Positions 1 to 42,329 of a stretch of 42,329 bases of DNA are shown here, piece by piece (the stretch's first letter is position 1; the number at the start of each line of letters is the position of its first letter). The DNA comes from Candidatus Thalassarchaeaceae archaeon (lineage in GTDB: Archaea > Thermoplasmatota > Poseidoniia > Poseidoniales > Thalassarchaeaceae), in contig JALRLV010000013.1 in assembly GCA_023268715.1 (NCBI GenBank), forward strand, positions 1 to 42,329, written 5' to 3'. The translations under genes and the position numbers were made by a program. The notes below the pieces were generated by a model. It ran no database searches, was not told where the DNA came from, and was given only the letters and a program-made list of their open reading frames with translations.

Positions 1-131
1 CCTACACCAAATCCTAGTTCGTCGGCTTTCTCTGCCTGGTCGAGAAAGTTAGCAAACATCTCCGTTTCACTTGGTACATGTCCGGAGGTATCCGGAGTTT
101 GTGAAATCGAAAAGAAGATGTCGAATTTCAT
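1..131 (-). CDS. LLM-class flavin-dependent oxidoreductase, N-terminal fragment
   Basis: The gene starts at the ATG at 131 on the minus strand and runs off the left edge of the window, so only 43 residues are visible. The fragment begins MKFDIFFSISQTP and continues to EKADELGFGV. That is the first beta strand and first helix of the luciferase-like (F420- or FMN-dependent) TIM-barrel family, where a polar loop is followed by A-(D/E)-x-LGF. Substrate and cofactor cannot be told from this part. It lies 13 bp downstream of the SDR gene at 145-942 on the same strand and is probably cotranscribed with it. Family assignment is fairly secure; function is open. Confidence 0.7.
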   Translation of the reverse strand, partial: MKFDIFFSISQTPDTSGHVPSETEMFANFLDQAEKADELGFGV

Positions 132-144
132 GCAACTCAACTCA

Positions 145-942
145 CTAAATGGAGCGCATTCTGCCACCATCGACAGCCATAGAAACGCCACGAATGCCTC
201 CGCTACTCGGTAAGCAGAGGAAGGTAACTGCAGCAGCGGTTTCCATTGGGTCTATTAGGCGCTGAATAGGGACTGAATTCATCCAAGTCTCTTGAACTTC
301 CTCAACCGATTTTCCAGTTCTTTCCGAAATTGATCCTGCAAGAGAACCAAGTCGGTCAGTGTCAGTAAACCCTGGGAGTATGTTGTTGATGGTGATACAC
401 GGATCTAACTCTCTAGACAGTGACTTTGCCCAAGAGGCCATTGCGCCTCTGAGCGTATTCGAAAGTCCGATATTGTCGATCGGTTCTCGGACGGAAGTTG
501 AAATGATGTTAACAAAGCGGCCATAACCCAATTCTGCCATTCTTGGAGAAAGAATCTGAGCGATTGTATGTGATGCGTGTAAATGGCGAGAAAATGGTCC
601 TTCAAACTCATCTATTTTGTTCTCAAGAAGTGGTCCTCCCGGTGGTCCTCCTGCATTATTGATTACAATTTCAACCATACCTAATCCCAAAACAGCCTCC
701 CTAACCGCCTCAACATCTTCTAAATCGAGAACAAGCATTTCATGTCCTGAGCCATGCAGTTCCGCTACTAATTCTTCCAGTGCATCAGCACTTCGAGCAC
801 AGGCGATGACTCGTGCTCCCGCTCGCGCTAGCATCTGAGCAGTAGCACGTCCTATACCCGCGCTAGCTCCACAAACTAATGCAGTTCTTCCAGCCAAGGC
901 ATTTTCAGCAAAAGGAAATCCTTCGTTCAACATATCATTCAC
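145..942 (-). CDS. SDR-family oxidoreductase lacking the canonical YxxxK motif
   Basis: This 265-residue Rossmann protein belongs to the short-chain dehydrogenase/reductase family. The nucleotide-binding motif TALVCGASAGIGRA lies near residues 20-33, the NNAGG motif follows strand 4, and the C terminus has the usual AVTFLCLPSSGGIRG...VDGG ending. The catalytic region is unusual. After the serine strand (IISTS) the position of the YxxxK tetrad reads LSNTLRGAMASWAKSL, so neither the expected tyrosine nor the lysine is in place. A subgroup annotated as 3-oxoacyl-ACP reductase-like SDRs shows the same replacement, so this may not be a classical dehydrogenase. It sits between a formyltransferase (12 bp upstream) and an LLM oxidoreductase, all on the minus strand, and is probably part of one operon. 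The substrate is unknown. Confidence 0.85.
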   Translation of the reverse strand: MNDMLNEGFPFAENALAGRTALVCGASAGIGRATAQMLARAGARVIACARSADALEELVAELHGSGHEMLVLDLEDVEAVREAVLGLGMVEIVINNAGGPPGGPLLENKIDEFEGPFSRHLHASHTIAQILSPRMAELGYGRFVNIISTSVREPIDNIGLSNTLRGAMASWAKSLSRELDPCITINNILPGFTDTDRLGSLAGSISERTGKSVEEVQETWMNSVPIQRLIDPMETAAAVTFLCLPSSGGIRGVSMAVDGGRMRSI

Positions 943-953
943 TTCTTCAACTC

Positions 954-1694
954 CTAATCAACATAGTGCACATATTTTTGCTCTGCAAGTTTCTCATTAA
1001 CAACCTGCAAAACATCCTCTGGAGCGTTCCTGAAAGTAGGATGTTCACTCTCTCCCTGTGGGTGGCGCATCTCGTCCCACCGTCCCTCTTCATACCCCAT
1101 CAGTGCTTCCTTCATTAATACACCAGCAAGAACCAGTGTTTCGTAGCACAGATCCTCGTATGTCATTCCTCTCTTGACCGGAACTTCTCTTCTTAGTAAC
1201 AAGTCTCCAGTGTCAATTCCATTATCACAAAAGTGCGTAGAACTACCTATTGGTATATCGTGGTAAACGCTCCATGCCGGAGAGGCAGAGCCACGACAAT
1301 CAGGAAGTAGTCCTGGATGAGAATTTACCACTCCATCTTTAGGATGGTCGAGAATTTCTCCACGAATGATTCTAGTCCCTCCAAAAACGATTAGATCGAG
1401 GGGTAAATCTGCAATGTGTGGCATTACCTGTTCTGAGTTATGAATCGCAACTTCTACGTGAGGAACGTCAATTCCTTGAGTAGCCAAATCGGCTAACTGC
1501 GAATCAATTGTCGGAGCGATTGGATTTCCTTCTATACGTTTGAGGAACTTCTCTCTCTCTTCGTCAGCAATCTTCGAGTCCTCCGAAATTACGATGCTCG
1601 GAATGAATCCCTCTGAGAGAATCTGTCGCAGCATTTCCCTTCCATACGGATGCTCCTTTAGGAGCAAATATGCGAAACTTGGCTTAACCCCCAT
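954..1694 (-). CDS. formyltransferase family protein (Fmt/PurN-like fold)
   Basis: The 246-residue product matches the N-terminal catalytic domain of formyl-tetrahydrofolate-using transferases. The catalytic triad of that family is visible as N124 and H126 in VVNSHPGLLPDCRG and D161 in NGIDTGD. Those segments align with the SLLP(x)RG and DTGD blocks of methionyl-tRNA formyltransferase. The C-terminal OB domain of a full Fmt (about 310 residues) is missing, and archaea do not formylate initiator tRNA. A sugar, amino-sugar or other small-molecule acceptor is therefore more likely. The ATG at 1694 is the only good start. It is followed 11 bp downstream by the SDR gene, so the two probably act in one pathway. 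Confidence 0.8.
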   Translation of the reverse strand: MGVKPSFAYLLLKEHPYGREMLRQILSEGFIPSIVISEDSKIADEEREKFLKRIEGNPIAPTIDSQLADLATQGIDVPHVEVAIHNSEQVMPHIADLPLDLIVFGGTRIIRGEILDHPKDGVVNSHPGLLPDCRGSASPAWSVYHDIPIGSSTHFCDNGIDTGDLLLRREVPVKRGMTYEDLCYETLVLAGVLMKEALMGYEEGRWDEMRHPQGESEHPTFRNAPEDVLQVVNEKLAEQKYVHYVD

Positions 1695-1756
1695 GGTGTT
1701 GTCCTCATGCTTGCGAAGGGGTCATTGATACCCGTTATTTTCGGTCGCTTATTTTC

Positions 1757-1763
1757 AAAAAAA
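1757..1763 (-). terminator. poly-T terminator after the cupredoxin gene
   Basis: Read on the minus strand, a run of seven T follows the stop codon of the cupredoxin gene by about 10 bases. Archaeal RNA polymerase terminates at such U-runs without a hairpin. It is also upstream of the formyltransferase start (1694), so it would separate the two minus-strand units. The call rests only on the run and its position. Confidence 0.4.
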
Positions 1764-1771
1764 CGCTTCAT

Positions 1772-2359
1772 TCATTCTAGAATTTCGGCTTCCATTTCCT
1801 CGTCAGAATGATTAATTTTATCCAGTTCTGTATCCCCAAAACTCCTGATTTTTCCTACTTGGTAGATGAGTGCTCCAATTGCGAACAAAATGATTAGTTC
1901 TAACCCAAAAAAAGTAAAATTAAATCCTGCGTTTTGAGATTCAGATGTTGGTTCTTCTTCATTGGGTTCCTCCGAATTGTTCTGCACTAAGTCGGGGTTA
2001 GGCTCAACAATAATTGTTCCAATCATGCCTAGGTCTTCGTGTGGTTCACATACGTACTCATAGGTTCCATTTTCACCAAAAGAAAATGTGTAGGTATAAT
2101 CAACTTCGGTAGATGGCTCGCCCGTGTCGAATAAACCAGAATTTTCCACTGCATTGTGGGGTAGTAATTCACCACTCCAGAAAAATCTAACCGAATCTCC
2201 TTCCTTCAGGGTAATTGTTTCTGGAGAAAAACGTAGATTTGTACTATCAACAGTTACGACTTTTGTTTCTCCTTCATATTCGTTGTAGATACTACCTGAA
2301 AAAACTGCGCTAGCGACCATCATAGCAAAAGCAATGCTAACCGTAATGGAAGCCTTCAT
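1772..2359 (-). CDS. membrane-anchored plastocyanin-like cupredoxin
   Basis: The 195-residue protein has an N-terminal signal segment (about residues 5-24), one cupredoxin domain (about 33-120), an acidic Glu/Ser/Asn-rich linker and a C-terminal membrane helix (about 147-168) with a short charged tail. All four type 1 copper ligands are present: H68 (LPHN), C104 and H107 (VCEPH) and M112 (GMIG). It should be a blue-copper electron carrier held on the outer face of the membrane, perhaps donating to a terminal oxidase as proposed for other marine archaeal cupredoxins. No partner oxidase lies in the window. It appears to be monocistronic, with a T-run after the stop. Confidence 0.9.
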   Translation of the reverse strand: MKASITVSIAFAMMVASAVFSGSIYNEYEGETKVVTVDSTNLRFSPETITLKEGDSVRFFWSGELLPHNAVENSGLFDTGEPSTEVDYTYTFSFGENGTYEYVCEPHEDLGMIGTIIVEPNPDLVQNNSEEPNEEEPTSESQNAGFNFTFFGLELIILFAIGALIYQVGKIRSFGDTELDKINHSDEEMEAEILE

Positions 2360-2414
2360 GCAACATGTGAGGAGTGCCTAATGATATTAACCGATGTTTC
2401 GGGATCTTGCATAA

Positions 2415-3182
2415 TCAATCGATTATCCGACCTTCCATCCCTCCGGCGACAGTAACAATCTCTCCGGTTATGTGACCTGAAATTTTGTCGGAGGAAAGAA
2501 CTGCGACAGTATTTGCAACATCTTCAGGTGTTGCTAATTTCTTCAGAGCCATTGTTGTTGTTGCTCTTTGCTTTGTTTCGTCAGTTATTCCGTTTTCTAG
2601 CTTCTTTTCTGTAGCGGTCCATCCTGGAGCAACGGCGTTGACTCTACAATTGTAAATTCCCGAAATCTCGTTCTTTAGAGATAGCAATAATCCAGAAGTT
2701 ATTGCTCCTTTAGCTGCTGCATAGTCTGAATGACCCGCTTCACCAAAAATCCCCGCTGTTGACCCTATCATTACAATTGAAGTAGGGTCTGTTTTGTTTG
2801 CTTGCAACAGGAATTGTTTCACAGTATTTACTGTTACATCTAAATTAGAGTTTACAGTGTTTAACCATCTCTCTGAGTCAATTTCCCACAATTTTTTAGG
2901 AGTTTCTGGATAATATCCTGCGTTTGCCACACAAATGTCGACACGGCCAATTGTATCATTTATCTTATTGAATAATTCTTCAACATCTCTTGGTTTCCTA
3001 AGGTCTGCATAAAACGAGTGAGAATTCAATTCAGAGGCGAGACTTTTTGCTGTTTCTTCTGAGGAGTGGTAGTGAATAATCACATTCGCTCCTTCTGCTG
3101 TAAAAGCTCTCGATATCGACTGACCAATGCCTCCTGCCCCTCCGGTAACTAGGACGTTTTTGCCGAGCAAGCCAAGATCCAT
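2415..3182 (-). CDS. SDR-family oxidoreductase (FabG-like)
   Basis: This is a canonical classical SDR of 255 residues from the ATG at 3182. That start places the first beta strand (GKNVLVTGGAGGIGQ) about seven residues in, as is usual. A longer reading from a TTG at 3230 would add an unlikely 16 residues and overlap aspS. Other motifs are NAGYYP after strand 4, the catalytic serine in IGSTAG, YAAAKGA with the Tyr-Lys pair, and a C-terminal GGMEGRIID. The enzyme should reduce or oxidise a carbonyl/alcohol with NAD(P)H; the substrate cannot be predicted. It follows aspS by 44 bp on the same strand. Confidence 0.9.
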   Translation of the reverse strand: MDLGLLGKNVLVTGGAGGIGQSISRAFTAEGANVIIHYHSSEETAKSLASELNSHSFYADLRKPRDVEELFNKINDTIGRVDICVANAGYYPETPKKLWEIDSERWLNTVNSNLDVTVNTVKQFLLQANKTDPTSIVMIGSTAGIFGEAGHSDYAAAKGAITSGLLLSLKNEISGIYNCRVNAVAPGWTATEKKLENGITDETKQRATTTMALKKLATPEDVANTVAVLSSDKISGHITGEIVTVAGGMEGRIID

Positions 3183-3226
3183 GTTCCGGGATGTGCACTC
3201 GGGTCTTGAATTGCTCTTTCCGAGCC

Positions 3227-4636
3227 TCAAGGAGTTACTCTCGATCTATCTCGGGGGAACAGGACAACTTCTCGGACATTACCTGCGCCAGTAAGAATCA
3301 TCAGTAATCGTGCCACACCCAGTCCCCATCCTGCATGGGGTGGTGCACCGTAACGGAATCCATCTGTGTAAAAGGTGAAGTCTGACGGGTCTAAATCCAT
3401 GTTTCTCAGGTTCTGTTCCAAGACATCGACACGATGTTCTCGCTGCCCCCCAGAAGTCATCTCATCACGACCATAATTCAGGTCGAACCCACGGCTTAAT
3501 TGGCCACCAGTAGAGCCTTTTTCGTCTTCGTCATGATATATGTAGAACGGCTTCATCGACATCGGCCATCGTGGTAAGAAGTGGAATCCCGGATATTCAG
3601 CGGCGATGATATCACAGTGGTGACTTTCGATATCGTCACCCCATTCAATTTCGCCACCTCCTTTCTGAACGATTTCAATGGCATCACAATAAGGGATACG
3701 AGGGAATGGTAGTTCTGGCACTTCTACTGTTACAGGCTCTTGACCTTGGCTTACTCTGTATTCATTTACAACATCGATGAGATGTTGGTCATTTGCCACA
3801 ACTTGACTCCAAATGTGATGAATCATTCTCTCCTGAACGCCCATCACGTCTTCGTCATTCATCCATGCTCCCTCAATATCGAAGGAAATGAATTCGTTTA
3901 GATGGCGATATGTGTCGTGTTTTTCAGCCCGAAAAGCGGGTCCGATTTCGAAGACTCTTTCCAAGCCACCAAGAACTGCTAATTGCTTGTATAATTGAGG
4001 AGACTGGCTGAGAAAAGCGGGCGTGTCGAAATACATCATTGGGAATAGATTGGTGCCACCCTCGCTTGCGCTTGCGATGATTTTTGGAGAATTAATTTCT
4101 TGGAATCCTTCGCTGATTAGATGGTCACGTCCATATTGAAGGACACGACTTCTAAGTTGAAACATTGCATTTACGTGTGCGCGACGGAGATCCAGATGTC
4201 TGTTATCCAACCGGATATCCAATCCGACATTTACATCGTCAGTAATTCCAACAGGTAATGGTGTTTCAGCAGAAGATAGTATGTTTGCCTCTGTTACGTT
4301 AATCTCGTATTCAGGAGGGGGGGTAGGTTGACCTTCAGGAACCTTCGGAGGCCGCTTTTGAGCCACTGTTCCAGTCACTTGAATTGTTGATTCACGCGAG
4401 GCGGATTGGACTGCAGTGAACGTATTTTCGTCCATATTGTCCTTTTTCAGAAATGCTTGGATATACCCTGTTCCATCGCGCAACATTAGGAAAGCGATTG
4501 CACCTCTTCCTCGAACTGTTTCTGCATATCCGGCTACCGATACTTGTTCTCCAATCATGTCTGCCCCATTGCTAACAACTTGTCCAATTGTGTGAGTACG
4601 AAACGCGGTTGGGTGCCAGTCGCTACTATCGCGCAT
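3227..4636 (-). CDS. aspS: aspartyl-tRNA synthetase, archaeal type
   Basis: The enzyme charges tRNA-Asp, and possibly also tRNA-Asn. From the ATG at 4636 it has 469 residues; a TTG seven codons upstream is a weaker alternative. An N-terminal OB fold for anticodon binding (about residues 15-110) is followed by the class II catalytic core. Class II motifs are visible: LDLRR with the motif 1 helix, FRAEKHDTYRHLNEF (motif 2), and the terminal GLGVARLLMI with VVLFPRDRSRVTP (motif 3). The block SPQLYKQLAVLGGLERVFEIGPAFRAE is typical of archaeal/eukaryal AspRS. At the OB-fold site that separates discriminating from non-discriminating enzymes the sequence is AGYAETV, which matches neither reference pattern, so specificity stays open. 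Confidence 0.93.
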   Translation of the reverse strand: MRDSSDWHPTAFRTHTIGQVVSNGADMIGEQVSVAGYAETVRGRGAIAFLMLRDGTGYIQAFLKKDNMDENTFTAVQSASRESTIQVTGTVAQKRPPKVPEGQPTPPPEYEINVTEANILSSAETPLPVGITDDVNVGLDIRLDNRHLDLRRAHVNAMFQLRSRVLQYGRDHLISEGFQEINSPKIIASASEGGTNLFPMMYFDTPAFLSQSPQLYKQLAVLGGLERVFEIGPAFRAEKHDTYRHLNEFISFDIEGAWMNDEDVMGVQERMIHHIWSQVVANDQHLIDVVNEYRVSQGQEPVTVEVPELPFPRIPYCDAIEIVQKGGGEIEWGDDIESHHCDIIAAEYPGFHFLPRWPMSMKPFYIYHDEDEKGSTGGQLSRGFDLNYGRDEMTSGGQREHRVDVLEQNLRNMDLDPSDFTFYTDGFRYGAPPHAGWGLGVARLLMILTGAGNVREVVLFPRDRSRVTP

Positions 4637-4728
4637 GCCATTCCGTCCGGTCTTCAATTTATGAATCGAATCGAAAGTCAGGTTTGCTACATGCTAATGC
4701 TTGAGTAGTCGATACCCGACACGGTGGC

Positions 4729-5811
4729 ATGGGCAACGACTCGATGTACTACCGAATGATGGGCAATACTGGAATCCAAGTTTCTGTTCTATCTTATGGT
4801 TTCTGGGCAACCTATGGAGTCAAAGATAGACTAACAGGGGATGCGGGAGTAAAATCTGCCAAGGAGTTGATGAAAATTGCCCGCGAATCTGGAGTCAATT
4901 GTTTTGATCATGCAGAGGCTTACGGTAATCCGAATGGAGAGGCCGAGAGAATTTTTGGCATAGCTCTCAAAGAATTACAATCTGAAGATGCTGAACTTTG
5001 GAGGCGGTCAGAATTAGTGATTACCACCAAGATATTCTGGGGTGGACCTGGAGTAAATGAATCAGGACTTTCAATCAAGCATTGTCGTGAAGGTATGGAC
5101 AAGTGTTTGGAAAGATTGCAATTAGATTATGTCGACATGGTATTTTGTCACAGGCCGGATCCATTCACACCAACTGCCACAGTGGTCAGGGCCATGACCG
5201 ATATTGTCCGTTCAGGTAGAGCAACCGCTTGGGGAACAAGTGAATGGTCAGCGCAACAGATTACCGAAGCGTATTGGATTGCCAAAAGCGAAGGTCTCGA
5301 GCCTCCTCAATTTGAACAGCCACAGTACAATATGCTCCATAGGCAGAGGTTCGAAGAGGAATACTTCCCTCTTTACAACCCACCATATTCGATTGGGACT
5401 ACGATTTGGAGCCCACTTAGATCAGGATTCCTAACAGGTAAGTATCTCGATGGTATTCCTGAAGATTCACGCCCCACACAATCAGGTTACGACTGGATGT
5501 TGCAGGATTTAGAGGAAAGAAAGGCGCGTGGCGAGTTCGAGATAGTTGCCAAGCTAGTCGATTTAGCTAACAACAAAGGATGCACTCCAGCGCAACTCGC
5601 TCTTGCTTGGTGTTTGAAGAATCGAAATGTGTCCACCATACTTTTGGGAGCGACCACAGAACATCAACTCCGAGATAATTTGGGTTGCATCGAAGTCGCA
5701 CTTTCCTTGACCGATGAGGACATGGGTTTGATTGAGGAAATTTTAGGAAACAAACCAGCTGATTGGATTGGCCCAGGTGGAGATGGAAATCGGCAATTGA
5801 AGACGATTTGA
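4729..5811 (+). CDS. aldo/keto reductase, Kv-beta/YghZ-like group
   Basis: The 360-residue TIM-barrel protein carries the complete aldo/keto reductase tetrad: D60 and Y65 in FDHAEAYGNP, K101 in TTKIFWGG and H141 in FCHRPDP. The start YRMMGNTGIQVSVLSYGFW and the C-terminal LALAWCLKNRNVSTILLGATTEHQLRDNL, which forms the NADP-binding end of the barrel, are typical of the potassium-channel beta-subunit-like branch. It probably reduces aldehydes or ketones with NADPH in the cytoplasm. The gene is divergent from aspS with a 92 bp gap to the chosen aspS start. No substrate hint comes from its neighbours. Confidence 0.9.
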   Translation: MGNDSMYYRMMGNTGIQVSVLSYGFWATYGVKDRLTGDAGVKSAKELMKIARESGVNCFDHAEAYGNPNGEAERIFGIALKELQSEDAELWRRSELVITTKIFWGGPGVNESGLSIKHCREGMDKCLERLQLDYVDMVFCHRPDPFTPTATVVRAMTDIVRSGRATAWGTSEWSAQQITEAYWIAKSEGLEPPQFEQPQYNMLHRQRFEEEYFPLYNPPYSIGTTIWSPLRSGFLTGKYLDGIPEDSRPTQSGYDWMLQDLEERKARGEFEIVAKLVDLANNKGCTPAQLALAWCLKNRNVSTILLGATTEHQLRDNLGCIEVALSLTDEDMGLIEEILGNKPADWIGPGGDGNRQLKTI

Positions 5812-5863
5812 CGTCAAAATACAATAGATATTCTTTCAAACTAATAGTAGGTGGCCAACTACA

Positions 5864-6529
5864 ATGCAAACGAGCAAAATACTAACATCCCTTATTGTTT
5901 TACTCTTGTTTTCATCCATTTCATCGCCGGCTTCCGCAGATCACGTTTGGGATCATAGGTACACCATCAGCGGAGAAGTCACCACTCAAGGAGGAAAGGG
6001 AGTATACTGGATGCCTGTGTCTGTGGATTGTAGTGATGGAAATGCAACTGATCCTTCCCTGTGCGGGTTGAACAGTGGTAGAGAGGATAGCACTGGACTA
6101 TTCGGCAGTTATTCTATTCAACTCCATATTCACACTGCCGATCAAGGAAAGTTGCTTGTACTGGACGTGAACGGAGAAAGAGTCGAACATATCATCGATG
6201 TCACCGGTCCAGATGGTGTGCAAGACGAAGAAGATAGATTTGCAGATTTAGACATCGTTCTTATTCAAGAGCCTGGATTTGCTAATACCTTTCTCGCTAC
6301 GATTATTGCGATATTAATTTTCATTGGAGGAGCGGTTTTACTGTTCATTAATTATACAAAACCAAAAAAGACTATTGGGGAAAAAGTAGCAAGCCATTCC
6401 CGAAAGACGGTGAAAATCGATTGTCCAGAGTGTGATGCAAAAGTGAAACCCGCCAATTTGATTAATCATCTGAAAACAGTACACAAATTAGACGAGAAAA
6501 CAGCCGAAGACATGGCTTCAAACAACTAG
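5864..6529 (+). CDS. secreted/membrane protein with Ig-like domain and cytoplasmic C2H2 zinc finger
   Basis: The 221-residue protein starts at an ATG preceded by GGTGG. It has a signal peptide (about residues 5-25, ending near SPASA), a beta-rich domain (about 30-140) resembling carboxypeptidase-regulatory-like folds, and a membrane helix (about 148-168). After a basic stretch a C2H2-type finger follows, with C187, C190, H202 and H207 (spacing C-x2-C-x11-H-x4-H). With the N-terminal part outside, the finger faces the cytoplasm, where it could bind nucleic acid or protein. The function is unknown. The layout suggests a membrane-tethered sensor or scaffold, which is inference only. It converges on trmI with a 26 bp gap. 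Confidence 0.75.
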   Translation: MQTSKILTSLIVLLLFSSISSPASADHVWDHRYTISGEVTTQGGKGVYWMPVSVDCSDGNATDPSLCGLNSGREDSTGLFGSYSIQLHIHTADQGKLLVLDVNGERVEHIIDVTGPDGVQDEEDRFADLDIVLIQEPGFANTFLATIIAILIFIGGAVLLFINYTKPKKTIGEKVASHSRKTVKIDCPECDAKVKPANLINHLKTVHKLDEKTAEDMASNN

Positions 6530-6555
6530 TTACACGTAGTGTTTGAAAGATTCAT

Positions 6556-7380
6556 TTATTCCTCTTCTGTAATTGCGATTTTTGCAGCAATTAAGAGGAA
6601 TGCGGTGTGGCCCATTGGCTGATTACCAGGGCGTACACCACCTCTTCCGGCTTTCGACCATCTTCTTTCGATAATTTCTCCGGCAAATTCTACTATTAGG
6701 CCCTCTTTTTCGACCTCGTTCCATGATTTTTCTAACTGAGCGGTGGTAGGACAATAGCACGCAATCCTCCCCCCAATTCTTAGGGTTTGGGAAATATCCG
6801 GTACAACTGTCCAAGGCTCTGCGATATCGATTATTGCAGCGTCTAACTCACCACATATTCCTGCCACTTTGGAAGCTGCATTTTGCAAATCCATTTCTAA
6901 TAAATTCCAAGAGGGAAAACCTGTAGAAAGCTCAGCAAGTCTTTCCATATTACTCCGGCCAACATCTGCATGCTCTGGACGGTTTTCTACTGAGATTAAA
7001 TATCCCTTCGAGCCCATTACATTCGCAAGATTCATCGCAAGTCCCGCAGAGCCATGACCGCCTTCCAGTACACGGCTTCCGGTGCCAATTCCCATCCAAG
7101 AAATCAAAAATCCTGAGTCCTTAATTCCAATTGTTTGGGCCCTTCTATTCATGTTTCTTCGAGCCTCCGGTAGAGCTGCTTGAACTATGGTCAAAGATTT
7201 CTGTCCAACAGTGATTCTATCTCCCAAAGAATATCCTTCCAAAAGCACCGAAGGATCGAACCTTCCAAGTCCCTTGATTTTGACTTCACCGGGAACATTA
7301 TTGACGAGATATGCCCTTCCATCATCTTCTCTCAAGGCCACCCAAATGGGGGCTCCAACTGACGCCTCAGACCCTGACAT
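6556..7380 (-). CDS. trmI: tRNA (adenine-N1)-methyltransferase, TrmI family
   Basis: The 274-residue product has an N-terminal beta domain (about residues 10-80) and a Rossmann methyltransferase domain. This is the layout of archaeal TrmI, which makes m1A58 (and m1A57 in some archaea) in the tRNA T-loop. The hallmark RRAQTIGIKDSGFLISWMGIGTGSRVLE leads into the SAM-binding motif, here EGGHGSAG at 106-113, where most relatives have E-x-GTGSG. The later DIAEPW replaces the usual DLPxPW. Both substitutions are mild and the protein looks intact. It is divergent from the large surface-protein gene and convergent with the zinc-finger membrane protein. Confidence 0.85.
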   Translation of the reverse strand: MSGSEASVGAPIWVALREDDGRAYLVNNVPGEVKIKGLGRFDPSVLLEGYSLGDRITVGQKSLTIVQAALPEARRNMNRRAQTIGIKDSGFLISWMGIGTGSRVLEGGHGSAGLAMNLANVMGSKGYLISVENRPEHADVGRSNMERLAELSTGFPSWNLLEMDLQNAASKVAGICGELDAAIIDIAEPWTVVPDISQTLRIGGRIACYCPTTAQLEKSWNEVEKEGLIVEFAGEIIERRWSKAGRGGVRPGNQPMGHTAFLLIAAKIAITEEE

Positions 7381-7450
7381 CTATACGACTTGTAACGGTC
7401 ATTTAATTCAATACCTTCGATTCATTATTCCCCTAGCAAATTTGTTTCTC

Positions 7451-7474
7451 CGACCCCTAGGGGGGTCGTTTTTT
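7451..7474 (+). terminator. GC-rich hairpin followed by T6 in the leader of the surface-protein gene
   Basis: CGACCCC (7451-7457) pairs perfectly with GGGGTCG (7462-7468) around a TAGG loop, and six T follow directly (7469-7474). The form is that of a factor-independent terminator on the plus strand. It lies only about 50 bases before the likely start codons of the surface protein (7527-7539) and downstream of no plus-strand gene except the convergent pair ending at 6529. It may stop read-through from 5864-6529, or act as a leader attenuator, or simply be a 5' UTR structure. Confidence 0.45.
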
Positions 7475-7526
7475 GGCGGAATCCCCAATGGGGTGTGTTT
7501 ATACGAAAAATAAAGCAGCAAATATC

Positions 7527-10500
7527 ATGATGAGGACTATGCGACAGGATAGAATTTACACTTTGGCGGTTGCAATGTTGATTTTTACTATGTCATCAAT
7601 GGGATATTTGATGATCGAGCAAGAGACTACCAAGAGGCAGGAATTAGAAGCAAAAGAGATGCCTAGATTTGCGGTCAGCCCGGGTCACACAGTCTTTGGT
7701 GAATATGTTGGAGCACACTGGTGTGGGCCTTGCATGGGTAGCGCGTCCCCTTCACTTTCTAACCTGAAATACAGCAATACAGACGATTTTACATACGTGT
7801 CATTCTTTGAGGGAGCTTCTAGCGGCTGGCCTTCCGATGGACCCGTTAACAGACAGAACCACATTATGGCAAATTCAGGAGGCTACCCTACGTTTGCTTT
7901 CGCAGATGAAACATCCGGGTCTTGCTACAAAGTTGGTGCTGCCGGATCAAACTACTATGATGCTGACTTCACTGCAGGAGGTTGTATGCATGCTGATGCC
8001 GGTGATTTCAGCATGGAACTCGGAATAGTTCTGAACACCGCCGGAGATACAGTTACTACAACCTTAGACATAACTTACCTAGGTGCCAGTGATATTACCG
8101 TGTATGTTTATGGTGCCTTGACGGAGAAAATTGGGGCTGAGGCATACGATGATGGAAGCAGACCTCATCATGTGTTCCGGGAATGGTTACTCTCCGCAGA
8201 TAACGAGTTCACCGAAGTGACTTTGGTGCCGAATCAGGTTCAGACATTAACTTGGGATAAACCCCTTGATTCGGTAAGAGCCGGAGGTGGAAATACTCAG
8301 TGGGAGAATTTCTGGCCTGTATTCGCTCTAATGGACGGAGACTATTCAACCTACAACGAGGTCTACGCTGCTATTGACCTCGATATGGCTCCGTTAATCG
8401 ACATAGGAATAGTAGATTTTGAGGTCAGAAATGGGAACGGGAACAACGGTTTTGTTGCAGGGGACATACTTGACCTTGAGGTTGACATCGTGAATAATGG
8501 AGCCGAGGAATATAGCGATGGAGGTAGTATCGACATATATCACCTCTCAAATGGTGATGAAATTCACCTCGGTGGCATTTCTATCAATCAACTTTCGGTT
8601 GGAGGAACTCAGTCCTATACAGCTATGTTCGATACAAGCGACATCACCTTAGCACCATCAGGAACTTCCTCGTTTAGGGCACGTATATCTGGGATGATTG
8701 GAGATCGTGTATCTTCCAATGACTACCTCGATGGCCTAGCCCTGCATGACAACCCTCCAGTGCCTAATCGCCCGGTCGCAGTCGCAGATTCTATCGTAGA
8801 GAGAGGCACACCAATTCAATTTGAGTCTTCAGCATTGCCGAATGATTTGGTCGATGATATGTCAACTATGAGCGCAGAATTACACTACAGCATTCATGGC
8901 ACAGATACTTGGGACGATTCTTGGATTACTGCCACCGAAATGGTAGGAACAGGCGGTAATTCTCGCTACATTCACACAATCACTCCCCCAATGAGTTCTC
9001 AATCCGGATCCTACGATATTCGTATGCAATGGACGGACTCCGGTGGACAAACATCAGATTGGGAAATCACGGAAAATGCCTTCGAGTTGAGAAACGCACT
9101 ACCTAGGATTCTAGGGCCAGGCGATGATGGTTATGCAGGAATCCCGACTGTGAAGGTCGACACGGTTGAGGCTGTGTCGATAGTAGGATTAGTTAGCGAC
9201 GCCGAAACTTCTCATTCCGAACTAGTAATTGATTCAAATGCTCACCAGTTCATTTCGTATAATCCGCAGACACTGGAGATAAGTGTTCGATTTGATGAAA
9301 TTTCCTACGATAGCACAGGAAATTCAATTTCCCAAGGCATATTCCTCACAGTCGGTGATGGTGAAGACGTCAATTCAGGAACTTTGTTGTTCAACGTCAT
9401 CGAAAATGGTCAGCCACGCTGGAGTGGAATACCCACTCAAGGATTTGACGAAGGAGGCTCTTCTAGCTTAATATTGACTGAATTCCTAACCGACACTGAT
9501 GATGATGGAAACTCAGTTCCTGCAAATACTCTCTCTTTATCAGTCGTAAGCATTAGTGATGAATCCTTAGTATCAGCCGAAATTTACGACCATACTCTAA
9601 ATGTCGCTGCTCTAGATGACGATAGTTTCGGTACAGCCGAAATCACAGTTAGAGCATCCGATGGTGTAAAAGAATCAGATACAGTGATTATTTTCCATAT
9701 CAACAATGTGAATGATGCTCCAACCATTGACCTGGGCGAACATTCTAACCCCGTTCTTCAAACTGGTGACAGACTGACAATCAATATCCTAGATATGGTC
9801 ACTGATGTCGATGATTCCTATGAGGATATTTGGATCACAGTAACAACCTTCGTTCCTGGCGCAATTCAGTATAATCCAATTTCTGGGCTTGCCACAATGA
9901 GTTGGGAAGATGCAGGAGAAGAGATGGTTACTGTTACTGCCGAAGACAGACATGGAGCTTCCAGTGCGGCCATAATCACCGTTAGTGTAGTCAATGATTT
10001 GCCACTTCTTTGGGTTGATTCATCGGGATTCGGCGATTTGAGAGCCGATATTTCTTCTACAGATTTTGGTTCGAACCCCAGCGTAACTATCGAAAATATA
10101 GGAGACCTTGAATTATCAGAAATTAAAGTAATCTGGAGCGTTTGTAACAGCATCACTGGAATTTGCAATGACTTTGGTACAGCTTACAATATGGGTCCAT
10201 TTATTGTGCTCGCAAATAATGGTGAGGGGCTTATGATAGGGGATTACGTAACCCTTTCAGTTGATGCAGTAGATTCACAAGGATTCGACCGCTCAACTTC
10301 AGATCAATACAAGGCCTATGCTACTGAACCAGTTGAACTAACTCCAGAAGAACCAGCAGAGGGGGGTAATCAAAACAAATCAACATTCACAGTTCTTACT
10401 GCAGGTCTAGTAGCAATCGGAATTATGCTTTCAATCGCCCTAATAATTGGTCTAGCAATCGTATTGCAAAGAGGGCGCAGAGAGGTCTTTAGCGCCGAGG

Positions 10501-10688
10501 TATATGCTCATGAGGGAGAATACGACAATTCGGGGTATGAAGAGCCCGAACCTAGTCCATTAGCGGCTCCACCACCTCCACCTGGAATGGCTCCTCCTTT
10601 ACCACCTGAAGGACTTCCTCCTGGTTGGACTATGGAACAATGGAATTACTACGGCGCTGAGTACCTTAACAGTCGAGAACAGCAGTAG
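7527..10688 (+). CDS. giant surface protein: thioredoxin-like domain plus Ig/cadherin-like repeats
   Basis: From the ATG at 7527 the protein has 1053 residues; ATGs at 7530 and 7539 are equally possible, and a TTG at 7473 is unlikely. A signal-anchor helix (about residues 8-28) is followed by a thioredoxin-like domain with W65-C66-G67-P68-C69. Next comes a CARDB-like segment (about 290-410) and then several cadherin- or Ig-like beta domains marked by DxxDDxxE and NDAPTI/NDLPLLW linkers. A membrane helix lies near 954-982. The cytoplasmic tail is proline-rich and ends GWTMEQWNYYGAEYL. Exported proteins of this build recur in marine Euryarchaeota. The CxxC fold suggests redox or disulfide chemistry at the cell surface, and the repeats suggest adhesion or substrate binding. 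The substrate is not known. Confidence 0.85.
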   Translation: MMRTMRQDRIYTLAVAMLIFTMSSMGYLMIEQETTKRQELEAKEMPRFAVSPGHTVFGEYVGAHWCGPCMGSASPSLSNLKYSNTDDFTYVSFFEGASSGWPSDGPVNRQNHIMANSGGYPTFAFADETSGSCYKVGAAGSNYYDADFTAGGCMHADAGDFSMELGIVLNTAGDTVTTTLDITYLGASDITVYVYGALTEKIGAEAYDDGSRPHHVFREWLLSADNEFTEVTLVPNQVQTLTWDKPLDSVRAGGGNTQWENFWPVFALMDGDYSTYNEVYAAIDLDMAPLIDIGIVDFEVRNGNGNNGFVAGDILDLEVDIVNNGAEEYSDGGSIDIYHLSNGDEIHLGGISINQLSVGGTQSYTAMFDTSDITLAPSGTSSFRARISGMIGDRVSSNDYLDGLALHDNPPVPNRPVAVADSIVERGTPIQFESSALPNDLVDDMSTMSAELHYSIHGTDTWDDSWITATEMVGTGGNSRYIHTITPPMSSQSGSYDIRMQWTDSGGQTSDWEITENAFELRNALPRILGPGDDGYAGIPTVKVDTVEAVSIVGLVSDAETSHSELVIDSNAHQFISYNPQTLEISVRFDEISYDSTGNSISQGIFLTVGDGEDVNSGTLLFNVIENGQPRWSGIPTQGFDEGGSSSLILTEFLTDTDDDGNSVPANTLSLSVVSISDESLVSAEIYDHTLNVAALDDDSFGTAEITVRASDGVKESDTVIIFHINNVNDAPTIDLGEHSNPVLQTGDRLTINILDMVTDVDDSYEDIWITVTTFVPGAIQYNPISGLATMSWEDAGEEMVTVTAEDRHGASSAAIITVSVVNDLPLLWVDSSGFGDLRADISSTDFGSNPSVTIENIGDLELSEIKVIWSVCNSITGICNDFGTAYNMGPFIVLANNGEGLMIGDYVTLSVDAVDSQGFDRSTSDQYKAYATEPVELTPEEPAEGGNQNKSTFTVLTAGLVAIGIMLSIALIIGLAIVLQRGRREVFSAEVYAHEGEYDNSGYEEPEPSPLAAPPPPPGMAPPLPPEGLPPGWTMEQWNYYGAEYLNSREQQ

Positions 10689-10708
10689 TTTGCATGGACT
10701 AGTAATAA

Positions 10709-10728
10709 CGCACCTTCAAGAAGGTGCG
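10709..10728. other. 8 bp inverted repeat between the surface-protein gene and lonB
   Basis: CGCACCTT (10709-10716) and AAGGTGCG (10721-10728) form a perfect stem with a CAAG loop, 20 bases after the stop of the surface-protein gene and 30 bases before lonB. No T-run follows on either strand. It could be a processing or 3'-end structure, or an operator for lonB. Only the symmetry supports it. Confidence 0.4.
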
Positions 10729-10758
10729 CTTGACACGTAGAACCCCGAGGGATGCAGG

Positions 10759-12789
10759 ATGAGCGAAGAAGAGTCTCCTATTGACCCACTAGAGTCGTGG
10801 GAAGATGGCGCTGCATTCGGTGTCTCCTTGGACAAAGATCCAGTCTGTAAAATACCTGTTGAAGAATGGGCCGAGCAATTAGATATTGTATCGACTGAAG
10901 AAGTTCCAATTCCTGAAAAATTGGTAGATCAGGTAATCGGCCAAGAAGCTGCTTCTATCATCGTCCGCAAGGCCGCTGAGCAGCGCAGACACATCATCAT
11001 GGTCGGAGAACCAGGAACTGGGAAGTCGATGTTATCTCGATCAATGACTGAATTCCTTCCAAAGGAACAACTTGAGGATATTCTCGTCTATCGTAATCAT
11101 GAGGATGAGAACGAACCTAGAATCAGAACTGTTCCTGCAGGACGAGGTTCGAGTATCATCTCAGAACGTCGAGCACACATCAAGCAACAAAGAGAGAGAA
11201 CCAATCGCACTTTGCTATTTATCGCCCTAGTGGTTGGTGCGGCTTTGTTGCTCGCCACATTATCCTCAGGCGAGATCCTCACATTCATATTCGGTTCCTT
11301 CCTGCTTGTTTTCGGATACTTTTTCCTAAGAACTCGTCTTAATTCTGGTGATGAGGGCAATATTCCGAAATTACTCGTAAAACACGAACGAAATGAAGAG
11401 GTGCCCTTCATTGACGCCACAGGGACACTTGCTGGTGCTCTGCTTGGTGATGTTAGACACGATCCATTTCAATCTGGAGCAGATTTGGCAACTCCAGCAC
11501 ATGAAAGAGTAGAGCCGGGGGCTGTTCATCGTGCAAACAAGGGTGTTCTCTACATAGACGAAATTCGTATGCTAAGGATGGAGGAACAACAAGCCCTATT
11601 GGTAGCAATGCAGGAGAAGGCACTCTCAATTTCTGGTCGTTCCGAAAGAAGCAGTGGTGCTCTGACCAAGTCAGAACCCGTGCCTACTGATTTCATTCTA
11701 GTGGCTGCAGGTAATCTGGACAGTATTCAGAACATGCACCCTGCACTAAGAAGTCGTATTCGTGGATATGGTTACGAAGTTTACGTCAATACCGACATGC
11801 CCGATACGGAAAGAAATCGCAGAAGATTAGTTCGCTTCGTTGCCCAAGAAGTAAGAAACGAAATGAAGAAAGACAGTGGTAAATCAATTCCACACTTTGA
11901 CAAGGCTGCCATAGGATTAGTCCTGAAAGAAGCTCAGCGTCGAAGTGGGCGCCGTGGAAAGTTATCGCTCCGACTACGTGAACTAGGAGGTCTAGTTCGA
12001 ATTGCGGGGGACCTAGCTGCTGAGGAAAAGGCCTCGATGGTGCTGGCTGAACATGTTGTCCGCGCAAGAGCAATCGCCAAACCGCTCGAACAACAGGTTG
12101 CAGACAGATATCTTGAGCGACAATCAGAATATGCAATGTTGGTCAACCGAGGTGAACGAATTGGTCGAGTTAATGGCCTAGCAGTTCTCGGAGCAGATAC
12201 TGGACTCTCCGATTACTCAGGAGTAGTCCTGCCTGTCGAGGCCATGGTTACACCCGCTCAGGGTCGGTCGGGTCAAGTCATAGCTACAGGAGGCCTATCC
12301 GACTTAGCCAAAGAATCCGTCACTAATATCAGCGCTGTTGTAAAGAAGCTGACAGGCAAGGATATCCAAGACTACGACTTACACGTGCAATTCCCGGGGA
12401 CTCACAATGTTGATGGAGACAGTGCTTCGATTACCATGGCTACAGCAATTATCAGCGCCTTTGAAGGAGTTCCAATCGATCAAAACCTAGCAATGACAGG
12501 TTCACTGTCAGTGCGTGGTGAAGTTTTGCCTATTGGAGGAGTCTCAGCTAAGATAGAGGCTGCTGTGAAGTCTGGAATAGAGAGAGTGGTTATTCCTCGC
12601 AGCAACATGCAAGACGTGCTAATCGATGAAAAATATGAAGCAATGGTGGAAGTACTTCCAGTTGATTCACTAGATGAAGTGCTACAACATGCCTTGGTTG
12701 GAGCTGAGGAAAAGGTAACTCTTGTAGAGAGATTAGCCAATGTAATCGATACAATCTCGAGTGGAGCCGATACCCAACCATCTGCATAA
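10759..12789 (+). CDS. lonB: ATP-dependent protease LonB, membrane-anchored archaeal type
   Basis: The 676-residue protein is the archaeal membrane Lon, the main ATP-driven protease facing the cytoplasm. The Walker A motif GEPGTGKS lies at 83-90. Two membrane helices fall in an insertion at about 150-190, between Walker A and Walker B (GVLYIDEI), which is where archaeal LonB carries its anchor. The C-terminal protease domain has the Ser-Lys dyad: S555 in DGDSASITMA and K598 in GGVSAKIEAA. The 43-residue spacing matches the family. A GAGGG-like Shine-Dalgarno sequence precedes the ATG at 10759. A nearby inverted repeat may be regulatory. The gene appears to be expressed on its own. Confidence 0.95.
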   Translation: MSEEESPIDPLESWEDGAAFGVSLDKDPVCKIPVEEWAEQLDIVSTEEVPIPEKLVDQVIGQEAASIIVRKAAEQRRHIIMVGEPGTGKSMLSRSMTEFLPKEQLEDILVYRNHEDENEPRIRTVPAGRGSSIISERRAHIKQQRERTNRTLLFIALVVGAALLLATLSSGEILTFIFGSFLLVFGYFFLRTRLNSGDEGNIPKLLVKHERNEEVPFIDATGTLAGALLGDVRHDPFQSGADLATPAHERVEPGAVHRANKGVLYIDEIRMLRMEEQQALLVAMQEKALSISGRSERSSGALTKSEPVPTDFILVAAGNLDSIQNMHPALRSRIRGYGYEVYVNTDMPDTERNRRRLVRFVAQEVRNEMKKDSGKSIPHFDKAAIGLVLKEAQRRSGRRGKLSLRLRELGGLVRIAGDLAAEEKASMVLAEHVVRARAIAKPLEQQVADRYLERQSEYAMLVNRGERIGRVNGLAVLGADTGLSDYSGVVLPVEAMVTPAQGRSGQVIATGGLSDLAKESVTNISAVVKKLTGKDIQDYDLHVQFPGTHNVDGDSASITMATAIISAFEGVPIDQNLAMTGSLSVRGEVLPIGGVSAKIEAAVKSGIERVVIPRSNMQDVLIDEKYEAMVEVLPVDSLDEVLQHALVGAEEKVTLVERLANVIDTISSGADTQPSA

Positions 12790-12863
12790 TTCTGCGATTT
12801 TCTCCGAGTTCCTCCGAACGCCTAATTCAAGTTCCGTCTTTGCGCCGTTAGTTAGGGGATTGG

Positions 12864-13700
12864 ATGGCGACACCAGCAGTAGTAGTTCACGGAGGAGCAG
12901 GAGCGGGACCTGAGAGATTATCCAATTTGCAGCCCGCAATTGAAGCTGCTCGACTTGTTTTTGAATCGGGCGGAGATGCGATTCAAGCTGCCGTAGAGGC
13001 ATGTGTCGTGCTTGAAGATGATCCAGTCTTCAATGCGGGAACGGGTAGTGTGATGAGAAATGATGGTTCTGTTTTAACCGATGCGTCTTTACAGGTTTCA
13101 GATGGAAGGATGGGGTTTGTTGCGGTAATGGAAAATACCCCCAATCCCATTCGTATTTGTTTCGACCTTCTCGATGAAGAAATCAATGGACTTGCGGGAA
13201 AAGGCGCTAGAGCATGGGCTGATGAGCGCGGCCATCTGAATGCACCAGTAGTTGGAAGGCCACCAAAAGGCAACAAAGGTGACGTGGGTGAATTAGGCGG
13301 CTCTATGCCTGAATTACAAACCGATACTGTTGGCGCTATTGCTCGGGACTCATCAGGCTTAATCGCCGCCGCAACCAGTACAGGTGGAACATCCCATAGG
13401 CCAGCTGGAAGAGTTGGGGACGTGCCATTGCCTGGTTGTGGTTTTTGGGTACAGGACGGCTTAGGAGTCGCCGCTACTGGGGTTGGTGAAGCGATTACAA
13501 CCGCCTTACTTTCATATCGCGTGCATCAACAAATTCAGAATCTCGGTGAAGGCAATCTTGAATCCGGAATGCGATGGGGGATAAGGGAATTAATCGAACC
13601 TGAAACAGCAGTTGGAATCATCTCATTAGCGTCTGATGGAGAAGGATGTGGAGCCGCAAATACCGATATGCCTTGGGCTACCTGGTGTTCTGATTCTTGA
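12864..13700 (+). CDS. isoaspartyl peptidase / plant-type L-asparaginase (Ntn hydrolase)
   Basis: The 278-residue protein is a family 2 asparaginase, made as a precursor that cleaves itself before a threonine. The N terminus VVVHGGAGAGPERL and the segment AVEACVVLEDDPVFNAGTGS are diagnostic. The new N-terminal nucleophile should be T155 in the motif DTVGAIARD, followed by ATSTGGTSHRPAGRVGDVPLPG, which holds the substrate-binding Arg-x-Gly-Asp. It hydrolyses beta-aspartyl dipeptides from damaged proteins and possibly asparagine. Its position 74 bp after lonB fits a protein-turnover role, though no shared promoter is proven. The start ATG follows a TAGGGGAT ribosome-binding stretch. Confidence 0.92.
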   Translation: MATPAVVVHGGAGAGPERLSNLQPAIEAARLVFESGGDAIQAAVEACVVLEDDPVFNAGTGSVMRNDGSVLTDASLQVSDGRMGFVAVMENTPNPIRICFDLLDEEINGLAGKGARAWADERGHLNAPVVGRPPKGNKGDVGELGGSMPELQTDTVGAIARDSSGLIAAATSTGGTSHRPAGRVGDVPLPGCGFWVQDGLGVAATGVGEAITTALLSYRVHQQIQNLGEGNLESGMRWGIRELIEPETAVGIISLASDGEGCGAANTDMPWATWCSDS

Positions 13701-13771
13701 ATCATGATCCTTTACCGGTGGGGATGTGCTTAAACAGGAGTCGCTGGTCGCCGTGCCGTTGGGGGAACAAC

Positions 13772-14047
13772 ATGTCAGACATAGAGTCTCGAGTTCAGCA
13801 AATTGCTCAAGTCCTCGGGCAGCTAGAGGACACGCAAGTTCCACGTAACATACGTAACTCTGCCAGAGATGCAGTTGAGAAGTGGCTTCTCAACAAAGAC
13901 AAGGAAATGGACATTCGTTTAGGTATGACTGCTAGTATTCTAGACGAAATTTTCAACGATGCAAATTTACCCATCCACTATGGTCCGCTTTGTCTGCAGA
14001 TTCAAACCGCCTTAGAGGCTCTTCTTAACGAAGTAAAACAATCTTAG
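13772..14047 (+). CDS. UPF0147 family protein
   Basis: From the ATG at 13772 the product is 91 residues, all helical. It carries the UPF0147 block VPRNIRNSARDAVEKWLLNKDKEMDIRLGMTASILDEI, a family found almost only in archaea and without an assigned function. A start at 13697 would add 25 residues unlike the family, while GGGGG lies eight bases before 13772, so the shorter form is chosen. It follows the asparaginase gene on the same strand. Its last four bases overlap those of the convergent lysE-like gene. Confidence 0.85.
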   Translation: MSDIESRVQQIAQVLGQLEDTQVPRNIRNSARDAVEKWLLNKDKEMDIRLGMTASILDEIFNDANLPIHYGPLCLQIQTALEALLNEVKQS

Positions 14048-14652
14048 AGCAATGGTACAGCAATGCCTAAGGCAATTGTGAACATAACAATTGCAATTCC
14101 TCCATCAATATATCTCCAAGCATTTGGATTTTCCATCAATGGAGATAGTAGTCTTGCTCCATATCCTAAACTAAAGAAAAAAATGAATGAAGCAAGGGCC
14201 GCTCCAATTCCAAAAATTTCACGTTCAGGACCATTGTATCGGGAGGAAGCGCTTCCTAACAAGACCAAGGTGTCTAGGTACACATGCGGGTTTAACCATG
14301 TAAATGCCAATGTTGTAATCACAACCGAAGAAAATCTATCTTCTTGAGTATCCAATAAATCGATACCCTGTGGGTCCATGGCCGATCTAATTCTTAGTAA
14401 TCCATAAACCACAAGGAAGGCTATCGCGGCTAATGAAATCCAAAAGGCTCCTTCTTCGTATTCCGCTAACCACGCTCCAACTCCAAGAACTCCAGCGGCA
14501 ATTAATGCAGCATCTGAAAGAGCGCAAATGCAACAGACAACAAAAATATGAGAGCGCATTAATCCTTGACGCAAAACAAATGCGTTCTGTGCACCTATAG
14601 CTACTATGAGGCCCAAACTAATCGCAAACCCTTCCATTGCGATGCTTAGCAC
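14044..14652 (-). CDS. LysE/ArgO-family amino acid exporter
   Basis: The 202-residue integral membrane protein has about six helices. The N-terminal signature GLIVAIGAQNAFVLRQGLMRSH is that of the LysE/YggA (ArgO) branch, with a second block LAFTWLNPHVYLDTLVLLGS also conserved. Members export basic amino acids such as lysine or arginine when peptide uptake overfills the pool. The gene lies convergent with UPF0147 (4 bp overlap) and upstream of it is the minus-strand rpl40e gene, whose 3' end lies 55 bp away. Substrate specificity is inferred from the family only. Confidence 0.88.
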   Translation of the reverse strand: MLSIAMEGFAISLGLIVAIGAQNAFVLRQGLMRSHIFVVCCICALSDAALIAAGVLGVGAWLAEYEEGAFWISLAAIAFLVVYGLLRIRSAMDPQGIDLLDTQEDRFSSVVITTLAFTWLNPHVYLDTLVLLGSASSRYNGPEREIFGIGAALASFIFFFSLGYGARLLSPLMENPNAWRYIDGGIAIVMFTIALGIAVPLL

Positions 14653-14707
14653 AGGTGGCCCTAAGGATGAACATTGAAAACCATTGAGGCCTAGAAAAAT
14701 GGACTAA

Positions 14708-14863
14708 TCAGGAACCACGTCTCTCTGCAGCCTTCTTTCGAAGCCCTGTGTATCCACACTTTCGGCAGACACGAACCTTGGTGCCACGATGAGTGGCACT
14801 ACACTTCATGCAAATCCACTTATTGAGCAGTCGTCCTTCTGCCTCTGGAAAGCGCTGAGCCAT
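14708..14863 (-). CDS. rpl40e: ribosomal protein L40e (eL40)
   Basis: The 51-residue protein starts at the ATG at 14863 ([21 protein letters not shown]). A longer frame to 14908 adds residues not seen in the family. A zinc ribbon is formed by C18, C21, C33 and C36. It is the archaeal form without the ubiquitin extension found in eukaryotes. The gene is divergent from purA. Confidence 0.92.
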
Positions 14864-14980
14864 ACAAGGGCGCCGACCTGACTCCCCTTCATAATCCATT
14901 CCCAACAAAGATGGACAAGAAAATTAGAGTCATTGGCCGACCAATGGTTTCATACACCCTCCGTCTAGCACAATACAACG

Positions 14981-16327
14981 GTGCCTGCGACGGTAGTGCT
15001 GGGAGCCCAATGGGGCGATGAAGGTAAAGGTAAGGCGATAGACCAACTTGCCCCTGTGTCAACGTGGGCAGTTCGCTTCCAAGGTGGAAATAACGCAGGT
15101 CACACAATAGTAGTTGGAGATACTACTTTGAAGCTTCATCAGATACCATCCGGAGTTACATCGAAAGAATGTAATCTTGTTCTAGGGGATGGCATGGTAA
15201 TCGACCCTTGGGTGTTAGATGAGGAACTTTCACGTTGGGAGAATCTAACTGGAGAAAAGCCGGAAGGAGACAGACTATTCATCAGTGAAAGAGCCAGTGT
15301 GATACTTCCTTTCCACAAGTATTACGATAGTGCGGACGAGGTAGTTGGCACAACTGGCAGAGGAATTGGTCCAGCCTATCGAGACAGAATTGAAAGAGTG
15401 GGAATCCGCTTCACAGATATTGAAGAATTTCTTTCAGATCAGAAAATGATTGATGAAACCGTAGTTCGAATGAACAAGCAGTTAGAAACAGTTGGCTACA
15501 ATAAACAAATCAAAGCATCTGAATTGAGTTCTGAATTGCAATGGATACTAGATCGATTTGGACATGCAATCAAGCCCACTGGGTTGATGGTTGATCTGGC
15601 CTTGAGAAATGGAGAAACTGTTCTACTAGAGGGGGCCCAAGGAGCATTACTTGACATTGACCAAGGAACCTATCCATTTGTCACATCAAGTGTTGTAGGT
15701 AGGGCAAATGCCACCCACGGAGCGGGAATTCATCCAGGTCACATCACAGAATGTTTTGGCATTACAAAGGCCTACTGTACTAGAGTTGGAAATGGGCCTT
15801 TTCCAAGTGAACTTTCTCTTGAAGAGGGTCCAGGTCAGCATATGGCGCAGGTAGGTCATGAGTTTGGCACTACCACTGGCCGACCAAGAAGGACAGGGTG
15901 GCTAGATATTGTGGCCCTCAAAGATGCTCACAGAGTTAGCGGATATACTGGATTGGTCGTAACGAAATTAGACGTCTTGGGTGGTTTAGACGAAGTCAAG
16001 ATATGTATTGGGTATGAATTGGATGGAAAACCGATTACGCATTTCCCAACACGCGCTTCAGATGTTGAAAGATGTCTCGCGGTATACGAAACACACCCTG
16101 GCTTCCCTGCATTAGCCGATGAGGACTGGATTAGTATGGCAGAGAGAAGTCGAAAAGACGGCATAGGATATGATGCCATGCCGGATGAGGTGAGAAATAT
16201 CGTAGACCGAATCGAGGTATTAAGTGGAATTCCTGTAGTCTCAGTTGGTGTTGGTCCGGACAGGCGAGCGTCAATAGCGAAGGTCGGAGGTCCATTCGAT
16301 ATCGAATGGGACGAGGCAACCTTCTAA
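14981..16327 (+). CDS. purA: adenylosuccinate synthetase
   Basis: The 448-residue enzyme makes adenylosuccinate from IMP, aspartate and GTP, the first step from IMP to AMP. The GTP-binding loop WGDEGKGK lies at 11-18 with the catalytic D13, and the catalytic H41 sits in GGNNAGHT. The blocks VVGTTGRGIGPAYRDR, LEGAQGALLDIDQGTYPFVTSS and TTGRPRRTGWLD are all present. The start is a GTG at 14981. It precedes a small zinc-site protein (24 bp gap). purF, another purine gene, lies at the far end of the window. Confidence 0.96.
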   Translation: MPATVVLGAQWGDEGKGKAIDQLAPVSTWAVRFQGGNNAGHTIVVGDTTLKLHQIPSGVTSKECNLVLGDGMVIDPWVLDEELSRWENLTGEKPEGDRLFISERASVILPFHKYYDSADEVVGTTGRGIGPAYRDRIERVGIRFTDIEEFLSDQKMIDETVVRMNKQLETVGYNKQIKASELSSELQWILDRFGHAIKPTGLMVDLALRNGETVLLEGAQGALLDIDQGTYPFVTSSVVGRANATHGAGIHPGHITECFGITKAYCTRVGNGPFPSELSLEEGPGQHMAQVGHEFGTTTGRPRRTGWLDIVALKDAHRVSGYTGLVVTKLDVLGGLDEVKICIGYELDGKPITHFPTRASDVERCLAVYETHPGFPALADEDWISMAERSRKDGIGYDAMPDEVRNIVDRIEVLSGIPVVSVGVGPDRRASIAKVGGPFDIEWDEATF

Positions 16328-16351
16328 TCGTGGTTAATCTCGGCCTAATTC

Positions 16352-16642
16352 ATGGGATTCAAGTCCAAGGCTCGAAAGAAGCGTGCTGCGGCGGATGCTG
16401 CAGCCGGTCGAACTGGTAAGGACAAGAAAGAGGAATTCGAGGGGCAAGTCCGGTGTGATGTAGCCGGCTGTGAAGACTTTGCCGACAAAAAAATTGGAGG
16501 CCGGCGAATCGCTTTCGACCGAGCTGCTGATGTTTGGGGCGAAGATGGCATAGAGGGGCAATCGAGGCGAGTTTCTGTCTGTAAGGCGCACTACAGAGAA
16601 TGGAAGAAGGCCAAGAAGGATGACATTGATGAATGGTCTTAG
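16352..16642 (+). CDS. small basic protein with a C4C-C2H putative zinc site
   Basis: I do not recognise this 96-residue protein. Its first 30 residues are highly basic and alanine-rich (MGFKSKARKKRAAADAAAG). The rest has a possible metal site made of C35 and C40 (CDVAGC) with C77 and H80 (VCKAHY), and the C terminus is charged (WKKAKKDDIDEWS). Size and charge suggest an RNA- or ribosome-associated protein, which is inference. It follows purA by 24 bp on the same strand and is probably cotranscribed. The codon pattern and motif layout argue that it is a real gene. Confidence 0.65.
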   Translation: MGFKSKARKKRAAADAAAGRTGKDKKEEFEGQVRCDVAGCEDFADKKIGGRRIAFDRAADVWGEDGIEGQSRRVSVCKAHYREWKKAKKDDIDEWS

Positions 16643-16706
16643 TGACATTATTTCGCTGAATATTCAATCGCAACAATGTTAGGTAGAATTTGTAGAGGCT
16701 GTTCAC

Positions 16707-18326
16707 ATGCCTCAACCAAATAATGAGCCAATACTAGGGTTCGCCCCGGGAAGTCAAGAGAGAGCGGACCTACAAGCAGAGATGGATCGCCAGATGGGAG
16801 AGGTAATTGAAATCCCGTGCATAATCAATGGAGAGGAAATTTTCACAGGCACCACAACTACACAAGTGATACCTCACAACCACGGTCACGTTTTGGCAAA
16901 TGTTCACCTCGCCGGTAAGGCAGAAATGGAAGCCGCTTGTGATGCGGCGGTAAATGCTCAGCAAGCTTGGATTGACCTAGGGCTAGAGGGAAGATGCGCC
17001 ATATTCGAGCGCTGTGCGGACTTACTGGCTGGAGATTGGAGAATGCGCGTAAATGCTGCAACAATGCTAAATCAATCCAAGACAGCGTTCCAAGCCGAGA
17101 TAGACTCAGCTTGTGAATTGATAGATTTCTGGAGATTTAATTGCCATTATGCCCGAGGATTCCACGATGACTTCCAACCGCTGGTTTCTCCAGACGGTGT
17201 TCAGAACTCGACAGAGATTCGACCTTTGGAAGGATTTGTCCTTTCGATTACTCCATTCAACTTTACCAGTATTGCAGCGAATCTGCCAAGTGCTCCAGCA
17301 ATCGTTGGTTGTACGGGTCTTTGGAAGCCAAGCCGTAATTCCTACCACTCCAATTATGTCTTGATGCAATTGATGATGGAAGCAGGATTACCCCCTGGAG
17401 TAATCAATTTCCTTCCAGGTTCAGGTGCAGAAATTACTGAGGTCTCTTTGGCCAATCCAGACTTTGCCGGATTGCACTTCACAGGTTCAACTGCGGTATT
17501 CCAAGGGTTGTGGCAAGAAATTGGATTAGCACTTCCTAACCTTCGCTCCTATCCGCGAATTGTTGGGGAAACAGGTGGTAAAGACTTCGTCGTGGCTCAT
17601 CCTGACTGTGACCGTCAGGGTCTATTGGTTGCATTGTTGCGCGGTGCTTTCGAGTATCAAGGACAGAAGTGTTCTGCCGCTAGCCGCGCTTATGTGCCAA
17701 GGTCAGTCTGGGATGAAATACGAGATGATCTTGTATCTGAAATATCCAAAATCAAGATGGGCGATGCAAGGGATTTCACAAACTTCATGACTGCTGTTAT
17801 CGATCAGCGTGCCTTTGACAAAATTTCAGGTTATATTGATCGAGCAAAGTCAAGAGATACCTGCTCAGTAATCTGTGGTGGAGGTTACGATGACTCAACA
17901 GGTTGGTTCATCGAGCCGACAATAATTGAAACTACTAATCCAACTAGTGAGAGTATGGTTGAGGAAATATTTGGGCCAGTTCTAACCGTTTATGTCTATC
18001 CTGATTCAGACTTTGACGAAGTTCTGAGAATGTGTGATGAAGCATCTCCCTACGCCTTAACTGGAAGTATATTCTCAAGTTCGGAAGAGAATATCCAGAA
18101 GGCATACAATGCTCTAAGATTCACGGCCGGTAATTTCTACATTAACGATAAGCCAACTGGCGCAGTAGTTGCTCAGCAACCATTTGGTGGTGCACGTGCA
18201 AGTGGTACGAATGACAAGGCAGGTGGTCCACTCAATCTACTTCGATGGATTTCACCTCGTTCCGTAAAGCGTACATTGGACATACCGCAAGATTGGACAT
18301 ATCCATTCATGGGCGCTGATGAATAA
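16707..18326 (+). CDS. L-glutamate gamma-semialdehyde (P5C) dehydrogenase, ALDH4A1-like
   Basis: This 539-residue aldehyde dehydrogenase oxidises glutamate semialdehyde, in equilibrium with pyrroline-5-carboxylate, to glutamate with NAD+. That is the last step of proline and arginine breakdown. The catalytic residues are C322 in GQKCSAASR and E288 in GETGGKDF. The N-terminal NEPILGFAPGSQER, the EGFVLSITPFNFT block and the C-terminal INDKPTGAVVAQQPFGGA match the ALDH4A1/PutA-C class and resemble the mitochondrial enzyme closely. No proline dehydrogenase or ornithine aminotransferase is in the window. The next gene, an SSS transporter, looks like PutP by context, but its riboswitch says otherwise. 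Confidence 0.93.
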   Translation: MPQPNNEPILGFAPGSQERADLQAEMDRQMGEVIEIPCIINGEEIFTGTTTTQVIPHNHGHVLANVHLAGKAEMEAACDAAVNAQQAWIDLGLEGRCAIFERCADLLAGDWRMRVNAATMLNQSKTAFQAEIDSACELIDFWRFNCHYARGFHDDFQPLVSPDGVQNSTEIRPLEGFVLSITPFNFTSIAANLPSAPAIVGCTGLWKPSRNSYHSNYVLMQLMMEAGLPPGVINFLPGSGAEITEVSLANPDFAGLHFTGSTAVFQGLWQEIGLALPNLRSYPRIVGETGGKDFVVAHPDCDRQGLLVALLRGAFEYQGQKCSAASRAYVPRSVWDEIRDDLVSEISKIKMGDARDFTNFMTAVIDQRAFDKISGYIDRAKSRDTCSVICGGGYDDSTGWFIEPTIIETTNPTSESMVEEIFGPVLTVYVYPDSDFDEVLRMCDEASPYALTGSIFSSSEENIQKAYNALRFTAGNFYINDKPTGAVVAQQPFGGARASGTNDKAGGPLNLLRWISPRSVKRTLDIPQDWTYPFMGADE

Positions 18327-18360
18327 TCCCAAGTTTGATTATCTTCCTTCTTTAGGGAAA

Positions 18361-18442
18361 TTTAGGGGAGCTTAGTGCTGAGAGGTTGCTTTCGGGCGAC
18401 GACCCATTGACCTGATCTGGGTAATGCCAGCGGAGGGATAGA
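18361..18442 (+). promoter_or_regulatory. TPP riboswitch (THI element) controlling the SSS transporter
   Basis: The hallmark elements occur in order: GGGG (18365-18368, P2), GCTGAGA (18377-18383), CCC (18403-18405, P2 partner), TTGACCTGATCTGG (18407-18420) and AATGCCAGCGGAGGGA (18423-18438). P5 is CTGG/CCAG. P3 is very short (AGC/GCT), and an extra hairpin GTTGC/GCGAC (18385-18400) sits before the CCC. P1 is weak (TTTA/TAGA). GGAGGG (18432-18437) lies seven bases before the transporter ATG and should be its Shine-Dalgarno sequence, so TPP binding would hide it and reduce translation. Confidence 0.95.
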
Positions 18443-18444
18443 AA

Positions 18445-19905
18445 ATGGATACAAATATCGCATACGGATTGATGATTGCAACGCTAGGTGTATTCGGTTA
18501 TATCGGATATCAAGCATCGAATGCTAAGGAACTTGAAGCAGATGAATACCTCTCTGCTCGAGGTTCACAGGATTGGCTCAGAATTGGATTGAGTCTTTTC
18601 GCTTCAGGGATGGGGATTTGGATTCTTTTTGGCCCTTCTGAGGTCGGTTACTATGGTGGATTTTGGGATGTTGTCGGTTACGCCGTATCATCCGCCACTC
18701 CGTTCATACTCCTCGCCTATGTGGGGCCAAAAATTAGGGACAGGCTACCAACCGGAGTCACTCTTGCAGATTATGTTAGAATACGTCTAGGTAGGCCAAT
18801 GCAGATCTATGTTGGATTAATTTCGGTACTCTATATGTTCACATTTTTGTTTGCTGAATTTACGGCAATCGGAAAGGCTACTGAAACGTTGTCTGATGCT
18901 GAACCTCTCGTTCCAATGTTCCTGATAGGGGTCGTTACTGCAGCATACATCACTCAGGGAGGACTTCCTGCATCACTTGCGACTGATCGTATTCAGGCAT
19001 GGACCATTTTATTCCTGGTCATTGCTTTGTTGTTGACTCTCTTCGGAGGGGACATTAACGGCCTTATTTCTGATGCTAAGGCATACAATCCTGAGGATTC
19101 ATGGAGTATTGGCTCAATGTCATACATGGACTCTTTCAAGTCAGGGTTGGCCTTGGTTGTGGCAATCACTGCAGCCGAGATGTTCTCTCAAGGAAACTGG
19201 CAGAGAGCATGGGCATCAGAGTCTGATAAAGCTTTGACAAAGGGTGCTTGGCTAGCCGCAGCCCTAGTCTTGCCCCTGGTCTTAGTCATGGGTGTTCTTG
19301 GTACAGTAGTTGCAGGACAAGGTGCTGTGGATGACCCTTCAGCTGCATTCTTCTACCTGATAGATGATGCAGGGGTTTTGTTTGTAGCCGCATTCATAGT
19401 CCTTGCAATTGCTCTGGCTTGCTCCAGCGTCGATACTCTACAGAATGCTGTTGTGGCATCCATTTCTAGAGATTTAAGCGATAGCAAGATGGATCTTCAG
19501 AATGCAAGATACCTAACAGTCGGTATGATTCCAGTAGCAATTTATCTAGCGACCGGACCTACGCTTCCTTTCACCATCCCCCTCATTGGAATATCTGCTT
19601 TTGATGCCGGCGGTGTGTTCCAAATATTCCTCTTCGCCGACTTGTTGGCTGCTGCCACCGTAATGCCAGTGCTTCTAACACTCTGGAATCGGATATCTTC
19701 CCAAGGCGCACTCTTAGGTGCAGTCAGTGGACTTCTATCAGTGGTAGCATATGGTACAGTTACTGGGGATTTGAGGGAGGGCATAGAGTATATTTTCTCA
19801 CCAACAAATGAATTCGGCTTAGCAAATCTCGAAGTATTCCTTTCAGCAGTAATCGGCTCTACAATAATGACGATTATTTGCTCTTTACTGATACCTGATG
19901 AGTGA
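18445..19905 (+). CDS. sodium:solute symporter, probable thiamin or thiamin-precursor importer (ThiV-like)
   Basis: The 486-residue protein has about 13 membrane helices and the SSS-family core, including SARGSQDWLRIGLSLFASGMGIW and the TAAEMFSQGNWQRAWAS block. By sequence alone it could be a proline, pantothenate or urea-type symporter. Its TPP riboswitch points to thiamin or a precursor such as the pyrimidine HMP. A riboswitch-linked SSS transporter, ThiV, was assigned this way in SAR11 bacteria, and similar pairs are known in marine algae. Expression should drop when TPP is plentiful. A 47-residue zinc ribbon gene starts five bases after the stop. The substrate is inferred from regulation and has not been demonstrated. 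Confidence 0.85.
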   Translation: MDTNIAYGLMIATLGVFGYIGYQASNAKELEADEYLSARGSQDWLRIGLSLFASGMGIWILFGPSEVGYYGGFWDVVGYAVSSATPFILLAYVGPKIRDRLPTGVTLADYVRIRLGRPMQIYVGLISVLYMFTFLFAEFTAIGKATETLSDAEPLVPMFLIGVVTAAYITQGGLPASLATDRIQAWTILFLVIALLLTLFGGDINGLISDAKAYNPEDSWSIGSMSYMDSFKSGLALVVAITAAEMFSQGNWQRAWASESDKALTKGAWLAAALVLPLVLVMGVLGTVVAGQGAVDDPSAAFFYLIDDAGVLFVAAFIVLAIALACSSVDTLQNAVVASISRDLSDSKMDLQNARYLTVGMIPVAIYLATGPTLPFTIPLIGISAFDAGGVFQIFLFADLLAAATVMPVLLTLWNRISSQGALLGAVSGLLSVVAYGTVTGDLREGIEYIFSPTNEFGLANLEVFLSAVIGSTIMTIICSLLIPDE

Positions 19906-19910
19906 TAATT

Positions 19911-20054
19911 GTGAAAGAACCTACAAATCTACCAGCCGATAATACCTGCCAAATTCCGGTCAAGGTATTCATCCCAGGCCTCTGTCCTGAGTGTGGCGCA
20001 GATGTAGAAATTGATTGGAAGAACTGCAAAGAGTGTTATGCGATTTTGGGATGA
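19911..20054 (+). CDS. 47-residue zinc-ribbon microprotein
   Basis: A short frame from a GTG at 19911 encodes 47 residues. It contains C25-P-E-C28 and C39-K-E-C42, a classic rubredoxin-like zinc ribbon, in IPGLCPECGADVEI and WKNCKECYAILG. It starts five bases after the symporter stop and overlaps the PAP2 start (20038) by 17 bases, so coupled translation of three genes is likely. The function is unknown. Such ribbons usually act in protein or nucleic-acid contacts. The start has no clear Shine-Dalgarno, which lowers confidence a little. Confidence 0.65.
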   Translation: MKEPTNLPADNTCQIPVKVFIPGLCPECGADVEIDWKNCKECYAILG

Positions 20055-20925
20055 TGACTCTTTCTCTTTTCCAAAATCTTCTCCCGAGCCTTTCAAGGAC
20101 TACTCTTTGCCTTGTCGGTTCGTGCAATCAGGTCGTGCATTGACTCTTTGGGATAGAATACTTACACCATGGCCATATGTCTGGGTAATTCCTTGGAAAC
20201 ATAGAGAGGCTCTAGGCGGTCATCTTTTCCGAGTCATGGTTTTGATTTTCGGCGTAGTCGCGGTTGCAGTCCCATACTTTGGAACAAACATTTGGGCCGA
20301 GACATTCGCTACCACGGTTTGGGACCCAGAAATCGCCCTAGATCGTCAAATTCCAGTAATCGGGTGGATGATTGCACCATACATGGCCCTCTACTTATTC
20401 TATCCAGCAACATTGTTGTCTAATCCGATGGATGACCGACATAGGTTGGAATTGATTTCTGGAGTACAGATGTTATCGATAGTCACACTTCTCTGTTCGG
20501 TTATTTTCATCACACTTCCCGCAGAGATCGATATGAGAGATCAAATCGATTTTGATTTACTCGCTGGATGGGAAGTTGCGTTATTCGAATCAATGCATTT
20601 CTTGGATAATCCATGGAATGCTTGGCCAAGTTTACACATCGCACATTCCTATTTTCTAGCTCGAGCAATTACTAGGTGGGTACAAGCATCTTATTCCGAT
20701 ACAACACCTCGCAAACTCTTCCTGATTGTTCTATGGGTTGAGTTTGTATTGCTTTCCATCAGCATTCTAACAACCAAGCAGCATTACATCTGGGACTTGT
20801 TCACAGGCCTCTTAGTCGGCTTTACTGCCTGGTATCTAGTAGAGCCTTTCCTCAACAAAGTCCGAAACCTCCCTGATGACAAGGTTGGTTTGCACTTAGG
20901 TGACAATGATATTCTCAATCATTGA
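20038..20925 (+). CDS. PAP2-superfamily membrane phosphatase/phosphotransferase (Aur1-like)
   Basis: From the ATG at 20038 the protein has 295 residues and about six membrane helices. The PAP2 core is seen in NAWPSLHIAHS (motif 2) and TTKQHYIWDLFTG (motif 3, with the catalytic His and Asp). The first KxxxxxxRP motif is not evident, as in the PAP2_3 or inositolphosphotransferase-like group. It could remove or transfer phosphate on polyprenyl or phospholipids. A TTG at 20011 is a weaker start. It overlaps the upstream zinc ribbon by 17 bases and the convergent phosphate permease gene by 7 bases. Confidence 0.82.
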   Translation: MRFWDDDSFSFPKSSPEPFKDYSLPCRFVQSGRALTLWDRILTPWPYVWVIPWKHREALGGHLFRVMVLIFGVVAVAVPYFGTNIWAETFATTVWDPEIALDRQIPVIGWMIAPYMALYLFYPATLLSNPMDDRHRLELISGVQMLSIVTLLCSVIFITLPAEIDMRDQIDFDLLAGWEVALFESMHFLDNPWNAWPSLHIAHSYFLARAITRWVQASYSDTTPRKLFLIVLWVEFVLLSISILTTKQHYIWDLFTGLLVGFTAWYLVEPFLNKVRNLPDDKVGLHLGDNDILNH

Positions 20926-23039
20926 TACACGATAGGTAGGAATGCGTTAGCAGCTTCCTCACAGGCATTGGCGACATCATCCAGTCTTTGCAATACACGA
21001 TACATGTGAACTGCTGCTAGAGCGTCTTCTTCACCGGTTCTGAAGACAAATCCTGCGGCGTTACTCTCCACGAGATCTGCCTCATGTTCTGCAAGGTTAA
21101 CCTCTTGAACATACTTCAGCAGTTCTTCCCGACCCGCTTTAGTGTAGCCAGATAGTGTAAGATCTCGTAGATGAAGCACGGTGTCCTCGTAGACTGCAAC
21201 CGTCTTCTGAACTGCCTGTGCCATTTCCATTACCATTTGTCTTGCTTCCTCATTATCATAGAGCGGTCTGAAAGAGAGTTGCTCAGCAACGTTTTGGGCA
21301 TAATCTGCAATCCTATCTTGTCTACCAAGCATGAATAGGAACTCGTCGGAGTCAATGAGTAATTTCCATTCTCTGGCGCTCACCTTTTCTCTTAGAGCGT
21401 TCTTTATTTCGTCCGCAGCCAACTCAGCCTCTATTGTTGCCTGAATTTCTTCAGATGCATCTTCGCCTTTTGTCGCCTTATCTACAGCAGTCAGCATGTG
21501 GTCAACAGTCACTTCTACTGCTTCAGCATGCTTGTGGAACAACTCGAATACAGTGGGTTGTTTTGTTCCATCCCCTCCTACATCAGCTAATGCATCCTCG
21601 ATTACTATCTCCTCATCTCTAGTGACCCAGAGGACATATGCTACCGCGGCAAACGCGATCGGTAATACAACGATTAGATTGATTGCAGTACTTCCTATAG
21701 CGACGTATAGGGTAACTGCTCCAAATCCAGCAGCAGGAAGACTGGCTACCCATGAGGCGAAAATCTTGCCAAAAACTCTGAAATCTACATTTTTGGCTCC
21801 ACCAGCTAGGCCAACTCCAACCACTGCTCCGACTAATGTGTGGGTTGTGGATACTGGGACCGCAAGGAATGGCATTGAGAATACTAGAATTGTAGTAGCC
21901 GCACCAAATTCAGCGGCGAATCCCCTTGTTGGAGTAATATCAGTAATTTTGTGGCCAATAGTTTCCATAACTCTCCAACCCCATGTTACTACACCTATTG
22001 CTATACCAGCTGAACCAAGTAATATTAGCCAAAGGGGAACGTCTACCTTTCCAGCCAATTCTCCTGGTGTTGAGTTTAGTAATTCGTAGACGGTAGCCAT
22101 CGGCCCAATAGCATTAGATCGGTCATTTGCTCCATGAGCAAATGCTACGTATGCTGCAGTAATGACTTGTAACCAAACGAAGATTCTCTCAACGCCGTGG
22201 AATCCTTCTCCTTGGAATTCATAATTCCTGAGGACCCAGTACAGAATTATTGAACCAATAATTCCGATGACTAAAGCAACCATAATCGCGTTGAATGGAA
22301 TCCATGCATTTTCTGCCATTGGGTTCCAAACACCATTTTCTTTGACCGGTAACCAATCATACTTATCCGCGATTACTCCTTCTCTTTCGAGTCTAGCAAT
22401 TAGGCCCTTTAGAGCCTTGAATTGTAAGGCAATACCAAGTACGAAAAAGGTTGGAAGTGCCATAAGTGGGGCCATCCACCTACTTCTTTCAATAGGATTT
22501 GGAGCTTCTAAAATCGTAGCCCGCACAATGAAGAATGTCAAGAAAGCAAGCAAACCACCCATTAACGGACTTGCTACCCAAGACAAAACAACTTCAGTCA
22601 ACTTTTCCCAATTGATAAGAGAAGCATCATATTGTACTTCGAGGACTAATCCGATTCCTACAATTCCTCCAATTATTGAGTGTGTAGTAGATACAGGCAA
22701 TCCAAATCTAGTTGCGATTGTAATCCAAACCGCTGCCGCCATCATAGCAGCAATGAATCCGTACATCAGATCATTAGTGAAAGCCGCATTGAAGTAATCC
22801 GCCTCTGTATCAAAGTAGAGGATTCCTTTTCTTACCGTGTCAGTAACGGCATCTCCGGCAAAGAATGCACCCATGAATTCGAAGACTGCAGCAATAATCA
22901 CCGCTTGCTTCAGAGTTAATGCTCTGGAACCAACAGAAGTCCCCATCGCATTCGCTACATCATTCGCTCCAATGTTCCAGGCCATGTAGGCACAAACGGC
23001 AGTTGCAAGAATCAGGACGAGCCACATTATCGGTTCCAT
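20919..23039 (-). CDS. PiT-family phosphate permease fused to a DUF47/PhoU-like domain
   Basis: The 706-residue protein joins two parts that are normally separate genes. Residues 1 to about 480 form a PiT sodium- or proton-driven phosphate transporter. It has both signature repeats, GANDVAN at 24-30 and HGANDRSNA at about 302-310, and two VSTTHS/VSTTHT blocks. Residues about 498-706 form a full helical DUF47 (Pit accessory, PhoU-related) domain starting FELFHKHAEAVE and ending with the ERxxD-like RLDDVANACEEAANAF. The accessory part should control permease activity from the cytoplasm. The gene is divergent from an AbrB-PhoU regulator, and CTATAGA abuts its start codon. Confidence 0.92.
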   Translation of the reverse strand: MEPIMWLVLILATAVCAYMAWNIGANDVANAMGTSVGSRALTLKQAVIIAAVFEFMGAFFAGDAVTDTVRKGILYFDTEADYFNAAFTNDLMYGFIAAMMAAAVWITIATRFGLPVSTTHSIIGGIVGIGLVLEVQYDASLINWEKLTEVVLSWVASPLMGGLLAFLTFFIVRATILEAPNPIERSRWMAPLMALPTFFVLGIALQFKALKGLIARLEREGVIADKYDWLPVKENGVWNPMAENAWIPFNAIMVALVIGIIGSIILYWVLRNYEFQGEGFHGVERIFVWLQVITAAYVAFAHGANDRSNAIGPMATVYELLNSTPGELAGKVDVPLWLILLGSAGIAIGVVTWGWRVMETIGHKITDITPTRGFAAEFGAATTILVFSMPFLAVPVSTTHTLVGAVVGVGLAGGAKNVDFRVFGKIFASWVASLPAAGFGAVTLYVAIGSTAINLIVVLPIAFAAVAYVLWVTRDEEIVIEDALADVGGDGTKQPTVFELFHKHAEAVEVTVDHMLTAVDKATKGEDASEEIQATIEAELAADEIKNALREKVSAREWKLLIDSDEFLFMLGRQDRIADYAQNVAEQLSFRPLYDNEEARQMVMEMAQAVQKTVAVYEDTVLHLRDLTLSGYTKAGREELLKYVQEVNLAEHEADLVESNAAGFVFRTGEEDALAAVHMYRVLQRLDDVANACEEAANAFLPIVYQ

Positions 23040-23124
23040 CTATAGAGCCTCAATAGGTAGGGCATATAATCATAATATTATATAGAATATATAGTACGCT
23101 ATAGAATACGAGTACTGCGAGCCT
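23040..23124. promoter_or_regulatory. AT-rich divergent promoter between pit and the AbrB-PhoU gene, with repeated TATAGAATA
   Basis: This 85 bp intergenic stretch serves two divergent genes. It holds the direct repeat TATAGAATA at 23081-23089 and 23100-23108 (19 bp apart, about two helix turns). The palindrome ATAATATTAT precedes it, and TCTATAGA (23039-23046) borders the pit start codon. TATA-box-like sequence is abundant on both strands, so promoter and operator elements overlap. A DNA-binding role for the adjacent AbrB-PhoU protein is an obvious guess. Confidence 0.6.
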
Positions 23125-24213
23125 ATGAAAGGTATATATTTCGGGAGTAATGCGGCAAGATACGTGGAAAGGGTCGCTTCCAACAAGTCCGAAGTGAGAA
23201 AACTTCAACTGACAGGAGGTTCAACTTACATTGTCAGTTTACCAAAGAGGTGGGTGATGGAACACCAATTGTCTGCTAAAGATGAAGTCAGAATTGAATG
23301 GAGGCCTTCCGGTAGTTTGCGAGTAAATGCAGAAACTACTTCTGTTAGAAAAAGACGACAAGTGGAAATTGATTTACAAGAAATCAGTAGGGATTTCATT
23401 CTTGATCACCTAATTGGTGCTTATCTCTCTGGGGCTCAAAATATTCGAATCATTTCAAAATCGGGAATAGATAGAGAACACAGAAGGGAACTTCGAAGAT
23501 TCATCCAAACTACCCGTGGGATCGAAATCGCCAACGAATCTGATTACAGCGTAGAAATGATAACTCTGCTTAATCCTGCAGAGATGCCATTACACTCTAG
23601 TCTAAACAGAATGTATCTCTTAGTTTCTAGCCAGATAAGGGATGTGGTGGAAGTCCTTACTGGTGGAGACGTTACTATCCTAGAAGATAGCGAGGAGAGG
23701 GAAAAAGAGGTTGATGCATTGCGTTTGTTACTAGAAAGGCAGGTAGGCCAAATATTGGAATCAGCGACAATTGAAACTAGTTTTGGAACAACCAGGTGGG
23801 AAGCCGCCGAATTGTCGAATATTGTACGGACGCTTGAAAGGATAGGTGATCACTGTTACATCTTAAGCAGGCTGTGCGTTAACCAAGAAGTACCCAAGAA
23901 TCTTTCATCAGCAGAATTACCAGTTTCTGTAAGTCCCATTTGGCAGTCCTCAATTAAGCAACTTATTGCAAATTTACGGAAAAGGAAAGTTAAGGAAATC
24001 CACGATGCAAAATCGAATCTAGAATCTGCCATTATGAATCTGAGGGAATACGAAGATAGCTTGTGGGAAATGAAACTACAATCCACCGATGCCTTGTTTT
24101 TGGATAAATTATCAGAATCTCTTAGGAGAATATTGGCATACACAGTCGACATGGCGGAGATATTAATCAATATACACACACATAGAAATTCAATAGATGT
24201 AACAATTGAATAG
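23125..24213 (+). CDS. AbrB-PhoU phosphate regulator
   Basis: The 362-residue protein begins with a SpoVT/AbrB-type DNA-binding domain at about 23-70 (EVRKLQLTGGSTYIVSLPKRWVMEHQL...DEVRIEW). It continues with two PhoU-like helical bundles containing the metal-site-type motif NIVRTLERIGDHCYIL. Archaeal proteins of this design are thought to link phosphate status to transcription, replacing the bacterial PhoB/PhoR system. It lies between the two phosphate uptake systems, divergent from the PiT fusion and 144 bp before pstS, so it is the best candidate for a local regulator of both. A T-run follows its stop. The start at 23125 leaves a 22-residue N-terminal extension whose role is unclear. Confidence 0.9.
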   Translation: MKGIYFGSNAARYVERVASNKSEVRKLQLTGGSTYIVSLPKRWVMEHQLSAKDEVRIEWRPSGSLRVNAETTSVRKRRQVEIDLQEISRDFILDHLIGAYLSGAQNIRIISKSGIDREHRRELRRFIQTTRGIEIANESDYSVEMITLLNPAEMPLHSSLNRMYLLVSSQIRDVVEVLTGGDVTILEDSEEREKEVDALRLLLERQVGQILESATIETSFGTTRWEAAELSNIVRTLERIGDHCYILSRLCVNQEVPKNLSSAELPVSVSPIWQSSIKQLIANLRKRKVKEIHDAKSNLESAIMNLREYEDSLWEMKLQSTDALFLDKLSESLRRILAYTVDMAEILINIHTHRNSIDVTIE

Positions 24214-24250
24214 ACTATTTTGTTGTGTTATATCGGGGCGTAAATTAACA

Positions 24251-24257
24251 TTTTTTT
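24251..24257 (+). terminator. poly-T terminator after the AbrB-PhoU gene
   Basis: Seven T lie 37 bases after the stop of the AbrB-PhoU gene and before the pstS promoter region. This fits archaeal U-run termination and would separate the regulator from the pst operon. Confidence 0.4.
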
Positions 24258-24357
24258 CACCTAACTATAGAGATTAGATAGGTTCCTTCCATCTATGTTT
24301 ACTTTACAGATTCATTTCAACATACCATGCGATGTCGAAGCGATCGGAGAAATACGA
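24258..24357 (+). promoter_or_regulatory. pstS leader with CTATAGA motif and Shine-Dalgarno
   Basis: The leader contains CTATAGA at 24265-24271, the same heptamer found twice in the pit/AbrB-PhoU intergenic region (23040-23046 and 23099-23105). Nearer the gene, CGGAG (24345-24349) lies eight bases before the ATG at 24358 and decides that start over an in-frame ATG at 24295. The shared motif may be a phosphate-response operator or simply a TATA element. Confidence 0.45.
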
Positions 24358-25341
24358 ATGAATCGAACTCTATTGACGAATATGATGATTGTACTGTTGC
24401 TCAGTGCTTCACTGGCCGGGTGTACAGGTGATGATGAAAAAGAAAGCTTGATCCAAACCGGATCCTCGACTGTTTTGCCACTAGCGGTGGCCTGGGCAGA
24501 AGAGTATGAAGGGGCAGATGTATCTGTCTCAGGAGGAGGTTCCAGCCATGGAATCAATGCTTTGTTGAATGGGGAAGCCGACCTAGGGGATGCTTCCAGA
24601 CTGATGAAAGGCAAGGACTACACAAAAGTAAACTGCGACGAATCAGGGGTTAGATCAGATGGAACTGCATCTGAAGAGTGCATGGGTGTAATGCCAACCA
24701 AGTGGGTCGTTGCCTTTGATGTTCTTGCAGTAATTACCCATCCTTCAAACGACTTTGCGAGCAGTCTAACTTACGATCAGTTATACTCAATTTTCACAGA
24801 TGATAACCCAGCTGTATATTGGGATGATGTAGCTGGATTAGAGGGCGCTCCTCACGAAGAAATTCAAATCTACGCACCAGATGAAGCAAGTGGTACCTTT
24901 GACTACTTTTTCGAAGAGATTATCGAAGATTGGGGTGACGAAACTCAAGCCGCAGGAACCCGTCTAGAATCAGGCGATGGTGTATATCATCCATCAGCGG
25001 ACGACAATGTGATTATGACCGCAATACAATCCAACGAGTACGCAATTGGATTCCTAGGATTCGCATACGTTAGAGAGAATGCTGACAAGGTAAATACCGT
25101 ATCGATTGATGATGGTAATGGCGCTGTTGAACCTTCATTAGAGACGGTTGCAGATTACCCTATGGCTCGTCCTCTTCACATATACACCGATGCCAATGCG
25201 GCAAATTCTGATGCTGTCAACGGCTACTTGAGTTTTGCATTGTCTGATGAAGGACAAGCAGTCTGTGACGAAGTAGGATACGTGAAGGTAGAGTTGGTAG
25301 ATGCCAATCTGCTTTCACTCCAACGCGCAGCATTGGCGTGA
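24358..25341 (+). CDS. pstS: phosphate-binding lipoprotein PstS
   Basis: From the ATG at 24358 the protein has 327 residues, with a lipoprotein signal ending in the lipobox LAGC. The mature part starts with acidic GDDEKE and then GSSTVLPLAVAWAEEY. The phosphate-binding loops are the SGGGSSHGI and EASGTFDYFFEE segments, typical of PstS. It captures phosphate outside the cell for the PstCA-PstB importer encoded directly downstream, separated by only 18 bp. A Shine-Dalgarno sequence at 24345-24349 supports this start; the ATG at 24295 would put 21 extra residues before the signal peptide. Confidence 0.93.
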   Translation: MNRTLLTNMMIVLLLSASLAGCTGDDEKESLIQTGSSTVLPLAVAWAEEYEGADVSVSGGGSSHGINALLNGEADLGDASRLMKGKDYTKVNCDESGVRSDGTASEECMGVMPTKWVVAFDVLAVITHPSNDFASSLTYDQLYSIFTDDNPAVYWDDVAGLEGAPHEEIQIYAPDEASGTFDYFFEEIIEDWGDETQAAGTRLESGDGVYHPSADDNVIMTAIQSNEYAIGFLGFAYVRENADKVNTVSIDDGNGAVEPSLETVADYPMARPLHIYTDANAANSDAVNGYLSFALSDEGQAVCDEVGYVKVELVDANLLSLQRAALA

Positions 25342-25359
25342 ACTATGAAGTGGTAAATC

Positions 25360-27228
25360 ATGATTGAGTCTGGCACCTTCCTAGATGGCCGGGCTCCACG
25401 TAACCGATTTACCCATAGCGCATTGTTCGCAGCCGCCTCATTATCGGTGATTGCAAGTGCGTTAATCATATACACACTGGCATCAGGTACAATTCGCTTT
25501 TTTGAATACGAAGAAGCCACCTTTTTCGAATTCATTACTGGAACAGATTGGGTTCCTAACGGACGTAACCCCAGCTTTGGGATCTGGCCTTTACTTTCAG
25601 GCACAGCTCTCATTGCTGTGGGGTCACTAATGATTTCTATTCCTCTTGGAGTAGCGGCTGCTCTGCATCTAGGTGAATTTGCATCGCCAAGATCACGACG
25701 TTTTCTCAAGCCAATAGTCGAGGTTCTTTCAGGAATACCATCAGTGGTTCACGGTTTCTTCGCTCTTCTTGTAATTAGCCCCTTTATGCAAAGAACCATC
25801 GATGCAACATACTTCAATGCAGCTAGTGCAATAATCGTCGTAGCAGCAATGATTTTGCCCATTATAGTTTCAATATCAGATGATGCTATCAGAGCAGTTC
25901 CTAGAGAAATAAAGGAAGCAGCATTAGGCCTTGGAGCAACGCGTTGGGAAATGGCCACCAAAGTTGTTCTACCATCTGCTCGTTCGGGAATAGTTGCAGC
26001 GGTTTTACTCGCGCTTGCACGTGCAGTAGGCGAAACAATGGCTGTAACTATGGCTGCTGGCTCAGTTGCAGCACTACATTTTGATCCACGTCTGGAAGTA
26101 CAAACTCTGACTGCATATATTGCCCAAGTTGCAACTGGTGACATACCACCAGGCCCAGCAACCGATGCAGGATTCGCGGTAGGGTCTGCCCTCTTTGTCC
26201 TAACATATTCAGTGAATATATTGGCAGTTGGGGCAACAAGAAAAAGACTGGGGGCAAATAGAGGCAAAATGGCTTCCCTCCTTTTTCAAATCAAAGTGAA
26301 ATTATCAATGATTTTAGATAGAATTAGCGGAGATATCGAATATAATTTAACTCAATCAAATCCATTTATACCAACTAAATACGATTTATTTAGAAGAAGA
26401 AAGGAAAAAGTTTCACGATTCATTGTTGCAAGTAGCCTATTTGTAGGGTTAGTATTTTTGCTTATCTTACTCCAAACAATCCTAGAAACAGGATTGGCTG
26501 GTATTGATTTACAGTTTCTGACAAACTTCCCGTCCTACCGAGCTGATCAAGCAGGCATAGGCCCCACAATTTGGGGGTCACTTTGGCTAATAACACTGAC
26601 AATGTTATTCGCATTGCCAGCGGGTGTTGGTGCTGCAGTTTACTTAACTGAACTTGCACCTGAAGGTATCTTGAATCAATTTTTGAGAAGAACCCTACAG
26701 AACCTAGCAGCGGTTCCATCGATTATTTTTGGTTTGGTTGGGTTGTATGTTTTCAGCAGGATGTTTGGTTTTGGGCTTAGTTTACTCACAGGTTCTCTGA
26801 CTCTCGCAATGATGGTTTTACCGATGATTGTAGTAACTACAGAAGAGGCATTGCTAGCGGTTCCGAAATCGTTTCGAGATGCAGCATTGGGCGTTGGGGC
26901 AACTAGGTGGCAGGCAGTCAGACATCATGTTCTTCCAAATGCAGTTCCTGGAATAGCAACTGGAGCAATCCTCTCTGTTGCAAGAGCGTTAGGAGAAACA
27001 GCTCCTATTCTATTTGTTGCAAGCCTATTTTCAAAAACAGCGCCGACAGGAATAATGGATGGCTTCCTTGCGTTACCAATTCAGATATTTTTCTGGACTA
27101 GACATCCAAAGGAAGCGTTTCATGATTTAGCAGCAAGTACTATTCTTGTACTACTAATGCTATTGCTAATCTTGAATATCATCGCTATATTCATTCGTAA
27201 CAGAGCAGAGGATAGGAGGTCATGGTGA
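25360..27228 (+). CDS. pstCA: fused phosphate ABC permease PstC-PstA
   Basis: The 622-residue protein contains both permease subunits in one chain. Residues 1 to about 300 are PstC-like, with the coupling loop [25 protein letters not shown] and then RAVGETMAV. Residues about 345-622 are PstA-like, with the matching loop [25 protein letters not shown] and [11 protein letters not shown] charged cytoplasmic linker of about 60 residues (FRRRKEK and neighbours) joins them. Each half has about six helices. The gene lies between pstS and pstB in the usual order, with a 1-base overlap with pstB, and no frameshift is seen. This is therefore a true fusion rather than an assembly error, as far as the reading frame shows. 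Confidence 0.92.
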
Positions 27229-27992
27229 TGTCCAAAGAAAATAATACGATCAGTGTGAAAGATCTGACAATAAAATATGCTGAAAAAGAAGCTATAATTT
27301 CCGTAAATTTAGACATCCAAGAATCTGGCGTAACTGCATTCATTGGCCCCTCAGGTTGTGGAAAAAGCACATTGCTGCGGGCCTTCAACAGAATGAACGA
27401 TGAGATTCCAACCTGCTCAATGATTGGTGAAATAGAATGGCGAGGAAAGAATTTACTTTCAGATGAAATAGACCCTGTTTTGTTAAGGAGGGCTGTATCT
27501 ATGGTTTTTCAGAAACCAAATGTATTCCCCACTTCAATTTACGAAAATGTCGCGTTTGGGTTGCGAATCCAAGGAATCAATCATAAGTCGAAACTAGATG
27601 AAATAATTGAAGAAAGCCTTCGAGATGCATTTCTTTGGGACGAAGTAAAAGAACGATTGGAAGATGATGCCTATTCTCTATCAGGAGGACAACAGCAAAG
27701 ACTCTGTATTGCGAGGGCTCTAGCAACTAAACCCTCTATCCTGTTAATGGATGAGCCCACTTCTGCCTTGGATCCAATCGCCACGGCTAAAATTGAAGAA
27801 TTAATTCAAGCACTTCGTGAAAAAGTAACTGTAGTCATTGTAACCCACTCAATGAGCCAAGCAGCAAGAATTTCGGATCAAACTGTTTTCTTGTACATGG
27901 GTGAGTTAATTGAGGCGGGGGAAACAAAGAAAATTTTCAGTGAACCTGAAGAAGAATTAACAGGTCAATACATTACAGGAAGATTTGGTTAG
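27228..27992 (+). CDS. pstB: phosphate ABC transporter ATPase PstB
   Basis: The ATPase has 254 residues from the ATG at 27228, which overlaps the pstCA stop (TGATG). AGGAGGT at 27214-27220 sits seven bases before this start and only one base before the alternative ATG at 27222, so 27228 is preferred. Walker [10 protein letters not shown], the signature LSGGQQQR, Walker B ILLMDEP and the switch histidine in [15 protein letters not shown] are all intact. The phosphate-type segment [13 protein letters not shown] follows Walker A. It powers the fused PstCA permease. Confidence 0.95.
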
Positions 27993-28000
27993 GTGAAAAA

Positions 28001-28678
28001 ATGGTTCCAGTAAGAACAGGATTAGATGAAAGATTAGACCATTTGAGAAATCAATTGGTAGATGATGCTAATGAGTTAATGAGAATTTATTCAGTTGCAG
28101 TTGATTCTCTAATTTCTTTGGATGTCGACAATGTAAATCAAGTGTTGGCAGCAAGAGATGAAGCTAGGAAGATTTTCTGGGAAAGAACTGGAGATATTCT
28201 TCTTGTTTTATCACTTAACCAACCGATGATGGGTGACCTTCGAATGATATCCACATTCCTAAGAGGTAGCGATACCATTGAGAGAGGCATGAGGCACGCA
28301 AGAGATATTTCACAAACTTCCTCTTTGCTAGCAAATGAGTTAGAAATTGATAAAATACCCCACGATCTTATTGGTTTGATTCAAACAATGAATAAATTAC
28401 TAATGGATATGATCTCAAATATCTTCGATTCCATAAATTCAAAATCTGGCCTAAATATCGAATACATCTCAAATAAATGGGAAGAAATAGGAAATATTTG
28501 GGAAACTTGTCAAGAAGTTATTTCCGTTACTCCCGGGGCTGAAATCGGTAGTAAAACGGGGAGATTAAATCTCTTCAGAGCAATCTCTAGAATGGAGAGA
28601 ACTGGCTATAATTTTGTTAGATTCGCTGACCATTGGCATCATGCACTCAACAATGAGTGGATTTCAATTGAAAATTAG
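28001..28678 (+). CDS. phoU: PhoU phosphate signalling protein
   Basis: The 225-residue helical protein has the two PhoU repeats, recognised by RTGDILLVLSLNQPMMGDLRMISTFLRGSDTIERGMRHARDI and the second, more diverged FRAISRMERTGYNFVRFADH. PhoU reports the state of the Pst importer and limits uptake. In bacteria it acts through a histidine kinase, but archaea lack that partner, and here the AbrB-PhoU protein upstream may take its place. It is the last gene of the pst operon (8 bp after pstB, with AGGTGA overlapping the pstB stop as ribosome-binding site). It overlaps the convergent ccdA-like gene by 4 bases. Confidence 0.9.
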   Translation: MVPVRTGLDERLDHLRNQLVDDANELMRIYSVAVDSLISLDVDNVNQVLAARDEARKIFWERTGDILLVLSLNQPMMGDLRMISTFLRGSDTIERGMRHARDISQTSSLLANELEIDKIPHDLIGLIQTMNKLLMDMISNIFDSINSKSGLNIEYISNKWEEIGNIWETCQEVISVTPGAEIGSKTGRLNLFRAISRMERTGYNFVRFADHWHHALNNEWISIEN

Positions 28679-30129
28679 ATCAATGAGCCAACAATTTCTG
28701 GTTGAGTTAGGTAAACCAATAATCCGATGCCAGCAAACATCATCATCCATGCTCCTGTAGCTTTGACAATTCCTGTAGACTTTCTAAGGAAGCCAATCAT
28801 AGCTTGTCGCCCCATCCCTACTAGTCCCGTCACCATTACCATTAACATTGTAACAGAGAGAATCAATCCACCAAGTCCGGCTATGAACGCCCCTTCTCCT
28901 ACTACGGTTAACCATGCTACAAATGGGAACACAGCCGCAGCAGTACAATCGACTGATGCGGCCGAATAACCAATTCCCCAAAGGTACATATTTCTTCTAG
29001 GAGTAAACACATCATCAGTTTCTATTGTTTGGTATCTGTCCAAAATCCGCTGAACTCCAGCCAGTAAATGACTTGTCCAACCTAACAACATCAGTCCTCC
29101 AAGGATTAGAAGTAGCCACGCTATTGCAATTGCCACTTGGTGGAGAACTCCAGATAGTGGTATGAGCTCACTTAGTCCAAAGATGATCATTCCAACAATT
29201 GTGAAGAAGGTTAACTGACCTAAGGCTGCATACCCACCGACTTCAAACGAATTTGGCATCCTTCCAGTCAATTTTCCTTCCTGCCGTAATTCATCCTCTC
29301 TCATACCTAGACTGAGATAATATGTGATGAATGAAGGCAAGACAGGGAAAGCACAAGGTGAGAAGTAGACCAAAACACCGAGGAATAATCCGATAATGAA
29401 AACTCCTGAAACAGATCTGTCTGCTTTCTTTATTCCAATTCGGAGGTCCTCAGCCTCTCCAAGATTGGCTGCCTCTATAGCACTGTCAAAACTCTTCCAG
29501 CCATCGAGTGGAGTCCCTGTGTTCTCTTTTGCAACAACAAACCCTTCGTGGTCGATAACCAAAGCAAGTGGAATAGATTGAGCAGAATAATATTCGGTAA
29601 TGTCTCCTCTTTCTCCATCATCCAGAAGTACAACATCATCGCCTCCATTTACGATTGGCCATGGCATGTGTCGGTTGGATTCGGGGTCACCAAATGTTGC
29701 GTTAATTTGCTCAAACGATTCATACTGATACCACGTTGCAATCGACACTGCAATTACAGGGTATTCACCCTCAAGACCTTCCCATTCTGCAAGATTGTCA
29801 TCGATATGTTCCTGAACATAGTGGCAATTGGCACAATCTATTGCCATGAAATCTAAGATTACCACATGACCGCGCAGGCTACTCAATTGGATTGTTCCAT
29901 CCTCAGCGGTGTAGAGGTCGTCTATCCCTTCTCTGTTCATAGATGGGGCGACCCAATCTGGTGCTTTCGAAATCTCATCAGAGGTGCCGTAAATGGAGGA
30001 GGTTAATCCAAACAATGAGAGGGACGCGAACCCGATAATACAGAATAAAACCACGCCAATACCAAAGGCCTTCCAGGTGTCTGATTCCTTCAGAACACCG
30101 AAGTCCAAACCGGCTTGCATGTCACTCAC
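28675..30129 (-). CDS. thioredoxin-like/CcdA fusion (membrane thiol-disulfide transporter)
   Basis: The 484-residue protein has an N-terminal membrane helix (about 20-42). A TlpA/redoxin-like domain on the outer side (about 55-215) follows, with C99 and C102 in AIDCANCHYV. The C-terminal CcdA/DsbD-type membrane domain (about 240-484) has paired cysteines C259 (FSPCAFP) and C395 (SVDCTAAAV). It should carry reducing equivalents across the membrane, giving electrons to the thioredoxin domain, in the reverse domain order of bacterial DsbD. The thioredoxin-fold surface protein at 7527-10688 could be one client, though they are not linked. Start is GTG 30129 or ATG 30120. Confidence 0.87.
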   Translation of the reverse strand: MSDMQAGLDFGVLKESDTWKAFGIGVVLFCIIGFASLSLFGLTSSIYGTSDEISKAPDWVAPSMNREGIDDLYTAEDGTIQLSSLRGHVVILDFMAIDCANCHYVQEHIDDNLAEWEGLEGEYPVIAVSIATWYQYESFEQINATFGDPESNRHMPWPIVNGGDDVVLLDDGERGDITEYYSAQSIPLALVIDHEGFVVAKENTGTPLDGWKSFDSAIEAANLGEAEDLRIGIKKADRSVSGVFIIGLFLGVLVYFSPCAFPVLPSFITYYLSLGMREDELRQEGKLTGRMPNSFEVGGYAALGQLTFFTIVGMIIFGLSELIPLSGVLHQVAIAIAWLLLILGGLMLLGWTSHLLAGVQRILDRYQTIETDDVFTPRRNMYLWGIGYSAASVDCTAAAVFPFVAWLTVVGEGAFIAGLGGLILSVTMLMVMVTGLVGMGRQAMIGFLRKSTGIVKATGAWMMMFAGIGLLVYLTQPEIVGSLI

Positions 30130-30159
30130 AAGGCCATTTTGCTTTTGATTTCGCCGTGT

Positions 30160-30873
30160 CTAGGATTTTCCTTCAATTGAATCCAAGAGTGAGGATGCAC
30201 CTATTCTGAATCTTCTAGATCCCTCTTTGATTATGCTCGAGTCTTGTTGATTGACAATACTCGTTAGCCTACTCACATCCTTCATGGTTCCAATTCCTCC
30301 GGAGAGTTTCACCCCTAGCTTTTCTCCAAAGGCTCGCTCATGTCGCATCACTTCGTAAGCGAAAATTGCGGCTGCATCATCACTGCAGCCTCCACGTTTA
30401 CCGGTGCAGGTTTTGATGAAATCTACCCCTGCTGCAAGAGCCATTCTAGCTACTGCTCGCATTTCTCGTTCCTGTAATAGTGGAGTCTCGAGAATTACCT
30501 TGAGTACGCATTCACCAGCAGCACTTCTCATCTCTTTGAGTAACTCAAGTTCGAATTCGTCAGGGAAATTCTGATCTTTTCTTGGTTCAAGTACGACGTC
30601 TATCTCATCGACTCCTGCTTCGACTGCTTTTGAGATTGCGACACTAATTTCATTGATATCTGAACTGCCAATCGGGAATCCAGCGGCTACCACCGCCAAT
30701 TTGATGTCTGGATTCAATCGTTCTTTGACGAATTCTGCATGTTCGGAAAATACACACACAGCACCAACTTCTGAGGAATTTGCGCGAGCCACAAATCCCT
30801 CTAATTCTTCCTCAGTAGCCTCGTGATTCAACAAGGTAAAATCGAGGCTTTCGATAACCGCTTGAGCATCCAA
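30160..30873 (-). CDS. deoC: deoxyribose-phosphate aldolase
   Basis: The 237-residue enzyme splits 2-deoxyribose 5-phosphate into glyceraldehyde 3-phosphate and acetaldehyde in deoxynucleoside salvage. The Schiff-base lysine is K154 in DFIKTCTGKRGG. The second lysine K189 (GVKLSGGIG) and D92 (VDEIDVVLEP) complete the active site. Length and motifs are normal for the family. It follows serC by nine bases on the same strand and is probably cotranscribed with it, although the pathways are unrelated. Confidence 0.94.
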   Translation of the reverse strand: MDAQAVIESLDFTLLNHEATEEELEGFVARANSSEVGAVCVFSEHAEFVKERLNPDIKLAVVAAGFPIGSSDINEISVAISKAVEAGVDEIDVVLEPRKDQNFPDEFELELLKEMRSAAGECVLKVILETPLLQEREMRAVARMALAAGVDFIKTCTGKRGGCSDDAAAIFAYEVMRHERAFGEKLGVKLSGGIGTMKDVSRLTSIVNQQDSSIIKEGSRRFRIGASSLLDSIEGKS

Positions 30874-30882
30874 CTATATTCC

Positions 30883-31986
30883 TCAGGAATGTCGCTCTCT
30901 GAATCCGCGCATAAACTCGACTAACGCCTCTACCGACTCTATTGGGCAGCCGTTGTAGAGGCTAGCTCGAATTCCACCAACCGATCTGTGGCCCTTCAAG
31001 CCGCCTAATCCAGCGGCTTCTGCTTCCTCTAGGAATATACTCTCTAGGTCTTCGTTTGAGCATCTCCAAGTCACATTCATGACAGATCTAGAAGATTTTT
31101 CTGCATGCGGAACCCACATATCAGAACTGTCTAACTCCTCGTATAGAAGAGATGATTTCGCCCGATTCCTCTCAATTGAACCGGCTAATCCTCCGTTTTC
31201 TTCCAGCCATTTGAAAACGCAATCTAGAACAAAAATTCCGAAGGTGTTTGGAGTGTTAAAGAGAGAACCTTTGGAAGTGTGGATTGTATAATCTAACATT
31301 GTTGGAAGTCTTCCTGCCTCTGAGTTTTCCTTTGCTCTAGCCAAAGCCCAAGGAGATAGAATTACCAGAGTTACTCCCGAGGGTCCGAGATTCTTCTGCG
31401 CCCCTGCATAGATTACGTCATGAGCAGATACATCAATTGGAACCCCTGCGATATCCGAGGAAGCATCCACCACTATTGGTTTGCCTCCGGAGTCGGGTAA
31501 GTGTTGGTGCTGAGTGCCCATTAGAGTGTTATTTGAGGTGTAATGAAGATAGATTGAGTCCTCAGAAATAGCATACTCCTCTCCGCCCGGAATACATCGG
31601 AAGCCATTCTCTGAATCACTCCAAATATTGTTTGCTTGACCAACTCGATTTGCTTCTGCAATCGCTTTTTTCGACCAAATTCCAGTTTCGATAAAATCTG
31701 CCTGCTCTCCTGGTTTTAGGAGATTAAGGGCGGTCATGTAGAATTGAAGGGATGCACCCCCTTGCAAGAAAAGAATCGTGTAATCATCGGGAACGGATAA
31801 TACTCTGCGAATTCGACCCATTGCACTATCCACAACCGCTTGGAAGGTGTCACTTCTGTGACTGATTTCACATAGCCCAAAACCACTGTTTTGAAGATTT
31901 GGAAGAGCCGCCTGAACCTCCTCTACAACCGATAATGGAAGCACTGCCGGACCAGCGCCGAAGTTGTGGATGCGCGATTCTCCCAC
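30883..31986 (-). CDS. serC: phosphoserine aminotransferase
   Basis: The 367-residue PLP enzyme makes phosphoserine from phosphohydroxypyruvate and glutamate in serine biosynthesis. The start HNFGAGPAVLPLSVVEEVQAAL and the PLP lysine K198 in YAGAQKNLGPSG are diagnostic. The C terminus has GLKGHRSVGGIRASLYNGCP, the conserved SerC ending. The start is a GTG at 31986, forced by an in-frame TAA at 32002-32004 and by the family N terminus. That GTG lies in the 3' arm of a perfect hairpin in the mRNA. The gene is divergent from pdxT. Confidence 0.94.
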   Translation of the reverse strand: MGESRIHNFGAGPAVLPLSVVEEVQAALPNLQNSGFGLCEISHRSDTFQAVVDSAMGRIRRVLSVPDDYTILFLQGGASLQFYMTALNLLKPGEQADFIETGIWSKKAIAEANRVGQANNIWSDSENGFRCIPGGEEYAISEDSIYLHYTSNNTLMGTQHQHLPDSGGKPIVVDASSDIAGVPIDVSAHDVIYAGAQKNLGPSGVTLVILSPWALARAKENSEAGRLPTMLDYTIHTSKGSLFNTPNTFGIFVLDCVFKWLEENGGLAGSIERNRAKSSLLYEELDSSDMWVPHAEKSSRSVMNVTWRCSNEDLESIFLEEAEAAGLGGLKGHRSVGGIRASLYNGCPIESVEALVEFMRGFRERHS

Positions 31987-32000
31987 GCCCTTTGGGCGTG
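31984..32000. repeat. perfect 7 bp inverted repeat covering the serC start codon
   Basis: CACGCCC (31984-31990) and GGGCGTG (31994-32000) form a GC-rich stem with a 3-base loop. On the serC mRNA the second arm contains the GTG start and part of an AAAGGG ribosome-binding stretch. It could therefore regulate initiation or act as a divergent operator for serC and pdxT. The symmetry is exact; the role is guesswork. Confidence 0.5.
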
Positions 32001-32070
32001 CTTAGCAGTCTTTCAGCACTTCTGCGCGCAAAGGGTTGGATTCAAGCAGTATGATTTAGCCGCAGGGTTC

Positions 32071-32673
32071 GTGCTCCGCATAGGCTTGGCCATGCTTCAG
32101 GGTGCTCGCCATGTCCACATGGCAGCACTGAATGCAGCGGCTAAAGACTCCGAAATTGAAATTGAAATACATGAGTTACGCAAGGCAACAGATCTAGAAA
32201 ATGCTCAGCCCCATGCACTTGTAATTCCAGGGGGTGAATCAACAACCATGCGACTTACAGGGAACGATTCTACTTCCGAACTTTTACCTGCGATTTTTCG
32301 TTGGATTCGCGAAGATAGCACAAGACCGGTCCTAGGTACTTGTGCTGGAGCAATTCTACTATGTGACCCACAAGACGGCGGAGAGCCTTTGGTCGCTGCC
32401 GAGATTGACCGTAATGCCTACGGCCGACAAGTAGATTCATTCCAAGGTGTCTTAGATTCAATACTACTTGGCAGACAGTTTCCCGGAGTATTCATTCGCG
32501 CTCCTAGATTTACCAAGGTTGGAGATACTTCAGAAGTCGTGGTAACTCTTGAAAACGAAGTGGTTGGAGTAAGACATGGAAATAGATTAGCCTTGACTTT
32601 CCATCCTGAATTGTCACAAGACTACGCTTTCCATGAATGGCTCTTGCAGAGAGCTGAAGAGGTGGCAGAATGA
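32071..32673 (+). CDS. pdxT: pyridoxal 5'-phosphate synthase glutaminase subunit
   Basis: PdxT releases ammonia from glutamine for the PdxS synthase. From the GTG at 32071 it has 200 residues and begins MLRIGLAMLQGARHVHMAAL, matching the family's GVLALQGxxxEH start. The open frame extends to 31966, but those extra residues do not fit. The catalytic triad is C91 in GTCAGAIL with H178 and E180 in FHPEL. IPGGESTTM, DRNAYGRQVDSF and FIRAP are further hallmarks. pdxS is not in the window. It overlaps the radical SAM gene by four bases (ATGA) and is divergent from serC, a PLP-dependent enzyme. Confidence 0.92.
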   Translation: MLRIGLAMLQGARHVHMAALNAAAKDSEIEIEIHELRKATDLENAQPHALVIPGGESTTMRLTGNDSTSELLPAIFRWIREDSTRPVLGTCAGAILLCDPQDGGEPLVAAEIDRNAYGRQVDSFQGVLDSILLGRQFPGVFIRAPRFTKVGDTSEVVVTLENEVVGVRHGNRLALTFHPELSQDYAFHEWLLQRAEEVAE

Positions 32674-33812
32674 CATTTTCAGTTAGGCTTCCGAATGTGC
32701 CAGACCTTCCTGAACCTGCAATTGCTGACGATACGGAAGGCTGTATCCAATGTCAGATGGGTTCGAAGCTAGTTTTGTTCATCACAGGTCATTGCCATTG
32801 GATGTGCGATTATTGTCCACTTTCAGAGAATCGTCGCGAAATAGATTGGATGTTCGCCAATGAACGTAGAGTGGAAATTGGAGACTGGGATGCGGTAATC
32901 GAAGAAGCTCGAGCGATGAATGCTACTGGAGCGGGAATTACCGGAGGAGATCCCGTTATGGCAAGGGAGAGAGTTTTGGAAGCGTGTAAAATTCTCAAAA
33001 ATGAATTCGGTGATGATTTCCATTTACACATGTATACCAGTATTCCATTCAAGGCAGAATGGGCGAATGATTTCGCTGAAGCCGGATTGGATGAAATACG
33101 CTTCCACTTTCTCGATTTGGAATCTGAAAAATATACCGAAACTATGGCAGCCTGTATCGAATCTGGAATGTTAACAGGCGTGGAAATACCTTGCGAGCCA
33201 GATAAGGAAAATGAATTGATGGAATTACTAGAAATTATGCGAGATATGCCTGTGCAATTTCTCAACCTCAACGAATTGGAGATTACCGTAGGTAATCACG
33301 ACAATATGGAACTTAGAGGTTTCAATTTATCTGATGAGATTACTGCTGGTGCAGCAGGTTCTGGGGAATTAGCCACACGGATGAGAGACCGAGTAATGGC
33401 GGCATCAATTGGTGCTGCCGACCCTGAAGATGGTACAGTTCGTGAGTCCTATCCATATCACCTGAAGTTCTGTACTGCCACATACAAAGACAGTGGGCAG
33501 TTACGTCGTCGCTTCATCCGTCGAGGCGAACATACAATTTCTCCACATGAAATTCTAACCGAAGATGGAACACTTCTTTTCGGAGCGGTTGATTGTAGCT
33601 TGGAAGATTCGGAAGAGTGGATTGAGGAGATACATACAGAAACTGGCCTACCAAGGAGGTTCATGTTGTATGATTCTGAGAATGAAAGAATCGAACTTCC
33701 TCTTTCAATGGCTGAAGAATTAGTTGGAGAAATTGATGCACCAATTTCCTTAGTTGAAGTGCATCCAACTCATGAAAGATTAGAGATGACAGTGGTATAT
33801 CTAAATCGTTGA
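32670..33812 (+). CDS. radical SAM protein, COG2108-like
   Basis: The 380-residue protein has the radical SAM cluster motif C42-x3-C46-x2-C49 in GHCHWMCDYCPLSENRRE. An extra pair C25 and C28 (GCIQCQMGS) precedes it. The glycine-rich SAM segment GAGITGGDPVMA follows, and the C-terminal half is rich in acidic residues. It resembles the archaeal family described as uncharacterised and related to pyruvate formate-lyase activase (COG2108). Its substrate is unknown. The ATG overlaps the pdxT stop (ATGA), so the two are translated together, and the iron-sulfur nuclease gene follows by 31 bp. Confidence 0.82.
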   Translation: MTFSVRLPNVPDLPEPAIADDTEGCIQCQMGSKLVLFITGHCHWMCDYCPLSENRREIDWMFANERRVEIGDWDAVIEEARAMNATGAGITGGDPVMARERVLEACKILKNEFGDDFHLHMYTSIPFKAEWANDFAEAGLDEIRFHFLDLESEKYTETMAACIESGMLTGVEIPCEPDKENELMELLEIMRDMPVQFLNLNELEITVGNHDNMELRGFNLSDEITAGAAGSGELATRMRDRVMAASIGAADPEDGTVRESYPYHLKFCTATYKDSGQLRRRFIRRGEHTISPHEILTEDGTLLFGAVDCSLEDSEEWIEEIHTETGLPRRFMLYDSENERIELPLSMAEELVGEIDAPISLVEVHPTHERLEMTVVYLNR

Positions 33813-33843
33813 GTTCATGTACTCTCGAGATAGATAGCAATGC

Positions 33844-35685
33844 ATGCCGGTGCAGACGTACGATGCTGAGGCGACAGGAGTCGACCCATTTCGGCGCCTT
33901 TCGGCATCTCAGGTAAACCTCTGGAAGGCCTGTCCTCGTCAGTGGTATTACGCCTATGAAGAGAGGCTAAAGGGTCCAATGCCACCGGTAATTATTCGTG
34001 GAAATGCTGCAGAGGAATGCATCTGTAGAGTTCTTCGTGATTCTCCTTCTCTAATTACACCCGATGCCGCTGATAACCTTATTTCACCACTGAATGAAAG
34101 TGGTGCCCCAGATTGGGAGGACGAAGGAAATTGGATGGCTGCCAGACTTTCATCTAGGCCTTTAGAAGACTTGCCTACTAGTAGAGAGGAGCTTATGGAA
34201 TGGGCTCTTTCACGAGTTGAGGTTCACTTTGACAGGTGCTGGGAGGCAGCGGTTGATGATTGGCAATCGACACAAAATAGAACTGGCTCGTTGGAGGATG
34301 TTGAACCTGAAGAATGCATAGAAATGATACATGAAGGAATCAAGATGCATCTCGATGAAGTCGAGAAATGTATGGCTGCGGATGGCGGCCATAGACTTGA
34401 ATCTTGGAGAAGAGGAGAAGCTCGAGATGAAATCCCTGCACCAGATGGTTTCCCCCTAAAATGGAATTCTCCACACCCCTGTGCTCAGGCAGAAGGAAGC
34501 ACCACTTGGTGTGAGGCTTGGGAAATAACAAGGCCTTGGTTCGTGGATCCAGATTCAAAGTCATTTACTCAAACAACCTGTATCCCAGAGGGTTGGTTCC
34601 AAGGTGAATATGATTTGGTATATCGCTGGGATGACTCGATCAATATAGTCGATATCAAGGCAAGTATCGGAAAAGGAGATCGTTCTTTCAGTTATGTAGA
34701 GCAATTACGACTCTATGCTTGGCTTTGGTGGGAATCTCATTCACGTTCTGAACAAGTCAGTAATCTAGAAATTTGGTATCTTGGAACTGGGACTGTAAAA
34801 TCGATTAAACTTCCTGAAATATCTGAAATGGAGACCTACCAAAAGGAAATTGCTGAACTCTATCAACTCTTGAGAGCCGAAAACCCATCGATAGACGATT
34901 GTCCACCGGAGCCCGCACCATTGAGACATTTCGACGCCGGTGGAGTACCCGCTAAACCCCATATCGACCCAGATCCATTAGCTAGGTGCAAGGGCTGTGA
35001 GTACAGAGGATTCTGTCCTAAAGGTGAGCATGACCTAGAACTAACTTCTGAGAGAAGAATCGAACGTCTAGGTCATGCATGGCCAATCACTCCACTAGGA
35101 GAGATTGAGCCTAGAGTTAATGCAATAGGCGAAGTTATTGGGCTCTCCGGACCAGAATTACTAGATGATGGTACAATAAAGATACATTTCAGGTTACAAG
35201 ATGGATACGATCGAGCGAAGGTACAACCCGCATACAATGGCGGTCCGAGTAAAATTAGCCGCTCTATCACAGAAGGTGCTCGAGTCAAGGTATCCAATGC
35301 ATTACCTAGCCTTTGGCGCGGAGAATTACAACTCAACCTAGATGCTGATTCAGAAGTCAGTATAGCCGATGAGGATGATTCTGCACCTGTTGTTGATGTT
35401 GAGACTAGAGTCAGTATTGTAGCAAGAGTTTGGTCGATTGATTCCTTCCCAGATGGGGTTGGTAATACTCGTTGGGCCGCTACACTTGTGGATGCGACAG
35501 GTTCGGCCCAAATTGTTGCATTCAAGCAATTCATTCCTTTGAGTGCGGCTGCGGTAAAGCGTGGAGACACTATTGCAATCCTAAATGGTGAGAAAGGAGA
35601 GTGGGGCGGCCGCCCTCAAGTCAAATGTGGACCCGGGACTAAGGTTGTTATTGTCTCAGATGCAGAGGATGTCCCTGAATACTAA
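33844..35685 (+). CDS. PD-(D/E)XK nuclease with four-cysteine Fe-S cluster and OB-like C-terminal region
   Basis: The 613-residue protein resembles RecB/Cas4/AddB-type nucleases. The start LSASQVNLWKACPRQWYYAYEERL holds the first cluster cysteine C30. The nuclease core has D257 (GEYDLV), D270-I-K272 (the D-x-K motif) and then YVEQLRLYAW (QxxxY-type motif). The remaining cysteines C382, C385 and C391 (CKGCEYRGFC) complete an iron-staple site. The histidine usual near GNAAEE is not seen. Residues about 415-613 form one or two beta-barrel segments, including ATLVDATGSAQIVAFK, like OB folds of DNA-binding proteins. It is not near cas genes. A role in DNA repair or end processing is likely but unproven. 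Confidence 0.8.
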   Translation: MPVQTYDAEATGVDPFRRLSASQVNLWKACPRQWYYAYEERLKGPMPPVIIRGNAAEECICRVLRDSPSLITPDAADNLISPLNESGAPDWEDEGNWMAARLSSRPLEDLPTSREELMEWALSRVEVHFDRCWEAAVDDWQSTQNRTGSLEDVEPEECIEMIHEGIKMHLDEVEKCMAADGGHRLESWRRGEARDEIPAPDGFPLKWNSPHPCAQAEGSTTWCEAWEITRPWFVDPDSKSFTQTTCIPEGWFQGEYDLVYRWDDSINIVDIKASIGKGDRSFSYVEQLRLYAWLWWESHSRSEQVSNLEIWYLGTGTVKSIKLPEISEMETYQKEIAELYQLLRAENPSIDDCPPEPAPLRHFDAGGVPAKPHIDPDPLARCKGCEYRGFCPKGEHDLELTSERRIERLGHAWPITPLGEIEPRVNAIGEVIGLSGPELLDDGTIKIHFRLQDGYDRAKVQPAYNGGPSKISRSITEGARVKVSNALPSLWRGELQLNLDADSEVSIADEDDSAPVVDVETRVSIVARVWSIDSFPDGVGNTRWAATLVDATGSAQIVAFKQFIPLSAAAVKRGDTIAILNGEKGEWGGRPQVKCGPGTKVVIVSDAEDVPEY

Positions 35686-35747
35686 ATTTAATGCCAGTGC
35701 CGCCAAAACCTTCAATTCTGTTGTTAAATTGAAAAAATTGAAACGAC

Positions 35748-36260
35748 ATGGTGTTCGAATTAATTGAGATAGCAATTCTCATCGGGGCGGGATATCTATC
35801 AATATTTGAATGGATTAAAAAAAAGGACATCAAATCAAATGAAAAAAATGATTTTTTCGTACCTGCATCATTTCTGGTGGTTGGAATTATTTTAGCATTT
35901 ACGATTGGAGTAGATGGAGATGGGATCTTTCCTTTTGCCTCGATGATTTGTGGTATTGCAGCAGTTCCTTTAGTAATCTCTCTAGTCTTAACCGGATTGG
36001 CTCAAGATCAGCAAAAGTTGGATGGAGATATAACCTACAATGAAGGAGATAAATTTTGGATTATCCAAGATAAGTTATCACCTCTAAGTTCTGAATTAGA
36101 GCAATTCGACGGCCAGGAAGGCGAAATCACTGAGGTAAATGCTGATAGAAGTGTTGAGATGAAATTTGCAGATGGCTCGGTTGGTACTTTTTGGTTGACG
36201 AATCTGAGCAACATTCCCTCAGAACCACCAAAGTCCGAGAAGAAGGGTTGGTGGCAGTGA
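35748..36260 (+). CDS. small membrane protein with a cytoplasmic SH3/KOW-like domain
   Basis: The 170-residue protein has three hydrophobic segments (about residues 3-20, 40-58 and 62-86). A soluble C-terminal region follows, in which DGQEGEITEVNADRSVEMKFADGSVGTFW resembles the repeated strands of a KOW or SH3-type barrel. NfeD-like proteins have a similar layout (membrane part plus OB domain), but the family match is not clear to me. It follows the nuclease gene by 62 bp and precedes the convergent tRNA-Ser gene. No function is assigned. Confidence 0.65.
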   Translation: MVFELIEIAILIGAGYLSIFEWIKKKDIKSNEKNDFFVPASFLVVGIILAFTIGVDGDGIFPFASMICGIAAVPLVISLVLTGLAQDQQKLDGDITYNEGDKFWIIQDKLSPLSSELEQFDGQEGEITEVNADRSVEMKFADGSVGTFWLTNLSNIPSEPPKSEKKGWWQ

Positions 36261-36264
36261 TGTT

Positions 36265-36350
36265 TGGCGCCGAGAGAGGGATTTGAACCCCCGCGTCCAA
36301 GGGACAGTGGATTTCGAATCCACCGCAATACCGGGCTATGCGATCTCGGC
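36265..36350 (-). tRNA. tRNA-Ser(CGA) with encoded CCA
   Basis: On the minus strand the acceptor GCCGAGA (36350-36344) pairs with TCTCGGC (36275-36269). The anticodon stem GTGGA/TCCAC frames the loop TTCGAAA, giving anticodon CGA. A long variable arm GTCC-CTT-GGAC marks a type II tRNA, as expected for serine. The T arm is GGGGG/CCCTC with TTCAAAT. The discriminator is G, followed by an encoded CCA at 36267-36265. No intron is present. Confidence 0.96.
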
Positions 36351-36405
36351 AGTAAGCCCGCCACCTGCGATTTGGTCATAAGTCTGACTAGCCCCCCTTG
36401 GATTG

Positions 36406-36609
36406 ATGCGAGTAACGGTGAATCATGAAGACGGTAGTCCCAGCATAGTTGAGACTGATGAGCCAATAAGCATCGCGGAAGTATTGAACCGCCTTGACAT
36501 TGCAAGTTCTACAGTACTTGCAGTATTGGGTGAAACTATAGTCCCTCATTCGTCAACAATCACTGAAGATATAGAAATTGAACTAATTGTAGTATCAAGC
36601 GGCGGTTAA
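36406..36609 (+). CDS. ubiquitin-like sulfur carrier (ThiS/MoaD/SAMP-like)
   Basis: The 67-residue protein starts at the ATG at 36406 (a TTG one codon earlier is possible) and ends in VVSSGG. A C-terminal Gly-Gly and a beta-grasp-sized sequence with I-x-VLNRLDI near the middle are typical of ThiS, MoaD and the archaeal SAMP proteins. These carry sulfur as a thiocarboxylate, for thiolated tRNA or molybdopterin, and can be attached to proteins. Its position beside a tRNA gene is probably chance. It overlaps the convergent peptidase gene by 15 bases. No activating E1-like gene is in the window. Confidence 0.8.
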   Translation: MRVTVNHEDGSPSIVETDEPISIAEVLNRLDIASSTVLAVLGETIVPHSSTITEDIEIELIVVSSGG

Positions 36610-37335
36610 GTCTCCGCGAAGAATAGTTCCAGGCTCTTTAGTGACTATTTCCTCGTTTTTGCGTATTACATCTGCCTTGTTCCCAAGCAGTTCATACGAA
36701 TCATTTCTGCATCTTAGAAAAGATCCTTCATACAAACCAATAACTGGCGTATTGTTGGTTTGGTGGTATTCACTGACTCTTCTTGCACGGGTTTCTCCAA
36801 AGTGTTGTTGGAATTCTCCGTCTTCAGATTCCCTATACCAAATTCCTCCGGGGTGATAATGGGGATTAATCTGAAATGGAACGATACCAAATGTTTCGAA
36901 TGAAGGAACCATTGTAATTGCCATATCATTGGTTGTCTGCATACTAGGGCAGGCCACATTTGCTCCCGCACTAACTCCAGCGTACGGGACTCCTCTTTGC
37001 AATACTGCCTCTCTAATTGGTTCAATCAGACCTCTTTCATGTAGAGCCCGGACAAGTAACCAGGTGTTTCCGCCGCCAACGTAGATTCCATCCATTGCCT
37101 CGATGGCAGCTAGTGGGTCCTCGAATTCATGTAAGCCTACTAGTTCGTATCCAGATTGGCCAGCAAAGTCCTGCATCCTTTCGGTATATCCATCATAATC
37201 ATTAGAGGCAAATGGAATAAATATGACTCTTTCACAATCAGCAAAATTTTCTGACATTAAGTCACGGTACAACTCTCTGCGTTCATCCGTTCCGATACCG
37301 CCACTTCCTAGCAGTGCACGCATATGCTTCACCAT
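36595..37335 (-). CDS. dipeptidase E-like serine peptidase (family S51)
   Basis: The 246-residue protein belongs to the peptidase E family, cytoplasmic serine peptidases of glutamine-amidotransferase fold that favour Asp-X dipeptides. The nucleophile elbow is GVSAGANVACP with S122, and the block INPHYHP holds a conserved histidine. YVGGGNTWLLVRAL is another hallmark. It starts at an ATG directly after the PAC2 stop, so it is probably part of the downstream end of the translation operon. The 3' end overlaps the sulfur-carrier gene on the other strand. Confidence 0.88.
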   Translation of the reverse strand: MVKHMRALLGSGGIGTDERRELYRDLMSENFADCERVIFIPFASNDYDGYTERMQDFAGQSGYELVGLHEFEDPLAAIEAMDGIYVGGGNTWLLVRALHERGLIEPIREAVLQRGVPYAGVSAGANVACPSMQTTNDMAITMVPSFETFGIVPFQINPHYHPGGIWYRESEDGEFQQHFGETRARRVSEYHQTNNTPVIGLYEGSFLRCRNDSYELLGNKADVIRKNEEIVTKEPGTILRGDLTAA

Positions 37336-38088
37336 TCAGACGTAGAAGTCATCTGCTTCAGCGGGCATCCCAAGGTGTTCCTCGATAGACCCACTGACTT
37401 CTATACTCGCGAGTAATTTTCTTGCGGTCTCTTCCGTCGTGTCTAAGTCGATACCAAGCGGCAAGTCCAGTGCTTCCTCAATCCAACGCGCAAGCCTGTC
37501 CGCGGCAATGACATCTGCTGAAGCACCAACGGTATCAGCAACTAATGCTACTGCTGGAACTTGATGCATTGAAGACAGCGAGACCAAAAGCCCAGCAACC
37601 CCAATCATTCCCGCTTCGGGTTGAGATTTACTAACTTCGATATCATTGGCTTGGAGATTGCTACGTACCTTTGCATCTGCACAAATCACGTGGATTGCTT
37701 TCTCTTCAACTTCAGAAGCTAGACCAGCCAAGACCAATAGTTGAGGAGTCGATTTAGCCATCTCCAAGATAGCCTGCGCAACCTCGTGTTGTCCTGTTGC
37801 AGTCATTGGCTGTAACTCCCCAGTTACCGTCACAACATATCTTCCATCGGACAACATTACTCGATGGACTAGCATCGATGGTGGAGCGAGTAGTCCATCT
37901 TTATCCAAAGTAGAGTGAGGAGGCATATCTGGATGGAGTATTCTGGCAATTAGGGTCGAAGGATTGTTTTCTACCATTGCGTCAACAACCAACTTGCCAA
38001 CATTTCCTACACCTGGTACGGCCTCCAACAAAGCCACATGTTCAGGTAATGAATTCCCAATCAACCAATGTATCTGTGCACGACTCAA
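37336..38088 (-). CDS. PAC2-family protein (archaeal proteasome-assembly-chaperone homolog)
   Basis: The 250-residue product belongs to the PAC2 family, seen in VALLEAVPGVGNVGKLVVDAMV near the N terminus and GELQPMTATGQHEVAQAILEMA in the middle. Eukaryotic PAC2 helps assemble the proteasome; archaeal members often sit next to nop10 and are of uncertain function. The start is best placed at the TTG at 38088. It overlaps the nop10 stop (TTGA), and GGAGGAGGA lies three to eleven bases upstream. An ATG at 38130 would give 264 residues, but it lies before this strong ribosome-binding site. Confidence 0.87.
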   Translation of the reverse strand: MSRAQIHWLIGNSLPEHVALLEAVPGVGNVGKLVVDAMVENNPSTLIARILHPDMPPHSTLDKDGLLAPPSMLVHRVMLSDGRYVVTVTGELQPMTATGQHEVAQAILEMAKSTPQLLVLAGLASEVEEKAIHVICADAKVRSNLQANDIEVSKSQPEAGMIGVAGLLVSLSSMHQVPAVALVADTVGASADVIAADRLARWIEEALDLPLGIDLDTTEETARKLLASIEVSGSIEEHLGMPAEADDFYV

Positions 38089-38297
38089 TCGTCCTCCTCC
38101 TTTCGAGGAGTAGGTAATGTTTCGATCCATTCGTCACTTCCAGCGCCTTCTCGCTGTCTTCGACGTGCTCCTTGAGCATCTTGTGGCGAGTATTTCATTG
38201 GTGCAGCGGAAGTCGTTTTACCTCCGCACTCCTTGCATTTTTCAGCAAGTCCATACTCGCCACAAACCGTACACCGTTGTAGTCTCGTCCGAGCCAT
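38085..38297 (-). CDS. nop10: Nop10-like H/ACA ribonucleoprotein subunit
   Basis: The 70-residue protein has the Nop10 zinc ribbon (C9, C12, C21, C24 in QRCTVCGEYGLAEKCKEC). The core-family motif AAPMKYSPQDAQGARRRQ, which contacts the pseudouridine synthase Cbf5, follows. Archaeal Nop10 is usually about 55-60 residues, and the acidic C-terminal tail (about 15 residues) is an extension. It guides rRNA pseudouridylation with H/ACA RNAs. It lies between eif2a and PAC2, an arrangement widely conserved in archaea. Confidence 0.93.
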   Translation of the reverse strand: MARTRLQRCTVCGEYGLAEKCKECGGKTTSAAPMKYSPQDAQGARRRQREGAGSDEWIETLPTPRKEEDD

Positions 38298-38363
38298 CGC
38301 GATTCCTCAGTAGGCATGTCCGCTTTCAGAGGTCTTTGAAGTTGTAGCATGCATATTGGCGAT

Positions 38364-39152
38364 TTACATGCGTTCGATATCGATTGAGCCTTCAACCGAA
38401 GCGATTGATTCTGTGGCAGCGGTTTGAGCCCTTTCCCACATTCTTTCGGCTGTCTCGTAATCTGGGGCTCTGATATCGACCCTATACTCTGGGGCGCCAT
38501 CGTAATGACAGGTTAGTGTTGCATCTTCTTCTCCTTCAGCAACCGCTTCTGCGGCAAGAAGTGCATCTCGTATTGCATAAACACCTTCTGAACCCCAAAC
38601 TTCGATGTTGAACCGACCACGAATCTCAACAAATGGAGGTATGATATTCTCTACCGCTAATTCGATTACCGTGGACATCCAATCTCCACTAAAGCCATTA
38701 TCGGATAATGCGGTTTCAGAAATTGCACATTCCTCTAGGGCTCCATACAGGGTTCCAAAAATCTCAGTCATCTCTTCTGAAATCTCGGTGGTTTTTTCTT
38801 CATCCCATCCAGTTCTTTCAGCGACAACTCCCATAATTTGGTTTGCACGTTGTTCATTCTTCCAACTCTGAATAGTGTCTCTTCGTCGTTCTTCTGAGAC
38901 ACTCTTGATCGACAAATCAACTCGTTGTCGATCTTTTTTGACTCCGATTACTTTGGCGACGACTCGCTGTCCAACTCGAATGTGGTTACGGATGTTCTTG
39001 ACCCAACCAGAAGCAACTTCACCAACGAAAACGAATCCTTCACGGGAACCGTATCCGTCTAGGCTAAGATATGCTCCGTTTTCTCGGACATTACTGACCG
39101 TGCAAACTAGTAATTCGCCTTCTTCAGGCCAATTATCATTGGTCTCAGCCAT
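38364..39152 (-). CDS. eif2a: translation initiation factor 2, alpha subunit (aIF2-alpha)
   Basis: The 262-residue subunit helps bring initiator Met-tRNA to the ribosome. An N-terminal S1-type OB fold (about residues 10-92, GELLVCTVSNVRENGAYLSL and GQRVVAKVIGVKKDRQRVDLSIK) is followed by a helical domain. A C-terminal alpha-beta domain ends with EYRVDIRAPDYETAERMWERAQ. At the loop that carries the regulatory Ser51 in eukaryotes it reads GEVASGWVKNI, a related site not known to be phosphorylated here. It lies 16 bp after rps27e in the conserved operon. Confidence 0.95.
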   Translation of the reverse strand: MAETNDNWPEEGELLVCTVSNVRENGAYLSLDGYGSREGFVFVGEVASGWVKNIRNHIRVGQRVVAKVIGVKKDRQRVDLSIKSVSEERRRDTIQSWKNEQRANQIMGVVAERTGWDEEKTTEISEEMTEIFGTLYGALEECAISETALSDNGFSGDWMSTVIELAVENIIPPFVEIRGRFNIEVWGSEGVYAIRDALLAAEAVAEGEEDATLTCHYDGAPEYRVDIRAPDYETAERMWERAQTAATESIASVEGSIDIERM

Positions 39153-39168
39153 TCTAGTTCAGTCCCCT

Positions 39169-39342
39169 TCACTCGAGGACGTCTACGATTGTGCTACCAA
39201 CTAGCTCGGCTTTACCACCTGCAGGGCGGGCCAATGTGGAACCGCAAATTGAGCAGGAAATCTGGGTGGACGCCCTTTCGAAAATAATTGTCTCGTGACC
39301 GCAGTCGCGGCAGTTTACTCGCAAGAATTTTGCATCTCCCAT
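39169..39342 (-). CDS. rps27e: ribosomal protein S27e (eS27)
   Basis: The 57-residue protein starts at the ATG at 39342 (MGDAKFLRVNCRDCGH). All four zinc cysteines C11, C14, C30 and C33 are present. The rest (GGKAELVGSTIVDVLE) is standard. It is placed four bases after rpl44e, as in most archaea. Confidence 0.95.
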   Translation of the reverse strand: MGDAKFLRVNCRDCGHETIIFERASTQISCSICGSTLARPAGGKAELVGSTIVDVLE

Positions 39343-39346
39343 GATA

Positions 39347-39628
39347 TCACTTCTCCACGAGTTCAAACTTCTTTGCTCTCTGTGCGGCAGGTTGGTGAGC
39401 CTTTCCAGTCTCGGAGCAACGGTAGAGTAGGTTGACGCGCTTGGTTGGCTTCTCGCCAGAAGGCTTTGGACGAGGGAAACCTCGGTATCCCGATGTAGCC
39501 TTACGGAATCTACGCTGACCCCATTTTAATTCGGAAGCGCGTCGCTTCTTGACTCGTTCGACTGTGTGCTCAGTATGCTTACCAGCTGACGGGCTGTAGC
39601 GCATTACCTTACGTGGCATCTTGACCAT
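39347..39628 (-). CDS. rpl44e: ribosomal protein L44e (eL42) with a degenerate zinc site
   Basis: The 93-residue protein starts at the ATG at 39628, preceded by GAGGTG at good spacing. An ATG at 39619 is also in frame and would be close to other family starts. The core TEHTVERVKKRRASELKWGQRRFRK, GYRGFPRPKP and LLYRCSETGKAH is clearly L44e. Three of the four zinc cysteines are gone. The usual YCPxC is YSPSA (S12 and A15), and the usual C-x-x-C near the end is C-S-E-T. The zinc ribbon is therefore probably not metal-bound. The surrounding operon is normal, so this is a real variant and not a pseudogene. Confidence 0.93.
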   Translation of the reverse strand: MVKMPRKVMRYSPSAGKHTEHTVERVKKRRASELKWGQRRFRKATSGYRGFPRPKPSGEKPTKRVNLLYRCSETGKAHQPAAQRAKKFELVEK

Positions 39629-39783
39629 TACTGAGCACCTCAACGTCTTACGACGACGCGCCCACCTATGACCCATATTTGATTGTGTCGCGAGAGGGCG
39701 GGCGCACTCTAGGGGCGAAGTGGCTTATTTTTGCCTAAATTGAAGATAGTCAATTCAAAGAATCTCCTCCCGCTCGAACAGCC

Positions 39784-40383
39784 ATGGTCTTCTGGGTGAA
39801 TCAGGCTCTCCTGAGCACGACCTTAATGCTAGCGGCATTCTCTATGTGGAGGATGGGTCCTGCCTTCAAGCGTAGTAAATTCGCTGGACCTGTAGCATTA
39901 ATCGGACTTGCAGGCCTCCTATTTTTGCCTGAACAACCTCTGTATTTTGAATCGGATTATCAACGCTGCGAGTTCATTTCATTTTGTAACGACGATGGAA
40001 GGGAATCTTATCTCAGAGTGGTTTTTTGGTCGTTAATTTCCATTTCTTCTGCATTTATCGGTTGCCATACGATAATTCGAGGCTCCCGAATATACTCGGG
40101 ACGAAACCTTCCTGTCTTAGCAATTGGGTGGTTTTTCCTTGGATTGTCCTGGTGGACTATTGCCCAAAGCTCATGGTTTGGAGACGCGTATAGCAGACTA
40201 GATGTTCTTGCCTGGATGGTTTGTTTCCTCTTTGGTATCGCTGCCACGGTATACCTATTTTTCCATATCATTAGATTTACTGAGAAGATTACTCCAAAAG
40301 ATCCACCAATTGAGCCCCTCGACGATAATGAAAGACGTTTGGTTACTGAAATGATTAGAAGAAATATAGGAGGTGGAAATTAA
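39784..40383 (+). CDS. integral membrane protein of unknown function
   Basis: I do not recognise this 199-residue protein. It shows about five hydrophobic helices (roughly residues 2-20, 38-50, 82-102, 112-130 and 142-165). A loop between the first two groups holds two cysteines (C60 and C65, in YQRCEFISFCNDD), which could form a disulfide outside. The charged C-terminal tail (EKITPKDPPIEPLDDNERRLVTEM) is probably cytoplasmic. It overlaps the next small membrane protein by one base (TAATG), and the two presumably form a complex. It is divergent from the rpl44e operon. Confidence 0.6.
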   Translation: MVFWVNQALLSTTLMLAAFSMWRMGPAFKRSKFAGPVALIGLAGLLFLPEQPLYFESDYQRCEFISFCNDDGRESYLRVVFWSLISISSAFIGCHTIIRGSRIYSGRNLPVLAIGWFFLGLSWWTIAQSSWFGDAYSRLDVLAWMVCFLFGIAATVYLFFHIIRFTEKITPKDPPIEPLDDNERRLVTEMIRRNIGGGN

Positions 40384-40754
40384 TGGTTAGTTTTGACCTT
40401 TCATTTGCTGGTATTGGATCATTAGGAGCAATGATTCTAATCGCACTGGTTTTCCTTTCGTACTGTTTTGCAATACATCTAATCGTAACTTGGAATCCCT
40501 ATCATCGCCCAGTTATTCCTTTGGTTTCTTCTCTAATTTTTAGTTTAGGTCCAATGTTAGCAATGTCAATACAAAAAGATGGAAACACTTCAATTTCGGA
40601 AATGCTAGAGGTTGCTTTTCTATTTACTACATTGGGCTTAGGGGTAATCGTGCTTTGGATGCCATTTATTCTCGCATTCGTCACTTTTCAAATGATTATT
40701 GTGTCTAGAAAAAGTCCGTCGGAAGACCCCCTTCTGGAGATGTTAGATAACTAA
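40383..40754 (+). CDS. small integral membrane protein of unknown function
   Basis: The 123-residue protein has three to four predicted helices (about residues 8-35, 43-60 and 72-105) and a short polar end. It overlaps the upstream membrane gene by one base, which suggests coupled synthesis and a heteromeric complex. There are no cysteine or charged motifs that give a family. A T-rich stretch follows the stop (around 40759-40779) and may end the transcript before rpl37e. Confidence 0.55.
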
Positions 40755-40860
40755 CTCGAGTTTTTGTTTGCCTTATTTTGCTAGCAATCCCGTTGCAATC
40801 CTTTGGGTAACGCTCATAACAAGCCCGTCGGTCGCCGCGTTGTCCTCAGAGGTGGTAATC

Positions 40861-41049
40861 GTGTCAAAGGGAACTCCGAGCATGGGCAAGAAGCAAAAGT
40901 CCACGCATATTCGATGCCGACGCTGTGGTCGACATTCCTACCACAAGCAGAAGCGCGCTTGCTCTTCATGTGGCTATGGCGAATCTGCACGTCGCCGTAA
41001 ATTCCGCTGGAGCAAGCGAAACCGATCTATGGCTCAGCACAAGAAGTGA
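40861..41049 (+). CDS. rpl37e: ribosomal protein L37e (eL37)
   Basis: The 62-residue protein reads from a GTG at 40861 as [21 protein letters not shown]. The start is fixed by the family N terminus SKGTPSMGK and by AGAGGTGG a few bases upstream; an ATG at 40882 would cut off these residues. The zinc site is C19, C22, C34 and C37. It lies 56 bp before purF. Confidence 0.94.
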
Positions 41050-41105
41050 AGACTTCGTTCCGGAAATGGCTAAGTCCTTACTGAATCAGCAAGAGACGAA
41101 TCCCG

Positions 41106-42329
41106 ATGTGTGGTATCATAGGTCTCGTCGGGCACCCAGATAGTCAGGTAGGTTCGGTACTTTACGATGGCTTACTTGTTTTACAGCATCGAGGGCAGGA
41201 TGCTGCTGGTATAGTAACCAGCGATTCTAGCAATATTTCCCATAGAAGAGCGAATGGTCTAGTCCGAGATGTTTTCCGACTTCGCCATATTAAAGCGCTT
41301 GAAGGTTCGATGGGAATAGGGCACGTCCGATACCCGACTGCTGGTTCCGCGTCTGCTTCAGAAGCTCAACCATTCTACACTAACTCACCATTCGGTGTGA
41401 GTCTAGCACACAACGGGAATTTGACAAATCCAGAAGAAATCATTGATGCCTTACTTGAAAGAGACCATCGCAGAATCAATACTAGTTCGGATTCTGAAGC
41501 ATTACTGAACCTATTCGCAGCTGAAATTCAGCGTTCAATCAATGGCCGCAGAGGTGGGTTAGATGCACTTAGTGATGAGGACGTCTTCCGGGCTGTAAGG
41601 GCGATTAACGATACTGTCGAAGGCTCATATTCAGTTGTTACAATGATTACTGGATGGGGTATGGTGGCCTTCCGAGACCCTCACGGGATCAGGCCTCTAA
41701 GTATTGGGACTTGTGATATTGATGGGTTTACTGAAACTTTAGTTGCATCTGAATCCGTCGCTATGAAGGCACTTGGATTTCAAACAGAAAGAGATGTGAA
41801 GCCTGGGGAAGCAATTGTCGTTAGGATGGATGGAACTAGAACTTCAAGGATTTGTGCAGATTTACCCACTCATACTCCTTGCATTTTCGAATATGTTTAC
41901 TTTGCACGCCCCGATTCTCGTTTGGACGGGGTGTCTGTCCATGGGGCAAGGTTAGCCATGGGTGCAAGGTTGGCGAATCGTATTGCTGAAGAATTTCCCG
42001 ATCATGCGATTGATTGCGTAATCCCGGTCCCCGATAGTGGCAGAATTGCTGCTCTTGAATTGGCTAGCGAGTTAGGTGTATCATATAGAGAGGGCTTCGT
42101 AAAGAATCGATACATTGGTAGAACATTCATTATGCCCGGGCAGGCCATGAGAAAGGATTCTGTACGAAAGAAACTAAACACGATTAGACATGAATTTGAA
42201 GGAAGAAATGTACTAATTGTGGACGATAGCATCGTCAGAGGAAATACTTCCAGAAGGATTGTTGAGATGGCTAGAGAAGCAGGCGCAAAAAAGGTCTACT
42301 TCGCCTCAGCAGCACCACCTGTAGTTCAT
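41106..42329 (+). CDS. purF: amidophosphoribosyltransferase, 3' end outside the window
   Basis: The visible 408 residues cover most of PurF, the first committed enzyme of purine synthesis. It transfers ammonia from glutamine to PRPP. The catalytic cysteine follows the initiator ([10 protein letters not shown]) and becomes N-terminal after methionine removal. The glutaminase blocks [22 protein letters not shown] and LAHNGNL are intact. The synthase part has the PRPP loop [17 protein letters not shown]. No propeptide is present before the cysteine. The frame is open to the last base. It follows rpl37e and probably shares its promoter. Confidence 0.95.

Follow-up and report, generated by a model that had tools for sequence, protein, structure and literature searches.

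A TPP riboswitch with a Shine-Dalgarno sequence inside its aptamer precedes a ThiV-like symporter gene at an exchangeable, putative thiamin-uptake slot of Poseidoniales

P1 is the helix that normally closes the TPP aptamer. The P4/P5 arm grips the ligand by its pyrophosphate (PMC4775224). In a recent review, TPP riboswitches are filed under strand exchange, which is given there as their general rule, and direct occlusion, in which the ribosome-binding site lies in or next to the ligand-binding structure, is described for SAM-II, SAM-III, preQ1-I, and preQ1-II (PMC10907184). On the transport side, the cargo suggested for ThiV/SSSP proteins is HMP or AmMP, or else thiamin (PMC4260697), and their function is still unsettled.

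The window analysed here, by which the whole stretch of DNA is meant, consists of 42,329 nucleotides from a Candidatus Thalassarchaeaceae archaeon. Its order, the Poseidoniales, is described as uncultivated. The Poseidoniales (Marine Group II) are also said to outnumber all other planktonic archaea in ocean surface waters (PMC6461757), and a word search of two papers on their genomes and transcripts (PMC6336850, PMC9723583) found thiamin unmentioned.

A cmscan search of the whole window yielded a full-length match to the TPP riboswitch model RF00059 (model positions 1-105, E 2.8e-8), which is the sole match to this model in the host genome. The covariance score, which a preliminary description of the locus had proposed as a check, is 55.3 bits and so lies above the gathering score of 54.3 bits, by a marginal amount; the single-sequence fold is ordinary (z = 0.4). 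The THI-element core named in that description was recovered, with all its motifs located in 18377-18437 (Table 1). It is the clade comparison, and not the marginal single score, that places the aptamer far beyond chance. RF00059 matches were found in 71 of the 194 Poseidoniales genomes. A covariance model built from 43 clade sequences of the locus set detects the aptamer once per locus, at the start codon, in 60 of the 80 loci with a transporter relative; 59 of these score 84-99 bits and the remaining one is truncated by a contig end. Across the 43 sequences, the CUGAGA loop and the P4/P5 pyrophosphate arm are invariant or nearly so. In the clade alignment, the helices except P1 are 94-100% paired, and compensatory changes occur in P3a and P5. 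The Poseidoniales genomes are incomplete draft assemblies (86% for the host), so a single absence is weak evidence, whereas the pattern over 194 genomes is not. The homologous loci kept from GTDB are labelled euryarchaeal or Poseidoniales (best identity 95%) with one exception, in keeping with the archaeal origin first assigned to the element; the exception is an “Acidimicrobiaceae” bin, probably mislabelled. At the level of sequence, the TPP riboswitch at this locus is confirmed.

Table 1. Positions of the features discussed, in window coordinates.
Feature	Position	Strand	Remarks
P5C (L-glutamate gamma-semialdehyde) dehydrogenase	16707..18326	+	TIGR01236, 754.9 bits; left slot edge in most relatives
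TPP riboswitch aptamer	18355..18455	+	RF00059 match; conserved core 18365-18437; clade-wide
Pyrimidine-binding arm	18365..18405	+	P2 + 3-bp P3 + GCTGAGA + P3a
P2	18365-18367 with 18403-18405	+	
P3	18369-18371 with 18377-18379	+	3 bp
Motif GCTGAGA	18377-18383	+	
P3a	18385-18389 with 18396-18400	+	compensatory changes in clade
Motif ACCTGATCTGG	18410-18420	+	
Pyrophosphate-binding arm	18411..18436	+	P4 + P5
P4	18411-18413 with 18434-18436	+	CCU with AGG
P5	18417-18420 with 18427-18430	+	
Motif AATGCCAGCG	18423-18432	+	
Motif GGAGGG	18432-18437	+	7 nt between its end and the ATG
Shine-Dalgarno GGAGG in aptamer	18432..18436	+	8 nt before ATG
SSS-family symporter, 486 aa, ThiV/SSSP-like, predicted thiamin importer	18445..19905	+	PF00474; ATG 18445-18447
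PAP2-like membrane protein	20011..20925	+	right slot edge for both SSS and ThiBPQ

The anatomy of the aptamer agrees in most respects with what had been described. P3, given there as about three base pairs, is a 3-bp helix that is nearly invariant in the 43 Poseidoniales sequences. The stem reported as an extra insertion (18385-18400) proved to be P3a, an ordinary optional stem already contained in the RF00059 model, and its novelty is ruled out. The Shine-Dalgarno sequence is indeed built into the aptamer, with GGAGGG seven bases before the ATG as stated. Three of the five bases of the embedded GGAGG form the 3′ strand of P4, which reads CGGAGG in 43/43 clade copies against CGuAGG in the Rfam consensus, and the start codon mostly follows 7-8 nt after it. 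Since only 7 of the 31 window genes possess a five-base Shine-Dalgarno core of any kind, the fixed GGAGG is not the default of this genome. The ribosome-binding site thus lies within the aptamer in all 43 copies, which is the arrangement characteristic of direct occlusion.

P1 in the window comprises 4 pairs by the Rfam alignment. In Poseidoniales as a whole, neither of the two registers tried shows more P1 pairing than shuffled partners do, and a register-free test gives a marginal excess (2.77 vs 2.57, 8/200), whereas the excess is clear in other Thermoplasmatota plus Halomonas (3.57 vs 2.70, 0/200). The predicted occlusion, formerly placed in P4/P1, is therefore better assigned to P4, where the Shine-Dalgarno lies, than to P4 and P1 together, since P1 pairs are near chance in the clade. 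Most of the inspected aptamers of other Thermoplasmatota (L211-L239) also carry CGGAGG, several with the start codon about 7 nt further on. Given its presence in most of these copies and in Halomonas, the embedded Shine-Dalgarno extends more widely and its position is probably not specific to Poseidoniales, whereas the weak P1 and the short P3 look specific to them. An overlap of archaeal THI elements with the Shine-Dalgarno is said to have perhaps been noted around 2002 for Thermoplasma. The L211-L239 aptamers with embedded GGAGG precede genes for membrane proteins that resemble other transporters and are mostly some 400 aa long.

The window transporter belongs to the SSS family, as originally proposed (PF00474, 63.9 bits, cut-off 22.8). 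It gave no match to the PutP models TIGR02121/NF011948 or to the PanF models; as a control, the PutP models give E. coli PutP 776 and 1143 bits, and E. coli PutP and PanF pass their own models by hundreds of bits. Its identity to PutP, PanF, and ActP is about 20% (about 19% to PutP). In 81/81 sequences of the window family, S and S occupy the positions of PutP S340/T341, a Ser/Thr pair that we take to be the Na2 site of sodium-coupled SSS transporters. In the same 81/81 sequences, the positions of D55 and Y248, which are crucial in PutP (PMC7918813), are G and M. A quick tree with Halomonas, haloarchaeal, and E. coli comparison proteins, in which branches are long and outgroups few, groups the window transporter with the Halomonas and haloarchaeal symporters, apart from E. 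coli PutP/PanF/ActP (100*). The related Halomonas gene has its own TPP riboswitch (65.1 bits) with GGAGG before the ATG. Related haloarchaeal symporter genes lie behind tenA genes in four of the five cases read in context and not in the fifth; those on haloarchaeal plasmids (L124-L127), which follow tenA, are annotated “sodium:proline symporter”, probably wrongly. A PDB sequence search gave no match. The grouping with thiamin-linked SSS proteins bears out the earlier label “ThiV-like”, and the predicted protein is of the ThiV/SSSP kind (PMC4260697).

The place occupied by this gene is shared with another transporter. Riboswitch-positive genomes that lack the SSS gene have thiB-thiP-thiQ directly behind the aptamer, unless the contig stops immediately after it. 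ThiB passes TIGR01254 (179.7 vs 93.4); ThiP and ThiQ were assigned by operon and homology, their HMM matches being not specific. Both transporter types are flanked alike, by P5C dehydrogenase (or purA slightly farther upstream) on one side and the PAP2-like gene on the other. In the 194 genomes, 74 have SSS only, 99 ThiB only, 1 both, and 20 neither, counts that include a few partial matches at contig ends; the exclusion has a Fisher p of 1e-33 when shared ancestry is ignored. Ten genera (g2, g3, g4, g6, g7, g9, g10, g12, g15, and g20) contain both types in different species. Within a genus, ThiBPQ-type and SSS-type aptamers are about 90-97% identical in g2, g3, g7, and g10, and only 78-86% in g4 and g9. 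In one genome (G152; L195, L200), a riboswitch-SSS locus coexists with a riboswitch-ThiB locus, the two aptamers being 96% identical, which may represent a swap intermediate or a mixed assembly. Another (G157; L190, L191) has two short contigs, each with riboswitch-thiB behind P5C dehydrogenase and with different aptamers, pointing to duplication or strain mixture. The window also encodes, near the slot, a LysE-type amino acid exporter (14044-14652, minus strand; LysE 106.6 bits), as well as a phosphate cluster (20919-27228) that comprises a PHO4 transporter with a fused DUF47 (PhoU-like) domain, a PhoU-like protein, PstS, and a single 622-aa reading frame in which PstC and PstA are joined.

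Exchange also involves the regulator. Where the aptamer is missing, most SSS orthologs overlap P5C dehydrogenase or start shortly after it, and six lie 8-9 nt behind an HTH-ThiN gene (two of the six were tested against PF10120, with E 4e-24 and 5e-26). HTH-ThiN proteins reportedly include thiamin repressors in archaea, as is said of work by Hwang in 2017; the label “ThiR” is applied here by architecture. The aptamer is thus missing in some related genomes, several of which have a ThiR-like regulator before the transporter gene. Of the 194 genomes, 88 have ThiN-domain genes; these genomes belong almost entirely to the order's other family, and where inspected the genes often precede thiBPQ. Riboswitch and ThiN domain coexist in only 3 genomes of this sample; L048 and L050 are two additional loci at which the SSS gene is preceded by both. 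Each regulator, riboswitch or HTH-ThiN, occurs with each transporter, SSS or ThiBPQ, and riboswitch presence changes at least ten times on the transporter tree. In 15 sampled genomes, neither regulator was detected with the SSS gene. At L055, L057, L060, L077, L080, L098, and L102, where both are missing next to SSS, the start codon of SSS and the stop codon of P5C dehydrogenase overlap; at these seven loci thiamin control seems to have been lost. The locus is thus a predicted thiamin-uptake slot with exchanged transporters and regulators, an arrangement of which no description was found in the literature searched.

The metabolic context bears on the cargo. None of the 194 Poseidoniales genomes yielded ThiC (13 of 14 control genomes were positive), TenA gave no match over cut-off in the same 194, and neither did ThiE in 60 or ThiL in 40 genomes, the partial ThiL matches reaching about 38-50 bits against a cut-off of 184. 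Thi4 gave only short partial matches, mostly in reading frames of 350-620 aa, and all of the 60 listed span about 40-90 positions at the N-terminus of the profile. They are read as FAD-binding domains, and Thi4 was rejected as a sign of partial biosynthesis. Thiamin pyrophosphokinase is present in 38 of 40 genomes, and that of the host passes the equivalog cut-off of TIGR01378 and both Pfam domains. Because the kinase is present and synthesis genes were not found, Poseidoniales would need thiamin itself; replacement of the SSS gene by ThiBPQ, a known thiamin transporter, argues for the same cargo, which is most likely thiamin itself. Of the two cargoes first suggested, thiamin has accordingly gained and HMP has become less likely, no HMP-using enzyme having been found among those searched.

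These elements can be joined in a mechanism. Plentiful TPP would bind between the P2/P3 and P4/P5 arms and stabilise P4, which would hide the Shine-Dalgarno of the transporter gene, so that the 30S subunit would be excluded and uptake would stop. With scarce TPP, P4 would open, the ribosome would take the GGAGG, and the symporter would be made; it would import intact thiamin, probably with sodium, and thiamin pyrophosphokinase would convert this into TPP. Ligand binding should hide the Shine-Dalgarno directly, because part of it is a P4 strand and the ATG lies right behind. The sequences themselves show the aptamer, the position of the Shine-Dalgarno, its linkage to the gene, the missing biosynthesis genes, and the transporter exchange; from them we infer TPP binding, occlusion in the cell, thiamin as cargo, and sodium coupling. 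To this account as a whole, namely, a translational direct-occlusion TPP riboswitch controlling thiamin uptake at an exchangeable slot, a probability of roughly 0.8 is given.

Two other views of the RNA have to be considered. The switch could work by strand exchange or transcription termination, as in most TPP riboswitches, with the embedded Shine-Dalgarno being secondary. Strand exchange is the rule for the class (PMC10907184), and a P1 of at least 5 bp is seen in a few sequences; however, the 8 nt between Shine-Dalgarno and ATG leave no room for an expression platform, the Shine-Dalgarno is fixed at the P4 strand in 43/43 copies, and P1 near chance level in Poseidoniales favours direct occlusion. 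This alternative is therefore considered improbable. Even less credible, to the point of being very unlikely, is that the aptamer is a decaying relic without remaining TPP binding. Such a state would accord with the marginal Rfam score, the 3-bp P3, the unconserved P1, and the repeated changes of riboswitch presence on the transporter tree, but not with core positions that vary little or not at all across 43 diverse sequences, with P3a and P5 varying by compensation, or with the finding that, contig ends aside, only SSS or thiBPQ genes stand behind Poseidoniales aptamers.

As to the protein, a PutP-like proline symporter working with the adjacent P5C dehydrogenase, the riboswitch being incidental, would explain the upstream position of this dehydrogenase in most relatives and its overlap with the transporter gene in several aptamer-free ones, and it would suit the annotation of the haloarchaeal homologs. 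Yet ThiBPQ occupies the same place beside the same P5C dehydrogenase, and therefore the neighbour says little on cargo; at six loci an HTH-ThiN gene is the neighbour instead. With the PutP models unmatched, the low identity to PutP, and the exchanged D55 and Y248, the idea has hardly any likelihood left, and it is rejected on the strength of family models, residues, and context; placement among proline symporters, the outcome against which the preliminary description had warned, is contradicted by the models, the residues, and the tree alike. The proposal made for SAR11 ThiV, import of HMP or a related pyrimidine as a precursor of thiamin, deserves more weight, although it too is unlikely. It draws on the cargoes put forward for ThiV/SSSP (PMC4260697) and on the haloarchaeal relatives found beside TenA, an enzyme of pyrimidine salvage; a new TMP synthase may exist. 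Against it, no ThiC, TenA, or real Thi4 was found, ThiE was absent over cut-off in 60 genomes, no HTH-free ThiN partner was seen with the transporter family, the kinase present acts on thiamin, and the SSS gene is replaced one for one by a thiamin transporter.

The initial interpretation is thus supported and extended. A broader combined reading, judged somewhat better than even, is that Poseidoniales have a TPP riboswitch nearly without a P1 switching helix, which senses TPP by its own Shine-Dalgarno through direct occlusion, at one slot with many SSS/ThiBPQ and riboswitch/HTH-ThiN exchanges, and that the SSS branch carries intact thiamin. It can be argued that the riboswitch variant is new and that the transporter, of a kind already known, now has thiamin as an arguable cargo. 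If the combined reading is true, a thiamin function would be assigned to the ThiV-like proteins of a major marine archaeal group, and replacement by a known thiamin transporter makes the cargo of ThiV/SSSP testable. Dependence of Poseidoniales on dissolved thiamin is predicted. Transporters exchanged behind a resident sensor would mean that regulation outlives the controlled gene, and a class described as strand-exchanging would include a member with ligand arm and ribosome site in one helix.

Compared with RF00059, the Poseidoniales element shares the aptamer core, the T-loop, P2, P4, P5, the optional P3a, and the location before thiamin genes, and differs by the Shine-Dalgarno in P4, the near-chance P1, the 3-bp P3, and the lack of a separate expression platform. 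The TPP riboswitches of other Thermoplasmatota (L211-L239) resemble it in having CGGAGG in most inspected copies, but their P3 is longer, their P1 is detectable, and other membrane proteins lie downstream. With SAM-II, SAM-III, preQ1-I, and preQ1-II it has in common a ribosome-binding site that belongs to, or adjoins, the structure binding the ligand, whereas aptamer and ligand are different. ThiV/SSSP of SAR11, Methylobacillus, algae, and haloarchaea are likewise SSS proteins linked to TPP riboswitches or thiamin genes; the nearest relatives of this type among the sequences compared are from Halomonas and haloarchaea, and the Poseidoniales hosts differ in having no detected thiamin synthesis and thiamin rather than HMP as likely cargo. 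The HTH-ThiN (ThiR-like) regulator is a known thiamin control module found in the matching gene order of relatives, where it takes the place of the riboswitch. ThiBPQ, finally, is a known thiamin uptake module in the same slot of relatives, structurally unrelated to the SSS transporter that it replaces.
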